DNA of 64,000 nt from Burkholderiales bacterium. Its GTDB lineage: Bacteria > Pseudomonadota > Gammaproteobacteria > Burkholderiales > Burkholderiaceae_C. Positions 1-64,000 of this stretch are shown piece by piece (the first letter of the stretch is position 1; each line of letters starts with the position of its first letter). The stretch is taken from positions 124,001 to 188,000 of the forward strand of contig JAFKGD010000002.1 in assembly GCA_017307855.1 (NCBI GenBank), in the 5' to 3' direction. The notes under the pieces are model-generated. The model was not told the origin of the DNA. It ran no database searches and worked only from the letters and a program-made list of their open reading frames with translations. The position numbers and the translations under genes were made by a program.

Positions 1-1
1 G

Positions 2-574
2 GTCGGCGCCAGCCCGCTGCGTGAAGCGCTCAACCGCCTGGCCAGCGAGGAATGGGTGGTGCACAACGACCAGCGCGGCTTCAGCGTGGCGCAGGCCACC
101 GCAGAGGCCCTGGACGACCTGGTGGTCACCCGCATCTCGATCGAATCGCTCGCGCTGGCGCAGGCCATGGCCGCGCGTGCGCCCGAATGGGAAGAGCAGC
201 TGGTGCTGGCCTTCCATCGCCTGTCGCGCACGCCGCGCTCGGTGCAGCCCGACAGCTTCGAGGAAAACCCCGAGTGGGAGCGACTGCATCGTGCCTACCA
301 CTTCGCCCTGCTGCAGGGCTGCCGCTCACCGCTGCTGCTGGGCTTTTGCGAACAGCTCTACGACCAGGCCTACCGCTACCGGCAACTGGCCGCCAAGAAG
401 GCCTACAAGCGCCGCAACGAACTCGACGAACACCGCGCGCTGTTCGACGCGGTGATGGGCGGCCAGCTGGAAGAGGCGCAGCGCCTCATGGCCGAGCACT
501 ACCGGCGCACGGCGGGGTTCGTGGAGACGCCGGCGGCCGTCGAGCCGGCCGCCCGCATCGCCACGCGACCCTGA
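2..574 (+). CDS. GntR-family transcriptional regulator, FCD subclass (5' truncated)
   Basis: This is the C-terminal part of a FadR-type GntR regulator; the start lies left of the window. The first visible residues, VGASPLREALNRL, are the recognition-helix region of the GntR winged helix. They are followed by a wing segment (QRGFSV) and an all-helical FCD ligand-binding domain containing R-x-x-x-E (RISIESLAL) and a late H-x-x-L-F-D-A-V segment (EHRALFDAV). Such proteins normally repress catabolic operons and are released by an organic acid bound in the FCD domain. About 190 residues are visible of a usual 220-250, so only the N-terminal helices are missing. The gene is convergent with alaS and separated from it by a strong hairpin. 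The regulated genes are presumably outside the window. Confidence 0.9.
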   Translation, partial: VGASPLREALNRLASEEWVVHNDQRGFSVAQATAEALDDLVVTRISIESLALAQAMAARAPEWEEQLVLAFHRLSRTPRSVQPDSFEENPEWERLHRAYHFALLQGCRSPLLLGFCEQLYDQAYRYRQLAAKKAYKRRNELDEHRALFDAVMGGQLEEAQRLMAEHYRRTAGFVETPAAVEPAARIATRP

Positions 575-586
575 GGCCACGAACGA

Positions 587-628
587 CAAGGGGCTGCACC
601 CTCGCGGATGCAGCCCCTTGCCTTTGCG
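587..628. terminator. Intrinsic terminator between the GntR gene and alaS
   Basis: A perfect 12-bp stem, CAAGGGGCTGCA at 587-598 pairing with TGCAGCCCCTTG at 609-620, encloses a 10-nt loop. It is followed on the plus strand by CCTTTGCG and lies between two converging genes, so it probably serves both strands. The T tract is weak on either side. Confidence 0.75.
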
Positions 629-643
629 TTCAGCCCTGACGTC

Positions 644-3268
<2,625 letters not shown>

Positions 3269-3346
3269 GGCTGCGGCGGGGGGCGGAATGCACAGCGCCG
3301 GATGGCGCGGTTTAGCGTGCAAATGCCTGATTTTGCTGAACGTTCG

Positions 3347-3352
3347 ATTATA
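3347..3352 (-). promoter_or_regulatory. Probable -10 box of alaS
   Basis: The minus strand reads TATAAT here, 79 bp upstream of the alaS ATG, in a locally AT-richer pocket of the 149-bp divergent region between alaS and the SulP gene. No good TTGACA match is seen at the right spacing, so only the -10 element is called. Confidence 0.4.
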
Positions 3353-3417
3353 GGTTTGGGCGCACCGGGCCGTGGCGCGCGCGCTACGCAACCAGCGCCG
3401 CCGCGGCGGCACGGGCT

Positions 3418-5574
3418 ATGCTCGCCGGCATGAAATCGCTCGCGGCCTGGCGGCCGCCGTTCTTCGTCGCGCTCGAGGGCGCGGGCTTCGCGGTGCCCGT
3501 GGCGGTGGGCGCGGTCGCCCTGCTGTTCTCGCGCATCGGGGGCGACTTCCTGATGCCGGGCCTGCTGGCCGCGCTGGCGGGGATGGCGCTGATGCACGTG
3601 GCCACGGCGCGTGCCGGACGGCGCATGGTGTATGCCGCCCGCGTGCTCGAGGTGACGATGATGCTGGGCTTCCTGGAGGGCTTCATCCTCAAGATGCCCG
3701 GCTGGGGCCTGGCCGACACGCCTGCCCACCGGCTCATGCTGGTGATGGCGGTGAGCCTGGGCACGGCTTTGCTGCTGCCGCTGGCCTATGCGCTGCGGCT
3801 GCAGCGCTTTGCGCGCATGATTCCCTCGCCCGTGTTCGCGGGCTTCAACTGCGCGCTGGGCGTCACGCTGTTCGTGTCGCAGGGCGCCGTGCTGTGGCAA
3901 AGCCGCGCGGCCGATGGCCTGTGGTTCGCGCTGGTGGCCTTCGTCGTGCTGGTCGCCGCCATCGCCACGCAGGCCTGGGCCACGCGCTGGGCGCCGGGCA
4001 CGCTGGGCATCGCCGTAGGCGCCGTGCTCGCGGCGGTGCTGGCGTTGGCCGGCGTGCACACGCTGTCACCGGTGATCTCCGGGCATGTGGTGCTGGCGCT
4101 GCCCGTGGGCATGGCGCCGTGGGCAGACCTGTGGGCGCCGGGCGTCGCCACCGGGCTGCTGCTGAGCGACGTGTTCCTGTGCAGCGCCACGCTGGCCGTG
4201 CTGGTGTTCCTCAATTCCGTGGTGAATGAAGAAGCGGTGACGCAGCTCGACGGCGCCCAGCCGCGTCCGCACGACTGGGTGGCACCGTCGCTGGCGCGGC
4301 TGGTGGCCAGCGCGGCCGGCTCGCCCGTGCTCACGCCCACCATCGGCGCTTCGCGCGCCGCCGTCCGCGTGGGCACGCTGGACACCCGCGCGATGGGTCT
4401 GGTCGCCGCGCTCACACTCGCGGTGCTGGCCAGCGGGCTGCTGGCGTGGGTGCCGCTGGCTGCCATCTGCGGGCTGCTGCTGTACGACGGCTGGACGGCG
4501 TTCGACCGGCCCGCGCTGCGGCTGGCGCGCCGCTGGGCCCGGCGCCGCCCCATGGCCATGACCGACAAGGAAGACCTGGCCACCATCGGCCTGGTGATCG
4601 TCGCGGCTGTGGCCTTCGACATGGTGATCGGCGTGCTGGTGGGCATCTTCGCGGGGCTGTTGCTGTACGCCTGGCGCAACGGCCGCCGCCTGGCGCGCTC
4701 GGTCGACACCGGCGCCACCGTGCGTTCCAACTGCGTGCGCTCCGCCGCCGAGGCCGCCGTGCTGGCCGAACAGGGCGAGCGCGTACGGCTGGTGGTGCTG
4801 GAAGGCGCGCTGTTCTTCGGCGCGGCCAGCGGTCTCAAGGGCCTGCTGCTCGAGCAATGCGCTGCCGGCCGCAGCGTGGTGGTGGACTGGTCGCACGTGG
4901 TGAATGCCGACAGCACGGTGGCGCGCGCCGTGGTGCAGGTGTCGCGCGATGCCGCCGCGCTGGGCACCGCGATGGCTTTCTGCGGGCTCGATTCGACCGC
5001 GCCCCAGGTGGGCGAGACGCTCACCTCGGCGGGGCTCGATCTGCCGGAGTTTCCCGACGTCGATCGCGCGCTCGAATGGGCCGAGAACCGGGTGCTGCAA
5101 GGCGTGCTGCGCCCCGCCTCGCTGGAAGGCACGGCACTGCAGGATGCGCTGACCCTGCTGTCCGGGCTCAGTCAGGAGCACCGCGACGCGTTCGAGACAC
5201 AACTGGAACAGCGCTACTTCCGCGCCGGCGAGACAGTGTTCGAGGCCGGCCAGCGCGACAGCGAGCTGATGGTGATCCTGCAGGGCAGCGTCGACATCCT
5301 CGTGCCGCATGCCGCGGGCGACCGCAACGTGCGCCTGGCCCGCCTGCGCCGTGGCGCGCTGCTGGGAGAACTGAGCTTCCTCGATGCCACGGCGCGCGCC
5401 GCCACCGCCGTGGCCACCGAAGACCTGCTGCTGGGCGTGCTCTCGCGCGAACGCTTCGAGGCTTTCGCGCGGCAATGGCCCGATGCCGGCCGCCACGTGC
5501 TGGCCAACCTGGCGCTGGATCTCGCGTTCCGGCTGCGCCGTACCAACCACCTGGCGGCGAGCCATCTGCGCTGA
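3418..5574 (+). CDS. SulP-family anion transporter with STAS and cyclic-nucleotide-binding-like domains
   Basis: An inner-membrane SLC26/SulP-type transporter of 718 residues. Roughly residues 1-420 form the hydrophobic transport core with many membrane helices. A STAS-like domain follows at about 445-560 (RLVVLEGALFFGAASGL, VVVDWSHVVNADST). The last 150 residues resemble a Crp-type cyclic-nucleotide-binding domain (YFRAGETVFEAGQRDSELM, GALLGELSFLDATARAATA). Substrates of the family include sulfate, bicarbonate and dicarboxylates; nothing here fixes the choice. An alternative start is ATG 3430 (MKSLAAW). It is divergent from alaS and ends 20 bp before an IclR regulator. The C-terminal domain suggests transport is gated or tuned by a bound nucleotide or other effector, which is inference. 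Confidence 0.88.
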   Translation: MLAGMKSLAAWRPPFFVALEGAGFAVPVAVGAVALLFSRIGGDFLMPGLLAALAGMALMHVATARAGRRMVYAARVLEVTMMLGFLEGFILKMPGWGLADTPAHRLMLVMAVSLGTALLLPLAYALRLQRFARMIPSPVFAGFNCALGVTLFVSQGAVLWQSRAADGLWFALVAFVVLVAAIATQAWATRWAPGTLGIAVGAVLAAVLALAGVHTLSPVISGHVVLALPVGMAPWADLWAPGVATGLLLSDVFLCSATLAVLVFLNSVVNEEAVTQLDGAQPRPHDWVAPSLARLVASAAGSPVLTPTIGASRAAVRVGTLDTRAMGLVAALTLAVLASGLLAWVPLAAICGLLLYDGWTAFDRPALRLARRWARRRPMAMTDKEDLATIGLVIVAAVAFDMVIGVLVGIFAGLLLYAWRNGRRLARSVDTGATVRSNCVRSAAEAAVLAEQGERVRLVVLEGALFFGAASGLKGLLLEQCAAGRSVVVDWSHVVNADSTVARAVVQVSRDAAALGTAMAFCGLDSTAPQVGETLTSAGLDLPEFPDVDRALEWAENRVLQGVLRPASLEGTALQDALTLLSGLSQEHRDAFETQLEQRYFRAGETVFEAGQRDSELMVILQGSVDILVPHAAGDRNVRLARLRRGALLGELSFLDATARAATAVATEDLLLGVLSRERFEAFARQWPDAGRHVLANLALDLAFRLRRTNHLAASHLR

Positions 5575-5594
5575 CCTTCGCCGAGGAGACCGAC

Positions 5595-6362
5595 ATGCCT
5601 TCCTTCTCCCCCATCCGTGCTGTCGAACGCGCCATCGACGTGCTGCTGGCACTGAACCGGCATCCCGTCAGCTCGCTCGACCTGCTGCACAAGCAGACCG
5701 GCATTCCCAAGCCCACGCTCGTTCGCCTGCTCGAAACGCTGCAGTCCAAGGGGCTGGTGAGCCATGCGCCGCAGTACGGCGCGTACAGCCTGGCCTCGGG
5801 CGCCAAGACGCTGTCGTCGGGCTATCACGGCGAGCCGCGCATCGTCGAGGCCTCGGCGCAGCTGGCCGACGAACTCACGCGCAAGATCAAGTGGCCGCTG
5901 GCCGTGGCCGTGCCCGACTACGACGCGGTCATCGTGCGCTACAGCACCATCCCCAATTCGCCGCTGGCGCTGCTGCACTCCACCATCAACATGCGCCTGT
6001 CGCTGGTGGGGCGCGCACTGGGCCGCGCCTACCTGGCCTTCTGCAGCGCGCAGGAGAGCCGAGCGCTGTTCGACATCCTGAAGCTCTCGACGCACCCCGA
6101 GGATGTCCTGGCGCACGACCGGCGCGCCATCGGCGCGATGCTGCGGCAGATCCGCCAGCAGGGCTATGCCCTGCGCTCGCCGGGCATCCGGCCGGTGTCG
6201 GGCACGCTGGCCGTGCCGGTGTTCGAGGGCCGGCGCGTGGTGGCCACCATCGGCATGACCTGGATCGCGTCCACGCTCACCAACGAGCAGGCGGTCGAAA
6301 AGTACCTGGCGCCGATGCAGGAACTCTCGCGCGGCGTGAGCGAGAAGCTGGCCACGCTCTGA
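5595..6362 (+). CDS. IclR-family transcriptional regulator (MhpR-like)
   Basis: A 255-residue IclR-type regulator. It has an N-terminal winged helix (IRAVERAIDVLLALNRH, TGIPKPTLVRLLETLQSKG) followed by the GAF-like effector domain (about 80-250), with the family-typical LSLVGRALGRAYLAF and the late GTLAVPVFEGRRVVATIGM. The ATG follows a GAGGAG ribosome site with normal spacing. Members of this branch control aromatic or organic-acid catabolism, often as effector-dependent activators or repressors. It lies just upstream of a palindrome at 6397-6417 that also occurs in front of two other units in this region. It is therefore the best candidate to bind that site (inference). Confidence 0.93.
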   Translation: MPSFSPIRAVERAIDVLLALNRHPVSSLDLLHKQTGIPKPTLVRLLETLQSKGLVSHAPQYGAYSLASGAKTLSSGYHGEPRIVEASAQLADELTRKIKWPLAVAVPDYDAVIVRYSTIPNSPLALLHSTINMRLSLVGRALGRAYLAFCSAQESRALFDILKLSTHPEDVLAHDRRAIGAMLRQIRQQGYALRSPGIRPVSGTLAVPVFEGRRVVATIGMTWIASTLTNEQAVEKYLAPMQELSRGVSEKLATL

Positions 6363-6396
6363 CGCAGGGGCAGCGGTGGCGTGCCCCGTGCCGCCG

Positions 6397-6417
6397 TTTT
6401 TCATTCGTTGAAAAGTC
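6397..6417. promoter_or_regulatory. Palindromic operator, copy 1 (upstream of the ketopantoate-reductase-like gene)
   Basis: TTTTCA-TTCGT-TGAAAA at 6398-6414, followed by GTC, lies in the 134-bp gap after the IclR gene and 80 bp before the ATG at 6497. The same half-sites with the same 5-nt spacer recur at 7528-7544 and 16244-16260. This argues for one regulator binding all three. Confidence 0.65.
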
Positions 6418-6496
6418 CGCAAATCGGCATTGCAGCCGCAGGCCTTCGCCGCGAACAATCCGCCGCTTCCCCCACAAGAATCACCGGAGACACGGC

Positions 6497-7510
6497 ATGA
6501 CCTCCACCCCCACGCCTGCGGGCACGCGCCATCGCATCGGCATCGTCGGCGCGGGCGCCATCGGTGGCCATGTGGCCGCGCGCCTGTCGGCCGCCGGCCA
6601 CGACGTGACGCTGCTGGCGCGCGGAGCCACGCTGCAGGCGCTGCGCACGTCGGGCCTGCGTTACGCCACGGGCGGGCAGGCACCAGTGCGGCACGAGGTG
6701 CGCGCCGAATCCAGCCCGGCCGCCATAGGCGCGCAGGACCTGGTGATCCTCACGCTCAAGTCGCAGGCCATTCCGGCCGTCGCGCCCACACTGGCACCGC
6801 TGCTGGCCGACAGCACGCCCGTGCTCACGCTGAACAACGGCCTGCCGTGGTGGTACTTCCTGGTGCCGGGCGTGCCGCAATCCGGCCTGCGCCTGGCCAG
6901 CGTCGACCCGGGTGGCGTGACCGAGAGCGCCATCGGCCTGTCGCGCGTGCTGGGCGGCACCATCATGGCGTCGTGCCACTGCCCCGAGCCCGGCGTGGTG
7001 GCCCACGGCGCGGGCGGCCGCATCGCGCTGGGCGAGCCGGCTGGTGGCACCAGCGAGCGCGCGACGCACTGGGCCGGCGTGCTGGCCCGGGCCGGCCTCG
7101 GGGCCGTCGCCAGCCCGCAGGTGCGCAGCGACCTGTGGCTCAAGCTGCTGGGCAACGTGTGCTCCAACCCGCTGTCGCTGCTCACCGGCGTGACCACCGA
7201 CCGCATGCTCGACGACGCCGGCGTGCGCGCGCTGTTCGCCAGCATGATGGACGAGTGCATCGCGCTGGGCCGCCGGCTGGGCCTGACGATCGAGACCGAC
7301 GCGGCGCAGCGCATGGCGCAGACGCGGCAACTGGGCGCCATCCGCAGCTCGATGCTGCAGGACCTGGAAGGCGGCCGCAGCGTCGAGCTCGACGCGATCC
7401 TGGGCGCGCCCATCGAATGTGCGCTTGCCATCGGCCACGGCGTGCCGCGCCTGCAGGACGTGTATGCGCTGGCCCGCCTGCGCGCCGCCGGCGCCGGGCT
7501 CTATCCCTGA
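6497..7510 (+). CDS. Ketopantoate reductase family (ApbA/PanE-like) oxidoreductase
   Basis: A 337-residue cytoplasmic NAD(P)H-dependent 2-oxoacid reductase of the PanE/ApbA family. The N-terminal Rossmann motif reads GIVGAGAIGGHVAARL (residues 15-30). The cofactor-side LNNG motif is at 112-115. The C-terminal helical domain contains the family Lys at about residue 216 in LWLKLLGNVCSNPLSLLTG, with the Asn/Ser cluster that binds substrate. True PanE makes pantoate, but this copy sits among catabolic genes behind an IclR regulator and a shared operator. A different 2-oxoacid or 2-hydroxyacid substrate is therefore likely. It forms a probable unit with the downstream aminotransferase and Bug receptor, although the aminotransferase has its own operator copy. 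Confidence 0.85.
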   Translation: MTSTPTPAGTRHRIGIVGAGAIGGHVAARLSAAGHDVTLLARGATLQALRTSGLRYATGGQAPVRHEVRAESSPAAIGAQDLVILTLKSQAIPAVAPTLAPLLADSTPVLTLNNGLPWWYFLVPGVPQSGLRLASVDPGGVTESAIGLSRVLGGTIMASCHCPEPGVVAHGAGGRIALGEPAGGTSERATHWAGVLARAGLGAVASPQVRSDLWLKLLGNVCSNPLSLLTGVTTDRMLDDAGVRALFASMMDECIALGRRLGLTIETDAAQRMAQTRQLGAIRSSMLQDLEGGRSVELDAILGAPIECALAIGHGVPRLQDVYALARLRAAGAGLYP

Positions 7511-7521
7511 GCGAAGCGTCG

Positions 7522-7550
7522 TCCGACTTTTCTGCTGATGAAAAGTCGGA
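7522..7550. promoter_or_regulatory. Palindromic operator, copy 2 (upstream of the PLP aminotransferase)
   Basis: A 29-bp dyad with perfect 11-bp arms, TCCGACTTTTC at 7522-7532 and GAAAAGTCGGA at 7540-7550, around a 7-nt centre. It lies in the 161-bp gap between the ketopantoate-reductase-like gene and the aminotransferase. Its core matches the copies at 6398 and 16244. It could also form an RNA hairpin, but no T tract follows, so an operator is favoured over a terminator. Confidence 0.65.
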
Positions 7551-7671
7551 AATGTGCAATTGCCCACGGCCCGATCCGCGGGAAAGAATCCGCACAGGCA
7601 TCCACACCGGCCCACCGGTGCAACAACGACAACGAGAGAGACAGCGCCGCGCCGCGGCGAACACACCCCGC

Positions 7672-8853
7672 ATGGATTCGTCCGCCCCCTTCCGCCTGGC
7701 GCAACGCGCCGCGCGCATCCGCCCCTCCATCATTCGTGAAATCCTCAACCTGGCGGCACGCCCCGGCGTGATCTCGCTGGCCGGCGGCCTGCCTTCGCCC
7801 GACGTCTTCCCGGTCGAGCGCATCCGCACGGCCGTCGACACGGTGCTGCGCGAATCGCCACGCGAGGCCCTGCAATACGCACCCACCGAAGGCTACGCGC
7901 CGTTGCGCGAATGGGTGGCGCGCCAGCTGTCGCAACACCAGGGCCTGAAGGTCGAAGCGTCCGATGTGCTGATCACCATCGGCTCGCAGCAGGGGCTCGA
8001 CCTGATCGGCAAGGCCCTGCTCGACCCCGGCAGCACCGTGGCCGTGGAAACGCCCACCTACGTGGGTGCGCTGCAGGCCTTCAATCCCTACGAAGCCGCC
8101 TACGCCAGCGTGCCGGGCGACGCGGAAGGCCCCCTCCCCGAAGCGCTGCAGGGCGTGCGCGACGCGCGCTTCCTCTACCTGGTGCCCAACTTCCAGAACC
8201 CCACCGGCGCCTGCATCGGCGAAGCGCGCCGCGCGGCGCTGGCCGATGCGGCGCGCGCCGCCGGCCTGCCGCTGGTGGAAGACAACCCGTACGGCGAGCT
8301 GTGGTTCGACGCGCCGCCGCCACGCTCGATCAGCTCGCACTGGCCCGAGGGCAGCGTGTACCTGGGTTCGTTCTCCAAGATCCTCTCGCCCGGCCTGCGG
8401 CTGGGCTATGTGGTGGCGCCGCGCACACTGATGCCCAAGCTGGTGCAGGCCAAGCAGGCGGCCGACCTGCACACCCCCATCTTCAACCAGCACATCGTGC
8501 ACCGCATGGTGAGCAGTGGCCTGCTGGATGACCACGTGCCGCTGATCCGCCAGCGCTACCGGGAGCAGCGCGATGCCATGCAGCAGGCGCTGCAACGCCA
8601 CCTGGGCGACCGCTGCCGCTGGACGGTGCCGGGCGGCGGCATGTTCTTCTGGGTGGAAGTGCCCGAAGGCATCGACACCATGGCGCGGCTGGAGACCGCC
8701 GTCGCCGCCGGCGTGGCGTACGTGCCGGGCTTCGCGTTCTATGCCGACCAGTCGCGCCACAACCTGCTGCGGCTGTCGTTCGTGACTGTCTCGCCCGAGC
8801 AGATCGACCGCGGCGTGGGCCTGATGGCGCGCGCGCTCGGCCTGTCGCACTGA
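7672..8853 (+). CDS. PLP-dependent aminotransferase, 2-aminoadipate/LysN type (fold I)
   Basis: A 393-residue class I/II aminotransferase close in style to LysN-type and MocR-related enzymes. It opens with ISLAGGLPSPDVFP, typical of that branch. It carries the YAPTEGYAPLREW segment, the ITIGSQQGLDLIGKALLDPG cofactor loop, the VPNFQNPTG motif, and the Schiff-base lysine K236 in GSFSKILSPGLRLG. A C-terminal Arg in LLRLSFV should bind the substrate carboxylate. It transfers an amino group between an amino acid and a 2-oxoacid; the substrate cannot be told. There is no fused GntR domain. It is preceded by its own copy of the shared palindrome and followed after 71 bp by a Bug receptor. Confidence 0.9.
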   Translation: MDSSAPFRLAQRAARIRPSIIREILNLAARPGVISLAGGLPSPDVFPVERIRTAVDTVLRESPREALQYAPTEGYAPLREWVARQLSQHQGLKVEASDVLITIGSQQGLDLIGKALLDPGSTVAVETPTYVGALQAFNPYEAAYASVPGDAEGPLPEALQGVRDARFLYLVPNFQNPTGACIGEARRAALADAARAAGLPLVEDNPYGELWFDAPPPRSISSHWPEGSVYLGSFSKILSPGLRLGYVVAPRTLMPKLVQAKQAADLHTPIFNQHIVHRMVSSGLLDDHVPLIRQRYREQRDAMQQALQRHLGDRCRWTVPGGGMFFWVEVPEGIDTMARLETAVAAGVAYVPGFAFYADQSRHNLLRLSFVTVSPEQIDRGVGLMARALGLSH

Positions 8854-8924
8854 CAACCAGAAGACGCGCAGCCAGCGCGCGATCACAACGAGAACCCCAT
8901 CCAGAAAGACGAAGGAGACAGACC

Positions 8925-9899
8925 ATGCAACGCAGACAGTTTTCGACCCGCCTGGTGGCCCTGGCCGCCACCGCCGCCGTGGGCGCGCCCGCGCTGGCGC
9001 AGGACGCCGGCCCCACCCGCATCCTCGTGGGCTTCGCGCCCGGCGGATCGGTGGACGTGGTGGCTCGCCTGCTGGCCGACAAGCTCAAGGACGTGCTGGG
9101 CACGCAGGTGATCGTGGAGAACAAGCCCGGAGCCACCGGCCGCGTGGCGCTGGCCGAGGCGCAGCGCTCGCGCCCCGACGGTCGCACGCTGGTGATGGCG
9201 GCCGGCGGCGCGATGGTCATTTTCCCCTGGCTCTATCCCACCAACCTGGGCTACGACCCGGTGAAGGATTTCACCCCCATCTCGCGCGTGACCACGCTGG
9301 GCTTCACCATCGCCGTCGGCCCCGCCGCGCCGGTCACCGACATGAAGGGCCTGATCGCGTGGCTGCGCGCCAACCCGAACAAGGCGATGTACGCCACGTC
9401 GGGCGCGGGCTCGGTGCCGCACTTCGCGGGCCTGCTGCTGGGCCAGACGCTGGGGCTCACGCTCAATCACGTGGCCTACAAGGGCAATGCGCTGGCCGAG
9501 CAGGACCTGGTCGGCGGCCACATCCCGATGCTGATCGACAGCCCCACCGGCACCACGATCGACCTGCACAAGAGCGGCAAGCTGCGCATCGTCGCCGTCA
9601 CCGGCAAGGCGCGCCTGCCGGCGCTGCCCGACGTGCCCACGCTGCAGGAAGCCGGCGTCGATCTCGCGATCGACAACTTCTTCGGCCTGTACGGCCCGGC
9701 CGGCATCCCGGCCGACACGCTGGCTCGCCTCGACCGCGCCGTGGCGCAGGTGCTGTCGCAGAAGGATGTACGCGACAAGATCCTGGCCGCCGGGCTGCTG
9801 CCGGATCACGGCAGCTCGCAGGAACTGGCCGCCATGCAGGCCATGCAGCTCAAGCGCTGGGAAGCGCCGATCAAGAGTTCGGGGTTCAAGGTGGAGTGA
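8925..9899 (+). CDS. Bug/TctC-family periplasmic solute-binding protein
   Basis: A 324-residue tripartite tricarboxylate transporter receptor. A signal peptide (RRQFSTRLVALAATAAVGAP, cleaved near ALAQ) is followed by the two-lobed Bug fold with the family signatures ILVGFAPGGSVDVVARLLA, VENKPGATGRVA and NHVAYKGNALAEQDLVGG. Bug proteins bind carboxylated ligands such as citrate, aromatic acids or amino acids. No TctA/TctB membrane genes lie nearby, as is common in this order, so it may use a permease encoded elsewhere or act as a sensor. An AAGGAG site precedes the ATG. It follows the aminotransferase and probably ends that transcript. Confidence 0.93.
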   Translation: MQRRQFSTRLVALAATAAVGAPALAQDAGPTRILVGFAPGGSVDVVARLLADKLKDVLGTQVIVENKPGATGRVALAEAQRSRPDGRTLVMAAGGAMVIFPWLYPTNLGYDPVKDFTPISRVTTLGFTIAVGPAAPVTDMKGLIAWLRANPNKAMYATSGAGSVPHFAGLLLGQTLGLTLNHVAYKGNALAEQDLVGGHIPMLIDSPTGTTIDLHKSGKLRIVAVTGKARLPALPDVPTLQEAGVDLAIDNFFGLYGPAGIPADTLARLDRAVAQVLSQKDVRDKILAAGLLPDHGSSQELAAMQAMQLKRWEAPIKSSGFKVE

Positions 9900-9985
9900 A
9901 GCGTTGCCGATCATGCCGCTGCGCTTCTGGAACGTCGGCGCAGCGGTTCGTGGTGCACAGGTCGCGGTCGCAGGGTGACCGCCTC

Positions 9986-10196
9986 CGCTCGTGTCCCCCG
10001 GCCTTCGGCCTCCTCCTTTACCTCGCTGCGCCGGTCACCCTACGCCCACGACGGGCCGCGTCGCGCGAACAGTCACGAACCCGAACTCCAGCATCACTTT
10101 GAAGCCTCTGCGCACCACGCCGTAATGGATCGACGTGGCAGTGGTGCCTTGCAAAGCGAGGTCAAGGAGGAGGCCGAAGGCCGGGGGACACGAGCG
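9986..10196. repeat. 42-bp inverted repeat pair flanking about 127 bp
   Basis: The arm at 9986-10027 is the reverse complement of the arm at 10155-10196 with a single mismatch in 42 positions (a T in the left arm replaces a G). Each arm contains the mini-hairpin GGCC-TTC-GGCC. The left arm is further enclosed by AGGGTGACCG and CGGTCACCCT. The sequence is intergenic, between convergent genes, which fits a dispersed REP/BIME-like or MITE-like element. No transposase gene is attached and no target-site duplication was recognised. Confidence 0.75.
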
Positions 10197-10286
10197 GCGC
10201 AAGGCTCCGCTGGCGCGGCGATCGAGGCGCACTAGCGGCGCCGCAGTGACGCCGCCTTCACCTCCAGCACGCATCAACAGGACAAC

Positions 10287-10315
10287 AAAAAAAGGCGCCT
10301 CGAGGGCGCCTTCTT
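10287..10315 (-). terminator. Intrinsic terminator of the cupin-gene operon
   Basis: On the minus strand AAGGCGCC, the loop CTCGA and GGCGCCTT are followed by a run of T residues (the A tract at 10287-10293 on the plus strand). This is a textbook rho-independent terminator 19 bp past the stop of the cupin gene at 10334. Confidence 0.85.
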
Positions 10316-10333
10316 GCGTGCGATGAACAGGCC

Positions 10334-11200
10334 TCAGGCCGCCACCGTCTCCTCCGGCATCGGGTACTCGTCCTGGTTGCAGACGACGCCCTTCTTCGAG
10401 AAGTCCATGCGCGGCGGCGCGAAGATGTCGATCAGCACGCCGGGTTCGTTGCCGATGTTGCGGCTGGTGTGAATGACCTTGGGCGGCACCACGAGCAGCG
10501 AAGGGCTGCCCATCTCGCCGGCCTCGTCGTCGCGCCACAGCGTCATGTCGGGACCCCACGGGTAGCGCATGTGATGCACGTAGGTGCCGCTCAATGCCAG
10601 CGAGCCCTGCTCGAAATCGGCGTGGCTGTGCGGGCTGAGCTTGGTCACGTCGCGCGCCACCATGCGCTTGAGCAGCGGATTCACCATCAGCTTGCGCGTG
10701 CGGAAGATGCGCATGTTGCTGCCCTCGCGCGCATAGTCGGCCAGCTTGTAGTGGCGCAGCTTGTAGCCGCCCACGGGCGCGGGCCATTCAACCAGCGGCG
10801 CGGCATCGGGGTTGGGCGTGGCGTAGGTGGCGGCGTTGTCGGCCAGGGCCGCGAGGTCGGTCACGTCGGCGCTGAAGATGCGCACGACCAGGCCGCTGCC
10901 CTGCACGGTGATGCGGCTGGCGCCGGGCGGCACGATGGTGAGGCTGTCGGCGCCGGCCGTCAGCTGTTCGCCGCCGGCTTCCACCGTGGCCGAGAGGCCG
11001 GGCGTATCCGGCAGCAGCAGCACGTACTCGTCGAGGTTGCCGGCACGCGAGAGCGTGTCGCCAGCGCTCGCGCGCGAGACGACGACGACGAAGTTGGCGC
11101 CGCGCGTGACCCACGAGGGCGCGGTGTCGCCGGCGATGGCCTGCGGCTCGCGCGCATGATGGCGCGAATAGGTGGCGATCTGGGAAGGAAGAAGCGGCAT
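10334..11200 (-). CDS. Cupin-domain protein of unknown function
   Basis: A 288-residue soluble protein with two weakly similar beta-barrel halves. The C-terminal half has cupin character (SPHSHADFEQGSLALSGTY, then a late PPKVIHTSRN), with His and Glu placed as metal ligands. The ATG at 11200 gives MPLLPSQIATYSRHH and ends an otherwise unlike upstream frame. No N-terminal signal is seen. Cupins in catabolic operons are often ring-cleaving dioxygenases, isomerases or ligand sensors; the exact reaction is not evident. It is the last gene of the series amidohydrolase, flavin reductase, HpcH/HpaI aldolase, cupin and is followed by an intrinsic terminator. Confidence 0.75.
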   Translation of the reverse strand: MPLLPSQIATYSRHHAREPQAIAGDTAPSWVTRGANFVVVVSRASAGDTLSRAGNLDEYVLLLPDTPGLSATVEAGGEQLTAGADSLTIVPPGASRITVQGSGLVVRIFSADVTDLAALADNAATYATPNPDAAPLVEWPAPVGGYKLRHYKLADYAREGSNMRIFRTRKLMVNPLLKRMVARDVTKLSPHSHADFEQGSLALSGTYVHHMRYPWGPDMTLWRDDEAGEMGSPSLLVVPPKVIHTSRNIGNEPGVLIDIFAPPRMDFSKKGVVCNQDEYPMPEETVAA

Positions 11201-11231
11201 GGGCGGCTCTTTCGTTGCGGGTGTTCTTGAA

Positions 11232-11957
11232 TCAGGCGGCCGGATGCGCGATGGCGGCGGCGGCCGCGCGCAGCAGGGTCTGGTCGGAAGAGACGACGAA
11301 CCAGTCGGCGCCCAGGGCGGCGAACTGCTCGCGTTCGGCGTTGCCCGCCACGTGCATGCCGGCGATCTTGCCGGCCTGCTTCGCGGCTGCCAGCACGCGC
11401 GTGGTGGCAGCCAGCACCTTCTCGTCGCGCGGGCTGTCCAGGCCCATGGCCAGGGCCAGGTCGGCGCGGCCGACGAAGATGCCTGCCACGCCGGGCACGG
11501 CCAGGATGTCGTCAACGGCCTCCACGGCCTCGGGGCTTTCGATCTGGCAGATCACCTGCGCCTCGTCGCCGATGCGCAGGGCTTCCTTCATGCCCAGGCT
11601 GCCGTAGCCGGCGAAGCGCGGCGAGCTGGAAAAGCCCCGCGCGCCGTCCCTGTAGCGCGCCATGGCGACGACGGCGCGGGCCTGATCGGCACTGTCGATA
11701 TGCGGCACCAGCAGGCCGGCCGCACCGATGTCCAGCGCCGACAGCACGATGGCCGGGTTGACCTCGGCGATGCGGATGAACACGCGGATGCCGGCGGCGC
11801 GGCCGGCCATCACCATCAGGTCCAGCGTGGCGCGGTCGAACGGCGCGTGCTCGGCATCCACGCAGACGAAGTCGAGCGTGGTGGTGCCCAGCACTTCCAC
11901 GACGTGGGGCGAGGCGGTCTTGACGAAGGTTCCGAGTGTGGGCTTGGGCGAAGTCAT
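11232..11957 (-). CDS. HpcH/HpaI-family aldolase
   Basis: A 241-residue class II pyruvate-type aldolase of the HpcH/HpaI/citrate lyase beta family. It is a cytoplasmic metal-dependent enzyme that splits or forms 4-hydroxy-2-oxoacids. Family marks are CVDAEHAPFD near the N-terminus, GAAGLLVPHI, the metal-binding Glu in QIESPEAVE and the Asp in FVGRADLALAMG. HpaI-type enzymes release pyruvate plus an aldehyde. The length is slightly short of HpaI (about 260) but no domain is lost. It starts at ATG 11957, 19 bp after the flavin reductase, within an operon that includes an amidohydrolase. It probably performs the last carbon-carbon cleavage of that pathway (inference). Confidence 0.88.
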   Translation of the reverse strand: MTSPKPTLGTFVKTASPHVVEVLGTTTLDFVCVDAEHAPFDRATLDLMVMAGRAAGIRVFIRIAEVNPAIVLSALDIGAAGLLVPHIDSADQARAVVAMARYRDGARGFSSSPRFAGYGSLGMKEALRIGDEAQVICQIESPEAVEAVDDILAVPGVAGIFVGRADLALAMGLDSPRDEKVLAATTRVLAAAKQAGKIAGMHVAGNAEREQFAALGADWFVVSSDQTLLRAAAAAIAHPAA

Positions 11958-11976
11958 GGCGTCGATACGGAGGGGT

Positions 11977-12600
11977 TCACTTGGGCGGCTGCTGCAGTTG
12001 CGGCCGGTTGTAGAGCTCACCCAGCGCTGCATAAAGCGGGCCACCCAGGCGCGCGATGGGTTGCATCTTCACGCTGTCGACGTAGCGGCCGTCGAACACC
12101 GTGTCGGACAGGTGGAAGGCCAGCACCTCGCCCAGGTAGAGCGTGTTGAGCCCGCGCCCCAGTGGCAGGGCGCGCTCGAGCCTGCATTCCATGTGGATGG
12201 GCGACAGCGCCACGCGCGGCACGTTCACCGTCTGGCCGGGCAACAGCTCGATGCCCAGGGCCTCGCACTCGCTGGTCTCGCTCGGGAACTCGGCGCTGGT
12301 GCCATGCATGGCTTCCATGGTGTCCACGGTGGCCACGTTGATCACGAACTCACCGGTTTCGACGATGTTGCGCGCCGTGTCCTTCAACTCGCCATTGCGC
12401 GTGGCGATGTTGATGGCCACCATCGGCGGGCTGTGCGCCACGTAGTTGTACGAGCTGAACGGCGCAGCGTTCACCACGCCCGCCCGGCTGCGCGTGGTGA
12501 TCCAGGCGATGGGGCGCGGCACCACCATGCCCACCAGCAGCCGGTAGGCCGTGGGCGTGTCCAGTTGCGTGGCGTCGAGCGTGGTGTAGGTGTGCGCCAC
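11977..12600 (-). CDS. Flavin reductase family (DIM6/NTAB-type) FMN-binding protein
   Basis: A 207-residue split-barrel FMN protein. The typical N-terminal block YRLLVGMVVPRPIAWITT is followed by NAAPFSSYNYVAHSPPMV, which lines the flavin site, and a later central SPIHMECRLER strand. Such proteins supply reduced flavin to a monooxygenase or act as oxidoreductases themselves. A GTG start at 12600 lies 5 bp after the amidohydrolase stop with an AAGAAGG ribosome site inside that gene's end, implying translational coupling. No partner monooxygenase is encoded nearby, which is odd if it is only a reductase component. Confidence 0.87.
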   Translation of the reverse strand: MAHTYTTLDATQLDTPTAYRLLVGMVVPRPIAWITTRSRAGVVNAAPFSSYNYVAHSPPMVAINIATRNGELKDTARNIVETGEFVINVATVDTMEAMHGTSAEFPSETSECEALGIELLPGQTVNVPRVALSPIHMECRLERALPLGRGLNTLYLGEVLAFHLSDTVFDGRYVDSVKMQPIARLGGPLYAALGELYNRPQLQQPPK

Positions 12601-12605
12601 GGCGT

Positions 12606-13553
12606 TCAGGCCTTCTTGCGCGTACCGCCCTTCACGAACACGCGGCGGCCGGTGTCGTGGAAGAGCGCCTTCTTCTCGGCGTCGGTCAGCAACTCGGCCG
12701 AATCGAGCGCGCGCTGCACCATGTCCTTGTAGGTGCCCGAGGAAGTGCCGATGTCCGAGCCCCACATGATGCGGTCGGCGCCGTACATGTCGACGGCGCG
12801 GCGCAGCATCTGCTTGTCGTCGACGCCGCTCTCGCGGCAGATGTCGAGGTTGATGGACGTCCACTTGAACGAGATGTTCTTCACCGGCACCAGCGATTCG
12901 AAATGATGGTCCAGGCCGAAGTCGGCCGCGCCATGCTCGCACTCGGGCTCCAGCAGGTGGTCGAGCACGATGCGCACGTCGGGGTAGCGCTTCGAGAGCT
13001 CGATCAGCGCCGGGGCCGACGGGCCACCGCCGCCGACGGACAGCACCTCGATGTTCATCACCAGGCCATGCTCCTGCAGCACCTCCCAGCACTTGAGCGC
13101 CTGCGGCGAGTTGAGCCACGGCATGCCGCCGTCGGCGTCGCGTCCGCCGAACAGGCGCAGGCCCGAGAGGCCGTTGTCGCGGATCTGCGTACGGATCAGC
13201 TCCGGTGTGGTGGGGTCCGTCGCGTCCAGGATGACCACCGCCGCGAACGTGTCGGGGTGCGCATCGGACGAGTCCAGGATGTAGCTGTTGTCGTACTTGT
13301 AGACCATGCGCTTTTGCACGGCCACGGCGCCGTCGACGCCCTCTTCCTTCATCCACTGCAGCATGCGCGAGACGTCGGGCACCTCGTTGATCGGCTCGGG
13401 GCCGTGGTGGCCGCCGGGCGTGCCGATCACGCCGGGCAGACGCGGCGGCGCATTCGGCGCGCGCTTCTGGTAGTTGCGCGGGTACTTGGTCTGGTCGTCG
13501 GCGACCAGGTGCGCGTGGGCGTCATAGATCGGGGGGCGGGGCGAGGAGCTCAT
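12606..13553 (-). CDS. Amidohydrolase 2 family metal-dependent hydrolase
   Basis: A 315-residue TIM-barrel protein of the amidohydrolase superfamily (ACMSD/LigJ/LigI-like branch). The HxH metal motif is in YDAHAHL near the N-terminus. A central His lies in IVLDHLLEPE and the catalytic Asp in MWGSDIG near residue 270. Relatives hydrolyse lactones, hydrate 4-oxalomesaconate or decarboxylate aromatic acids. With the downstream aldolase, hydrolysis or hydration followed by aldol cleavage is plausible, but the substrate is not visible. It is the first gene after the hairpin at 13584-13607 and may be transcribed by read-through from the hydro-lyase genes or from its own promoter. Confidence 0.88.
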   Translation of the reverse strand: MSSSPRPPIYDAHAHLVADDQTKYPRNYQKRAPNAPPRLPGVIGTPGGHHGPEPINEVPDVSRMLQWMKEEGVDGAVAVQKRMVYKYDNSYILDSSDAHPDTFAAVVILDATDPTTPELIRTQIRDNGLSGLRLFGGRDADGGMPWLNSPQALKCWEVLQEHGLVMNIEVLSVGGGGPSAPALIELSKRYPDVRIVLDHLLEPECEHGAADFGLDHHFESLVPVKNISFKWTSINLDICRESGVDDKQMLRRAVDMYGADRIMWGSDIGTSSGTYKDMVQRALDSAELLTDAEKKALFHDTGRRVFVKGGTRKKA

Positions 13554-13583
13554 CGGAACGGCTTCAGGAGTTGAAAGGGGAAA

Positions 13584-13607
13584 TCGCGGCCCCGCTCGGG
13601 GCCGCGA
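13584..13607 (-). terminator. GC-rich hairpin after the Bug receptor gene
   Basis: A perfect 10-bp stem, TCGCGGCCCC at 13584-13593 with GGGGCCGCGA at 13598-13607, and a GCTC loop. On the minus strand it is followed by TTTCCCCTTTC, so it resembles an intrinsic terminator. It splits the minus-strand series into an upstream (hydro-lyase, Bug) and a downstream (amidohydrolase to cupin) part, perhaps partially. Confidence 0.65.
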
Positions 13608-13619
13608 CGCAGGGCGTGC

Positions 13620-14603
13620 TTATTGCAGCTGGATGTTGGCCGTCTGGATGACCTTCTGCCACTTCTTGGAATCTTCGTTCATCAGCGTGCGCAGGTGTTC
13701 CGGCGGGCCGGCATTCACCACGGCGCCGTATTGCTGCAGCTTGGCGCGGCCGTAGGTGGAGCCCAGGATGAGGTTGATCTCCTCGTTGAGCTTCTTGACG
13801 ACGTCGGGCGGCGTGCCGGCCGGGCCCACCACGGCGAACCACACGGTGGCCACCATGTCGATGCCCTGCTCCTTCGCCGTCGGGATCTCGGGCAGGCCGG
13901 GAAAGCGCGTGTTCGACGTCACCGCCAGACCCCGCAGCTTGTCGGCGCTGAGGTTGGGGATGAAGGCCGTGATCGGGGCCGAGCTGGCCTGGATGCTGCC
14001 GCCCAGCAGGTCGGTCATCATCGGCGTGTCGCCGCGGTACGGTGCGGTGGTGAGCTTGGTCTTCGTGACCATCGCGAGCTGCTCGGCCGCCAGATGGCCG
14101 ATGGTGCCGTTGCCGGGCTGGCCCACGGTGTAGTCCTGCGGCTTGGCCTTCGCGGCGGCCACGAACTCCTTGAGGTTCTTCGCCGGCACGCGCGGGTTGG
14201 CGGCGATCACCAGCGGGATCTCGCACACCAGGGCGATGGGGGCCAGATCTTTCTCGGAGTCGAAGGGCATCGACTTGTAGAGGAACTTGTTGTTGACCAG
14301 CGGGCCCGAGGTCGACAGGCCGATCGTGTAGCCATCGGGCGCGGCCTTGGCCACGGCGTCGGTGCCGATGTTGCCGCCCGCACCACCGCGGTTGTCCACG
14401 ATGAATTGCTGGCCGAGCTTGTCGGACAGGCCCTGCGCGATGTAGCGCGCCACCAGATCGGTGCTGCCGCCGGCCGGGAACGGCACGATGATGCGCACGG
14501 GCTTGTTGGGCCAGGCCTGCTGTGCCAGGGCAGGTGCGGCGCCGGCCACACCCAAGGCCATGGCAACGGCGGCGGCGACGGAATGGAAGTTTCTGCGGTT
14601 CAT
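13620..14603 (-). CDS. Bug/TctC-family periplasmic solute-binding protein
   Basis: A 327-residue Bug receptor. The ATG at 14603 (MNRRNFHSVAAAVAMALG) is chosen because an AAGGAGACC ribosome site precedes it and the signal peptide then starts normally; cleavage is expected near ALAQQAWP. Signatures of the family are present: IIVPFPAGGSTDLVARYIA, VDNRGGAGGNIGTDAV and TAPYRGDTPMMTDLLGG. It lies 36 bp after the hydro-lyase beta gene on the same strand, so the likely ligand is the dicarboxylate or hydroxyacid that the hydro-lyase acts upon. No TctAB permease is encoded here. Confidence 0.93.
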   Translation of the reverse strand: MNRRNFHSVAAAVAMALGVAGAAPALAQQAWPNKPVRIIVPFPAGGSTDLVARYIAQGLSDKLGQQFIVDNRGGAGGNIGTDAVAKAAPDGYTIGLSTSGPLVNNKFLYKSMPFDSEKDLAPIALVCEIPLVIAANPRVPAKNLKEFVAAAKAKPQDYTVGQPGNGTIGHLAAEQLAMVTKTKLTTAPYRGDTPMMTDLLGGSIQASSAPITAFIPNLSADKLRGLAVTSNTRFPGLPEIPTAKEQGIDMVATVWFAVVGPAGTPPDVVKKLNEEINLILGSTYGRAKLQQYGAVVNAGPPEHLRTLMNEDSKKWQKVIQTANIQLQ

Positions 14604-14639
14604 GAGGGTCTCCTTGGGTAAAGCGGAAAGGGCCACGCC

Positions 14640-15278
14640 TCAGGCGCGCGTGGCCGACGCATCGGCGGCCCGGGCCGCGCGCATGCGTTCGAGAATGTCC
14701 GGCAGGCGGCCGTGGGCGCGTGCGCCCACCTGGTCGTAGGCGCTGCCGCCGTGCGCGTCGATCGCGACGGTGGCCGGGCCCATCGCCGACACGTCGAGCG
14801 TGAGCAGGCGGAATTGCGAGATGTATTCGTTCCAGTGCGAGCTGGCCACGCCGCGCAGCGCGCGCGACAGCAACGGCGCGCCACCGCCCAGGAACGACAG
14901 GTAGGCGCAACCGCATTCCTTCAGGGCCGTGACGCTGGCGTCGTCGAGCCCGCCCTTGCCGCCCACCAGGCGCAGCCCCAGGCCGCGCACAATGTCGGGC
15001 ATCCAGGCGTTGTAGCGGGTGCTGGTGCTCGGGTTCAGGTAGAGCGGCACTTTCACACCGTCCTGCTCGCGCACGTACGTGGAAAGATGGAAGAACGCGC
15101 CGCCGTTCAGGTCGATGGGTAGCGGCTGGCCGCTCCTGGCGGCCTCGGCCATGCGCTTGTGCGTGGGAATGCCAATGCTCACCGTCACCTGGCCGGTGAG
15201 CGTGACCATGTCGCCCACGCGCAGCTCGCGCACGCGCTCGGGCGACAGCGGCAGGGTGAGTTCGTGCAGGCGGCTCAT
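14640..15278 (-). CDS. Class I fumarase/tartrate dehydratase family, beta subunit
   Basis: A 212-residue swivelling-domain subunit of the iron-sulfur fumarate/L-tartrate dehydratase family. Characteristic are LRVGDMVTLTGQVTVSIGIPTHKRM near the start (RDAAH position replaced by PTHKRM), DLNGGAFFH, and a late DAHGGSAYD. It pairs with the alpha subunit 16 bp upstream. The ATG at 15278 is chosen over a longer frame that merely runs antisense to nothing recognisable. The family adds or removes water across a 2-hydroxy-dicarboxylate. The replacement of usual residues suggests a substrate other than fumarate or tartrate. Confidence 0.87.
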   Translation of the reverse strand: MSRLHELTLPLSPERVRELRVGDMVTLTGQVTVSIGIPTHKRMAEAARSGQPLPIDLNGGAFFHLSTYVREQDGVKVPLYLNPSTSTRYNAWMPDIVRGLGLRLVGGKGGLDDASVTALKECGCAYLSFLGGGAPLLSRALRGVASSHWNEYISQFRLLTLDVSAMGPATVAIDAHGGSAYDQVGARAHGRLPDILERMRAARAADASATRA

Positions 15279-15294
15279 CGGGCGGTCTCCACCA

Positions 15295-16167
15295 TCACCA
15301 TTGCAGGTCTTCCACGCGGCCATCGTTGTAGATGCGCGCGGCCGTGCGCCGGTTGATCCAGCAGTTGAAGCACACGGCCACCGGCACGAAGCCATGGCTG
15401 GCCGAGTATTCGACGTTCACAGCCATGGCGCTCATGTCGCCGCCCGTGCCCATGGCCCCCAGGCCGGTTTCGTTGATGGCATCGAGCAGACGCTTTTCCA
15501 TGCCCGCCAGCAACGCATCGGGCTGCGGCTTGCCGTGCGGGCGCAGCACCGCTTCCTTGGCCAGGCGCGTGGCCTGGTCGAACGTGCCGCCGATGCCCAC
15601 GCCCACCACGATGGGCAGGCACGGCTGCGAGCCGGCGCGCAGCACCACGTCCATCACGTATTTCTCGACGTCTTCGACCGTGGGATAGACGAAGGCTTCC
15701 ACGGCTTCCCAGCGCCCGGTGCCCATGGCCTTGGGCGCGCAGACGATGTCCATGTAGTCGGCATCGTCGATCACGTCGAAGGACACCAGGGGAATGTCCT
15801 TGCCCGCGTGGCTGCGCTCGTGCGTGAGCGGGTGCGTGATCATCTTGAGGATGGGCGGGTTCATGCCCGCGGCCAGCTCGGCGAAGCCGTCGGTGATGGC
15901 CTGGCGCACGGGCCCGTCGAACTGCACGCGCGTGCCGATCTTGATGCTGTAGGTGGGCAGGCCCACGTCGCTGCAGACCAGTTGCCCGTCGTCGCGTGCC
16001 GCATCGGCGCTCTCGATCATCACGGTGAGCGTGCGGCGCGCCGTGCCGTCCGTCTCGGCCTGCTGCGCGCGGCCGAGGATGGCTCGGGTGTCGTCGGGAA
16101 TTTTCTTGAGCGAGCGCTCGTAGAGCGACGCGGTGACCCGCTTGATGAGGGCACTGGAGATGGGCAT
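15295..16167 (-). CDS. Class I fumarase/tartrate dehydratase family, alpha subunit ([4Fe-4S])
   Basis: A 290-residue catalytic subunit of a [4Fe-4S] hydro-lyase. Candidate cluster ligands are C65 (VCSDVGLPTY), C183 (CLPIVVGVGIGG) and C266 or C269 (VCFNCWINRR), in the order seen in TtdA/FumA. The usual CQDTG around the first cysteine reads CSDVG, a notable change. The ATG at 16167 gives a normal family N-terminus (MPISSALIKRVTASLYERS); GTG 16197 would add ten residues. Together with the beta gene it forms the heteromeric enzyme. A copy of the shared palindrome lies 77-93 bp upstream of this start, so it probably belongs to the same regulon as the genes at 6.5 and 7.7 kb. Confidence 0.87.
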   Translation of the reverse strand: MPISSALIKRVTASLYERSLKKIPDDTRAILGRAQQAETDGTARRTLTVMIESADAARDDGQLVCSDVGLPTYSIKIGTRVQFDGPVRQAITDGFAELAAGMNPPILKMITHPLTHERSHAGKDIPLVSFDVIDDADYMDIVCAPKAMGTGRWEAVEAFVYPTVEDVEKYVMDVVLRAGSQPCLPIVVGVGIGGTFDQATRLAKEAVLRPHGKPQPDALLAGMEKRLLDAINETGLGAMGTGGDMSAMAVNVEYSASHGFVPVAVCFNCWINRRTAARIYNDGRVEDLQW

Positions 16168-16482
16168 CGGTGGGGCTGACTTTTTGTCTCTTGGCACGGA
16201 GGATGCGCGCCTGCGCCCGATGTTTCAAGGCGAATTTCCCGACTTTTCAAGCAATGAAAAACTCCGGGGCGTGTGGGGAAGGGTTTTCCCGCGCCCGGCC
16301 GCGCGTCGGGGAAAGCCCACCGATGCGTCCAGGAAAAGCACGGATTCGTCCTAGCCCGGTCGCCGCGACCTGCCTAGCATGCGCCGCATGACATCCGGAA
16401 AGAAACCGACGGAACAGATCGCGCACGAGCGCAGCCCCGTGATGCACTTGCCCACGCCTGGCGCAACGGAGCGCGGCCCGAC
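16168..16482. other. Divergent intergenic region between the hydro-lyase and D-2-hydroxyacid dehydrogenase genes
   Basis: About 315 bp (285 if the GTG start of the alpha subunit is used). It contains the shared palindrome at 16244-16260 close to the minus-strand gene. Promoters for both directions must lie here, but I cannot define -35/-10 pairs with confidence. The remainder shows GC-rich sequence without a convincing small gene. Confidence 0.5.
16241..16263. promoter_or_regulatory. Palindromic operator, copy 3 (upstream of the hydro-lyase genes)
   Basis: TTTTCA-AGCAA-TGAAAA at 16244-16260 with GAC before and ACT after. The half-sites and 5-nt spacer equal those at 6398 and nearly equal those at 7528. 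It sits 77 bp upstream of ATG 16167 in the orientation of the hydro-lyase genes. Confidence 0.65.
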
Positions 16483-17466
16483 ATGAAGATCGCCATCCTC
16501 GACGACTACCAGGACGCCGTGCGCACGCTGGCGTGCTTCAGCCTGCTGCAGGGACACGAGGTGCAGGTGTGGACCGACCACACCGAGGACACCGACACGC
16601 TGGCCAGGCGGCTCGCCGACACCGAGGTGCTCGTCATGCTGCGCGGTCGCACGCCGATCCGGGCCGCGCTGCTGGAGCGGCTGCCGCAACTGCGCTTCAT
16701 CAGCCAGAGCGGGCACACCGATCACATCGACCTGGCGGCCTGCGCGCGGCTGGGCGTCGTGGTGTCGGCCATCTCGGCCACCCGGCCTTCTTATGCGACG
16801 GCCGAGCTGACCTGGGGGCTGATCCTGGCCGCCCAGCGCCACCTCGTCTTCGAAGTTTCCGCGCTCAGGGCCGGCCGCTGGCAATCCACACTCGGCCAGG
16901 GCCTGCGCGGCCACACGCTGGGCATCTACGGCTTCGGCCGCATCGGCGCGCTGGTGGCGGGCTATGGTCGGGCCTTCGGCATGAACGTGCAGGTGTGGGG
17001 CCGCGAGTCGACCCTGGACAAGGCGCGCGAAGCCGGCCATGCCGTGGCCGCGAGCCGGGCCGAGTTCTTCGCGACCAGCGATGTGCTGTCGCTGCACGTA
17101 CGCTACTCGCCCGCCACGCGGCATCTCGTGACGCGCGAGGATCTGGCCCGCATGAAGCCGGGCGCGCTCTTCGTCAACACCAGCCGCGCGGAACTGGTCG
17201 AGCCCGGCGCGCTGGCGCAGGCACTCGCGCTCGGGCGTCCAGGCCGCGCGGCCGTGGACGTCTACGAAGTCGAGCCCGTGCCGGCCGGCCAGCCGCTGCT
17301 GGCGCTGGACAACGCGCTGTGCACGCCGCACCTGGGCTACATCGAACGCGACAGCCATGAGTTCGCGTTCGGCAACGCGTTCGAGCAGGTGCAGGCCTAT
17401 GCGCGCGGCGAACCCATCAACGTCTGCACGCCGCAGGCGGCGCGCCATCCGGCCACCGCAGCGTGA
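16483..17466 (+). CDS. D-2-hydroxyacid dehydrogenase family protein
   Basis: A 327-residue NAD-dependent dehydrogenase of the D-isomer-specific 2-hydroxyacid family. The N-terminus reads MKIAILDDYQDAV. The Rossmann motif is GIYGFGRIGALVAGYGRAFG (about residues 147-166). Catalytic Arg lies in FVNTSRAELV, Glu in VYEVEPV and His in CTPHLGYIE. It interconverts a 2-oxoacid and a D-2-hydroxyacid in the cytoplasm. It stands divergent from the hydro-lyase and 31 bp before a Bug receptor, which suggests a joint role in using an imported hydroxyacid. Confidence 0.92.
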   Translation: MKIAILDDYQDAVRTLACFSLLQGHEVQVWTDHTEDTDTLARRLADTEVLVMLRGRTPIRAALLERLPQLRFISQSGHTDHIDLAACARLGVVVSAISATRPSYATAELTWGLILAAQRHLVFEVSALRAGRWQSTLGQGLRGHTLGIYGFGRIGALVAGYGRAFGMNVQVWGRESTLDKAREAGHAVAASRAEFFATSDVLSLHVRYSPATRHLVTREDLARMKPGALFVNTSRAELVEPGALAQALALGRPGRAAVDVYEVEPVPAGQPLLALDNALCTPHLGYIERDSHEFAFGNAFEQVQAYARGEPINVCTPQAARHPATAA

Positions 17467-17497
17467 ACGATCCGCGAACACAAAGAAAGAGACAACC

Positions 17498-18466
17498 ATG
17501 AACCGATTCTTCAAACACGTTGCCCTGCTGTCGCTGACCCTTGCGGCCTGCGGCACGGCCCTGGCGCAATCCGGCTACCCCGACCGCCCGATCCGCCTGA
17601 TCCTCGGCTTCGCGCCAGGTGGCGTGGCCGACGGCGCGGCGCGCATCGCGGCGCAGATCCTCAGCGAGAGCCTGGGCCAACCCGCCAACGTGGAGAACCG
17701 CGCGGGCGCCGGCGGCTCGATCGCGGCCACCACAGTCGCGCGCGCCGCGCCGGACGGCTACACGCTGCTGGTGCATGCCACCTCGGACATCATCAATCCC
17801 ATCCTCAACAAGGACCTGGGCTACAGCCTGACGAAGGATTTCGCCCCGCTGGGCATGATCACGAACTCGCCCAACGTGCTGGTGGTCCATCCGTCGCTGC
17901 CGGTCAACTCGGTCGCCGAGTTCGTGGCGTATGCGCGCACGCGGCCGGTGAGCTACGGCTCGGCCGGCGTCAACACCGTGAGCCACCTGTCGGGCGCGCT
18001 GCTGAGCGCGGCGTCCGGCGCGCCGATGCTGCACGTGCCCTACAAAGGCACGGGCGCGGCGCAGATGGACCTGCTCAGCGGCCGCCTGTCGTTCATGTTC
18101 GATGGGGCGTCCACGTCACTCACCAACGCGCAGATGGGCAAGGTCAAGGCGTTGGCGGTGACGTCGCCGCAGCGCTGGCCCAGCGCCCCGTCGTTGCCCA
18201 CCGTGGCCGAATCCGGCTACCCCGGCTACAGCCTGCTGGCCATCTTCGGCCTGATGGCGCCGGCCGGCACGCCCGAGCCGGTGCTCGCCCGCATCGCCGG
18301 CGCGCTGCAGCGCGGGCTGCAGACCCCGGCGGTGCGCGAACAGATCGAGAAGCTCGGCGCGCAGCCCGGCACCCTCACGCGCGAGGCCTACGGCGCCTTC
18401 CTGCGCGAGGAGACCGCGCGCTGGAGCAAACTGGCCGCGGACGGGGTCCTGCGCAAGGAAGACTGA
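17498..18466 (+). CDS. Bug/TctC-family periplasmic solute-binding protein
   Basis: A 322-residue Bug receptor with a short signal peptide (MNRFFKHVALLSLTLAACG, cleaved near ALAQSGYP). Family motifs are LILGFAPGGVADGAARIAA, VENRAGAGGSIAATTV and HVPYKGTGAAQMDLLSG. The ATG at 17498 follows AAGAAAGAGAC. A Cys in the signal region (TLAACGTALAQ) does not sit in a clean lipobox, so secretion by signal peptidase I is favoured. It is cotranscribed with the D-2-hydroxyacid dehydrogenase and followed 109 bp later by an AraC regulator. Confidence 0.92.
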   Translation: MNRFFKHVALLSLTLAACGTALAQSGYPDRPIRLILGFAPGGVADGAARIAAQILSESLGQPANVENRAGAGGSIAATTVARAAPDGYTLLVHATSDIINPILNKDLGYSLTKDFAPLGMITNSPNVLVVHPSLPVNSVAEFVAYARTRPVSYGSAGVNTVSHLSGALLSAASGAPMLHVPYKGTGAAQMDLLSGRLSFMFDGASTSLTNAQMGKVKALAVTSPQRWPSAPSLPTVAESGYPGYSLLAIFGLMAPAGTPEPVLARIAGALQRGLQTPAVREQIEKLGAQPGTLTREAYGAFLREETARWSKLAADGVLRKED

Positions 18467-18575
18467 TCGCCCCGTGGCTGCGCGCCCGCGCGGCTGACCC
18501 GGGGGAACAGGGTTAACTGCAATGGCCCGCCCCGCCGGGGCCTCCGGATAATCGGCTCACCACCCTGCCATCGCC

Positions 18576-19487
18576 GTGAGCCCGCCCCAACCCGCCTTCA
18601 ACACCTACTCGATGGCGCAGCTGTGCGACCACGCCGACTTCGACATCCGGCGTGAGGGCCCACGGCGTTCCAGGCCGAGGCTGCACCGGCACGACTATTT
18701 CCAGTTGCACCTGCAGGTGGCCGGTCCGGCACAGATGCACCTGGCCACGTCCAGCCGCGCGCTCGCGCCCGGTGCGGTGACCTTCGTGCTGCCCGACCGC
18801 GTGCACTACCACGAGCATCCGGCCACGTCGCGCTACTACGTGCTGAGCTTCGGCCTGCGCTTCCTGCGCGGCGACCTCGACGCCGGCCCGCTCGAACTGG
18901 AAGACGTGCCGCTCAGGCGTGCCCCCGAACTGGCGCCGTTCCAGCTGCAGGACGCGATGGACTTCGAGCTCGATGCCGGTGAACTCGCCGTGGCGGTCGA
19001 TCTGTGCGAATCCATGCTGCGCGAGAACACGGCGCGGGGTTTCTATTCGCTCGAGATGATCCGCTCGCACCTGCTCGCGCTGATCGGGCTGGTCTGCCGC
19101 AAGTACGCCGACCGCTTCGATCAGGGCATGTCGGACCGGCAGAAGCACCTCTCTCGCAACGCAGCCGTGCTGCGCGTGGTGAAGTTCCTGCGCGAGAACT
19201 ACATGCGCAAGATCATGCTGGAAGAGGTGGCCGCGGCGGTCTGCCTGTCGCCCAACTATCTGTCGCACCTGGTCAAGCGCGAGCTCGGCAAGTCCTTCCT
19301 CGACCTGCTGACCGCCATGCGCATGGATGCGGCCAGACCGCTGCTGCTGGGCACCAGCCAGCGCGTCTCCGAGATCGCCATCCGCGTCGGCTTCGAGGAC
19401 GAGGCGTACTTCTCGCGCCGCTTCCGGCAGCTCGAAGGCTGCACACCCACCGAGTTCCGGGCGCAGCACGCCAGCGCGCACGCCTGA
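18576..19487 (+). CDS. AraC-family transcriptional regulator
   Basis: A 303-residue AraC/XylS regulator. The N-terminal half is a cupin-like sensor domain (PRLHRHDYFQLHLQVAG, VTFVLPDRVHYHEHP). The C-terminal two helix-turn-helix motifs lie at about 200-295 (ENYMRKIMLEEVAAAVCLSP and RVSEIAIRVGFEDEAYFSRR). The GTG start at 18576 is used; ATG 18612 is the alternative. Such proteins activate adjacent uptake or catabolic genes on binding a small ligand. It may control the dehydrogenase-Bug pair upstream or the operon downstream, whose last gene converges on it with a 51-bp gap. Confidence 0.93.
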   Translation: MSPPQPAFNTYSMAQLCDHADFDIRREGPRRSRPRLHRHDYFQLHLQVAGPAQMHLATSSRALAPGAVTFVLPDRVHYHEHPATSRYYVLSFGLRFLRGDLDAGPLELEDVPLRRAPELAPFQLQDAMDFELDAGELAVAVDLCESMLRENTARGFYSLEMIRSHLLALIGLVCRKYADRFDQGMSDRQKHLSRNAAVLRVVKFLRENYMRKIMLEEVAAAVCLSPNYLSHLVKRELGKSFLDLLTAMRMDAARPLLLGTSQRVSEIAIRVGFEDEAYFSRRFRQLEGCTPTEFRAQHASAHA

Positions 19488-19538
19488 TCCCGCGGTCGGC
19501 TGTCATGAGTGCGGCGCGTATCGGCGCGCCCGTGGCCG

Positions 19539-19946
19539 TCACCCACCAGGCCGGGCATCGAGCTTCTTGAACACGGCCTGGCCCGTGGCGATGCAGGCGC
19601 CGTGCGCGTCCAGGATTTCGGCGCTGCAGAACACCGTCGATTTCCCGCCGCGCGTCACGCGCCCGTGCGCGATCACGGGCCCGCGCATGGCGCCGAGGAA
19701 GGACACGTTCTGGTTGACTGTCACGATCGGGCCGGGACGGCCCGGCCAGCTGAAGGCGGCATAGCCCATGACGATGTCCAGCATCGTGCACAGCACGCCG
19801 CCGTGAGCGATGCCGATGCCGTTGGCATGCCGGGCGGGATCGAAATCCAGTCGCGCGCTCGCCACTCCTTCGGCCACTTCCAGCGCCCCGAGGCCGAGGG
19901 TGCGCAGGAACGGCGCGCCCTGCGGCGCGGGTTCAGGCCGCGCCAC
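19539..19946 (-). CDS. PaaI-type hotdog-fold thioesterase
   Basis: A 135-residue single hotdog domain. HANGIGIAHGGVLCTMLDIVMGYAA is the PaaI-family active-site helix region, with HGG at its core, followed by VNQNVSFLGAMRGPV and GRVTRGGKSTVF strands. These enzymes hydrolyse acyl- or aryl-CoA esters and often protect free CoA in degradation pathways. The GTG start at 19946 overlaps the preceding thiolase by 14 bp, so it is translationally coupled and last in the ten-gene operon. Confidence 0.88.
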   Translation of the reverse strand: MARPEPAPQGAPFLRTLGLGALEVAEGVASARLDFDPARHANGIGIAHGGVLCTMLDIVMGYAAFSWPGRPGPIVTVNQNVSFLGAMRGPVIAHGRVTRGGKSTVFCSAEILDAHGACIATGQAVFKKLDARPGG

Positions 19947-21165
19947 GCTCGACCACGAAGCTCACCACCGTGGCGCAGGAGCCACCGATGTTGAGCGTCT
20001 GCATGCGCCGTGCGCCCTCGATCTGCATCTCGCCGGCCTGGCCGGTCACCTGGCGGGCGCTGTCGAGCAGCATGCGCGCGCCGGTCGCTCCGACGGGGTG
20101 GCCGCAGCCGATCAGGCCGCCGCTCATGTTGACGGGACATGCGCCGCCGCGCTCGATGGTGCCGTCCTCCACGGCGCGCCAGCTTTGCCCGGGCGGTGTC
20201 AGGCCCAGGTGGTCGATCGCCATGTACTCGGTGGTGGAAAAGCAGTCGTGCGTCTCGACGCCGTCCATGTCGGCCACGCCGGCCACACCCGCGCGGCGCC
20301 AGGCGTCCTCGAGCGTCTGGCGCACATCCGGAAAGACGTAGTCCTGTCCGGCACTGCGCTCGATCTTGTCTTTCAGGCGCAGACCCGCGTTGCGGTGCCC
20401 CCAGCCACTGATGCGCGGCAGGCCCGGCACATCCAGCCCGTGCTCGCGCGCGAAGCGCGGCGATGCCAGCACGACGGCGCAGGCGCCATCGGTGACCTGC
20501 CCGCAGTCCTGGCGGCGGGTGCCCGGCTCGATCACCGGGTTGGCTTCGTCGTCATCGGTGAAGCTGCGCTCGTCGAACTGCCACCTGCGCGTCTGTGCCA
20601 GCGGGTTGCGGCGCGCGCTCGCGTAGTTGAGTTCGGCGATGCGGTTGAGGTGGCGCCTGTCCAGCCCCCAGCGCCGCTCGTACTCGCCCGCCAGCAGGCC
20701 GAAGGCGGCCGGCCACATGTAGCGGCAGTCGATGTCTTCGCGCCCCTGCCAGGCCGCCGCGTTCTGGTTGCGCGAGGCCTGGTCGCCGGGCAGGTTCTTG
20801 AACTCTTCCACGCCCAGCACCAGCACGCAGTCGTAGCGGCCGGCCTCGATCTCGGCCATGGCCGAGAGCACGCCCAGCGACGACGACGCGCACGCGCCCT
20901 CGTGCCGCATGGCAGGCACACCCCACAGCTCGGGCACCACCTGCGCGACCATCGATCCCAGGTGCGCCTGCTGGCGCTGCAGCTCGCCGAACGCGTTGCC
21001 GACATGGATGCTCTGGATCGCCTGCGCGGCGATGCCCGACGCGTCCAGCGCGCCCAGGGTCGCCTCGCGCACCATGTCGGAAATGTCCAGCCCCTCGCGC
21101 GACCAGGCGCGCGCGAAGTCGCTCTGGTAGCCGCCGAGGATCAGTGTCTGCGCCGGCGTCGTCAT
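19933..21165 (-). CDS. Thiolase-family acetyl-CoA acyltransferase (SCP-x-like)
   Basis: A 410-residue thiolase. The nucleophilic Cys is in HEGACASSSLGVLSAM (about residue 90), the catalytic His in GLIGCGHPVGATGARML, and the C-terminus has GGSCATVVSF. This subfamily resembles SCP-x and DitF-type thiolases, which act on branched or ring-containing acyl chains rather than straight fatty acids. The ATG at 21165 overlaps the nitronate monooxygenase stop (ATGA). The frame upstream of this ATG is open but runs through another gene and is not part of the protein. A second thiolase heads the operon at 30.6-31.9 kb. Confidence 0.92.
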   Translation of the reverse strand: MTTPAQTLILGGYQSDFARAWSREGLDISDMVREATLGALDASGIAAQAIQSIHVGNAFGELQRQQAHLGSMVAQVVPELWGVPAMRHEGACASSSLGVLSAMAEIEAGRYDCVLVLGVEEFKNLPGDQASRNQNAAAWQGREDIDCRYMWPAAFGLLAGEYERRWGLDRRHLNRIAELNYASARRNPLAQTRRWQFDERSFTDDDEANPVIEPGTRRQDCGQVTDGACAVVLASPRFAREHGLDVPGLPRISGWGHRNAGLRLKDKIERSAGQDYVFPDVRQTLEDAWRRAGVAGVADMDGVETHDCFSTTEYMAIDHLGLTPPGQSWRAVEDGTIERGGACPVNMSGGLIGCGHPVGATGARMLLDSARQVTGQAGEMQIEGARRMQTLNIGGSCATVVSFVVERGAA

Positions 21166-22199
21166 CGCACCGGCTCCAGTGCCTGCGCAGCCCGGGCATC
21201 GCCGCGTCCGGCCACCGCGCCCGCGCGCCCGGCCGCATGCGGCAGCGCGGCCAGCCGCGCGCAGGCCTGCGCGTACTCGTCGGCCAGGCGGTCGACCACG
21301 GCGGATACCGGCTCCACGGCATGGATCGAGCCCAGCCCCTGCCCGGCCGCCCACACGTCCATCCACTTGCGCGCGGTCACCGGCTTGCTGCTGTCGTACT
21401 GGCGCTCGGGCGTGGCCGGCATGTTGTCCGGGTCGATCCCCAGCGCGCGCAGCGAGGGCTTGAGCCAGCTCGCGGGCGTGCCGGTGATGCCGGCGCTGAC
21501 GATCAGATCGTCGATGGTCCCATCCACCACCATCTGCTTGTAGGCCTCGGCCGCCATGCTCTCGGTGGTGGGGATGAAACGCGTGCCCATGTAGACGAAA
21601 TCGGCGCCGCTGGCGATGGCACCGGCCACGCCCCAGCCATCGCTGATGCCGCCGCCCACGACGACGTGGCCGTCGAAGAAGTCGCGCACCGCGCTCACGA
21701 AGGCGAACGGCGAGATCGAGCCCGTATGCCCGCCCGCGCCGGCCGACACGCAGGCCAGTCCGTCGGCGCCGGCCGCCACGGCTTTCTTCGCCAGCGTGAT
21801 GGTGGTCACATCGGCGAACACCCGGCCGCCATACGCATGGACGACGTCGATGGCCGGCCTGGGACTGCCCAGTGCCGTGACCACGATGGGCGGCTTGAAG
21901 CGGGCCACCATCTCCAGGTCCTCCGGCAGGCGCGCATTCGACGAATGCGTCACCAGGTTGGCGCACCACGGCCCGATGGTGTCTGCCGGCTGCTCGTCGC
22001 GCGCGCGGGCCAGGCCTTCGGTGATGCGCTGCATCCAGTCACCCAGCACGTCGATGGGCCGCGCGTTCGGCGTGGGGAAGGCGCCGACGATGCCGGACCT
22101 GCAGGCCGCCAGTACCAGCTCGGGGCCCGAGATCAGGAACATGGGCGCGGCGAACACCGGCAGGCGCAGCGCGAAGGGGTGGGAGATCGGTGGCTTCAT
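21162..22199 (-). CDS. Nitronate monooxygenase (2-nitropropane dioxygenase) family FMN protein
   Basis: A 345-residue TIM-barrel flavoprotein. Visible FMN-binding and barrel motifs are LPVFAAPMFLISGPELV, SAGAGGHTGSISPFAFV, GGGISDGWGVAGAIASGADFVYMGTRF. Family members oxidise alkyl nitronates or act as FMN-dependent enoyl or 2,4-dienoyl reductases. In this CoA-ester operon a reductase or dehydrogenase-like role is conceivable and would replace the acyl-CoA dehydrogenase that is missing here. It starts 34 bp after the Bug gene and overlaps the next thiolase by 4 bp. Confidence 0.87.
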   Translation of the reverse strand: MKPPISHPFALRLPVFAAPMFLISGPELVLAACRSGIVGAFPTPNARPIDVLGDWMQRITEGLARARDEQPADTIGPWCANLVTHSSNARLPEDLEMVARFKPPIVVTALGSPRPAIDVVHAYGGRVFADVTTITLAKKAVAAGADGLACVSAGAGGHTGSISPFAFVSAVRDFFDGHVVVGGGISDGWGVAGAIASGADFVYMGTRFIPTTESMAAEAYKQMVVDGTIDDLIVSAGITGTPASWLKPSLRALGIDPDNMPATPERQYDSSKPVTARKWMDVWAAGQGLGSIHAVEPVSAVVDRLADEYAQACARLAALPHAAGRAGAVAGRGDARAAQALEPVR

Positions 22200-22233
22200 G
22201 GGTACGCGGAAAGGATGGAAGAAGGCCGTGCGC

Positions 22234-23226
22234 TCACTCGCTGGCCTTGAAGCCGGAGATCTTCACCGCCTCGGCCCAGCGCTTCGAATCGAGCCGCGCG
22301 AAGCTGGTGAACTCCTCGGGCGTCGAGGGCAGCGTCTCGAAATCCATGGCGCGCCACTTGTCCTTGATTTCCTTGGAGTTCAGCGCCTTCACGAACTCGG
22401 TATTGAGCCGCGCCACCACGGCGTCGGGCGTTGCCGCGGGCGCCATGACGGAGGCCCAGATGTAGATGTCCAGGTCGGGATAGCCCTGTTCGCGGAACGT
22501 GGCGACGTTGGGCATCAGCGGCGAGCGCTGCGGACTGGTGACGGCCAGCACCTTGACCTTGCCCGAATCCACGTGCGGCTTGACGGCCAGGAGCGGCAGG
22601 AACGCCGCGTGCACCTGCCCGCCCACCAGGTTGGTCACGGCCGGCGGCGTGCCGTTGAAGGGGACGTGCGTCATGTCGATGCCGGCACGCTGGTTGAGGA
22701 TGACCCCCGCGAAGTGCGACGAATTGCCCGCCGTGAAGGATGCGAACGACACCTTGCCGGGGTTGGCCTTGGTCCAGGCCACGAACTCCTTGATGTCGTT
22801 GGCCGGAACGCTGGCGTTGACCGCCATCACCATGGCCGAGCCGAGGAAATTGGTGACCGGACGGAAGCTCTTCTCCGCGTCGTAGGGCAGCTTGCTGAAC
22901 GTGTGCGGGTTGATGGTCAGCATGCTGGTGTTGCCCAGCAGCAGCGTGTAGCCGTCGGCGGGCGCGCTCGTCACGTTCTGCGCGGCGATGATGCCCGAGC
23001 CGCCGGGCTTGTTGTCCACCAGCAGTTGCTGGCCGGTGTTGCGGGCGAAGACCTCGGCCACCTGGCGCAGCGCGGCATCGAGCGTGTTGCCCGGCGCGAA
23101 CGGCACGACGATGCGCACCGGCTTGTCGGGGAACGTGCCCTGCGCCCAGGCCCCCAGGCGCGGCCAGGCGGCCGCGATACCGGCAGCCAGGGCCGGCTTC
23201 ATGAAGTCGCGTCTATTCATGGTCAT
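22234..23226 (-). CDS. Bug/TctC-family periplasmic solute-binding protein
   Basis: A 330-residue Bug receptor. ATG 23226 is preferred over the nearby ATG 23220 because AGGAGAC sits 6 bp upstream of it. The signal peptide has a twin-arginine-like start (MNRRDFMKPALAAG) and ends near GAWAQG. Family motifs are IVVPFAPGNTLDAALRQVA, VDNKPGGSGIIAAQNV and HVPFNGTPPAVTNLVGG. Placed inside the CoA-ligase/thiolase operon, it is the likely uptake receptor for the substrate of that pathway, which should then carry a carboxylate. Confidence 0.92.
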   Translation of the reverse strand: MTMNRRDFMKPALAAGIAAAWPRLGAWAQGTFPDKPVRIVVPFAPGNTLDAALRQVAEVFARNTGQQLLVDNKPGGSGIIAAQNVTSAPADGYTLLLGNTSMLTINPHTFSKLPYDAEKSFRPVTNFLGSAMVMAVNASVPANDIKEFVAWTKANPGKVSFASFTAGNSSHFAGVILNQRAGIDMTHVPFNGTPPAVTNLVGGQVHAAFLPLLAVKPHVDSGKVKVLAVTSPQRSPLMPNVATFREQGYPDLDIYIWASVMAPAATPDAVVARLNTEFVKALNSKEIKDKWRAMDFETLPSTPEEFTSFARLDSKRWAEAVKISGFKASE

Positions 23227-23314
23227 TTTTGTCTCCTGTCTTTCGTTGTGATCGGTCGTCGCAGTCGTCGTCGGGTCGCCGGTCGTGCGCGCGGCGGCCC
23301 GCGCCCGCAAGGTG

Positions 23315-24064
23315 TCAGGCCGGTGCAGGCCGGGCCTGGCCCAGCAGGCCGCGCAGCAGCTCGGCCACGCGTGGCGCGGCCTCCATCGGCGTCATGTGGC
23401 CGGCCGCGTCGATCCATTCCAGCCGCGCGCGCGGCAGCAGGGCCGCGAGTTCTTCCGACAGCGGCGGCGGCGTGATGCGGTCCTCGCGCCCGCACATCAC
23501 CAGCGTGGGTAGACCGGCCAGCTGCACCAGCTGCTCGCGCCGGTCGGTGCGCGCGGCGATGGCTCGGTTCTGGCGGATGGCGGCCTCGGGGCCGACGGCG
23601 CGCATCATCTCGAGGATGCGCGCCATCAGCGCAGCGTCGGCATGCGTGGCTTCGGCGGTGCCGAAGGTGGCCACGCCCTGGATCACCTTGCCGAAGTCGC
23701 GCCCGATGGCGGCGATGGTCTTCTCGCGCATCGCGCGGCCTTCGTCCGTCTCCGGCCGCGCCGACGTGCTGAGCAGCGCCAGCGCGTCCGGGCGGCGGCC
23801 CGGGGCGGTGTCGCCGGCCACCATTTCGATGGCCGTGTAGCCGCCCATGGAGAAGCCGCACACCGCCAGCGGCGTGCTGGCCGGCACGTCGGCGATGCGC
23901 TCGCGCGCATCGCGCGCCATCGCGGCGATGCTGTCCTGCGTCGTGACGTCGGCGATGCGCACCTCGGCCTCGGCGGCAAGCGCGGCGGCCACGCCATCCC
24001 ACACGGCAGCGGTGTTGAGCATGCCCGGGATGAGCAGAAGCACGGGTTTCGTGGTGGCGCTCAT
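23315..24064 (-). CDS. Alpha/beta-fold hydrolase
   Basis: A 249-residue alpha/beta hydrolase. The nucleophile elbow is GFSMGG (CGFSMGGYTAIEM, about residue 88), the acid lies in CGREDRITP and the His in DAAGHMTPMEAAP. The N-terminus lacks a signal peptide. Similar proteins hydrolyse enol lactones, esters or CoA thioesters. It starts at ATG 24064, overlapping the upstream ligase stop by 4 bp, and is followed by an 88-bp gap before the Bug gene, the largest gap in the operon. Its exact substrate cannot be read from sequence. Confidence 0.88.
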   Translation of the reverse strand: MSATTKPVLLLIPGMLNTAAVWDGVAAALAAEAEVRIADVTTQDSIAAMARDARERIADVPASTPLAVCGFSMGGYTAIEMVAGDTAPGRRPDALALLSTSARPETDEGRAMREKTIAAIGRDFGKVIQGVATFGTAEATHADAALMARILEMMRAVGPEAAIRQNRAIAARTDRREQLVQLAGLPTLVMCGREDRITPPPLSEELAALLPRARLEWIDAAGHMTPMEAAPRVAELLRGLLGQARPAPA

Positions 24065-25809
24065 GCGGCCATCCTTTCGGCCGGAGCCAGTGCCGCGGCC
24101 TGCTGCCGCAGTTCGCGTTTGACGATCTTGCCGACCGGGTTGCGCGGCAGTTCGGCCAGCGTGAGCAGGTATTCGGGCAGCTTGTAGACCGCCACGCGCT
24201 TCTCGTCGCGCAGGAAGGCCACGAGGCTCGCCAGCTCGACGACCTGCCCTTCGGCCGGCACCACGCAGGCGCACACCTTCTCGCCCAGCACCGCATCGGG
24301 CACGGCGACCACCGCCACCTCGCGCACGCCGGGGCAACCGGCCAGCAGGCTTTCCAGTTCCTCCGACGAGATGTTCATGCCGCCACGGATCACGAGATCC
24401 TTGGCGCGGCCGACGTAGCGGTAGAACTCCCCGCGCTCGCCCGCGATCTCGAACAGGTCGCCGGTCTTGTAGTAGCCGTACTCGTCGAATGCGCGCGCGG
24501 TGAGCTCGGGCGACTCGAAGTAGCCGCTGAAGATGGTGGGGCCGCAGAAGCGGATCTCGCCGGGCCGGCCAGCCTCGTGGATGTCCTCCCCCGTCTCCAG
24601 GTCCACCAGGCGCGTGCGGATCTTGCGCGTGGTCGACACCGCCCATTCATAGCCGTCGACCCCCGCGCGCGGGAAGAACTGCGCCCGCAGCGCCGGATCC
24701 GGAATGTCGATGTCGCTGCCCGACAGTGCGGCGCCTTCGTTGGAGCCGAAGTAATTGATGATCTCGACGCCGTGCCGCTCGCGGAATCCGCGCACCATCC
24801 ATTCGGACAGCGGCGCCGAACCCGAGCCGATGCGCGACAGCCGGGCGAAGTCGATGCCGGCCAGCAGCGCCTCGTTCTGCAGCAGCATGTTCAGCAGCGC
24901 CGGCGGCGCGACGGTGTAGTCGATGCGCTCGTCGCGCAGTTGCTGCAGGAACACCGGCAGCGTGAACGGATGGTGCTGCACCACCGTGCCGCCCAGCACG
25001 AGCCAGGTCGCGAACGCCGTCGAGATGCCGGCCATGTTGACCAGCGGGAACGGATTGAGCAGGCGCGCGTGCCGGCGGATGCTGCCGGCTTCGATGATCG
25101 AGGGCGCGATGACCAGCCATTCGTTGTGGCTGCGTGGCACGCCCTTGGGTGCGGCCTCGGTTCCGGAGGTCCAGCAGATGGTGAACACGTCGTTGGCGGT
25201 GACGGCCGCGTCACGCTCGGCGCGCGCCAGGCGGTCGGCCGCGCCGTCCCCTGCCACGCCGGCCATCGCCCGGCCCAGGTCCACGCAGGGCGCAGGCACG
25301 GTGTCGCCCCAGGCCAGCACCTTGCGCAGGCCGGGTTGCGCCGCCTGCAGCGCCAGGAACATGTCCGCGGCGGCGTGGCCGGCGCCCGGCTTGCCGATGC
25401 GCCCGAACGTGATGGCCATGGCCGCGCGCGTCTTGCCGATGATCTGGCCGAGTTCGTGCTCGCGGTACTGCACGGGCACGGGCGTGACCACGAACCCCAG
25501 CCGGGCACACGCCAGGTACACGGCGAACTGCTCGACGCAGTTGGGCAGTTGCACGACAACGATGTCGTCGCGGCGCAGCCCCTGATCCAGCAGCACCAGG
25601 CACAGCCGGTCGACCTGCCGCGCGAGGTCGCGCCAGCTCCAGCGCTGCGGTGCGCCCGCGGCCACGTCGCCGCGGTTGGGCGCGTCCGCCACCGCCTCTT
25701 CATCCGGACGTTCGGCCAGATGTCGCGTGAACAGCTCCCACAGCGTCTGCTGGCCCCACCAGCCACGCGCGGCATGGGCATCGATGGTGGCTTGCGGCAC
25801 GAGGATCAT
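24061..25809 (-). CDS. AMP-dependent acyl-CoA synthetase/ligase
   Basis: A 582-residue member of the ANL superfamily that activates a carboxylic acid to its CoA thioester via an acyl-adenylate. Visible motifs are the P-loop-like WTSGTEAAPKGVPRSH, the A5 region INYFGSNEGAAL, YGYYKTGDL, and GRAKDLVIRGGMNISSEELE, with the C-terminal Lys in NPVGKIVKRELR. The conserved YTSGTTG core is altered to WTSGTEA, yet the rest is intact. The ATG at 25809 lies 10 bp after the carotenoid-oxygenase gene. It is one of two CoA ligases in the operon, implying two acids, or one before and one after oxidative cleavage. Confidence 0.9.
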   Translation of the reverse strand: MILVPQATIDAHAARGWWGQQTLWELFTRHLAERPDEEAVADAPNRGDVAAGAPQRWSWRDLARQVDRLCLVLLDQGLRRDDIVVVQLPNCVEQFAVYLACARLGFVVTPVPVQYREHELGQIIGKTRAAMAITFGRIGKPGAGHAAADMFLALQAAQPGLRKVLAWGDTVPAPCVDLGRAMAGVAGDGAADRLARAERDAAVTANDVFTICWTSGTEAAPKGVPRSHNEWLVIAPSIIEAGSIRRHARLLNPFPLVNMAGISTAFATWLVLGGTVVQHHPFTLPVFLQQLRDERIDYTVAPPALLNMLLQNEALLAGIDFARLSRIGSGSAPLSEWMVRGFRERHGVEIINYFGSNEGAALSGSDIDIPDPALRAQFFPRAGVDGYEWAVSTTRKIRTRLVDLETGEDIHEAGRPGEIRFCGPTIFSGYFESPELTARAFDEYGYYKTGDLFEIAGERGEFYRYVGRAKDLVIRGGMNISSEELESLLAGCPGVREVAVVAVPDAVLGEKVCACVVPAEGQVVELASLVAFLRDEKRVAVYKLPEYLLTLAELPRNPVGKIVKRELRQQAAALAPAERMAA

Positions 25810-25819
25810 GGCCGTGCCC

Positions 25820-27265
25820 TCACCAGCCGCGCGCCAGCCGCTCGGCGCTGACCCAGGTGGCATGGAAGCCGTTGGGCACGCGCTGCGGCAGCCGGATGCG
25901 GGCGACGGGACCCCGGGCGATGTCTTTGGCGTCGAACACCGTCACGAAGGAGGACGCGGTCACGTCGTCCCACATGAAGCCGACCAGGTAGCCGTCGTCC
26001 TCTTCCTTCCAGTTGTCCCTGGGCGCGAACGGCGCCTCGCTGAACCACTTGCCCACGCCTTCGTGGTAGGTGGTGCAGGTGTCCTGCTGCAGGTCGTAGC
26101 GCACGAAGCCGCAGAAGCGCGGATCCTCGGCGCGGTTGCTGCGGCCCATCAGCACGTTCCACGAGTAGCGCGTCTTGTAGCCCTGCATCCACGAATTGAT
26201 GACCGGGAACTCCTGGTTGATGATGTCGTCGATCACCCGTTCCTTCGTCTGGCCGGTGCGCAGGTTGAAGCGCCACTCCATGAACATGAAGTCGTGCTCG
26301 AGGTTGGCCAGCATCTTGGGGAAGCGGTCGACCTCGACGTTGCCGCGCCAGTCGCGCGGCAGGCGGAACGGCGTGCCGGTCATCACGATCTCGGTGCCGC
26401 CCTCGCCATCGTCTTCCTCCCACGCGTTGGACACGTGGTACATGTAGGTCGGGCTGGCCTCGAACCAGCGGATCTGCCCGGGCGTGCCGTGGCGCGGGAT
26501 CACGCCGAAGCGCGAGGGCAGCGTGTGGTGGAACTTGAGCTTGTGCCGCCCGGCGGCAAACGCTTCCATGTCGTAGAACAGCGGCAGGTCGTGCACGATG
26601 GTGTAGTTGGGCGTGATCGCCATGTCGTGCGGCAGGCGCGGGCCGGGCAGCTGCACCGGCATGAAGGTCTGCAGCTTGCCGTGGCGGTCCATCACGCCGT
26701 AGTGCATGTAAGGCGATTCCTTGCCATAGGCGAAGAACAGGAATTCGCCCGTGCGCTCGTCCACCTTGGAATGCGCCGACACCGGCAGGCTCTTCATGCG
26801 CTCGTCGAACTCGAGCTTGCCCACGGTCGAGAGATCGTCCGGCCGCACCTGGTAGACCGCGCCCCCCAGGTACCACATCGACACCAGATGCCCGGCGTAG
26901 AACTTCACGTCGGTGTTGGACGTGTTCTTCATCGGCATGTCGGGGCGGTCGCGGCGCGGCGGATCCTTGATGCCCTGCCACAGCGCGGCGCCCGCGGCCA
27001 TTTCCTCGCGCAGGCTCTCGGTCTGCACCCAGCGGTTCTGGTAGTAGACGCGGCCATGGTCGAAGCGCACCGCATGCAGCATGCCGTCGCCGTCGAACCA
27101 GTGGTAGCGGCCCTGCGACTCGAAACGGCGGTTGGGGCCGTTGCGCACGTACATGCCGTTGAGGTCGGCCGGCACCTGTCCCTGGATGTCGGTGAGCTCG
27201 CAGTCGAGCTCGCCTTCGACCGGCGCGAAGCCGCCCTGCAGGACGGGGATGTCACTGATGCCCAT
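25820..27265 (-). CDS. Carotenoid-oxygenase-family (CCD/lignostilbene dioxygenase-like) non-haem iron enzyme
   Basis: A 481-residue seven-bladed beta-propeller oxygenase. The four iron-binding histidines fit H165 (SAHSKVDERTGE), H213 (LPHDMAITPN), H277 (YMYHVSN) and H468 (GFHATWVS). The N-terminal NGMYVRNGPNRRF and HWFDGDGMLHAVRF blocks are typical. Members split a carbon-carbon double bond in carotenoids, stilbenes or phenylpropenes (isoeugenol) into two carbonyl products. Here the neighbours are CoA ligases, an aldehyde dehydrogenase and thiolases rather than carotenoid genes, so the substrate is more likely a lignin-type stilbene or phenylpropanoid. AGAGGAGACC precedes the ATG, which lies within the end of the PaaN-like gene. 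Confidence 0.92.
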   Translation of the reverse strand: MGISDIPVLQGGFAPVEGELDCELTDIQGQVPADLNGMYVRNGPNRRFESQGRYHWFDGDGMLHAVRFDHGRVYYQNRWVQTESLREEMAAGAALWQGIKDPPRRDRPDMPMKNTSNTDVKFYAGHLVSMWYLGGAVYQVRPDDLSTVGKLEFDERMKSLPVSAHSKVDERTGEFLFFAYGKESPYMHYGVMDRHGKLQTFMPVQLPGPRLPHDMAITPNYTIVHDLPLFYDMEAFAAGRHKLKFHHTLPSRFGVIPRHGTPGQIRWFEASPTYMYHVSNAWEEDDGEGGTEIVMTGTPFRLPRDWRGNVEVDRFPKMLANLEHDFMFMEWRFNLRTGQTKERVIDDIINQEFPVINSWMQGYKTRYSWNVLMGRSNRAEDPRFCGFVRYDLQQDTCTTYHEGVGKWFSEAPFAPRDNWKEEDDGYLVGFMWDDVTASSFVTVFDAKDIARGPVARIRLPQRVPNGFHATWVSAERLARGW

Positions 27266-29036
27266 GGCGGGTCTCCTCTTTCTTCGGGGTTGCGTTCGGC
27301 GCCGCGGCGTCATCGACGGGGCGGCGCGACTGGGTGATGCGGAAGCGTCCGGCCACGAAGGCCAGGTCGGTCAGGCTGGCGTTGCCGGCGGGGTTGAGGC
27401 CGGTCACGTGGTAGTCGCTGTAGGCCGCCGCGAAATTCAGCGGCATCGGCCCGGTGAGGTTGATGGTGAGCTGCGCTCCGGCACGCGCATAGGCGTCCTG
27501 CGCGCGCACGATGAAATCCTCGTCCGTGGAATACAGGAAGGCCGTGAGCCCGCCGTGGCGGCTCACGTCGCTGGCCGCCTGGGCCAGGGCGTCGCGGGAA
27601 TCGGCGCAGGCGATGACGAAACTGATGGGGCCGAAGCGTTCGCCGGCATACAGGTCGCGCGCCGACGTGTCCACCTTCAGCATCAGCGGCGTGCTGGTGC
27701 GCGCGGCGGGGTGTTCGGGATGGCGGTAGGCGCGCGGGGCCAGCAGCACCTCGCCACGCCGCGCGCCGTCGGCCTGCAGTTGCCCGAGCAGCGACAGCGT
27801 CTGCGGCGACTGGATGGTGGCCAGGATCATGGCGGCCTTCTTGTCGTCTCCCGTCAGGGCGGCCACGGCCTGCGCCAGGCGGCGCGCCACGTCGTCGAAC
27901 GGCACGGTGCCCGAGGGTGTGCGGACGCCGTCGCGCGGGACGTAGATGTTCTGCGGACTGGTGCACATCTGCGCGCTGAACATGCACAGCGTGGTGGCCA
28001 GGCTGCGCAGCGCGGCGTCCAGGTCGTGGGCCGACTCCAGCACCACGGTGTTGCAGCCCGCCGTCTCGGTGAAGGCGAGCGCGGGGTGGGCGTTCTGTTC
28101 CACCCACTGGCCGAAGGCCACGCTGCCGGTGAAATCGACGATGGCCGTCTTCGGGTGCCGGACCAGCACCTTGCCCAGCGGCTCGGCGACGGTGTCCAGT
28201 GCCAGGGTGACGAGGTCGGGATCGAAGCCGTGCTCGGCCAGCACGCGGCGGAACGCGCGCACCGAGATCGCCATCGGAAGCACCGTGGCCGGGTGCGGCT
28301 TGACGATCACCGCATTGCCCGTGGCCAGGCTGGCCATCATCGACGGCCAGGCATTCCAGGTGGGAAAGCTCGCGCAGGTGAAGCACACGGCGACGCCGCG
28401 CGGCACCAGCCGGTAGTGCTTGTCCAGCGCGATCTCGGCGCTGCCGAAGCGGCGTCGCCACTGCGCCTGGGGCGTGACGGACCGCATGGCCTGTTCGGCA
28501 TAGACCAGCGCCTCGATGGCGCGGTCCAGCGCGTTCACGCCCGATCCGGCGTAGGCCATGTTGAAGCTCTGCCCGGCGGTGTGCATGACGGCGTGGGTGA
28601 GCTCGAACAGATGCTCGCGGTAGAGCACGTCCACCACCTCCATCAGCGTGCCGATGCGCGCGTCGATGCCGGCGTTCGACCACGCGGGCATCGCGCGCTC
28701 CGCGGCATCGAACAGCTCGTCGACCTCGCGGTGGGCATACGACACGCGCAGCGCCTGCTGGGTGTAGGGCGAGATTTCCTCGCCCGGCTGCACGTCGCCC
28801 ACCGTGGCCGCAGGACGCGCAACGCCGTCGTCCAGCACGAACGCGCGGCCCAGGTGGGACTCGAAGGCGGCGCGGCCGGCCGCCTGCGCGGCGGCGCTGT
28901 CGGGATAGCCCGCAGGCATGTCGGGGAAAGGGCTCCAGCAGCTGCGTTCGCGGCAGGCGCGCTGCGCACCGGCGAAGCGCTGCGCGTGGCGGGCCATCAG
29001 GTCCACGGGTGGCGGGGGGGTGAATCGTTGGTTCAT
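27252..29036 (-). CDS. paaN: Phenylacetic acid degradation protein PaaN-type aldehyde dehydrogenase
   Basis: A 594-residue ALDH-superfamily protein of the PaaN group. Signatures are CFTCASFPTWNAWPSMMASL, KPHPATVLPMAI, DFTGSVAFGQWVEQNA, ETAGCNTVV, and the catalytic cysteine region AQMCTSPQNIYVP. The product has no MaoC hydratase domain, unlike PaaZ. The usual role is oxidation of an aldehyde linked to phenylacetyl-CoA-type degradation. No paaABCDE genes occur in the window, so it probably oxidises the aldehyde released by the adjacent carotenoid-oxygenase-type enzyme (inference). It overlaps the CoA ligase upstream by 4 bp and the oxygenase downstream by 14 bp, so the three are translated together. 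Confidence 0.9.
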   Translation of the reverse strand: MNQRFTPPPPVDLMARHAQRFAGAQRACRERSCWSPFPDMPAGYPDSAAAQAAGRAAFESHLGRAFVLDDGVARPAATVGDVQPGEEISPYTQQALRVSYAHREVDELFDAAERAMPAWSNAGIDARIGTLMEVVDVLYREHLFELTHAVMHTAGQSFNMAYAGSGVNALDRAIEALVYAEQAMRSVTPQAQWRRRFGSAEIALDKHYRLVPRGVAVCFTCASFPTWNAWPSMMASLATGNAVIVKPHPATVLPMAISVRAFRRVLAEHGFDPDLVTLALDTVAEPLGKVLVRHPKTAIVDFTGSVAFGQWVEQNAHPALAFTETAGCNTVVLESAHDLDAALRSLATTLCMFSAQMCTSPQNIYVPRDGVRTPSGTVPFDDVARRLAQAVAALTGDDKKAAMILATIQSPQTLSLLGQLQADGARRGEVLLAPRAYRHPEHPAARTSTPLMLKVDTSARDLYAGERFGPISFVIACADSRDALAQAASDVSRHGGLTAFLYSTDEDFIVRAQDAYARAGAQLTINLTGPMPLNFAAAYSDYHVTGLNPAGNASLTDLAFVAGRFRITQSRRPVDDAAAPNATPKKEETRHGHQ

Positions 29037-30619
29037 GCGATCTCTCGGGACTGTGCAGTCCAGTAGCGCTGGCGCAGCGCCTTCTTGTCGGGCTTGCCCA
29101 GGCCCGTGAGCGGGACCTGCTCGACGAAATCCACGCTCTTGGGCGTGCAGATGGCTCCCTTGCGCTCGCGCACATAGTCGATGAGCGCGTCGGCCGTGGC
29201 CTGCGCGCCGGCGCGCGCGACGACCACCGCCTTGACGGCTTCGCCCCAGCGCGCATCGGGCACGCCGATGACCGCCACGGCCGCCACGGCCGGATGGGCC
29301 GAGAGCACGTCTTCCACTTCGCGCGGATAGACGTTGAAACCGCCGGTGATGATCATGTCCTTCTTGCGGTCGACGATATGGAACAAACCCTCGCCGTCGC
29401 GCCGCGCCAGATCGCCCGTGTGAAGCCAGCCTGCGCGCAGCGCCTGCGCGGTCTGTTCGGGCTGGCCGTGGTAGCCGCTCATCAGCAGCGGCCCGCGCAC
29501 GCAGATCTCGCCGATCTCGCCGTGGCCGACGGGCTGGTCGTCGTCGCCCAGCAGTTCCACCTCCACCCCCGGGAACGGCCGGCCGGCCGACGCCAGTTGC
29601 GCGTCGCTGGCCGCGGCGTGCGCGGCCTGGTCGAGCACGAGGATGGTGTTGGGCGCCTCGGTCTGCCCGTAGCTCTGCACCAGCACCGGGCCGAAGACTG
29701 CCAGGGCCTGGCGGATGCGCGCGGGCGATGCCGGCGCCGCGCCATACATCAGGGCCTGCAGGCTCGACAGGTCGGCGCGGGCCGTGGCCGGCGCATCCAG
29801 CAACGCATAGAGCATGGTGGGCACGATGAAGGTGTGCTGGATGCGATGCCGCTCCACCGCATCGAGCCAGCCCTGCACCGAGAAGCCGCGCTGCAGCACC
29901 ACCGTGCCGCCGCGCGCCAGGGTGGGATAGATCAGCGAGCCTGCGCCGTGCGAGATCGGCGCCGAACACAGCGTGCGCACGCCGTCCGGCCATGCCAGGC
30001 CGGCCAGCCACAGGCGCGCGTTCTCGTGCAGCGCCCGGCTGGTGAGCATCACGCCTTTCGAGCGGCCCGTGGTGCCGCCGGTGTAGGCCAGGCGGATCAC
30101 GTCGTCGGGCGCATCGACGACGCGCAACGTCTCGTCGGCAGCTTCCGCCGCAGGCCAGAACGGTGCCGGGGCCTGCACGCCGTGCTGCTGCTCGTCGTCG
30201 TGCGACAGCCAGTGCGCCACGCCGCAGCAGGCCGCGCGCAGGGCGCGTGCGCGTTCGGCATACGCCTGTTCAGACACCACCACGCGCGCCGCGCAGTCCT
30301 GCACGATGGCCGCATGGTCGGCCGCGCTGGCCATGCTGTGCAAGGTGACCGAACGCAGGCCGGCCAGGTAGGCCGCCGCCATGACGCAGAACATCTCCAC
30401 GCGGTTGCCCGACAGTTGCGCCACGGCATCGCCGCGCACCAGCCCCAGTTGCGCCAGCCGCGCCTGCGCCTGCGCGATGCGGCGGCCCATCTGCGCGTAG
30501 GTGATCTCGCGCGCGCCGTCGACGAAGGCGATGCGCGCGGGCCAGCGCCGCACCGCATCGGCGATCAGCGCGCCCAGCGTCGGTGCCACGTCGGCCAGGG
30601 GCTGCGGCATCGTCGTCAT
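29033..30619 (-). CDS. AMP-dependent acyl-CoA synthetase/ligase (second copy)
   Basis: A 528-residue ANL ligase with a complete motif set: AYTGGTTGRSKGVMLTSR, the A5 segment VQSYGQTEAPN, AGWLHTGDLARRD, and DRKKDMIITGGFNVYPREVE, with the catalytic Lys in LTGLGKPDKKALR. It activates a carboxylic acid with ATP and CoA in the cytoplasm; the sequence style is that of medium-chain or aryl acid ligases. It overlaps the thiolase upstream by 4 bp (ATGA) and the PaaN-like gene downstream by 4 bp. It is only distantly like the other ligase in the operon, so the two are not a recent duplication. Confidence 0.92.
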   Translation of the reverse strand: MTTMPQPLADVAPTLGALIADAVRRWPARIAFVDGAREITYAQMGRRIAQAQARLAQLGLVRGDAVAQLSGNRVEMFCVMAAAYLAGLRSVTLHSMASAADHAAIVQDCAARVVVSEQAYAERARALRAACCGVAHWLSHDDEQQHGVQAPAPFWPAAEAADETLRVVDAPDDVIRLAYTGGTTGRSKGVMLTSRALHENARLWLAGLAWPDGVRTLCSAPISHGAGSLIYPTLARGGTVVLQRGFSVQGWLDAVERHRIQHTFIVPTMLYALLDAPATARADLSSLQALMYGAAPASPARIRQALAVFGPVLVQSYGQTEAPNTILVLDQAAHAAASDAQLASAGRPFPGVEVELLGDDDQPVGHGEIGEICVRGPLLMSGYHGQPEQTAQALRAGWLHTGDLARRDGEGLFHIVDRKKDMIITGGFNVYPREVEDVLSAHPAVAAVAVIGVPDARWGEAVKAVVVARAGAQATADALIDYVRERKGAICTPKSVDFVEQVPLTGLGKPDKKALRQRYWTAQSREIA

Positions 30620-31857
30620 GCTTTCTCCAGGATGGTCACGGCGGCGACGGCTTCCTCGCCGTCATAGAAGCCGCCGCCGTTCTCGGCCGCGGCCAGGCGC
30701 GCGCCCTGCACCTGGCGCGCACCGGCCTCGCCACGCAGCTGCGTCACCAGTTCGTGCAACTGGATCACGCCCGTGGCCGCGATCGGATGGCCCTTGGACA
30801 CCAGTCCGCCCGACGGGTTGACCGGTATGCGGCCACCCAGCCGCGTTTCGCCACGCTCGGCCAGGGCCGCGCCCTCGCCCAGCGCGCACAGGCCCAGGTT
30901 CTCGACGTGGCGGATCTCGGCGAATGCCGTGGCGTCGTGCACCTCGGCCACGTGGATGTCTTGCGGATCGACACCCGCGGCCTCGAACGCCCGGCGCGCC
31001 GCGATGCGGCCGATGTGCTGGCCGAAATCGTCGGGCGCGCGGCGCACGCCGCTGGCGAGCTTGCTCGCGCGGATGCGCACGGCCCGGGCGCCGGCGCCCA
31101 GCCGTGCGAGAGCGCGGGACGAGCACAGCACCAGGGCGCCCGCACCGTCGCTCATGGGCGCGCACATGGCACGCGTGAAGGGCCAGGCCACGGGCCGGTC
31201 GGCCAGCACTTCGTCCACCGTCATCGGGTGGCGGTATTGCGCCAGCGGGTTGAATTGCGAATGCCAGTGGTTCTTGGCGGCCACGGCGGCCATCTGCCGC
31301 TGCGTGGCGCCATACAGATGCATGTAGTGCCGCGCCATGGCCGCGTAGCTGTCCATGAACACCGAGCGCTCGCCGCCATCCACCACGCCCTCGGGCAGCG
31401 GCAGCGCGGCGGACAGCGCCAGCTGGCGCGCCAGTTGCTCGCCGGCCAGTTCGCGGTCCATGCTGCCGCGGAACGCCTCGAACATCAGCTCGCGCTGCGC
31501 CGGGTAATGCATCTTCTCCGCGCCCACGACCAGCGCCACGTCGCACTCGCCGGAGCGGATGGCCGCGAAGGCCTGGTTCACACCGGTGGACGAGCTGGCG
31601 CAGGCGTTGTCGCAATTGACGATGGGCACGCCTTCCACGCCCATGGCGCGCAGCGCCACCTGGCCGCGGATGCCGTGCTGGCCTTCGAGCACGCCCTGTC
31701 GGGTGTTGGAGAACCAGCACGCCTCCACATCGCCCAGCGCCAGGCCGCCATCGGCCAGCGACGCATGCACGGCCTCGGCGGTCAGATCCTTGATGGATCG
31801 GGCCTCATGCCGGCCCAGGGCGGTCATGCCGGCTCCCGTGATGTAGACGTCTTGCAC
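30616..31857 (-). CDS. Thiolase-family acetyl-CoA acyltransferase (first gene of the operon)
   Basis: A 413-residue thiolase of the SCP-x-like type. The active Cys is in CDNACASSSTGVNQAF, the His in GLVSKGHPIAATGVIQL, and the C-terminal Cys motif is replaced by AAENGGGFYDGEE, as in non-degradative or sterol-type thiolases. It would release acetyl-CoA or propionyl-CoA from a 3-oxoacyl-CoA, or carry out a related acyl transfer. It starts 80 bp from a divergent IclR regulator and heads the ten-gene minus-strand operon that ends at 19539. Two different thiolases in one operon suggest two chain-shortening steps or a heteromer. Confidence 0.92.
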   Translation of the reverse strand: MQDVYITGAGMTALGRHEARSIKDLTAEAVHASLADGGLALGDVEACWFSNTRQGVLEGQHGIRGQVALRAMGVEGVPIVNCDNACASSSTGVNQAFAAIRSGECDVALVVGAEKMHYPAQRELMFEAFRGSMDRELAGEQLARQLALSAALPLPEGVVDGGERSVFMDSYAAMARHYMHLYGATQRQMAAVAAKNHWHSQFNPLAQYRHPMTVDEVLADRPVAWPFTRAMCAPMSDGAGALVLCSSRALARLGAGARAVRIRASKLASGVRRAPDDFGQHIGRIAARRAFEAAGVDPQDIHVAEVHDATAFAEIRHVENLGLCALGEGAALAERGETRLGGRIPVNPSGGLVSKGHPIAATGVIQLHELVTQLRGEAGARQVQGARLAAAENGGGFYDGEEAVAAVTILEKA

Positions 31858-31937
31858 TTCAGTTTTTCTCGATGAATGTCTGAATTATGGTTTTCATGGG
31901 CGAGAATTGCGCCGTTTTGTCCACATATCGAGAATTC
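31858..31937. promoter_or_regulatory. Divergent control region of the thiolase operon and its IclR regulator
   Basis: Eighty AT-richer bases separate the two starts. They contain an inverted pair TTCTCGAT (31866-31873) and ATCGAGAA (31927-31934), and a direct repeat CGAGAATT at 31901-31908 and 31929-31936. TTTTCA at 31891 also resembles half of the palindrome found at 6.4, 7.5 and 16.2 kb, but the second half does not match. Binding by the adjacent IclR protein is inferred. Confidence 0.5.
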
Positions 31938-32720
31938 ATGGAAAACCCCAGTGCCGGATCCCAGACCGTGGCGCGCGCCATCGAACTGTTGCGACTGGTC
32001 TCGCGCGGCGGCCGGGAAGGCATGCGTCTGGCCGACGTGGTCGAGGCCAGCCCGCTCAGCCGCCCCACCATCCACCGCCTGCTGGGTGAACTGGTGGAGG
32101 GCGGACTGCTCATGCGCGCGGCCGACAAGCGCTACGTGCTCGGACAGTTCGCCTACGAGCTGGGCCTGTCGGCCGCCACGCACTTCCACCTGCGCGATCT
32201 GTGCGCGCCCTTCGTCGACCGCATCGCGCAGGAAACCGGCGACACCGTGTTCCTCGTCGTGCGCAGCGGACCCGATTCGTTCTGCCTGGACCGCCGCACC
32301 GGCGCCTATCCCGTCAAGGTGTTTTCAGTGGAGGTGGGCAACCGCCAGCCCATGGGCGTGGGCGCCGGAGGCCTCGCATTGCTGGCCTGGCTGCCCGAGA
32401 AAGACCGCCATTCGGTCATCGAGCGCAATGCCAGCCGGCTGCCGCACCATGGCGGCCTGACGGCCGGCAACCTCGGCACGATGGTGGCGCAGGCGCGGGC
32501 GCAGGGCTATTCGCGCGTGGCGGATTTCGCCATCGCGGGAGTCACGGGCGTGGGCATGCCGGTATGCGATGCGCAGGGCGTGCCGGTGGCGGCCTTGAGC
32601 GTGACCTCGATCTCGATGCGCATGACCGCGCCGCACCAGGACGACGTGCTCGCCGTGCTCTCGCGCGAAGTCGGGCGCCTGCGCGACGCGCTGGGGCGCA
32701 CGCCGGCCCCCGGCCGCTGA
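31938..32720 (+). CDS. IclR-family transcriptional regulator
   Basis: A 260-residue IclR regulator. ATG 31938 (MENPSAGSQTVARAIELL) is favoured over an upstream ATG, because it gives the normal short lead before the winged helix (SRPTIHRLLGELVEGGLLM). The effector domain spans about 85-250 with the usual DRRTGAYPVKVFSVEVGNRQPMG-like block and the late MPVCDAQGVPVAALSV. It is divergent from the thiolase operon and so is its likely regulator, responding to a pathway acid or CoA ester. It converges on the CaiB-type gene with only 10 bp between the stops and no hairpin. Confidence 0.92.
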   Translation: MENPSAGSQTVARAIELLRLVSRGGREGMRLADVVEASPLSRPTIHRLLGELVEGGLLMRAADKRYVLGQFAYELGLSAATHFHLRDLCAPFVDRIAQETGDTVFLVVRSGPDSFCLDRRTGAYPVKVFSVEVGNRQPMGVGAGGLALLAWLPEKDRHSVIERNASRLPHHGGLTAGNLGTMVAQARAQGYSRVADFAIAGVTGVGMPVCDAQGVPVAALSVTSISMRMTAPHQDDVLAVLSREVGRLRDALGRTPAPGR

Positions 32721-32730
32721 ATCCCCGGGC

Positions 32731-33837
32731 TCAGCGCGTCGCCAGCACTGGCGCGGCGCACTGCTGCAAGGCCGGGTCGGCTCCCGGTATCGACGCCAGC
32801 GGCAGGGGGCCCGATGGCGTGGCGCCGGAGAGCACCGCGCCCACGGCGCGCATCTGCTCGTGCATGAGCAACTGTGCGGCGGCGGATACCGTGGCGCCCA
32901 TCGCGCCCACGGCCGCGAACCGTCGCTCGCAATCCGCGCAATCGAGCCGGGCGAAGCGCTGCGCGAGCAGCGCATCGAGCGCCTGCCGGTTGTCGATGCG
33001 CAACTGCCGGCTGGCGAAACGCGTGTCGGCCGCGACGTCGTGCGCCTCCAGTGCCTCGCACACGAGGACGAACTGCGCCTGCGTGGTGACGGCCACCAGG
33101 AACCAGCCGTCCTGCGCGCGGAAGGCGCCGTTGGGCGAGCTGAACAGCGCCGGCGGCGTGCCACCCGCGCGGGCGATCTCCAGCAGGCGCGGGCCGAGGA
33201 AGCTGGCCGCGGCCTCCATCAGGCTCACCTCGAGCTTCGCGCCGCCGCCGAAGCGCCAGCGCCGGATCAGCGCGCCCAGCACGGCCTGGTAGGCATAGAG
33301 GCCGGCCAGCATGTCGACGGCGAAATAGGGGAACGTGCGCGGCGTGCCGTCCGCCGTGGCATTGATGTCCATGAAGCCGCAGAACGCCTGCAGCACACCG
33401 TCGACGGCCGGCCGCTGCGCCATGCCGCCTTTCTGGCCATAGCCCGAGATGAGGCAGTGCACCAGCTCCGGCCGCCGCCGCGCCAGCGCTTCGTGATGCA
33501 GGCCCAGCCGTTCGATGACACCGGGGCGGAAGCTGGCCAGCACCACATCGCTGGCCGACGCCAGGTCGGCGGCCTCGCGCCGGCCGTCTTCGCTGCGCAG
33601 GTCCAGCGTGATCGACCGCTTGGCGCGGTTGAGGTACCAGGAGTGCGGGCTGTGATCGCCCACGCGCTGGCCCAGCTGGCGCAGCCAGTCGCCTTCGGGC
33701 GGCTCGACCTTGGTGACCTGCGCGCCATTGAGCGCCAGCAGCAACCCGCAGTAGGGGCCGGCGACGCCCTGGGACACGTCGAACACGGTGATGCCGTCGA
33801 GCGGAAGGGGGGAAGACGAAGACGGGTGGGCGGGCAT
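32731..33837 (-). CDS. CaiB/BaiF family CoA transferase
   Basis: A 368-residue class III CoA transferase. N-terminal GITVFDVSQGVAGPYCGLLL and VTKVEPPEGDWLRQLG, the NRAKRSITLDLRSEDG block, and the likely catalytic Asp in FAVDMLAGLYAYQ are family marks. It moves CoA between two acids without ATP. The ATG at 33837 is chosen because the family start is near MPLDGITVFD; an earlier in-frame start adds unrelated residues. It is the last gene of a minus-strand series that contains the Tm-1-like, SRPBCC and PEP-hydrolase-like proteins and LivHM, so it probably activates the imported acid. Confidence 0.92.
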   Translation of the reverse strand: MPAHPSSSSPLPLDGITVFDVSQGVAGPYCGLLLALNGAQVTKVEPPEGDWLRQLGQRVGDHSPHSWYLNRAKRSITLDLRSEDGRREAADLASASDVVLASFRPGVIERLGLHHEALARRRPELVHCLISGYGQKGGMAQRPAVDGVLQAFCGFMDINATADGTPRTFPYFAVDMLAGLYAYQAVLGALIRRWRFGGGAKLEVSLMEAAASFLGPRLLEIARAGGTPPALFSSPNGAFRAQDGWFLVAVTTQAQFVLVCEALEAHDVAADTRFASRQLRIDNRQALDALLAQRFARLDCADCERRFAAVGAMGATVSAAAQLLMHEQMRAVGAVLSGATPSGPLPLASIPGADPALQQCAAPVLATR

Positions 33838-33926
33838 GCGCGCATTCTGGCGAGCCCCGGCGCGCGCGGCGCCGGCAACGTCCACATGCTGGACGTCCGC
33901 GCAAAAACCGGTCGCGCTCGGCGACC

Positions 33927-35153
33927 TCAGCCCAGCACGTCCCGCACCTGCGCGACCACGGCCTGCGCGAACGCCGGCTCGTTGATGTGATGGGGCACGC
34001 GCACGAGGCGGTGGGTGGATGTCTGCCGGAACTCGCGCTCGAGCACATCGAACAGCGCCGCGTCGGCCTGCGGATCGTGGAACGGCTGGCCCGGCGCATC
34101 GAGCATCGACAGGCCGCCCAACGGCAGCAGCAGGCGCACCGGCCCTGCCGCGTCATTGAGCTGCTGCGCGATGCGCCGCCCGGCCGCCACCATCTCGTCG
34201 GCATGGCTGCGCATCAGCGTGACGTTGGCGTTGTGCACGTGGAACAGCCTGCCGCGGTGCCGCGCCGGGATGGTCTCGGGGCCGCCCCAGTTGATCATGT
34301 CGAGCGCGCCGAGCGAGCCGATCCAGGGCAGGCCGTGGCGGGCCGCCGCGTCCAGCCGATGCCCGCCCGCGTCGCACACGCCGCCGGCCAGGTGCTGGCC
34401 GACTTCGGTGGTGGTGAGATCGACCACGGCCTGCAGCAGGCCGGCCGCGGCCAGTGCCTCCAACGTGCGGCCACCCGAGCCGTTGGCATGGAACACCTGG
34501 GTGTCGAACGCATCCTGCAGGCCGGCGCACACCTGCTGCACGCAGGGCGTGGTGACGCCGAACATCGTCAGGCCCAGCGCGGGCCGGTCGTCGTGCGCAG
34601 GGATCGGTACCGGATGCAGCAGCATGCCGGCCAGCGCATGCGCGGCGTTGGCGAGGATGGTGCGCGAGAGACGGTTGAGGCCCGCGATGTCGGTCACCGG
34701 GTACAGCGTCGCGAGATCCGACACGTCGACGAAGGGCGCCATGTTGCCCGAGGCCAGCGTGGACACCAGCAGCTTCGGCCGGCCGATCGGCAACAGGCGC
34801 AGCGCGGGCGCGATCATCGACGTGCCGCCGGAGCCGCCGATGCCCAGCATGCCGTCGATGCGGTCCGTGGACAGCCTCTCGCGTACCAGCGCGCACAGCG
34901 CCTCCCCCATCGCGATCACGGCGCGGCCCCGGTCGCCCGCCTCGAACACCGCCGCCGCGCCGCCAGGATGGTGGCCGGCCACGTGCGCGGCGCCGATGTC
35001 CGCGCGCGCATCGCGCGACAGGGTGCCCACGTCCACGGTCACGGCATCGACGCCGGCAGCACGCAGCAGCCCGGCGATGTAGAGCAGTTCTTCGGCCTTG
35101 GTGTCGAAGGTTCCCACCACCCAGGCGACAGGTTGCGTGGCTGCGCCAGTCAT
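33927..35153 (-). CDS. Tm-1-like ATP-binding domain protein (UPF0261)
   Basis: A 408-residue protein of the UPF0261 family, whose eukaryotic relatives include the N-terminal half of the tomato antiviral protein Tm-1. Typical are VVGTFDTKAEELLYI at the start, the glycine-rich LGIGGSGGTSMIAPALRLLP, the KLLVSTLASGNMAPFVDVSD segment and the late PLGGLSMLDAPGQPF. Bacterial members have no settled biochemical role. The locus also encodes, two genes upstream, the TIM-barrel family that forms the other half of Tm-1. That context argues that the two act together. The ATG at 35153 follows the SRPBCC gene by 13 bp. Confidence 0.92.
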   Translation of the reverse strand: MTGAATQPVAWVVGTFDTKAEELLYIAGLLRAAGVDAVTVDVGTLSRDARADIGAAHVAGHHPGGAAAVFEAGDRGRAVIAMGEALCALVRERLSTDRIDGMLGIGGSGGTSMIAPALRLLPIGRPKLLVSTLASGNMAPFVDVSDLATLYPVTDIAGLNRLSRTILANAAHALAGMLLHPVPIPAHDDRPALGLTMFGVTTPCVQQVCAGLQDAFDTQVFHANGSGGRTLEALAAAGLLQAVVDLTTTEVGQHLAGGVCDAGGHRLDAAARHGLPWIGSLGALDMINWGGPETIPARHRGRLFHVHNANVTLMRSHADEMVAAGRRIAQQLNDAAGPVRLLLPLGGLSMLDAPGQPFHDPQADAALFDVLEREFRQTSTHRLVRVPHHINEPAFAQAVVAQVRDVLG

Positions 35154-35166
35154 GGGCTGGAGCGCC

Positions 35167-35607
35167 TCAGCTGCGGGCGAAGCGCGCGCTGACGCATTCG
35201 AAGAAGGTGCGGAACGTTCCGGCCACGCGTTCGACGGCCTCGGCTTCCTGATCGGGCGGCACGTCGAACGTGGCCCACCATTCGCCGAAGCACTTGTTGC
35301 CCTCGGTGATGGGCAGCAGGTGCATCTCGGCCACGTAGTCCTTCCAGTCGGCGTCGATGTGCAGGATGCGGTAGCGGCAGCGGTGCTCGTCGTCCGACAG
35401 CGCCAGCAGCTGCTCGCGCAGGTAGCCGCCACCGTCGCGCACCGTGAAGTGGCGCACGCAGCCGACCTGGTCGGCGGGGCGGCCGTCCTCGATGTACGAC
35501 TGCTCGAAGTACGGGTGGTAGTTGCCCAGCGCGCCGAAGTCGCGCAGCATGTCCCATGCCTGATCGAGCGTGGCATCCATCACCGCGCTCACATAGACCC
35601 TGGCCAT
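35167..35607 (-). CDS. SRPBCC-family (Bet v 1-like/polyketide cyclase) protein
   Basis: A 146-residue single START-like domain. The pattern MARVYVSAVMDATLDQAWDM, FGALGNYHPYFEQSYIE and the C-terminal helix VERVAGTFRTFFECVSARF fit the SRPBCC hydrophobic-cavity fold used for ligand binding or cyclisation. No catalytic motif stands out. It lies between the Tm-1-like and PEP-hydrolase-like genes with gaps of 13 and 30 bp, so the three are almost certainly cotranscribed. A role in binding or chemically altering the pathway intermediate is plausible but unproven. Confidence 0.85.
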   Translation of the reverse strand: MARVYVSAVMDATLDQAWDMLRDFGALGNYHPYFEQSYIEDGRPADQVGCVRHFTVRDGGGYLREQLLALSDDEHRCRYRILHIDADWKDYVAEMHLLPITEGNKCFGEWWATFDVPPDQEAEAVERVAGTFRTFFECVSARFARS

Positions 35608-35637
35608 AGTCAGTCTCCTCTTTTCTTGCGGCGCGGA

Positions 35638-36468
35638 TCAGAACCGCACCTGCTTGTAGCGCTCCACGTGCGCCTTGATGGCGATCTCGGTGGGCAGGCG
35701 TTCCATGCTGCTCGCGCCGTAGAAGCCGTTGCAGTGCTGGCTGTTGCGCAGCACGTACTCGGCATCCTCGGGCATGGAGATCGGGCCACCATGGGCGATC
35801 ACGATGACATCCTTGCGCACACGGCGCGCGGCCTCGGCCCACTCGTCGATCAGGCGCACCGATTCGTCCAGGCTCTTGGCCGTGGTGGCACCGATGGTGC
35901 CGCCGGTGGTGACGCCCATGTGCGGCACGATGAAGTCGGCGCCGGCGCGGGTCATCTCCACGGCCTCGTCGGCCGAGAACACGTACGGTGTGGTGAGCAG
36001 GTCGAGTTCGTGGGCCTGGCGGATCATGTCGACTTCGGTGCTGAAGTTGATGCCGGTTTCCTCCAGGCTCTGGCGGAAGGTGCCGTCGATGATGCCCACC
36101 GTGGGAAAGTTCTGCACTCCGGAGAATCCCAGGTCCTTGAGCTTGCGCAGGAAGTACGGCATCACGATGAACGGATCGGTGCCGTTGACGCCCGCGATCA
36201 CCGGCGTGCGCTTGCACACCGGCAGCACCTCGCCGGCCATCTCCAGCACGATCTCGTTGGCGTTGCCGTAGGCCAGCAGGCCGGCCGACGACGCGCGTCC
36301 GGCCATGCGGTAGCGGCCGGAGTTGTAGATGACGATGAGGTCGATGCCGGCGGCCTCCTCGCACTTGGCCGAGATGCCGGTACCGGCGCCTCCTCCGACG
36401 ATGGGTTCACGGCGCGCCACCATGGCCTGGAACTTCTCCATCAGGGCGGTGCGTTCAAAGCGCGGCAT
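35638..36468 (-). CDS. Phosphoenolpyruvate hydrolase family TIM-barrel protein (Tm-1 C-terminal-like)
   Basis: A 276-residue TIM-barrel protein. Diagnostic stretches are [59 protein letters not shown] and [19 protein letters not shown], ending with AHGGPI and a C-terminal [16 protein letters not shown]. The family is annotated as PEP hydrolase-like or TIM-barrel signal protein, but the reaction in bacteria is unclear. In the plant Tm-1 protein this fold is fused behind the UPF0261 domain; here the two are separate genes with an SRPBCC gene between them. It is the first cytosolic gene after livM. Confidence 0.88.
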
Positions 36469-36492
36469 GGGAATACTCCTTGGATATCGGCT

Positions 36493-37455
36493 TCATCGCG
36501 AAGCCTTGGGGGGAACCTGGGGGGGCGTGGAGCGCAGCGCGGCGAAGGCGCCCGCCACGCCGCGGCGGAACGTCAGCACGCACACCATGAAAATGGCGCC
36601 GGTGACCACGGTCACCCAGCCGCCGAAAGCATCGAGGTAGTACTGCAGGCCCACCACGATGGCCGCGCCCACGGCCGGGCCGAACACCGTGTGCATGCCG
36701 CCCAGCAGCGCCATCAGCACCACGTCGCCCGAGAGATGCCAGTGCACGTCGGTGAGCGCCGCGAGCTGGAACACCAGCGCCTTCATCGATCCGGCCAGGC
36801 CCGAGAGCGCCGCCGACAGCACGAACAGCATCAGCTTGTAGCGCTCGACCGGATAACCCAGCGAGCGGGCGCGCGGCTCGTGCTCGCGGATGGCGGCCAC
36901 CACGTGGCCGAACGGCGAATGCACGACGCGATGGATGAGCCACAGGCCGCCCAGGGTGAGCGCGAGCACCACGTGATAGAGAGCCACGTCGCTGCGCAGA
37001 TCGACCAGGCCCAGCAGCCGGCCGCGTGGAATCTGCTGCAGCCCGTCCTCGGCGCCGGTGAACGGCAGCTGCAGGAAGATGAAATAGATCATCTGCGCCA
37101 GCGCCAGCGTGATCATGGCCAGATAGATGCCCTGCCGCCGGATGGCCAGCACGCCGAACACCGCGCCCAGCGCGGCGGCAGTGGCTGTGCCCGCCAGCAG
37201 GCCCAGTTCGGGCGTGAGGCCCCAGTGCTTGGTGGCCAGGCCCGTGAGATACGCGGCGCTGCCGAAGAACGCGGCGTGGCCGAAGGACATCATCCCGCCG
37301 AAGCCCAGCAGCAGGTTGTACGCGCAGGCCAGCAGCGCCATGCACAGCAGCTTCATCACGAACACGGGGTAGACCAGTTGCGGCACCCAGGGCACGGCCA
37401 GCAGCGCCAGCACGGTGAGCGCCATCGCGATGCGCACGGGCGTGGTGGTCGTCAT
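36493..37455 (-). CDS. livM: Branched-chain-type ABC transporter permease LivM
   Basis: A 320-residue integral membrane permease with about nine hydrophobic helices. YNLLLGFGGMMSFGHAAFFG is the hallmark LivM segment, and VVAAIREHEPRARSLGYPVE is the cytoplasmic loop that contacts the ATPase. It starts at ATG 37455, overlapping livH by 4 bp, and is followed after 24 bp by the PEP-hydrolase-like gene. With LivH it forms the membrane channel for a small organic acid, amino acid or urea-type substrate. Confidence 0.93.
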   Translation of the reverse strand: MTTTTPVRIAMALTVLALLAVPWVPQLVYPVFVMKLLCMALLACAYNLLLGFGGMMSFGHAAFFGSAAYLTGLATKHWGLTPELGLLAGTATAAALGAVFGVLAIRRQGIYLAMITLALAQMIYFIFLQLPFTGAEDGLQQIPRGRLLGLVDLRSDVALYHVVLALTLGGLWLIHRVVHSPFGHVVAAIREHEPRARSLGYPVERYKLMLFVLSAALSGLAGSMKALVFQLAALTDVHWHLSGDVVLMALLGGMHTVFGPAVGAAIVVGLQYYLDAFGGWVTVVTGAIFMVCVLTFRRGVAGAFAALRSTPPQVPPKASR

Positions 37456-38345
37456 GCCGCGCCCTCCCGCCCGAACAGGCCGCGCGGGCGCAGCAGCAGC
37501 ACCAGCACCATCACCACGAAGATCACTGTCGTCGAGGCTTCGGAATAGAACACCTTGGTCAGCCCTTCGATCACGCCGATGCCTAAGGCGGTGACGATGG
37601 ATCCCAGCACCGAGCCCATGCCGCCGATCACCACGATGGCGAAGACGATGATCACCAGGTTGGAACCCATGCCCGAGTTGACGTGAAGAATGGGCGCCGC
37701 AAGAACCCCCGCGAAGGCTGCCAGCGCGATGCCGGCGGCATAGGTGAGCGTGAGCAGGCGGGGCACATCGATGCCGAACGACTGCGTGAGCGCGGGCTTC
37801 TCGGTGGCGGCGCGCAGCGTGGCGCCCAGGCGCGTGCGCTCGATGAGCCACCACGTGGCCAGGCAGGCGGCCAGCGCCGCGCCGATGACCCAGATGCGGT
37901 AGAGCGGCAACACCATGAAGCCCAGGTCGGCCACGCCGCGCAGCGATTCGGGCACCGGGTACGGCCTGCCCGAGGTGCCGTACGCCACGCGGAACCCGCC
38001 TTCGAGCACCAGCACCAGACCGAAGGTGAGCAGCAGCCCGTAGATGGGATCGAGCCCGTAGAGCCGGCGCAGCAGCGTGCGCTCGAACAGCCCGCCGGCC
38101 AGCCCCACGCCCAGCGGCACCAGCAGCAGTGCCGCCCAGTAGCCCGCGCCGGTGGTGTTCTGCAATATCCAGGCGCAGAACGCGCCCACCATGAAGAACG
38201 CGCCGTGCGCGAAATTGACGATGCGCAGCAGGCCGAAGATGACCGCCAGCCCGAGGCTGAGCACGGCATAGAAGCAACCGTTGACCAGCCCCAGCACCAT
38301 CTGCCCCGCCAGCACCGGCAGCGGCAACCCGAATATCTCGCTCAC
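37452..38345 (-). CDS. livH: Branched-chain-type ABC transporter permease LivH
   Basis: A 297-residue permease. GLVNGCFYAVLSLGLAVIFG and RIVNFAHGAFFMVGAF are classic LivH segments, and the EAA-like loop is LGATLRAATEKPALTQSFGI. The GTG start at 38345 gives the normal short N-terminus (SEIFGLPLPVLAGQM); the in-frame sequence further upstream runs into the divergent AraC gene. Only 32 bp separate it from that AraC start, so livHM has a very compact promoter or depends on transcription passing through the antisense AraC gene from livF. Confidence 0.92.
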   Translation of the reverse strand: MSEIFGLPLPVLAGQMVLGLVNGCFYAVLSLGLAVIFGLLRIVNFAHGAFFMVGAFCAWILQNTTGAGYWAALLLVPLGVGLAGGLFERTLLRRLYGLDPIYGLLLTFGLVLVLEGGFRVAYGTSGRPYPVPESLRGVADLGFMVLPLYRIWVIGAALAACLATWWLIERTRLGATLRAATEKPALTQSFGIDVPRLLTLTYAAGIALAAFAGVLAAPILHVNSGMGSNLVIIVFAIVVIGGMGSVLGSIVTALGIGVIEGLTKVFYSEASTTVIFVVMVLVLLLRPRGLFGREGAA

Positions 38346-38377
38346 GCGCGCTCCTTCGAACTTATGATTTGCGGCCC

Positions 38378-39241
38378 ATGGCCCATCCCGACCTGTCGAC
38401 CGAAACCCACATCTGGGGCGACGACACGCACTACACCACCGTGCGGGCCGAGCACTGCGAAGCACTGGCGGCGCGGCATATCGCGCATGTGGCGGTGATC
38501 GACGCCGCGTCGCCCTATGCCATCGTGCGCACCCACCTCTCGGGCGCCTTCCTGCAGGTGTGCGTGGCCGGCGAGGGCCGCACCTTGCTGGACGGCCGCT
38601 GGTACCCGCACAAGCCCGGGCTCGCGAGCTTCGCGCCGGCCCACGTGCTGCATGCCTTCCACTGCGTGCCCGGCAAGCGCTGGCAGCTGGCCTGGGTGCG
38701 GTTCATGCCGACCTCCGAGCGGTCGGTGGACGGCGCGATGTCGCCGGTGATGACGCGCTTCGACGGCCAGGGCCTGCAGCACGCCGTGCTGGGCCTGGCG
38801 CGCGAGATGGACGGCGCGGCCGACCCCGGCACCTGCGCCATCTGGGTGGACGTGATCGAACGCTACATCGGCCGCGTGCTCGAACCCTGGCAGCGCGAGG
38901 CGCGGCTGGTGGCCGTTTGGCATGCGGTGCAGGCCGACCTGGCGCGCGACTGGAGCCTGGCCGACATGGCCCTGCTGGCCAACACCAGCGAAGAACACCT
39001 GCGCCGGCTGTGCCAGAAGACGCACGGGCGCAGTCCCGGAAAGCAGCTCGCGTCGTTGCGCATGGCGCATGCGGCGCGCCTGCTGGCCACCACGGGCGAC
39101 AAGGTCGAGGTGATCGCGCGCAGCGTGGGCTATGCCAACCCGTTCGCGTTCTCCAACACCTTCAAGCGGCTCACGGGCTTCCGCCCTTCGGACTACCGCG
39201 CGCGGCCCCATGTGTCGCTGCTGCACGGTTCAGACTCCTAG
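38378..39241 (+). CDS. AraC-family transcriptional regulator nested in the liv gene set
   Basis: A 287-residue AraC regulator. The N-terminal cupin sensor (GEGRTLLDGRWYPHKPG, FHCVPGKRWQLAWVRF) precedes two helix-turn-helix motifs (DWSLADMALLANTSEEHLRR and KVEVIARSVGYANPFAFSNT). It lies on the plus strand while the transporter genes on both sides lie on the minus strand. Its end overlaps livF by 12 bp tail to tail, and its start is 32 bp from livH. ATG 38378 is chosen over a TTG just upstream. It is the obvious candidate to regulate livHM and the downstream Tm-1-like locus. Confidence 0.93.
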   Translation: MAHPDLSTETHIWGDDTHYTTVRAEHCEALAARHIAHVAVIDAASPYAIVRTHLSGAFLQVCVAGEGRTLLDGRWYPHKPGLASFAPAHVLHAFHCVPGKRWQLAWVRFMPTSERSVDGAMSPVMTRFDGQGLQHAVLGLAREMDGAADPGTCAIWVDVIERYIGRVLEPWQREARLVAVWHAVQADLARDWSLADMALLANTSEEHLRRLCQKTHGRSPGKQLASLRMAHAARLLATTGDKVEVIARSVGYANPFAFSNTFKRLTGFRPSDYRARPHVSLLHGSDS

Positions 39242-39934
39242 CCGCGCGGCCACGCGCTCGAAGTCCGCGCGCAGCGCCGCGGCATCCAGGCATTCGACGA
39301 CGCGGCCGGTCTCGATCACGTAGTGGCGATCGGCCAGGCTGGCGGCGAAGCGCACGTTCTGCTCGACCAGCACGATGGTGTAGCCGCGTGCCTTGAGCGA
39401 GACGATCAGCTCGCCGATACGCTCGACGATGACCGGCGCCAGGCCTTCGGTGGGTTCGTCCAGCAGCAGCAGCCGCGCGCCCGTGCGCAGGATGCGCGCG
39501 ATGGCCAGCATCTGCTGCTCGCCCCCCGAAAGCTGCGTGCCGGACGATGACGCGCGCTGCGCCAGATTGGGAAACAGCGCGTACAGCTCGTCCTCGTCCA
39601 TGCCGCCCGCTGCGATCACGGGCGGCAGGCGCAGGTTCTCGCGCACGGTGAGCGATGCGTAGATGCCGCGGTCGTCGGGGCAGAAGCCGATGCCCGCGCG
39701 GCCGATGCGGTGGGGCAGCATGCCGACCAGCTCGGTGCCGCGCAGGCGGATCGAGCCGCGCAGCGGCGCCACCATGCCCATCACCGACTTGAGCAGCGTG
39801 GACTTGCCGGCGCCGTTGCGGCCCAGCAGCGTGAGGATCTCGCCCTCGCGCACTTCCAGGTCGATGCCATGCAGCGCCTGGCTCGGGCCGTACCAGGCCT
39901 GCAGCCCGCGCACTTCGAGCAGTGCTTCAGCCAT
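39230..39934 (-). CDS. livF: Branched-chain-type ABC transporter ATPase LivF
   Basis: A 234-residue ABC ATPase. Walker A GRNGAGKSTLL (about 38-48), signature LSGGEQQMLAIARIL, Walker B LLLLDEPTEGLAP and the switch His in VLVEQNV are all present. It powers import together with LivG. It overlaps livG by 8 bp and ends inside the tail of the antisense AraC gene, so its mRNA 3' end overlaps that gene. Confidence 0.95.
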   Translation of the reverse strand: MAEALLEVRGLQAWYGPSQALHGIDLEVREGEILTLLGRNGAGKSTLLKSVMGMVAPLRGSIRLRGTELVGMLPHRIGRAGIGFCPDDRGIYASLTVRENLRLPPVIAAGGMDEDELYALFPNLAQRASSSGTQLSGGEQQMLAIARILRTGARLLLLDEPTEGLAPVIVERIGELIVSLKARGYTIVLVEQNVRFAASLADRHYVIETGRVVECLDAAALRADFERVAARLGV

Positions 39935-40703
39935 GCGCCGCCTCCGGCCGCGTGTGGTGGGCGCCCTGCCCCAGGTACGCCGCCACCACGCGCTCGTCGC
40001 GCGAGACGCTGGCGTAGTCGCCTTCGGCCAGCACCTCGCCGCGCGCCAGCACGGTGATGCGGTCGCACAGGTCGGACACCACCGAAAGGTTGTGCTCCAC
40101 CATCAGCACGGTGCGCCCGGCCGCCGCGCGCCGGATCAGCGCCGTGGCCTGTGCGATGTCTTCGCTGCCCATGCCGGCCATGGGTTCGTCGAGCAGCAGC
40201 ATCTTCGGCTCCAGGGCCAGCGTGGTCGCCAGTTCCAGCGCGCGCTTGCGGCCGTACGGCAACTCGCCCGCAAGGTGGGTGGCCCAGCCGGACAGCCCCA
40301 CCTGTTCCAGCAATTCGAGCGCGCGTTCGTCATGGGCGCGCAGCACGCGGTCGCTGCGCCACCAGTCGAACGACTGGCCGCGCTGGCGTTGCAGCGCCAG
40401 CCGCACGTTCTCCAGCACGCTCAGCTGCGCGAACACCGCCGAGATCTGGAACGAGCGCACCAGCCCGCGCCGCGCCACCACGTCGGCGGGTAGCCGCGTG
40501 ATGTCCTCCCCATCGAACACGATGCGCCCGGCTGTGGGCTCGATGAATCGCGTGAGCAGGTTGAAGCAGGTGGTCTTGCCCGCGCCATTGGGGCCGATCA
40601 GCGCGTGGATGCTGCCCGCGCGGACCGTCAGGTCGACACGGCTGACGGCATGGAAGCCGTGAAAGCTGCGCGACAGCCCGCGCGCTTCGAGAACGATGCT
40701 CAT
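39927..40703 (-). CDS. livG: Branched-chain-type ABC transporter ATPase LivG
   Basis: A 258-residue ABC ATPase with Walker A GPNGAGKTTCFNLLT, Walker B MLLLDEPMAGMGSE and the LivG-type signature LPYGRKRALELATTLA in place of LSGGQ. It also has the LivG-specific Q-loop region (GLVRSFQISAVFAQLSV). It forms the second ATPase of the heterodimeric importer. It is 73 bp downstream of the substrate-binding protein gene and overlaps livF. Confidence 0.95.
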   Translation of the reverse strand: MSIVLEARGLSRSFHGFHAVSRVDLTVRAGSIHALIGPNGAGKTTCFNLLTRFIEPTAGRIVFDGEDITRLPADVVARRGLVRSFQISAVFAQLSVLENVRLALQRQRGQSFDWWRSDRVLRAHDERALELLEQVGLSGWATHLAGELPYGRKRALELATTLALEPKMLLLDEPMAGMGSEDIAQATALIRRAAAGRTVLMVEHNLSVVSDLCDRITVLARGEVLAEGDYASVSRDERVVAAYLGQGAHHTRPEAAHG

Positions 40704-40776
40704 GCGGATGGAAGAAGTGGGGGCAGGAAACCGCCAGCGGCGCGCGCGGCGCCGCCGGCCCGGACGATGCGGCGGC

Positions 40777-42006
40777 TTACTTCTTCACCAGGTAGCAGGT
40801 GCTCTGCTCCAGCGGCATGAAGGCCTGCGCCGCCGGAATGGTCTTGACCAGCTTGAGGTAGTCCCAGGCGTACTTCGATTCCGCCGGCGTCTTCACTTCC
40901 CACAGGTACATGTCGTGCACCATGCGGCCGTCGGCGCGGATGCGGCCACCCTTGGCGAACATGTCGTTGATGGGCATCTCGCGCATCCTGGCCGACACGG
41001 CATCCGGATCGTCGCTGCCGGCGGCCTGGATGGCCTTGAGGTAGTGCATCGTCGACGAATAGTCGCCCGCGTGCGCCATGTTGGGCATCTGCCCCACGCG
41101 CTGGAAGTAGCGCCGCGCGAACGCACGCGTCTCGTCGTTCATGTCCCAGTACCAGGCGTTGGTGAGCTGCAGCCCCTGCGCGGTCTGCAGGCCCAGCGCA
41201 TGCACATCGTTGATCCACAGCAGCAGCGCGGCGAGCTTCTGGTTCTTCGTGATGCCGAATTCCTGCGCGGCCTTGATGGCGTTGATGGTGTCGTTGCCGG
41301 TGGAGGCCAGGCCGATGATCCTGGCTTTGGAGGCCTGCGCCTGCAGCATGTACGAGGAAAAATCGGTGGTACCCAGCGGGTGCCGCGCGGCGCCCACGAC
41401 GCGGCCCTTGGCATTGCGCACCACGTCGGACACCTGCTGCTCCAGCCCGATGCCGAAGGCGAAATCCACCGTGAGGAAGAACCACGAGTCGCCGCCGGCC
41501 TCCACGATCGTGCGGCCCGTGCCGTGCGCCAGCGAGTAGGCGTCATACGTGTAATGCACCGCATAGGGCGAGCATTGCGCGTTGGTGATGCCCACGTTGG
41601 ACGAGTTGTTGACGATGACGTGGCGCTTCTTTTCCTTGGCCACGCCGGCCACGGCGAGTGCGACGCCGGAGTTGGCCAGGTCGTTGATCATGTCCACGCC
41701 GCCGGCGTCGAACCATTCGCGGGCCTTGGCGGCGCCCACGTCGGCCTTGTTCTGGTGATCGGCGAAAACCACCTCGATGGGCTTGCCGAACATGCGTCCG
41801 CCGAAGTCTTCCACCGCCATCTTGACCGCTTCGACCGCGCCCTTGCCGGAGATGTCGGCGTAGGTGCCCGAGATGTCGGTGAGCACGCCGATGCGCACCA
41901 CGTCACCCGAGAGCTTGCCCGCGGCCGGCGCCTGCGCGCCAGCGGTGCCCAAGCCCGCCATCAGTGCCACGCACGCGGCAGCCCACTGTGTCAGAACCTT
42001 TTTCAT
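40777..42006 (-). CDS. ABC transporter substrate-binding protein (Leu/Ile/Val-BP family)
   Basis: A 409-residue periplasmic binding protein of Peripla_BP_6 type. ATG 42006 (MKKVLTQWAAACVALMAG) follows a GAGGAGAC ribosome site and starts a clear signal peptide, cleaved near AGAQAPAA. The fold begins with VVRIGVLTDISGTYADISG, the usual first strand, and has KGAVEAVKMAVEDFGG. Ligands of this group range from amino acids to aromatic acids and amides. It heads the livGF set and stands downstream of kdpE on the same strand with a 147-bp gap that should hold its promoter. Confidence 0.93.
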   Translation of the reverse strand: MKKVLTQWAAACVALMAGLGTAGAQAPAAGKLSGDVVRIGVLTDISGTYADISGKGAVEAVKMAVEDFGGRMFGKPIEVVFADHQNKADVGAAKAREWFDAGGVDMINDLANSGVALAVAGVAKEKKRHVIVNNSSNVGITNAQCSPYAVHYTYDAYSLAHGTGRTIVEAGGDSWFFLTVDFAFGIGLEQQVSDVVRNAKGRVVGAARHPLGTTDFSSYMLQAQASKARIIGLASTGNDTINAIKAAQEFGITKNQKLAALLLWINDVHALGLQTAQGLQLTNAWYWDMNDETRAFARRYFQRVGQMPNMAHAGDYSSTMHYLKAIQAAGSDDPDAVSARMREMPINDMFAKGGRIRADGRMVHDMYLWEVKTPAESKYAWDYLKLVKTIPAAQAFMPLEQSTCYLVKK

Positions 42007-42153
42007 AGTCTCCTCTCGTTGTGTGGAGCCGCGGACCCTGTGGCCCGAAGCTGCACGCATCGTAGAGGCCGGCCGGCGGCCGGACCATGCCGGGAAGGCA
42101 CGGGTGGATACTCGAAATCCACAGCGGGTTATCCCGGATGAAGGCTATCCCCT

Positions 42154-42879
42154 TCAGTGATTGGCCGGCTTCGCCACACCTGCGAACCGCAGCCCGACGC
42201 CCGGCTCGGTCACGATGTAACGCGGATGCGCGGCGTCGTCGTCCAGCTTGGCGCGCAGCTTGCCGACGAGGATGCGCAGGTAGTGCGAATCGTCGCCATG
42301 GCTCGGGCCCCAGAGCTCGCGCAGCAGTTGCGGCTGCGTGAACAGCTTGCCGGGCCGTGCCGCCAGCAAGGCGAGCAGGGCGAATTCCTTGCGCGTGAGC
42401 GGCACCGCCTCACCCACCAGCCGCACTTCGCGCTGCGCGAGATCGATGCGCAGCCGTCCATCGTCGAACACCGGCTCGGCCTCGCCACGCGGCGCCGCCA
42501 GGCGCAGCAGCACGCGGATGCGCGCCATCAACTCGCCCACGCCGAAGGGCTTGGTCACGTAGTCGTTGGCGCCGGCATCGAGCAGCGCCACCTTCTCGTC
42601 TTCCGCCGACCGCACGGTGAGCACCAGCACCGGCACGCGCGACCACTGGCGCAGTTCGCGCAGTACCTCGGCCCCATCGCGGTCGGGCAGGCCCAGGTCG
42701 AGCACGACGATGTCCGCCCCCTTGCCGGCCAGCAGGCTCAGGCCTTCGTGGCCGGTGGCGGCCAGCAGCGTCAGGTAGCCCTGAGAGCGCAGGCTGATGT
42801 CGATCAGCTTGCGGATCTGCGGCTCGTCGTCGATGACGAGCACGCGCGCCGGCAAGGAGGTGTCGGGGCTCGCGCTCAT
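42154..42879 (-). CDS. kdpE: Response regulator KdpE
   Basis: A 241-residue OmpR-type response regulator. The receiver domain has the acidic pair IDDEP, phospho-acceptor D61 (VVLDLGLPD), Thr in VLVLTVRS and Lys in YVTKPFG. The C-terminal winged helix includes VPLTRKEFALLALLAARPGK and RELWGPSHGDDSHYLRI, typical for KdpE. On phosphorylation by KdpD it activates the kdp operon under potassium limitation. The ATG at 42879 overlaps the kdpD stop by 4 bp. Confidence 0.97.
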   Translation of the reverse strand: MSASPDTSLPARVLVIDDEPQIRKLIDISLRSQGYLTLLAATGHEGLSLLAGKGADIVVLDLGLPDRDGAEVLRELRQWSRVPVLVLTVRSAEDEKVALLDAGANDYVTKPFGVGELMARIRVLLRLAAPRGEAEPVFDDGRLRIDLAQREVRLVGEAVPLTRKEFALLALLAARPGKLFTQPQLLRELWGPSHGDDSHYLRILVGKLRAKLDDDAAHPRYIVTEPGVGLRFAGVAKPANH

Positions 42880-45590
42880 GGCCTGGATTCCGGTGCCGGC
42901 GCCTCGCCCGCCGGCAGCACGATGCGGATCGAGGTGCCCTGTCCGTGCGGCCCCGGCAGGGCCTCGATGCTGCCCATGTGGGCGCCGACGATGCCCTGCA
43001 CGATGGCCAGGCCCAGGCCGGTGCCCTGCTTGCCGCGGTCGCCCCGCTCCACGCTGTAGAACATGTCGAAGATCCGGCGGCGCTCGTCGGGCGGAATGCC
43101 GGGCCCGCTGTCGGACACCACGATCTGCACCGTCCGGCCCTCGCCCGCGCGGGCCTGGACGGTGACGGGCGCGCCGGGCGGCGAGAACTTGGCCGCGTTC
43201 TCCATTACGTTGAACAGCGCCTGCTCGATCAGCGCGGGGTGCACGTGCAGCAGGCCCACGTCGGGCGCGATGTCGGCCTGCACCGCCACGGCCGGCTCGT
43301 AGCGCTGCAGGCGGCGCGCGGCCGAGCCGACCAGCTCGTCCACGCCGATCCAGTCGCGCGCGAGCGTGAGGCCCTGCTGGCCCAGGCGGGTCATGTCGAG
43401 CAGGTTCTGGATGTAGCGATCGAGCCGCTCGCCTTCGACGCGGATGGTCTCCAGCAGGCTCGCGCGGTCTTCCCCGCTCATGTCGCCACCGTAGCGGGCC
43501 AGGCTGTCGGCCGCACCGATCATCGAGGCGAGCGGCGATCGCAGGTCGTGCGACACCGACGACAGCAATGCCGAGCGCAACCGTTCGGTTTCGCCGGCCA
43601 CGCGTGCGATCTCCAGTTCCGACACCAGGCGCGTGCGCAGCGCGGCCTGGCCGATGTCCTCGGTCATGCTCTCGGCCAGCCTTCGCTGCTCGAACGACAG
43701 CCGCGCCGTCGCGACGGCGAAGCGCAGGCCGACCACGCCCACGGTGCCTTCGCCCGCACGCACCGGAAGGAACCACCAGGCCGAATGCGACAGTGTGTCG
43801 GTATAGCGGCCGCTGGGTTGGCCATGCCGCGCCGTCCATTGCGCCGCCGCCACGTCCTTCTCGTCCAGCTCGGCCGTCACCACCGCCGGCCCCGAATCCT
43901 CACCGATGCGCACCCAGGCCTGTGCGCCCAGGCTGTGCTGCAGCACCGAAGCACTCGCGCCGATCACCTGGCCGAGATCGGCCGCTTTTGACAGCTCACG
44001 CGCGAGTCCCTGCATCGCCGTCGCATGCGCGTTGGCGGCGTGCAGCGACACCACCTGCTGGCGCAGGCGCGAGGCGAGCCGTCCGGCGATCAGCGCGCCC
44101 GCCATGAACAGCAGCACGGTGGCGACACCGCGCGGCGCGCTGATGACCAGGCTGAAGCGGGGCTCGATGAACAGGAAGTCGTACGCCAGGAAGCACAGCG
44201 CGGCCGTGATTACCGCCGCCGTCATGCGCGTGCGCGAGGCCACCAGCAACACCGCGACGAGGAACACGATCGACAGGTCTTCGAGCCCCAGGAAGCGCTC
44301 GGCCACGGAGGCCGCCGCAACGGCACCCAGCGTTGCCAACGCAATGATCGCCGGCTCGCCGCGCGCCAGACGCTCGCCTGCCAGGTCGTGCAGGTGGCTG
44401 GTGCGCTGGCTCGCCTGGGGCGTGCTGACCAGCGTGAGCTCGTAGCGCGCGCCGCGCGCCAGCAGTCGCTGCGTCAGCGTGCGGTTGAACATGCGGGCGA
44501 TGGGCCGCTCGCGCGTGCGGCCGATGACGATGGATCGCGCGCCGCGCGCGGCTGCCGCATCGAGGAGGGCCTGCGCCACGTCGCTGCCGTAGATCACCTC
44601 GGTCCCGCCGCCCAGGCTGCGTGCCAGCGCGAAAGCCTGGTCCAGTTCGCGCTGGCGCTTCTGCCCGGCGCGCGCATGCGTGCGGCGACTGCCGCCGGCG
44701 TGCTCCAGGTCGTCGGCGTGCAGCGCGGCGCCGGTGTCCACCGTGACCACCGTCCAGGGCGCTCCACGTTGATCGGCGATGCGCGCACCGGCGCGAACCA
44801 GGTATTCCGAAGAGCCCATGCCGTCGATGGCGATGACGACGTGGCACTGCAGGGCGATGCCGGCCAGGCCGCGCGCCGTGCGGCTCTCGCGCAGGTCGGC
44901 GTCCACGTGATCGGCCACGGTCTGCATGGCCAGTTCGCGCAGCGCCGTCAGGTTGGAGGGCGAGAAGAACGCCTGCAGCGCCTGGGCCGCCTGCTCCGGC
45001 AGGTAGACCTTGCCCTGGTTCAGCCGCTCGATCAGCTCGCGCGCGGGCAGATCGACCAGGCGGATGTCGCGCAGCCGCTCGAACACCGCGTCGGGCACGG
45101 TCTCGCTCACGCGCACGCCGGTGATCTGGTGCACCACGTCGTTCAGGCTTTCCAGGTGCTGGACGTTGACCGTGGTGTAGACGTCGATACCGGCGTCCAG
45201 CAGTTCTTCCACGTCCTGCCAGCGCCGCTCGTGGCGACTGCCGGGGGCGTTGCGGTGCGCCAGTTCGTCGACCAGCGTGATGGCGGGGCGGCGCGCCAGC
45301 AGGCCGTCCAGATCCATCTCCTGCAGCGGCCGGCCCTGGTGCTCCAGCGCCCGGCGCGGCTGCTGCGGCAGGCCTTCGACCATCGCCTGCGTTTCGCTGC
45401 GCCCATGCGTCTCGACGACACCGATGACGATGTCCTGCCCTTGCCGGTGCAGCTCGCGGGCGCGCGCCAGCATGGCGTAGGTCTTGCCGACGCCGGGCGC
45501 AGCACCCAGGAAGACCGTCAGGCGGCCAGCCGCCTGACGCTGCAGTTCGCCGATCAGGGCATCGGCCTGGTCGGATTTCTCAGGGACCAT
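42876..45590 (-). CDS. kdpD: Sensor histidine kinase KdpD
   Basis: A 904-residue potassium sensor kinase. The N-terminal KdpD domain has a Walker A GAAPGVGKT (residues 29-37) and is followed by a Usp-like domain. Four close membrane helices lie in the middle (VFLVAVLLVASRTRMTAAVI, GVATVLLFMAGALIAGRL). A GAF-like region precedes the HisKA box with H681 (SVSHDLRSPLASM), and the ATPase N, G1 and G2 boxes (NVMENAAKFS, SDSGPGIPP, GTGLGLAIV) end the protein. It phosphorylates KdpE when potassium is low. A 114-bp gap separates it from kdpC, longer than elsewhere in the operon. Confidence 0.97.
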   Translation of the reverse strand: MVPEKSDQADALIGELQRQAAGRLTVFLGAAPGVGKTYAMLARARELHRQGQDIVIGVVETHGRSETQAMVEGLPQQPRRALEHQGRPLQEMDLDGLLARRPAITLVDELAHRNAPGSRHERRWQDVEELLDAGIDVYTTVNVQHLESLNDVVHQITGVRVSETVPDAVFERLRDIRLVDLPARELIERLNQGKVYLPEQAAQALQAFFSPSNLTALRELAMQTVADHVDADLRESRTARGLAGIALQCHVVIAIDGMGSSEYLVRAGARIADQRGAPWTVVTVDTGAALHADDLEHAGGSRRTHARAGQKRQRELDQAFALARSLGGGTEVIYGSDVAQALLDAAAARGARSIVIGRTRERPIARMFNRTLTQRLLARGARYELTLVSTPQASQRTSHLHDLAGERLARGEPAIIALATLGAVAAASVAERFLGLEDLSIVFLVAVLLVASRTRMTAAVITAALCFLAYDFLFIEPRFSLVISAPRGVATVLLFMAGALIAGRLASRLRQQVVSLHAANAHATAMQGLARELSKAADLGQVIGASASVLQHSLGAQAWVRIGEDSGPAVVTAELDEKDVAAAQWTARHGQPSGRYTDTLSHSAWWFLPVRAGEGTVGVVGLRFAVATARLSFEQRRLAESMTEDIGQAALRTRLVSELEIARVAGETERLRSALLSSVSHDLRSPLASMIGAADSLARYGGDMSGEDRASLLETIRVEGERLDRYIQNLLDMTRLGQQGLTLARDWIGVDELVGSAARRLQRYEPAVAVQADIAPDVGLLHVHPALIEQALFNVMENAAKFSPPGAPVTVQARAGEGRTVQIVVSDSGPGIPPDERRRIFDMFYSVERGDRGKQGTGLGLAIVQGIVGAHMGSIEALPGPHGQGTSIRIVLPAGEAPAPESRP

Positions 45591-45704
45591 CGATCATGGA
45601 TTCCTTGTTCACGCAGCGCCGCGGCACCGCGTGGAGGGGCGTGCTCCGGGCGGCACTCCCGAGCACGCATTCTCGCGCCGTCTGCGCACGGGCTGCGCCG
45701 CAGG

Positions 45705-46352
45705 TCACGGCCTTGGCGCCGGGAGGCCGTCCAGCGCCAGGTTGAGTGCGAGCACGTGCACGCGCGGCTGGCCGAACACACCCCATTGCGCGCGCTCGGT
45801 GTGCCGAGCCACCAGGCGCTCGACCGCGACGCGCGTCACGCCGCGGGCCCGCGCCACCCGAGCCACCTGCAGCGCCGCCGCCTCGGGGCCGATGTGCGGG
45901 TCGATGCCGCTGCCCGACTGCGTGATCAGGTCGCCGGGCACCTGCCACGGACTCACGCCCTCGCGCCCGGCCACGGCGGCGCGGGTCTCGTCGAGGCGCT
46001 TGCGCAGTTCGGGGTTGGTCCGGGCCTGGTTGCTGCCGGCCAGCGCCATCGGGTCGTAGCCGGCGGCCGAGGGACGCGGCTGGAAGTAGCCGTCGCCGAC
46101 GAAGGGCTGCGCCACCAGCGCCGAACCGGCCACCCGGCCGCCCCGCTCGATCAGGCTGCCGCTGGCGGTGTGCGGAAACAGCGCCTGGCCGAGCCCGACG
46201 CCGGCCAGCGAATAGAGGAAGCCGAAGCCGGCCAGCGACAGCACGGCCAGGCCCAGGGCGCCGCGCCAGGCGCCGCCGCCCTCCACCGGCGCCCGTGCGG
46301 CGGGCGCGTGGCTGTGGCGGCTCGCGGCCGCGGGGGAAGAAGTCGATGTCAT
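45705..46352 (-). CDS. kdpC: Potassium-transporting ATPase subunit KdpC
   Basis: A 215-residue subunit with one N-terminal membrane helix (GALGLAVLSLAGFGFLYSLAG, about 31-51). Family motifs are QALFPHTASGSLI, YFQPRPSAAGYDPMALAGSN, and SGSGIDPHIGPEAAALQVARVA. E. coli KdpC is about 190 residues; here an extra 25-residue Ala/Ser/His-rich cytoplasmic lead (SPAAASRHSHAPAARAP) precedes the helix. It stabilises the KdpFABC complex and assists ATP binding to KdpB. It follows kdpB by 11 bp. Confidence 0.96.
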   Translation of the reverse strand: MTSTSSPAAASRHSHAPAARAPVEGGGAWRGALGLAVLSLAGFGFLYSLAGVGLGQALFPHTASGSLIERGGRVAGSALVAQPFVGDGYFQPRPSAAGYDPMALAGSNQARTNPELRKRLDETRAAVAGREGVSPWQVPGDLITQSGSGIDPHIGPEAAALQVARVARARGVTRVAVERLVARHTERAQWGVFGQPRVHVLALNLALDGLPAPRP

Positions 46353-46363
46353 GGAAGAAGTCC

Positions 46364-48409
46364 TCACAGGCTGAACACGGCCGACAGCGCAGCATCGATG
46401 AGCTTGATGGCCGCGAACGGCAGCAGCACGCCACCCACGCCGTAGACCAGCATGTTGTTGCGCAGCAGTTGCGTGGCGCCCGCCGGCCTGAAGCGCACGC
46501 CGCGCAACGCCAGCGGAATCAGCGCGGGGATCACCAGCGCGTTGAAGATGAGCGCCGACAGCACGGCGCTCTCGGGGCTGGACAGCCGCATCACGTTGAG
46601 CGTCGCCATCGACGGAATCGAGGCTGCGAACAGCGCCGGCAGGATGGCGAAGTACTTGGACACGTCGTTGGCCAGCGAGAAAGTGGTGAGCGCGCCGCGC
46701 GTGATGAGCTGCTGCTTGCCGATTTCCACCACCGCCAGCAGCTTGGCCGGATCGGAGTCCAGATCGACCATGTTTCCCGCCTCCTTGGCCGCCTGCGTGC
46801 CCGAATTCATGGCCAGGCCGACGTCGGCCTGGGCCAGCGCGGGCGCGTCGTTGGTACCGTCGCCCACCATCGCCACCAGGCGGCCGCCCGCCTGCTCGGC
46901 CCGGATGCGCGCGAGCTTGTCCTCGGGCGTGGCTTCGGCGATGTAGTCGTCCACGCCGGCGTCGGCCGCGATGCTGGCCGCCGTGAGCCGGTTGTCGCCG
47001 GTGATCATCACGGTCTTCACGCCCATCCCGCGCAGCCGCGCGAAGCGCTCCTTGATGCCGTGCTTGATCACGTCGGAGAGTTCGATCACTCCCAGCACGT
47101 GGCGGCCCTCGCTCACCACCAGCGGCGTCGCGCCCTTTCGCGCCACTTCGTCCACGCGCACCTGCAGTTCGGCCGGCACCCGGCCGTCCTGCGCCTCGAC
47201 GTGCGCGGCGATGGCGTCGAGCGCGCCCTTGCGGATCACGCGGCGACCCTCCAGGTCGACGCCGGACATGCGCGTCTGCGCGGTGAAGGCAACGAAGTGC
47301 GCCCGCCCGGGATCGGCCATCGGCTCGCCCTGGGCACGGGCCAGCTTCACGATCGACTTGCCTTCGGGCGTTGGATCGGCCAGCGAGGCCAGCAGCGCCG
47401 CCCGACGCAGTTGCGCGGCATCCACCCCTGCCAGCGCATGGAAGGCTGTGGCCTGGCGGTCGCCGTAGGTGATGGTGCCGGTCTTGTCGAGCAGGAGCAC
47501 GTCGACGTCGCCGGCCACTTCGACGGCCTTGCCGCTCTTGGCGAGCACGTTGGCCTTGAGCGCACGGTTCATGCCGGCGATGCCGATGGCCGGCAGCAGT
47601 CCGCCGATGGTGGTCGGAATGAGGCACACCAGCAGGGCCACCAGCAGCACCACGTCGATCTTCACGCCGACGAACGCGGCGATGAAGGGCAGCGTGACCA
47701 CCACGATCAGGAAGGTGAGCGTCATGACCATGAGCACGATGCCCAGCGCGACCTCGTTGGGCGTCTTCTGCCGGTTCGAGCCCTCGACCAGCGCGATCAT
47801 GCGGTCGAGGAAGCTGTGGCCGGGCTCGGCCGTCACGTTCACCACGATGCGGTCGGACAGCACCTTGGTGCCGCCGATCACGCCCGAGCGGTCGGTGCCC
47901 GCTTCGCGCAATACCGGCGCCGATTCGCCGGTGACGGCGGCTTCGTTGATGGTGGCCAGGCCCTCGGTGATCTCGCCGTCGGCCGGGATCAGCTGGCCCG
48001 CTTCCACCACGACGCGGTCGCCCGGCCGCAGTGCCGCCGCCGGCACGCTCAGCTCATGGCCGGCGGTATCGAGGCGGCGAGCCACCAGATCCTGGCGCGC
48101 CCGGCGCAGCGACGCCGCCTGGCCGCGTCCGCGTGCCTCCGCTATCGCTTCGGCGAAGTTGGCGAACAGCACGGTGAGCAACAGGATGGCCGTGACGGCG
48201 CCGCCGAACGCGGCGCCCGTCCAGCCGGCCAGCGTGGCCACGGCCGTGACGACGGTGCCCAGCCAGACCACGGCCATCACTGGATTGCGCACGGCCTGTT
48301 GCGGCGCGAGCTTGCGTAGCGAATCGACGAGCGCGGCGCGCAGGCCCGCCTCGCCCGCAGGCGAAGCCACGGATGCATTCGCTGGCGCAGGGGTTTGAAT
48401 GGAATTCAT
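46364..48409 (-). CDS. kdpB: Potassium-transporting ATPase ATP-binding subunit KdpB
   Basis: A 681-residue P-type ATPase. The phosphorylated Asp is D308 in [12 protein letters not shown], the actuator loop TGES is present (VTGESAPVL), and the nucleotide hinge and [16 protein letters not shown] motif follow. The unusual Kdp-type membrane segment [20 protein letters not shown] is intact. It hydrolyses ATP to drive potassium through KdpA. It starts 15 bp after kdpA. Confidence 0.98.
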
Positions 48410-48424
48410 GATGACGACCCTCGA

Positions 48425-50146
48425 TCAATGGGCCAGCAGGCTGGTCAGCGCCAGATGGTCGGCCACGGGACCGAGCACCAGCACCGGCATGAACTGCAGC
48501 AGCGTGAGGACGATGACGATGCCGATCAGCGTGAGCGCGAAGGTCGGTGTCTCGACCTGCAACGTGCCGGCACCTTCGGGCGCGCGGCGCTTGGCGGCCA
48601 GCATCGCGGCGATGGCCAGCGGGATCACGAGCGCGGGAAAGCGCCCGACCGCCATTGCGAGCGCGGCGGAGAGGTTCCACCACGGCGTGTTGTCGGCCAG
48701 GCCCTCGAAGCCGGAGCCGTTGTTGGCGAACGCCGAGGCGTATTCGTAGAACACCTGGCTGATGCCGTGGAAGCCAGGATTGGAATGACCGGTGAAGGCC
48801 GGCCATGCCAGCGCCGCCGCCGTGAAGCCCAGGATCACCAGCGGCTGCAACAGCACCAGCACAGCCAGCAGCTTCACCTCGGGCCCCTCGATCTTGCGGC
48901 CGAACAGCTCGGGCGTGCGCCCCGTCATCAGGCCCGCGAGGAACACCGACAGCATCAGGTAGACGATGAACTGCATCAGGCCGCAGCCCACCCCGCCCCA
49001 GATGGCGTTGATGAGCATGTTGACCATGGACATCATCCCGGTGAGCGGCGCGGCCGAGTCGAGCATCGAGTTGACCGAGCCGTTGTTCACCTGCGTGGTC
49101 GCGGCAGACCACAGGGCCGACGCCTCGCTGCCCAGGCGCACCTCCTTGCCTTCCATCAGCGCGATGTCGGTGGAGGTGGACGAGTAGCTTTCGGACCACA
49201 GGCTGAGGCCGCCTGAGATCACCGACATCGCCAGCATCGTGCCCAAGACCATCGTGCCGAAGCGGCGGCGGCCGGTGAAACGCCCGACCATGAAGACGGT
49301 GGCCACGGGAATCAGGCCGATGGCCAGCATCTGCAGGAAGTTCGACAGCGGGGTCGGGTTTTCCAGCGGTACGGCACTGTTGGGGCCATACCAGCCGCCA
49401 CCGTTGCTACCCAGCTGCTTGATGGCCACCATGGGCGCCACGGGGCCGAGCGGGATCTTCTGTTCCTTCAGTTGGGTGGATGCATCGACCGGCACCGCCA
49501 CCGGCCCCGCCTGCAAAGTGGCGGGCACCCCCTGCCAGGTGAGCAACACCGACATCACGATCGCCAGCGGCAGGACGACGCGCAGCGTGGCGCGCACCAC
49601 ATCGACCCAGAAGTTGCCCACATCGATCGGCAACGTCGCCTCGGCACCCGCCCCCCGGCCACCACCGAACAGGGCCCTCAGGGTGGCGGCCACCATGGCC
49701 AGCGCCATCACGGGCGTGACGACCTGCAGGCCGACGATGCCCGTCATCTGCGCCAGGTACGACAGTTGGGCCTGGCCCGAGTAGTGCTGCTGGTTGGTGT
49801 TGGTGAGGAAGGACACCGTGGTGTGCAGCGCCAGATCCCAGCTCATGTTGGGCACGCCGTCGGGGTTGAGCGGCAGCCAGGCCTGCGTCATGAACAGCAC
49901 CCAGACGATGACCGCCAGAAGCAGGTTGGACAGGCCGAAGGCCCAGGCGTAGCCGCGCCAGCTCATGCCCTTGCCGGGCCTTGTGCCCAGCAGCGCGTAG
50001 AGCGGCCGTTCAATCACGCCGAACACGGCATCGCCACGCATCGGCTCGCCGCGCATCACCGCGGCCAGATAAATGCCCAGCGGCCAGCCGAGGGCGACCA
50101 GCAGCGCGAGCAGCAGAAGGGATTCGATCACGGGGAGCTCCGGCAC
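48425..50146 (-). CDS. kdpA: Potassium-transporting ATPase potassium-binding subunit KdpA
   Basis: A 573-residue SKT-superfamily channel-like subunit. The four selectivity-filter loops are visible as HTTVSFLTNTNQQHYSG, QLGSNGGGWYGPNSAVPLEN, NAIWGGVGCGLMQF and ASAFANNGSGFEGL. It binds potassium from the periplasm with high affinity. A GTG at 50146 is the start that gives the normal N-terminus. No kdpF was found in front of it. The 186-bp region upstream should hold the KdpE-dependent promoter. Confidence 0.97.
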   Translation of the reverse strand: MPELPVIESLLLLALLVALGWPLGIYLAAVMRGEPMRGDAVFGVIERPLYALLGTRPGKGMSWRGYAWAFGLSNLLLAVIVWVLFMTQAWLPLNPDGVPNMSWDLALHTTVSFLTNTNQQHYSGQAQLSYLAQMTGIVGLQVVTPVMALAMVAATLRALFGGGRGAGAEATLPIDVGNFWVDVVRATLRVVLPLAIVMSVLLTWQGVPATLQAGPVAVPVDASTQLKEQKIPLGPVAPMVAIKQLGSNGGGWYGPNSAVPLENPTPLSNFLQMLAIGLIPVATVFMVGRFTGRRRFGTMVLGTMLAMSVISGGLSLWSESYSSTSTDIALMEGKEVRLGSEASALWSAATTQVNNGSVNSMLDSAAPLTGMMSMVNMLINAIWGGVGCGLMQFIVYLMLSVFLAGLMTGRTPELFGRKIEGPEVKLLAVLVLLQPLVILGFTAAALAWPAFTGHSNPGFHGISQVFYEYASAFANNGSGFEGLADNTPWWNLSAALAMAVGRFPALVIPLAIAAMLAAKRRAPEGAGTLQVETPTFALTLIGIVIVLTLLQFMPVLVLGPVADHLALTSLLAH

Positions 50147-50332
50147 GGCGCGTCAGGACGCGCAGCGATGAAGGACGGAGCCGGTCACCCGGGATGGCGC
50201 GGCGCCGGCGGGCGCGCGGTAGGACATGGGACGCATGGAGTCGTTCGCGGTCATGGCGACAGTGCCATGGCGAATCGTCGCGCCGGCCAGGGGGGCGCGG
50301 CATAACTTCTGCGTAAATTCAGCGGCCGGTGA

Positions 50333-51238
50333 TCAACGCGCCGCGCCCAGTTCCCGATCGATCCATGCCATCAGGCCCTCCTGCTGCGGCGACCATCCCA
50401 GGCTCTCGCGCGCGCGCCGGGCGCGCACCCGGCAGTTCGAGCCGAAGCTGTAGTTCGCCATCACCTCTCCATGCGCCTCGACGGCCTGGGCGATCGTCAT
50501 GGAGCAGGCCTGGCCGGGCAGATCGAGGGCACGGTGAATGGCGTTTGCGATGTCCCGCATCGACGACTCGCCGAGCTCGGCGTAATGCAGCGCACCGGGC
50601 GCGTCGGATTCGAGGATGCGCACGTAGAGGCTCGCGAGATCCTCGACATGGACATGCGACCAGCGGTTGGCGCCGGCGCCAACATAGCGCGCGGCACCCT
50701 GGGCCCGCGCGTCGCGCGCCATCATCGGGATCTGCATGCTGTCACGGTGCACGCCCGTGCCGGTGCCGTACACCATGGGTGGGGCCACCACATGGGCGCG
50801 CACGTCTTCTGCGTTGGCGGCGAGGATGGCATCGATCAACTGCACACGTGCAAGCCGCAGCGGCAGCGGGTGCACGGGCGTGCCTTCGTCGTAGACGGCA
50901 TCCGACGCTTCGCCACCGGCGCAGTCGGCCACGATGCCGGCGCCGCTGGTATGCACGAATATCTTGCCTGTCCCATGCAGGGCGCGCAGAAGCGATTCGA
51001 CGGATGACCGGTGATCGGCGTGCGCCGCGCTGACGACCGCGTCGGCCGCCCGCGCCTGCTCAGCCAGCAAGGGGCCATCGTCCAGCGTTCCGTGGATCGG
51101 CTCGATCCCCAGGCGTTCCAGTGCGCGGGCGCCGTCGTCCGAACGCACCAGGCCCGCGACCTCGTGGCCCGCGGCGACCAGTCGATTGGCCAGCGTGCCA
51201 CCGATGTAGCCCGTGGCGCCCGTGATGAAAATCCTCAT
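50333..51238 (-). CDS. NAD-dependent epimerase/dehydratase-family (extended SDR) protein
   Basis: A 301-residue atypical or extended short-chain dehydrogenase. The nucleotide motif is FITGATGYIGGTLANRLVAAG (about 4-24), followed by VRSDDGARALERLG, AHADHRSSVESLLRAL and the HTSGAGIV strand. The usual YxxxK catalytic pair is not evident; VYDEGTPVHPLPLRLARVQL stands in the position, so it may be a reductase with altered catalysis or an NmrA-like sensor. It follows the alpha/beta-barrel gene by 20 bp on the same strand and ends 186 bp before kdpA. Confidence 0.85.
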   Translation of the reverse strand: MRIFITGATGYIGGTLANRLVAAGHEVAGLVRSDDGARALERLGIEPIHGTLDDGPLLAEQARAADAVVSAAHADHRSSVESLLRALHGTGKIFVHTSGAGIVADCAGGEASDAVYDEGTPVHPLPLRLARVQLIDAILAANAEDVRAHVVAPPMVYGTGTGVHRDSMQIPMMARDARAQGAARYVGAGANRWSHVHVEDLASLYVRILESDAPGALHYAELGESSMRDIANAIHRALDLPGQACSMTIAQAVEAHGEVMANYSFGSNCRVRARRARESLGWSPQQEGLMAWIDRELGAAR

Positions 51239-51258
51239 GGTCGGCCTGCGATGGGCGG

Positions 51259-51942
51259 TCAGGCCAGGTCGGCCGCCATGTTGGAATGCGACAGCGTGTA
51301 GATCCCGCGCCGTATCTCTGCGCCCGCGCCCGCTGCGGCCAGCGCCGCATCGGACAGCGGGCCGGCACCCAACCGCTCCAGCACCGATCGGTCGTAGCCG
51401 CAGACGATGTAGATCCAGTCGGCCGCCGGGTCCGGGCCGCCCCTGATCTTCTGCTCGGCGGTGACCGCGATCTTCGGCGTCTGGTTCTGCAACAGGTGGG
51501 CGGCCGCCGTGCCGGCCTGGCCGCGCAGCGTTTGCGCCATGGCGCGCAGGTGCGTGCGCAGCGCGTCGTCCTGTCCTTCGGCCGGCGACATCCGCAGCGT
51601 GAGGGCGTGGCGCGAAAGCGCGCCGCCCGAGCTCTCGAGCACGCGGCACTGGCTGCGCACCATGTTCCGGTGGTGCGGCATCATCTTCGTGGACCAGGGC
51701 GTCGGCGCGTTCAGCCGCGCCAGGTAGCCCGGCGAGGCCACGACGTCGTACGCCTGCAGTTCGTACAGGATGAAGAACCCCTCGCCCCCATCGGCATCGC
51801 CCCAGCGCGACCCGCGCAGAAAACCCGGAATGCCCATGCGTTCGGGAAAGTGCTCGTGCGTATGCCAGTCTTCGAATTCAGCGCGGTGTGCGGCAGCGAT
51901 GTCCCACCACATCGCGATTGCGCCTTGTCCGAGCAGAGCCAT
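51259..51942 (-). CDS. Hypothetical protein with dimeric alpha/beta-barrel character
   Basis: A 227-residue cytoplasmic protein. ATG 51942 (MALLGQGAIAMWWDIAAAH) is chosen for its AGGAGAAC ribosome site. The opening segment HRAEFEDWHTHEHFPERMG resembles EthD/NIPSNAP-type ferredoxin-like domains, which often form the active site of small monooxygenases or isomerases. A second similar half begins near residue 120 (ALTLRMSPAEGQDDALRTHL), so a duplicated barrel in one chain is plausible. The function is unknown. It pairs with the SDR gene downstream and lies 104 bp after the IclR gene on the same strand. Confidence 0.7.
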   Translation of the reverse strand: MALLGQGAIAMWWDIAAAHRAEFEDWHTHEHFPERMGIPGFLRGSRWGDADGGEGFFILYELQAYDVVASPGYLARLNAPTPWSTKMMPHHRNMVRSQCRVLESSGGALSRHALTLRMSPAEGQDDALRTHLRAMAQTLRGQAGTAAAHLLQNQTPKIAVTAEQKIRGGPDPAADWIYIVCGYDRSVLERLGAGPLSDAALAAAGAGAEIRRGIYTLSHSNMAADLA

Positions 51943-52046
51943 GTTGTTCTCCTGTACGCGCCGCATCGGGGCACGCTTTCATGTCATGTAGATGGCCTGC
52001 CGGAGCCCGGCAGGAGAAGGATGGGCCGGCCAGCGTCCCGATCGCC

Positions 52047-52874
52047 TCAGGTGAGCACCGGGGGGGTGGCTTTCGCCGCGGCATCCCCCGCAGCCCGGTG
52101 GCGAATGAAGATGGGCGACGATGTGCTGGCCAGCGCGAGTTCAGCCGCCATGGCCATGAGGGCCGGCCCGAGCTGCTGCATGCGCGCTTCGGTGAGGCGG
52201 ATCAGCGGACCGGCGATCGTGACGACGCCGATGGCGGCTTCGCCGGGACGCTGGATCGGCGCGCCCATGGCGGTCATGCCGGGCGCGAACATCTCATTGA
52301 TCATGCTGAAGCCGCGCTGCCGCGTGTCTTGCAGGATCTGCGCGAGCTCCTTCACCGTCAGCGGTGCATTGGGGCCGAACTGCTCACGGCTGCCGAACCC
52401 CTGGCGCGCGACGATCTGCAAGGCCTGGTCTTCGGGCAACGTGGACAGCCAGGCGTGGCCTGCCGAACTGCACGACAGGCGCACGTCGGTCCCGGTGTCG
52501 GGGTCGTAGCGCAGGCCGCCCCTGGCCCCCTGCGCCTTGGCCACGAAGGTCAGGCGCTCGCCGTCGAGGATGGCCAGGCGGACCAGTTCGCCCGACAGCT
52601 CGGCCATGCGGTCGATCAGCGGCTGCGCGATGTCCACGATGCCCGAACCACTCAGGTAGTTCAGGCCCAGCGCGGCCAGCTTGGTGGTCAGGGCGTAGTC
52701 GCCGTACTCGCGCATCTGGCGCACCCACCCGCAGCGGACCAGGTCGGTGAGCAGGCGGTGGCACGCGCTGCGCGGGATGCACAGCTCGTCGGCGATGGTT
52801 GCCAGCGGCTGCCCCTCGGGGCGTGCGGCCAGGTATTCGAGAACGAAAAGCGAACGGTCGAGATTGATGGCCAT
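52047..52874 (-). CDS. IclR-family transcriptional regulator
   Basis: A 275-residue IclR regulator with an N-terminal winged helix (DRSLFVLEYLAARPEGQPLA, LCIPRSACHRLLTDLVRCGW) and an effector domain (about 90-260; RLSCSSAGHAWLSTLPEDQ, SMINEMFAPGMTAMGAPIQ). It is divergent from the TRAP transporter operon with 108 bp between the starts, so it is the likely local regulator of dctP-aroQ-dctQM and perhaps of the SDR pair downstream. Confidence 0.92.
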   Translation of the reverse strand: MAINLDRSLFVLEYLAARPEGQPLATIADELCIPRSACHRLLTDLVRCGWVRQMREYGDYALTTKLAALGLNYLSGSGIVDIAQPLIDRMAELSGELVRLAILDGERLTFVAKAQGARGGLRYDPDTGTDVRLSCSSAGHAWLSTLPEDQALQIVARQGFGSREQFGPNAPLTVKELAQILQDTRQRGFSMINEMFAPGMTAMGAPIQRPGEAAIGVVTIAGPLIRLTEARMQQLGPALMAMAAELALASTSSPIFIRHRAAGDAAAKATPPVLT

Positions 52875-52982
52875 GGATTCCGATATTGCGCCATGAGCGA
52901 AAAATGGAATAGGATTCCGATTGGAACCTTAATCCTGTTTTGAATTAAACCTGATTTTCCAGCAATTTCAAGGAGACATATT
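52875..52982. promoter_or_regulatory. Divergent control region of the IclR gene and the TRAP operon
   Basis: This AT-rich 108-bp spacer contains the palindrome GGAAT-AGG-ATTCC at 52906-52918 followed by TTGGAACC. The decamer GGATTCCGAT occurs twice as a direct repeat (beginning at 52875 minus ten bases inside the IclR start, and at 52912). These look like stacked operator sites for the IclR protein. AAGGAGAC near 52971 is the ribosome site of dctP. Confidence 0.5.
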
Positions 52983-53993
52983 GTGAAAAACAAACCGCTG
53001 GCCCTGCTGGCAGCCGTCCTCGCCTTCGCATTCGCCAGTGCTGCGCCCGCGCAGGACATCCAGGAACGCACGATCAAGTTCGGCCATCTGAACAATCCCG
53101 GGCACCCGACCAGCCTGGGCGTGCGCAAGTTCGCCGAGATCGTGGCCGCCAAGAGCGGCGGCAAGATCAAGGTGCAGGAATACGCCGCGTCGCAGCTGGG
53201 CAACGAACTGCAGCAGCAGTCGGCGCTGCAGGGCGGCGTGCAGGAAATGCTGGTGGCCTCCACCACATCGCTCAACGGCATCGTCAAGGAATTCGGCCTG
53301 CTCGACTTCCCCTTCCTCTTCGCCAACGAGCGTCAGGCCGACGCGCTGGTGGATGGCCCGCTGGGCAAACTGCTGAACTCCAAGCTCCCCGAAAAGGGCC
53401 TGGTCGTGCTGGGTTACTTCGACCTCGGCTTCCGCAACGTCACCAACAGCAAGCGTCCCATCACCAAGGGCGCCGACCTCGAGGGACTGAAGCTGCGCGT
53501 GATTCCGAACCCGGTGTTCCTGGAAACCTTCAAGACCTTCAAGGCCAACCCGGTGGGCATGCCGTTCGCCGAGCTCTACGGTGCGCTGGAGAGCAAGGCC
53601 ATGGACGGCCAGGAGAACCCCTTCGCCGTCATCGAGTCGAGCAAGTTCTACGAAGTGCAGAAGTTCGTGAGCGGCACCAACCACGTCTACGCGACGAACC
53701 CGATCCAGATCAGCAAGCGTTTCTGGGACCGCCTCTCGCCCGCCGAGCAGAAGATCATCCAGGACGCCGCCACCGAAGCGCAGAACTGGCAGCGCGTCGC
53801 GAGCCGCGAAGTCACGGGCAAGGCCCTGGGCGAGCTCAAGGCCAAGGGCATGGTCTACAACGACATCGCCCCCGCCGAACTCGCCAGCATGCGCGCGGCT
53901 GTGCGCCCGGTCTACGACAAGTTCTCCGCTGCGTACGACCCGGCCGTCGTGACGCTGTTCCGCAGCGAACTGGAGCGGGTGTCCAAGCTGTGA
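52983..53993 (+). CDS. dctP: TRAP transporter substrate-binding protein DctP
   Basis: A 336-residue periplasmic receptor. The GTG start follows AAGGAGAC, and the signal peptide (KNKPLALLAAVLAFAFAS) is cleaved near AAPAQDI. Typical DctP motifs are TIKFGHLNNPGHPTSLGVRKF, the ligand carboxylate Arg in GLKLRVIPNPVFLETFK and FAELYGALESKAMDGQENP. It captures an organic acid for sodium-driven uptake through DctQM. Its stop overlaps the aroQ-like gene (GTGA), so the two are translated in step. Confidence 0.95.
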   Translation: MKNKPLALLAAVLAFAFASAAPAQDIQERTIKFGHLNNPGHPTSLGVRKFAEIVAAKSGGKIKVQEYAASQLGNELQQQSALQGGVQEMLVASTTSLNGIVKEFGLLDFPFLFANERQADALVDGPLGKLLNSKLPEKGLVVLGYFDLGFRNVTNSKRPITKGADLEGLKLRVIPNPVFLETFKTFKANPVGMPFAELYGALESKAMDGQENPFAVIESSKFYEVQKFVSGTNHVYATNPIQISKRFWDRLSPAEQKIIQDAATEAQNWQRVASREVTGKALGELKAKGMVYNDIAPAELASMRAAVRPVYDKFSAAYDPAVVTLFRSELERVSKL

Positions 53994-54448
53994 GCCGACT
54001 GAAGTTCCTCGTCCTACACGGCCCGAACCTCAACCTGTTCGGGCGGCGCGAACCCCACATCTACGGCACCACCACGCTCGCCCAGATCGACGAGCGCCTG
54101 CGGGCGCTGGCGGCCGAACTCGATGTGGACCTCGAAATCCACCAGTCCAACCACGAGGGGACGCTGGTGGACCACTTCCACGCCAACATCGACGTGGCGG
54201 CCGGTGCCCTGCTCAATCCCGCCGCGCTCACGCAGCACGGCGTGTCGCTGCACGACGCGATCAAGGCGATGCCGTTCCCGGTGCTGGAAATCCATATGTC
54301 CAACATCGGCGCCCGCGAGCCCTGGCGGCATCACTCGATCATCTCGCCGGCGGTGAAGGCCACGATCCAGGGTCTGGGCTGGCGTTCGTACACGGCGGGC
54401 CTGCGCGCGCTGGTGGACCTCGTGCGCGAAACGCGCGCCGCGGCCTGA
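53990..54448 (+). CDS. aroQ: Type II 3-dehydroquinate dehydratase family protein, divergent and TRAP-linked
   Basis: A 152-residue flavodoxin-like dehydroquinase. Retained catalytic positions are Arg19/Arg20 (GRREPHIYG), Tyr25, Glu100 and His102 (LEIHMSNIGARE), and Arg113. Unusual are NGPNL changed to HGPNL, and the substrate loop NxGGxTHTS changed to NPAALTQHGVS, so the usual His is Gln82 with His next to it. The enzyme dehydrates 3-dehydroquinate in the shikimate or quinate pathway. Placement inside a TRAP operon under IclR control favours a catabolic role on an imported quinate-like compound. Confidence 0.87.
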   Translation: MSRLKFLVLHGPNLNLFGRREPHIYGTTTLAQIDERLRALAAELDVDLEIHQSNHEGTLVDHFHANIDVAAGALLNPAALTQHGVSLHDAIKAMPFPVLEIHMSNIGAREPWRHHSIISPAVKATIQGLGWRSYTAGLRALVDLVRETRAAA

Positions 54449-54467
54449 CGACCTCCTGGAGCATTCG

Positions 54468-54986
54468 ATGGATCTGTTTCTTCGCCGCGCCAGCCGTGGC
54501 CTGGAGGCGCTGATGGCCGTGGGCATGCTGGCCATGGTCGCGCTGGTCTTCGGCAACGTCGTGTTGCGCTACGTCTTCAACTCGGGCATCGACGTGTCCG
54601 AGGAACTCTCGCGCTGGCTGTTCATCTGGATCACCTTCCTGGGCGCCATCGTGGCCATGCGCGAGCGCTCCCACCTGGGCAGCGGCTTCTTCATCGACCG
54701 GCTGGGCGACGCCGGCAAGAAAGCCTGCCTCGTTCTGGGCTATCTGCTGATGCTGGGCGCATGCGCACTGGTGCTCAAGGGCTCGTGGGACCAGGTGAAG
54801 ATCAATGCCGACGTCACCGCGCCCTCCAGCGGCCTGTCGATGGCGATCGTCTATGCGAGCGGCCTCGTGTTCGGCGCCGCCGCCCTGCTCATCCTCGCCT
54901 TCGACCTGTTCCGGCTGCTCAGCGGCCGCATCGCCCCGGCTGAGCTGGCGCGCATGCGCGAGTCCGAAGAGGAAAACCTGGCATGA
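54468..54986 (+). CDS. dctQ: TRAP transporter small permease DctQ
   Basis: A 172-residue inner-membrane protein with four hydrophobic helices. The DctQ mark is SEELSRWLFIWITFLGAIVA followed by MRERSHLG. It bridges the receptor and the large permease. It starts 19 bp after the aroQ-like gene behind a CTGGAG site and overlaps dctM by 4 bp. Confidence 0.95.
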   Translation: MDLFLRRASRGLEALMAVGMLAMVALVFGNVVLRYVFNSGIDVSEELSRWLFIWITFLGAIVAMRERSHLGSGFFIDRLGDAGKKACLVLGYLLMLGACALVLKGSWDQVKINADVTAPSSGLSMAIVYASGLVFGAAALLILAFDLFRLLSGRIAPAELARMRESEEENLA

Positions 54987-56266
54987 CCATCCTGATCTTC
55001 GTCGGGTCGCTCATCGGGGCGATGGCCCTGGGCATCCCGATCGCATTCGCGTTGCTGGTCAGCGGCATGGCCATGATGTGGCAGCTCGACCTGTTCGATG
55101 CGCAGATCCTGGCGCAGAACCTGATCAACGGCGCCAACAGCTTCCCGCTGCTGGCCGCGCCGTTCTTCATTCTGGCCGGCGAAATCATGAACGTGGGTGG
55201 CCTGTCGCGCCGCATCGTGCAGCTGGCACTCACGCTGGTGGGCCACGTGCGCGGCGGGCTGGGCTACGTGACGATCATCGCGGCCTGCCTCATGGCGGCG
55301 CTGTCGGGCTCGGCCGTGGCCGATGCCGCCGCGCTCAGCGCGCTGTTGCTGCCCATGATGGTGGCGGCAGGCCACGACCGCGCGCGCTCGGCGGGCCTGA
55401 TCGCATCCGCCAGCATCATCGCGCCGATCATCCCGCCCTCGATCGGCTTCGTGATCTTCGGCGTGGCGGCCAACGTGTCGGTCTCCAAGCTGTTTCTCGC
55501 CGGCATCGCGCCCGGCCTCATGATGGGCCTGGCGCTCTGGCTGACGTGGTGGTTCCTGGTGCGACGCGAGACCAACGTCGCACCGCCCGAGCGCAAGACG
55601 GCCACCGAGATGTGGCAGGCGGTGCGCGAAGCCAGCTGGGCGCTGGTGTTGCCGTTCATCATCGTGGCCGGCCTGAAGTTCGGCGTGTTCACGCCGACCG
55701 AAGCGGCCGTGGTCGCGGCCGTGTACGCGCTCTTCGTGGCCACCTGCATCTACAAGGAACTCAGGCCCCGCCAGCTGTACGCGGTGCTGGTCTCGTCCGC
55801 GCGCACCAGCGCGGTGGTCATGTTCCTGGTGGCGGCCGCCATGGTCAGCGCCTGGCTCATCACGGTGGCGGACCTGCCCTCGAAGATGATCACGCTGCTG
55901 CAGCCTTTCATGGACAACAAGACGCTGCTGATGATCGCCATCATGGTGCTCGTGATGATCGTGGGCACCGCGCTCGACATGACACCGACGATCCTGATCC
56001 TGACGCCGGTGCTCATGCCGGTGGTGAAGGCGGCCGGCATCGACCCGGTCTACTTCGGCGTCCTGTTCATCATCAACAACGCCATCGGGTTGGTCACGCC
56101 ACCGGTGGGCGTGGTCCTCAACGCCGTGGCGGGTGTCGGCAAGGTCGGCATGGACGAGGTCACGCGCGGCGTGCTCCCCTTCATGCTGGCGCACTTCGCG
56201 CTGATCCTGCTAATGGTGCTGTTCCCCGAACTGGTGATGGCACCCGCGCGCTGGCTGAGCCCATAG
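54983..56266 (+). CDS. dctM: TRAP transporter large permease DctM
   Basis: A 427-residue permease with about twelve membrane segments. Typical are ILAQNLINGANSFPLLAAPF, ILAGEIMNVGGLSRRIV, MAALSGSAVADAAALSAL, and IIAPIIPPSIGFVIFG, ending with NNAIGLVTPPVGVVLNAVAG. It uses a sodium gradient to import the acid handed over by DctP. It is the last gene of the operon and converges on the autotransporter gene. Confidence 0.96.
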   Translation: MTILIFVGSLIGAMALGIPIAFALLVSGMAMMWQLDLFDAQILAQNLINGANSFPLLAAPFFILAGEIMNVGGLSRRIVQLALTLVGHVRGGLGYVTIIAACLMAALSGSAVADAAALSALLLPMMVAAGHDRARSAGLIASASIIAPIIPPSIGFVIFGVAANVSVSKLFLAGIAPGLMMGLALWLTWWFLVRRETNVAPPERKTATEMWQAVREASWALVLPFIIVAGLKFGVFTPTEAAVVAAVYALFVATCIYKELRPRQLYAVLVSSARTSAVVMFLVAAAMVSAWLITVADLPSKMITLLQPFMDNKTLLMIAIMVLVMIVGTALDMTPTILILTPVLMPVVKAAGIDPVYFGVLFIINNAIGLVTPPVGVVLNAVAGVGKVGMDEVTRGVLPFMLAHFALILLMVLFPELVMAPARWLSP

Positions 56267-56282
56267 CGTCGGGTGCGTGAAG

Positions 56283-56318
56283 CAAGGGGCACCGCCGCCG
56301 GGCGGCGGCGCCCCCTGC
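56283..56318. terminator. GC-rich hairpin between dctM and the autotransporter gene
   Basis: A long imperfect stem (AGGGGC-A-CCGCCGCC against GGCGGCGG-C-GCCCCCT) lies 16 bp past the dctM stop and between converging genes. No U tract follows on either strand, so its action as an intrinsic terminator is likely but not certain. Confidence 0.5.
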
Positions 56319-56373
56319 CTCGTGGCCGCGGCGTCCCGATCCGGCCCCAACCCGGATCGTGGCGGCAGATGTC

Positions 56374-59300
56374 TCACCAGCGGGTCGAGTACGACACCTG
56401 CAGGCCCCGGTCGCTGGAATCTCCGCGCGACTGGCCGGCCCAGGCCTGCACGCCGAACGACGAAGACTTCGTCTGGTGCGCCAACCCCAGGCCCAGCATC
56501 AGCCGGCCACCGCCCGCGCCTGACGAACGCGCTTCCCACTGAGCGCCATGCAGGGCGGCCTGCGTGCGCACGCCATCGCCCGAGAGCGGATGCGAGTAGA
56601 GCGCCTTCAGCGTGAACTCGTTGCGGCCGGTGTCGCTCCCGGCGAAGGCGTGGCGCAGTTGCGCGCCCAGCTGCGCCTGTGCGTGCAGTTTCCCGTAGGA
56701 CGCCAGCTCCAGCGCACTTGCAGCGTCGCCGCCCTCGGTGCGTGCGGAGCGCTTGAGGTAGTCCAGCCGCAGGCCGACGATGCTCGACACGCTGGTGGCG
56801 CCCCAGGCCGCCACGGGTGTCACAAGGCGCGAATCGCCGAACAGCTGCACAGAGTTGTAGGCGCTTTCGTTGGCCGCCACGCCGGCGGCCGAACGTGCAC
56901 CCCGGTCCACCTCGTGGCGCGACACGCCGACGCCGACGATCTGGGTGAACTCGCCCGCCGCCGTCGCCACCGACAGATAGCCCGAGCCCTGGATCGACTG
57001 CGTGGACACGGCGTCGCCCGTGTAGGCGTTGCTCGACGAGCCTTGCGCGAAGCCCACCGCCACGCCGCGCACCGACGCGGGCCCGCTGGCCTGTTCGAAG
57101 CCGAACGAGGTCAGCGTGGACATCGAGCGCTGGCCCTGGCTCCAGGCCGTCGCGCCAGGACGGTCGTCCGTGCGCGACACGCTGGCCCAGAGACGGCGGC
57201 AATCCGTGCGCCCGGCCGGGGCGGCGGCGGTGCCATCGCGGCCGACGCCGCAGTCCTCGCCCGGCTGGCGATCGAAGACCGCGTTGCGCAGGCCCTGGCT
57301 GTCGCGCAGCGATGCGGCCAGGGCGTTGGCATGGGCCTCGCCCGACAGGCTGGCCAGCCGCGCCGCCAGGCCACCCTCGTCCAGCCCCGTGAGCGAACGC
57401 AGCAGCGCCGCGGCCGGCCCCGTGCCGTTGATGTCGGTGCGCCCGACGATCTCGTCCACGCCGCCCCCTGCCGCCGCCGCGTTGCTGCGGCCGCCGCCGT
57501 TGCCGGCCGCTTCGGCGAAGCTCACGGGCAGCACCACCAGGTTGACGCGCGAGGCTTCATAGATCACCTCGTATCGGCTGCGATCGGGCAGGCCGCCGCC
57601 GACCGGCTGCGCCAGCGTGTCGAAGCGCCCGGTCACCGTGCCGTCGGTGGCGTCGACGATGTTGAACACGTCGCCGATGCGCGCCGTGAAGGTGTTGTCC
57701 GCCGGGCCGGCAATGCCGCGCATGAGGGTGCTGAGGGTGCCGGCCGCCGTGAACGTGTGCTGCCCCGTCAGCACCAGCCGGTCGTAGTTGCCGGCGCCCG
57801 TGCCGGTGCCATAGCCGTCGATTTCAACGTCGAACAGGCTGCCCGCGTTGAGTGTCACGTCGCCCGCGACGGTGAGCGTGCCCGGGGACGCGCCTGGCGC
57901 GAGCCGACCGCCCGCCAGCACCTGCACCGGGCCACCCACGCGCCCGTAGCCCGCCAGCGTGGTACCGCCGAAGACGGTGATGCCGTTGCCGCTGACCAGG
58001 TCGCCGTGCACCTTGAGGCTGCCTTGCTGCAACGCGATGTTGCCCGTGTGCGTGGAGTTGCCCGCGATGACCAGCTCGCCCGCCCCCTGCTTGACCAGGT
58101 CGCCGCTGCCGCTCATGGCACCCGTGAGTACCGTGGTGGTGGCTGCGGCGGTCGACAGCGTGCCGCCTTGCGCCGTCACTTCCAGCGCCTTGGCGGTGAG
58201 CATGTTGCCGGTCACCGCCAGCGTGCCGCCGTCGAGCGAGATCGACGCGCCCGCGCCACCCAGGTTCGCATCTGCGGACACCACGAGCTCGCCGCCCGAC
58301 ACGCGGGTGATCCCGGTGTGCGTGTTGTTGCCCGACAGCGTCAGCGTGTCGGCACCCGTCTTGTGCAGGGTGCCGCTGCCGGAGATCACGCCCGAGAACT
58401 CGCCCTCGGTCACGCCCAGTGTGTGCGTGCCCAGCGCCACGGCCCCCGAGCCGCGCAGCCCGGTGATGGCTTCGTCGGCACCCAGCGACAGCGTGCCGTC
58501 GGCCACCACCACGCTCGTGGCATGCAGTCCGCCATCGGCGCTCACCAGCGTGGCGCCGCTGTCGATGCGGATGTCGGACGATGCGAGCGAGCCCGTCAGT
58601 TCCAGCGTGCCGGCCGCCACCGTGGTGCGTCCGCTGTAGGTGTTGGCACCTGCCAGCGTGAGCGTGCCTTCGCCCGCCTTGGTCAGGGCGCCGCTGGCAC
58701 CGGTGCTGTCGGCGATCACGCCGCTGAAGTGGCCGGTCTGCCCTGCGGTGTCGATCGTGCCGCCCGTGGCACGGATCTCGAAGTCGGCCGCCACCACGCC
58801 GGAATCGGCCAGCACCAGCGTGCCGCCGTCGAAGACAGGGCGCACCTGCGTGGCCGACAGCTCGGCGGTGGTGTAGCCCGAGCGCGTGGTGTCGATGTTG
58901 GGCACCGGCGGCTGGCCGATGGTGACCGAGGACGAGCCTTCGGGTACCGAGTTCAGCGGCACGATCGAGAAGAACAGCGTGCCGCCCGCGCCGAAGTATT
59001 CGCCGCTGCCGTTGGGCACGAAGGTGACCGACGAGAAGCTGTTGCGGTCATCGATGGCGGCCACGAAGTGCATGTTGTCCGACGTGCCCCGGTCCGCCGT
59101 GCTGGTGATGTTGCCGATGAGCGAGGTGCTGGCCGCGCCGCCCGCGTCGAAGACGGCGTAGATGGCCGAGCCCGCCTCCACCGAGCCGTCGGGCGTGACG
59201 CCGCCGTTGGTGCAGCAGGTGCCCCAGTCGTTCACGGTCAGGCCCACCGCATTGACCAGGTACGACGTGGTGTAGCTCGCATCCGAGAAGAACTCGACCG

Positions 59301-59724
59301 TGAAGCCTTCGTGGACGATTTCGTTCCAGGCAGCGGTGCCGCCCGACGCGTCATATCCCACGGACCAGTTGTCGAACCCGCCCGTGAAGCTGTTGGGTGC
59401 GCCGTTGCGCGACGTACGCACGAACACGGTCGTGCCGTCCTGGGTGACCGAGAACTGCGAGCTGGCACTGCTGCTGAAGTCGTACTGGAACAGCGTTGCC
59501 GTCGGGCTGGCCGTGCTGACGACGTCGCTGAACTTGGCCTGTCCGTTGGCCGTCACGCCATCGAAGAACACCGCAGGCACGGCGAGGGCCGCGGCCGGCA
59601 GCAGCGCGGCCGCGGCCAGCAGCAGCGTGGCGACAGCGGACTTGCCGCGTCCGCGCGCCGATTCGGATACGGCCTGCCAGCATTGCGCGAGGCTGTTCCA
59701 GACGAGTCTGTAGATCTTGTTCAT
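56374..59724 (-). CDS. Autotransporter (type V secretion) with extended signal peptide and beta-helix repeats
   Basis: A 1116-residue outer-membrane autotransporter. ATG 59724 is chosen because it follows CCAGGAGCATC and begins an ESPR (MNKIYRLVWNSLAQCWQAVSE), after which a normal signal core ends near ALAVPAVF. The first 250 passenger residues form a separate domain with a CC pair (GTCCTNGG). At least three autotransporter-associated strand repeats follow (KAGEGTLTLAGANTYSG, KTGADTLTLSGNNTHTG, KQGAGELVIAGNSTHTG). The last 280 residues form the beta-barrel, ending DRGLQVSYSTRW. It probably displays an adhesin or surface protein. A ribosome site sits near 59734, and the upstream Cache-like gene may share the promoter. 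Confidence 0.93.
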   Translation of the reverse strand: MNKIYRLVWNSLAQCWQAVSESARGRGKSAVATLLLAAAALLPAAALAVPAVFFDGVTANGQAKFSDVVSTASPTATLFQYDFSSSASSQFSVTQDGTTVFVRTSRNGAPNSFTGGFDNWSVGYDASGGTAAWNEIVHEGFTVEFFSDASYTTSYLVNAVGLTVNDWGTCCTNGGVTPDGSVEAGSAIYAVFDAGGAASTSLIGNITSTADRGTSDNMHFVAAIDDRNSFSSVTFVPNGSGEYFGAGGTLFFSIVPLNSVPEGSSSVTIGQPPVPNIDTTRSGYTTAELSATQVRPVFDGGTLVLADSGVVAADFEIRATGGTIDTAGQTGHFSGVIADSTGASGALTKAGEGTLTLAGANTYSGRTTVAAGTLELTGSLASSDIRIDSGATLVSADGGLHATSVVVADGTLSLGADEAITGLRGSGAVALGTHTLGVTEGEFSGVISGSGTLHKTGADTLTLSGNNTHTGITRVSGGELVVSADANLGGAGASISLDGGTLAVTGNMLTAKALEVTAQGGTLSTAAATTTVLTGAMSGSGDLVKQGAGELVIAGNSTHTGNIALQQGSLKVHGDLVSGNGITVFGGTTLAGYGRVGGPVQVLAGGRLAPGASPGTLTVAGDVTLNAGSLFDVEIDGYGTGTGAGNYDRLVLTGQHTFTAAGTLSTLMRGIAGPADNTFTARIGDVFNIVDATDGTVTGRFDTLAQPVGGGLPDRSRYEVIYEASRVNLVVLPVSFAEAAGNGGGRSNAAAAGGGVDEIVGRTDINGTGPAAALLRSLTGLDEGGLAARLASLSGEAHANALAASLRDSQGLRNAVFDRQPGEDCGVGRDGTAAAPAGRTDCRRLWASVSRTDDRPGATAWSQGQRSMSTLTSFGFEQASGPASVRGVAVGFAQGSSSNAYTGDAVSTQSIQGSGYLSVATAAGEFTQIVGVGVSRHEVDRGARSAAGVAANESAYNSVQLFGDSRLVTPVAAWGATSVSSIVGLRLDYLKRSARTEGGDAASALELASYGKLHAQAQLGAQLRHAFAGSDTGRNEFTLKALYSHPLSGDGVRTQAALHGAQWEARSSGAGGGRLMLGLGLAHQTKSSSFGVQAWAGQSRGDSSDRGLQVSYSTRW

Positions 59725-59765
59725 GATGCTCCTGGGTTGGTGTGCGAGAGAAAAATCGATCCCGC

Positions 59766-59781
59766 AGGCGGCGTGCCGCCT
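59766..59781 (-). terminator. Weak hairpin between the Cache-like gene and the autotransporter
   Basis: AGGCGGC-GT-GCCGCCT forms a 7-bp stem. On the minus strand a TTTTTCTC run lies about nine bases further on, a little distant for a standard intrinsic terminator. It may limit read-through into the autotransporter gene. Confidence 0.35.
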
Positions 59782-59867
59782 GGTCTTCGGGGTCATGGGT
59801 GATGGCGTTCAGTGCGCCCGCAGGGGCTGGCGTGGCCGCGCGTTCATGGCATCGGACGGCTTTCGCG

Positions 59868-60860
59868 TCATCGCGCGTGCCGCCGGGTCAGCCAGCCGGA
59901 GGCCCATACGTAGGCCAGGGCCACGATGGCCGTCGCGACGGCGAAGACCACGAGCAGCCGCCGCTTGGTCTGCTCCATCTGTGCTCGCGCGTCCAGCGGC
60001 AGGCCGCCGGGCGGCGGCGCACGATCGCCCGCGCCGGCTTCGGCCGGCCCGAAGCCCGAACCGATCGGCAGGCGACCCGATGCCGCGCCGTGCAGGAAGC
60101 CGCCGGCCGGACGGGTCTCCTGGACATGGCGCGCGCCGCCACTGGCCGACGGGCCGATGGCCAGCAAACGCACGCGGGGATCGGCCGGCGCCCGCGCGGC
60201 GCCCTGGGCGAGGCCGTCGATCACCGGCGACAGATCCAGCGCGGCGTAGGCGGCCCCCGTGATGACGCCCGCCGCGTCCCGCACGGGCACCGACACATGC
60301 AGGGTGGCCCGTTGCGACGGCAGGTTCACGACCATGTCTGCACTGGTGTCCCTTCCGTCCTGCAAGGCCGAGCGGATATGCCCGCGGTCGCCCATGTAGG
60401 GAGTGCTTTCCGCGGACAGCGCGCTGCACAGAACGTAGCCGTCCTTGTCCACGATGCCCGCGTTGATGAGGTGGGGCTCCGCCTGGACGAGCTCGCGCAT
60501 CCGGTTCGCGCAATCCGTGCCGGAAGCGCGCGAACCGGGTCCGAAGCGGGCCGCGATCTCGCCGAGCATCGCGCCTTGCCGCTGCACGGCCGCATCGGCG
60601 TGCGCAGCGAGATCGTGCGCGGCCTGCTCCAGGCCGCGAGGCGGGGCAGCGTTGGCGATCGCCAGGGCCGCGGGGTCGGGCGACTGGGCCGCGGCCCAGC
60701 CGGCGAATCCGAGGGCGACCAGCAACATCAAACCGCACGCCAGGCGGCGGCGTTGCCGCGCGCGCAGCGACGTGCGGCCCATGACGGCTTTGGCACGCGG
60801 ATTGACCGGTTTGAAGTCCAGGGCCCATTCATCGATGAGCGGCAAAGTCGAATCAGTCAT
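59868..60860 (-). CDS. Membrane protein with a Cache-like periplasmic sensor and no output domain
   Basis: A 330-residue protein. ATG 60860 (MTDSTLPLIDEWALDFKP) is used. A first membrane helix lies at about 42-60 (LACGLMLLVALGFAGWAAA) and a second near the C-terminus (VVFAVATAIVALAYVWASGW), leaving a periplasmic region of about 240 residues. The segment INAGIVDKDGYVLCSALSAE, MGDRGHIRSALQDGRD and HVSVPVRDAAGVITGAAYAA is characteristic of double-Cache ligand sensors. Only ten residues follow the second helix, so there is no kinase, cyclase or chemotaxis domain. It may feed a separate partner, plausibly the divergent histidine kinase. Confidence 0.82.
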   Translation of the reverse strand: MTDSTLPLIDEWALDFKPVNPRAKAVMGRTSLRARQRRRLACGLMLLVALGFAGWAAAQSPDPAALAIANAAPPRGLEQAAHDLAAHADAAVQRQGAMLGEIAARFGPGSRASGTDCANRMRELVQAEPHLINAGIVDKDGYVLCSALSAESTPYMGDRGHIRSALQDGRDTSADMVVNLPSQRATLHVSVPVRDAAGVITGAAYAALDLSPVIDGLAQGAARAPADPRVRLLAIGPSASGGARHVQETRPAGGFLHGAASGRLPIGSGFGPAEAGAGDRAPPPGGLPLDARAQMEQTKRRLLVVFAVATAIVALAYVWASGWLTRRHAR

Positions 60861-61142
60861 TTGAATTTGATATTTGCCTCGTTGAATTGATTTTAATATC
60901 AATTTTTTCCTGAAGTGATATTAAATTGATTTGGCGAATATTTTCGGCAATGTGACCGTCGCCGGCGCGCCACAGCGGCCATCAAGAGATCCAAGGAAAA
61001 GTCGAAGTCAGATTGAAGAAAATCGCGGGATTCCAGTCGTGCTGCATCCTGGACCTCGATCGACGCCGCCCTCCGACACATCTTTAAATCATTAATCTGA
61101 CGAAATCGTCATATTTATGTGATTTATGGAGAGAATCCGAGA
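60861..61142. promoter_or_regulatory. AT-rich divergent region between the Cache-like gene and the histidine kinase gene
   Basis: A 282-bp island strongly richer in A and T than its surroundings. It contains the 10-bp inverted pair TTTAATATCA (60892-60901) and TGATATTAAA (60916-60925), the dyad AATTGAT-N6-ATCAATT at 60885-60904, and a perfect 14-bp palindrome TGACGA-AA-TCGTCA at 61098-61111, 31 bp before the kinase ATG. These are good operator candidates. No gene is apparent inside. Confidence 0.65.
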
Positions 61143-64000
61143 ATGTCGAAAAATCGCCACCTCCATATCGAAAGCGGCGGAGCCTCCGTTCGCATTCAGT
61201 TCGCAGCGGTGGCGCTGATGGCTCTGCTGCCCGCATTGGTCGTGCTCGGCCTGCAGGTGTATGAGGTGGCCCACCGGAGCCGGGCGCATGAAGGCGAACG
61301 CACCAGCGCCGTCCTCCAGCAGGTGGTGCGTTCGGCCGAAGCCGGTCTTGGCGAAGCCCGGCAGTCGCTCGACGAGCTGCGGCGCATCGCGATGTCCGGC
61401 ACGGAGGGCTGTGGCGAGCGGTTGCGCGAACTCGTGCGCTCGAGGGACAGCATCGCCTCCGCCGTCATTGCCGACGCCACCGGTGAAGTGGTGTGCGACA
61501 GCGCGGCCACGCGGTCGGGCCCGCGCACCGTGGCATCGCGCAGCTTGCTGGGCGAGGCGCTGGCCTCCAGCTCGTACGTCGTCTCGGCCATCTCGCGCAG
61601 CCGCATCACGGGCCGGCGCGTGATTGCAGTGGGTCAGGCCTTGCGCGACGGGGACGGCAGGCCGCGCGGGGCCGTCTTCGCGGGGGTCGAGCCGGCCGTG
61701 TTCCTGCGTCAGGACATGGGCGCCGCCTTGCCGCCCGGCAGTGCCATCGTTGTCCTGGACCGCCATGGCGGTCTGATCGATCACCACATCGACACTTCAG
61801 CACCTGCGCCTGGCGCGCAGGTGATCGCCGAAGGCCCGGTGGAGAGGCTGAGGCAGATGATCGCCGCCGGCATGGCCCCGCCCGATTCGAGCAGCTTCGA
61901 TCCGTACTACCGCGTCTTCTCCGCCACCAGCCGTGCTGGAACCGAAGGCGCCTTCCACGTCGCCGTGATCGCTCCGAGGGTCGATGTTCCGTCCGGCGCG
62001 GACGAGCGCGCCTGGCCGCTCGTCGTGGCCAGCATGCTGATCATTGCGCTGGGCGTGGCCTGCGGCTGGCACTTCACCAACCGGCTGTTCCTGCGGCCGA
62101 TCGCCGCGCTCCATGCCTTTGCCCGCCAGGCACAGCGCGGCGAGACTCCCCCGCCCTTGCGCCTGCCCAGGTCAGCGGCCCTGGAGCTGCACCGTACGGC
62201 AGCGGTGCTCAACGAGGCGATGGAGCAGCTCGCCCGCAACCGGGACGCGCTGGAAGCCCGGCTGCAGCAGAGCAACGACACGCTGTTGATGCAGAAGCTC
62301 TTCCTGCACACGCTGCGTGACGGCGTGGCGGCGGTGGACATGAAGGGCAACTTCCTGGTCTACAACGACGTGATCGCCAAGATCTTTCCGGGGCGCACGC
62401 TGGTGCCCACCGAAGAGTGTCCCGGCGCCTACGGAGCGCACGACCCCGAGACGGGCGAACTCATCGACTACCGGGAGATGCCGGTCTACCGCGCCTGGCA
62501 GGGAAAGCGCGGGCGCATGGACATCGAGATCCGCAACGCGCGCTTCCCGCGTGGGCGCATCTTCCGGCACCGCTACCAGCCGCTGGTTCACGATGGCCGG
62601 ATCATCGGGGCCTCCATCGTGCTGAGCGACGTCGATGCCACGGCGCGGCTGGAACGCCGGCGCAAGGCCGACATGCAGACCATGCAGGTGCTGAACCGTC
62701 GTCTGGAGGCGGCTGCTGCCGCCGCCACCATCGGCTACTGGGAACTCGACGCCGCTTCGGGCCAGCTCTGGTGGTCCCGGGATTGCTATCGAATCTTCGG
62801 CATTCCCCAGGGCCAGGCCGTGAGCCTGCCGGATCTGGCCGATGCCGTCCATCCCGACGACAGGACGGTGTATGCCGGGCTGCAGGCCCGCATGTCCACG
62901 CACGACGGGCCTTACGAAGCGCGGGTGCGTATATACACCCAGACCGGAGAGATCCGGTGGCTGCTGATCCAGGGCCGGCCGACGGCGACCGGCGGTGCAC
63001 AGGCCACGCACACCGGCATCTACAAGGATGTGACGGAGAGGCAGCTGCAGAGCGACCAGAACGACATGCTCATGCGCGCGGTGCAGAAGATCAACGATCT
63101 GGTGATGATCTTCCAGACTTCCGGCAACGACATCGCCGAGGCCCAGTGCCTCTTTGTCAACGATGCCATGCGCGCCGCGCTCGGCTCGCAGCCCAGCGTG
63201 GCGGTGCTCCAGCAGCGCCTCAGGCGTTCGGACGGCACGCGACAGGTCCAGATGGCTCTGGACCTCGGCAGCGCGCGCCGCTTCTCGGCTCAGCTGGTTC
63301 CGGCCGACTCGGTGTCGGCACGCTGGCTGGACGTCGAAATCAACCCGCTGCGCCACCCGTTCGCCGCCGACGACCTCTGCGTGTGGATCGTCATGGCGCG
63401 CGACGTGACCGAACAGCACCACTTCGAGCAGGCCAACCGGCGGCTGCTGCGCGACATGCAGCGCCTCAACGAGACGCTTGAATCCGAAGTGCGCGAGCGC
63501 ACGCTCGAGCTCGAACGCGAGAAGTCCTACTACAAGGCCCTGGCCGACAACATTCCGCAGTACCTGTGGCGGTACGAGGAGAGCCGGGGTCTGACCTACG
63601 TCAACCGGCGCTGGAGCGAGCTGATCGGCTCCCAGGATCCGCTGCGCGATTCGCTGTCCCTCGTGCGCAAGTACATGCATCCGGACGATCTGGCGGAAAT
63701 GCGCTCGCTGCTGAAGGTGCATGCCCGCACCCGCACGTCGTTCAAGGGAACGCACCGCTTCCTGCGCAACGGCGTCTACGACATGACCACGGCCTATGTG
63801 GCGGCCCCGATCCTGGACGCCCAGGGCAACGTCGAATCATGGGTGGGCCTGGACATCGACATCTCCGACCGCATAAAGGCCGAAGCCGAGTTGCGCGAGT
63901 CCAATGCCTTCCTGCAATCGTTCTGCTATTCCGTATCGCACGACCTGCGCTCGCCGCTGTCGCTCATCGACGGTTTCTCCAACCTGGCCATCCGGCAACT
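61143..64000 (+). CDS. Multi-PAS sensor histidine kinase (3' truncated)
   Basis: The open frame starts at ATG 61143 and runs off the window after 952 codons. A short cytoplasmic lead precedes helix 1 (VALMALLPALVVLGLQVY, about 23-40). A Cache-like periplasmic domain follows, then helix 2 (VVASMLIIALGVACGW, about 293-308) and a HAMP-like linker. At least three PAS-type sections follow (AAAATIGYWELDAASGQLWW; EAQCLFVNDAMRAALG; ADNIPQYLWRYEESRGL). The last visible residues form the HisKA H-box with H933 (YSVSHDLRSPLSLIDGFSN). The ATPase domain lies outside. It is a membrane sensor kinase, perhaps hybrid, whose partner regulator is not visible. Confidence 0.92.
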   Translation, partial: MSKNRHLHIESGGASVRIQFAAVALMALLPALVVLGLQVYEVAHRSRAHEGERTSAVLQQVVRSAEAGLGEARQSLDELRRIAMSGTEGCGERLRELVRSRDSIASAVIADATGEVVCDSAATRSGPRTVASRSLLGEALASSSYVVSAISRSRITGRRVIAVGQALRDGDGRPRGAVFAGVEPAVFLRQDMGAALPPGSAIVVLDRHGGLIDHHIDTSAPAPGAQVIAEGPVERLRQMIAAGMAPPDSSSFDPYYRVFSATSRAGTEGAFHVAVIAPRVDVPSGADERAWPLVVASMLIIALGVACGWHFTNRLFLRPIAALHAFARQAQRGETPPPLRLPRSAALELHRTAAVLNEAMEQLARNRDALEARLQQSNDTLLMQKLFLHTLRDGVAAVDMKGNFLVYNDVIAKIFPGRTLVPTEECPGAYGAHDPETGELIDYREMPVYRAWQGKRGRMDIEIRNARFPRGRIFRHRYQPLVHDGRIIGASIVLSDVDATARLERRRKADMQTMQVLNRRLEAAAAAATIGYWELDAASGQLWWSRDCYRIFGIPQGQAVSLPDLADAVHPDDRTVYAGLQARMSTHDGPYEARVRIYTQTGEIRWLLIQGRPTATGGAQATHTGIYKDVTERQLQSDQNDMLMRAVQKINDLVMIFQTSGNDIAEAQCLFVNDAMRAALGSQPSVAVLQQRLRRSDGTRQVQMALDLGSARRFSAQLVPADSVSARWLDVEINPLRHPFAADDLCVWIVMARDVTEQHHFEQANRRLLRDMQRLNETLESEVRERTLELEREKSYYKALADNIPQYLWRYEESRGLTYVNRRWSELIGSQDPLRDSLSLVRKYMHPDDLAEMRSLLKVHARTRTSFKGTHRFLRNGVYDMTTAYVAAPILDAQGNVESWVGLDIDISDRIKAEAELRESNAFLQSFCYSVSHDLRSPLSLIDGFSNLAIRQ

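Follow-up and report, generated by a model that had tools for sequence, protein, structure and literature searches.

Does one regulator join three promoters lying some 10 kb apart into one pathway? This question is raised by a stretch of 64,000 nucleotides of Burkholderiales DNA (the window; 69% G+C), in which an earlier note had recognised three copies of a palindrome and had proposed that the IclR-family protein encoded beside the first of them binds all three. We examined the sites in the window, in the rest of the 5.0-Mb genome and in related genomes, together with the genes that they precede.

A rare palindrome upstream of metabolic genes

The three 17-mers of the form TTTTC-N7-GAAAA (Table 1) all match without a mismatch, and the perfect 11-base arms noticed at the second one (TCCGACTTTTC / GAAAAGTCGGA) are present. 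The GTC/GAC flanks ascribed to them hold in part: the left GAC is absent at site 1 and the right GTC at site 3. The view that three such sites are unlikely to arise by chance was borne out, with 3 places in the window at two mismatches or fewer (6 rows, counting both strands), whereas 100 dinucleotide-shuffled sequences gave 0.27 on average and none of them reached 6. They lie, as had been stated, in intergenic regions before metabolic genes, encoding a ketopantoate-reductase (KPR)-like protein, an aminotransferase and a hydro-lyase alpha subunit.

Table 1. Operators, putative promoters and genes of the window discussed in the text
Feature	Position	Strand	Basis or remark
IclR-family regulator, MhpR-like; proposed binder of all sites	5595..6362	+	Pfam, NCBIfam, relatives beside motif
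Operator 1, TTTTC-N7-GAAAA	6398..6414	+	before KPR-like gene
Putative KPR promoter: -35 TTGCAG 6430-6435, -10 GAACAAT 6453-6459	6430..6459	+	sequence alignment
KPR-like protein (ApbA/PanE)	6497..7510	+	Pfam PF02558, PF08546
Operator 2, perfect 11-base arms, core 7528-7544	7522..7550	+	before aminotransferase gene
Putative aminotransferase promoter: -35 TTGCCC 7560-7565, -10 AAAGAAT 7583-7589	7560..7589	+	
PLP-dependent aminotransferase, class I/II	7672..8853	+	Pfam PF00155
Bug/TctC periplasmic binding protein	8925..9899	+	Pfam PF03401
Cupin-like protein, last gene of presumed hydro-lyase operon	10334..11200	-	weak Cupin_2 below cut-off; conserved in cluster
HpcH/HpaI aldolase	11232..12044	-	Pfam PF03328
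Flavin-reductase-like protein	11977..12609	-	Pfam PF01613
Amidohydrolase-2 family protein, lactonase-like	12606..13553	-	Pfam PF04909
Second Bug/TctC-like binding protein	13620..14636	-	tblastn kinship to other Bug proteins; conserved cluster place
Hydro-lyase beta subunit (TtdB/FumA C-terminal type)	14640..15278	-	TIGR00723 below cut-off; start set from L178
Hydro-lyase alpha subunit (fumarase/tartrate dehydratase type)	15295..16170	-	Pfam PF05681; TIGR00722 above cut-off
Putative hydro-lyase promoter: -35 TTGAAA 16228-16223, -10 CATCCT 16205-16200	16200..16228	-	
Operator 3, TTTTC-N7-GAAAA	16244..16260	-	before hydro-lyase operon

Judging by its spacing, the first Bug/TctC gene is probably cotranscribed with the aminotransferase gene. 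Translation of the hydro-lyase alpha gene likely begins at the ATG at 16170, as in locus L178, because the putative promoter extends to 16200. PDB relatives of the HpcH/HpaI aldolase are 2-dehydro-3-deoxygalactarate and HpaI aldolases, which do not name its substrate. The amidohydrolase matches the L-fucono-1,5-lactonase model weakly, far below the cut-off, and has no PDB relative at 1e-5.

The whole genome was scanned with the pattern at 1 mismatch, a setting at which no exact pair of arms can be missed. Besides the three sites of the window, two further places have exact arms, giving five in total; both lie on contig C16 (20293-20309 and 20381-20397) and were not included in the earlier note. 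All five are intergenic and each points at a start codon, so that the motif proved rare and non-coding. With up to two mismatches the genome gives 26 rows versus 5 for the reversed control. Five places have one mismatch (C6:119275, C11:156453, C11:243655, C13:147 and C13:34737). Among these, C6:119275 was rejected as a regulon site and excluded from the counts; 25 nt separate its end from the start of a Bug gene, and it does not show the promoter spacing described below. C11:156453, directly after a stop codon and ahead of a G+C-rich hairpin, was likewise rejected.

Promoter layout and mode of control

A feature that had escaped the earlier note is a fixed spacing to a -35-like element. In all five exact sites of the genome a TTG begins exactly 15 nt after the palindrome. 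Taken together with the sites of related genomes, TTG stands at this offset in 14 of 16 non-redundant sites, the fifteenth having GTG there, and in 22 of 29 sites picked by the palindrome alone; every other offset reaches two at most. These counts omit nine unassigned one-mismatch matches (L075:3438, L080:1794, L082:4093, L091:8403, L093:3637 and two each in L097 and L098), the exact L181 site and the sites with variant arms; the L181 site and most variant-arm sites were found with TTG in the search pattern. In six amidohydrolase promoters of Pigmentiphaga-type loci the TTG is replaced by GTG (five) or ATG (one), and the KPR site of a Rhodoferax MAG has no TTG at the 15-nt place. CATNNT occupies the -10 place in all 8 non-redundant hydro-lyase promoters; by eye, the -10 boxes look weak. 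At site 3 the spacing is found on the hydro-lyase side only, and control of the divergent dehydrogenase gene (16483) from this site was rejected because no TTG stands at the fixed place on that side.

The protein encoded at 5595-6362 belongs to the IclR family (HTH_IclR PF09339, 39.2 bits, cut-off 22; IclR_C PF01614, 41.2 bits, cut-off 24) and falls into an MhpR-like subgroup (NF007342, PRK09834.1-4, 345 bits, cut-off 251), while scoring below the cut-offs of two other PRK09834 models. It shares 32% identity over 227 residues with MhpR of Escherichia coli. The operator of E. coli mhpA is likewise a 17-base palindrome followed by 15 nt, a hexamer, 17 nt and a -10 box (TATACT), and the putative promoter elements at our sites keep the same distances. 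The letters differ, however, being GGTGCACCTGGTGCACA in E. coli, and the hexamer at the -35 place is ATTGTA, in which TTG is not first. Moreover, mhpR adjoins mhpA; the site found here precedes other target genes, at no fewer than five promoters spread over two contigs. With other operator arms, other target families and this low identity, the protein is not an MhpR ortholog. We conclude that it very probably acts as an MhpR-like activator of one regulon.

According to this model, the IclR protein would bind the palindrome as a dimer or tetramer. The -35-like element begins 24 nt downstream of the operator centre, which would put the latter at about -59 from the transcription start; in E. coli, the centre of the MhpR operator has been placed near -58. 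On sensing a compound of the pathway, the protein would aid RNA polymerase at the weak-looking -10 boxes in the manner of MhpR.

The same protein might instead bind these sites as a repressor, from which an inducer releases it. The IclR family includes repressors, activators and dual-role proteins (PMC8222616), and in Pigmentiphaga-type loci the amidohydrolase site is at the same time upstream of the IclR gene, an arrangement that would suit autoregulation. Repression nevertheless appears unlikely, given that the palindrome stays clear of the putative -35 and -10 elements at its nearly invariant distance, that the -10 boxes look weak, and that the same geometry occurs at E. coli mhpA, where the adjoining gene is annotated as the activator MhpR.

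Conservation and identity of the regulator

Other genomes lend support to the model. The earlier note had made its proposal depend on conservation upstream of orthologous genes, and the motif is indeed kept beside orthologous IclR genes in several genera. In 22 loci around IclR relatives (54-75% identity) we found 18 exact sites versus 0.05 expected, a co-occurrence partly built in because the loci were found via the IclR gene. All 18 stand at promoters of the cluster and point at gene starts; three of the 22 loci (L081, on a short contig, L093 and L095) have no assignable site. The hydro-lyase promoter carries the exact motif in Verminephrobacter, Variovorax and Pigmentiphaga-type genomes, and a one-mismatch copy in two other Comamonadaceae; the aminotransferase promoter carries it exactly in Variovorax. 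The closest relative (G422, 78% identity) has an exact copy at the hydro-lyase promoter and no site between the IclR and KPR genes.

A survey of 399 genomes of the family for the hydro-lyase alpha subunit (E 1e-60 or better) yielded 10 copies. Seven are accompanied by the module, either directly before the gene (five) or at the head of the gene row (two); six of them are part of an IclR cluster, and the seventh, in G209, lies on a different contig from the IclR gene of that genome. The remaining three, away from the IclR gene, less similar (56-59%) and located behind other genes (one on a 5.5-kb contig), show no module in the 19.5, 19.5 and 5.5 kb scanned. Of the 399 genomes, 36 contain an exact composite match, and 32 of these are without this IclR gene (E 1e-40); therefore one match alone means little. 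The pattern TTTTC-N7-GAAAAGTCSG (at most one mismatch) is matched in 29 of 60 relatives without a close IclR protein (best 35% identity), mostly once or twice each, and outside our genome the matches do not clearly exceed the reversed control.

The sites could also belong to another regulator. Candidates are an IclR paralog on contig C2, 56% identical and of the same subfamily, a PcaR-like IclR protein encoded 2.4 kb from the C16 sites and, in L075 and L167, in the vicinity of the IclR cluster, or other regulators of the window. We regard this as quite improbable. The variant GTTTC-N7-GAAAC, which keeps the spacing, has two exact copies, one within the gene cluster of the C2 paralog; it is presumably the operator of that protein. 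The loci are mostly nearest to the IclR protein of the window, although the C2 paralog is 50-61% identical to the protein of each locus. PcaR-type motifs differ from ours (Table 1 of PMC8222616). Relatives of the PcaR-like regulator were present in 2 of 26 loci, and relatives of four other window regulators in none of the 26 (45% identity, E 1e-15). That the palindromes are mere chance matches or parts of terminators is hardly credible: many genomes that lack the IclR gene do contain a single exact composite match, and one near-match in our genome adjoins a terminator-like hairpin, but the conserved sites, all directed toward gene starts, and the compensating changes in both arms at fixed spacing already contradict it.

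The proposed regulon and known IclR systems

The pair of sites on C16 lies between an aldehyde dehydrogenase gene on one side and a divergent Bug-MaoC-MaoC-acyl-CoA ligase-SDR set on the other. In G080, relatives of these genes (aldehyde dehydrogenase 83%, Bug 78%) adjoin the IclR cluster, and the Bug promoter has an imperfect variant of the motif with the same spacing, detected by a search whose criterion included TTG. The IclR protein of the window would thus drive five promoters, those of the KPR-like gene, the aminotransferase-Bug pair, the seven-gene hydro-lyase operon, the C16 aldehyde dehydrogenase gene and the C16 Bug-MaoC-MaoC-acyl-CoA ligase-SDR set. We are rather confident that these form one regulon whose products together would make up one catabolic pathway; binding, activation, operons, transcription starts and the common pathway are what we infer from the sequences. 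Three gene groups that lie apart and have no clear function would thereby become one testable regulon, with its regulator and five promoters named. The spacing rule may be used to seek targets of related regulators, and once the inducer is found, the pathway could be named in several genera of Burkholderiales.

We take COG3618, COG2030 and COG3181 to be the amidohydrolase, MaoC and Bug kinds of protein found here. These three are among the families linked to IclR motifs by Suvorova and Gelfand (2021, PMC8222616). Their group 1 contains the subgroup WTT-11-AAW (class motif WTTYCRYW3RYGRAAW), with arms WTTYC and GRAAW, 7 bases between and 17 in all; arms and gap of all five of our sites, and of the TTTCC and ATTCC variants, fit this subgroup, the inner RYW3RY letters, compared by eye, not agreeing in every site. 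Because the motif belongs to this published class, the regulon is a further case of an already known kind of IclR control. In the literature examined, including text of PMC8222616 (181 groups) and PMC12016517, no description of this particular regulon came up.

It is conceivable, with somewhat less than an even chance, that the MhpR branch keeps a rigid layout of palindrome, 15 nt, -35, 17 nt and -10 from E. coli to the Burkholderiales while the arms drift mirror-wise, and that this layout here reveals an undescribed pathway with about 16 genes divided between two contigs, comprising aminotransferase, hydro-lyase, HpaI-type aldolase, lactonase-like amidohydrolase and a CoA-ligase module. If so, the regulons of this branch could be read from sequence alone.

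Mirrored variants with the same spacing were seen in some loci, namely TTTCC-N7-GGAAA in all five Pseudacidovorax loci and in G080, and ATTCC-N7-GGAAT in G321 (L171). They belong to more diverged relatives, in which palindrome and spacing are kept. The arms and 7-base gap of the G321 site are identical to those of the GenR motif of Corynebacterium glutamicum (ATTCC-N7-GGAAT; Table 1 of PMC8222616), although GenR belongs to a distant organism and has other targets (3-hydroxybenzoate, gentisate).

Palindromes and their putative promoter context

The earlier note had placed a 17-mer palindrome before three metabolic genes of the window, and all three copies were found at their coordinates without a mismatch (Table), as were the perfect 11-base arms of the 7522-7550 copy; the GTC/GAC flanks are complete in this copy but incomplete at the other two sites. 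At up to two mismatches these were the only matches in the window, a number reached in 0 of 100 shuffles, and no copy was detected in this search ahead of the gene of the IclR protein proposed to bind them. The exact arms TTTTC-N7-GAAAA are rare in the genome, with five places in the 5.0 Mb searched: the three sites of the window, which spans C6:124001-188000, and two on contig C16. The C16 pair is flanked on one side by an aldehyde dehydrogenase gene that runs leftwards and on the other by rightward Bug, MaoC, MaoC, acyl-CoA ligase and SDR genes (Bug and MaoC named by eye).

At each of the five sites, read in the direction of the gene, exactly 15 nt separate the palindrome from a -35-like TTG, and this composite pattern (the module) has no other exact place in the genome; at up to two mismatches it gave 26 rows, versus 5 for the reversed pattern. 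Among 29 gene-facing family sites picked by the palindrome alone (at most one mismatch), TTG stood at offset 15 in 22, and in 14 of the 16 non-redundant ones, with two or fewer at every other offset. The exceptions were Pigmentiphaga-type amidohydrolase promoters (GTG in five, ATG in one) and the site of the ketopantoate-reductase-like gene (KPR) of a Rhodoferax MAG. Weak -10-like boxes lie 17-18 nt further on, reading CATNNT in all eight non-redundant hydro-lyase promoters. Provided that these putative -35 and -10 boxes are real promoter elements, the operator would be centred at about -59.

At many sites an A-rich stretch (AAAT or GAAT) was seen by eye about 10 nt past the right arm; it may act as a third half-site of the kind described for PcaU, or be contacted by the alpha subunit of the polymerase.

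Table. Coordinates of operators and neighbouring features
Feature	Position	Remark
Operator	window 6398-6414	before KPR
Operator	window 7528-7544	before aminotransferase
Operator	window 16244-16260	before hydro-lyase alpha
A-rich stretches	window 6415-6429, 7545-7559, 16229-16243	by eye
SulP-type transporter-like, with STAS and cyclic-nucleotide-binding end	window 3418-5574	by eye; 20 nt before IclR gene
Operators	C16:20293-20309, C16:20381-20397	
GTTTC variants with gap and TTG	C2:386121-386155, C3:35154-35188	before Bug-type genes
IclR paralog	C2:391975-392709	56% identical
Two-sided operators	L077:14120, L078:14169 (Variovorax), L076:4829	15-nt gap and TTG in both directions

Conservation with the proposed regulator

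Searching named genomes for relatives of the IclR protein gave 55 loci, including 22 of close relatives (L075-L096, 54-75% identical). Ten of these 22 contain the exact motif, 18 copies in all, where first-order Markov resampling predicts 0.05. It is conserved upstream of orthologous genes: before hydro-lyase alpha in nine loci (L076-L080, L082-L084, L096), before the aminotransferase in the two Variovorax loci and in the IclR-KPR gap of L090. In six Pigmentiphaga-type loci it also precedes the gene pair of amidohydrolase and IclR, and one-mismatch copies lie upstream of hydro-lyase alpha in L075 and L091 and of the aldolase in two Achromobacter loci. Three of the 22 (L081, L093, L095) have no assignable site. 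The closest relative, G422 (78%), carries an exact copy before the hydro-lyase and none between IclR and KPR.

Among 399 family genomes, 11 encode the IclR protein (E 1e-40 or better) and nine hydro-lyase alpha (1e-60 or better), in 10 copies, six of them within an IclR cluster. The module directly precedes hydro-lyase alpha in G000, G422, G106 and G328 (arms imperfect in the last two), and heads the hydro-lyase gene row in G321 and G200. In G209 a copy that lies on a different contig from the IclR gene has a one-mismatch module in front of it. The copies of G337, G092 and the second of G106, which are also less similar, have no module within 1.5 kb; longer stretches of 19.5, 5.5 and 19.5 kb, respectively, also lacked it.

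Of the 399 genomes, 36 contain the exact composite pattern, mostly once, and 32 of the 36 lack this IclR at E 1e-40. Its matches in IclR-bearing genomes besides our own are the G422 hydro-lyase promoter, one in G321 with no visible relation, and one in G209 (L181) before an amino-acid ABC binding protein gene, whose product matches lysine/arginine/ornithine ABC binding proteins below the cut-off. Four other window regulators were present in none of 26 loci, and the PcaR-like regulator of C16 in two.

Predicted pathway and mode of action

The earlier note had proposed that the shared operator would join two apparently separate gene sets into one pathway. Genes of the C16 type in G080 (aldehyde dehydrogenase 83%, Bug 78%, MaoC 62% and 57%, ligase 54%) adjoin IclR, amidohydrolase, flavin reductase, aldolase and cupin genes, and their Bug promoter bears an imperfect variant site; this linkage and this site support grouping the C16 set with the window genes. 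The enzyme types suggest 2-oxo acid transamination or reduction, lactone opening, dehydration, aldol cleavage and CoA-dependent steps.

With the MhpR-like model NF007342 (cut-off 251) the IclR protein reaches 345 bits, and it is 32% identical to Escherichia coli MhpR, which is annotated as an activator. Behind the E. coli MhpR operator come 15 nt, ATTGTA, 17 nt and TATACT, an arrangement that matches the present one as far as the -10 box. By this analogy, activation from about -59 is favoured. The published position of the MhpR operator centre is near -58.

Variant arms and known motif classes

Where loci lack the exact motif, a palindrome with compensating changes stands in its place: TTTCC-N7-GGAAA directly behind the IclR gene in all five Pseudacidovorax loci and, in G080, in front of the amidohydrolase. 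G321 has ATTCC-N7-GGAAT and G328 an imperfect ATTCC-N7-GGAAA. All of these variants keep the 15-nt gap and TTG. The search criterion included TTG or a like triplet; the Pseudacidovorax, G321 and G328 variants were also seen by reading intergenic DNA.

IclR motifs of group 1 include a 17-base subgroup, WTTYCRYW3RYGRAAW (PMC8222616), which the TTTTC-N7-GAAAA operator fits in arms and gap. This kind of operator is already known; the regulon is apparently a new member of it and may already be among the 181 groups of that paper's supplement.

The GTTTC-N7-GAAAC variant, which fits the subgroup GTT-11-AAC (PMC8222616), has two exact places in our genome (reversed control 0). The one on C2 falls inside the cupin/flavin-reductase cluster of the IclR paralog (see also L130), whose operator it may be.

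In L077, a porin-like gene was seen by eye on the side of the two-sided operator opposite the hydro-lyase.
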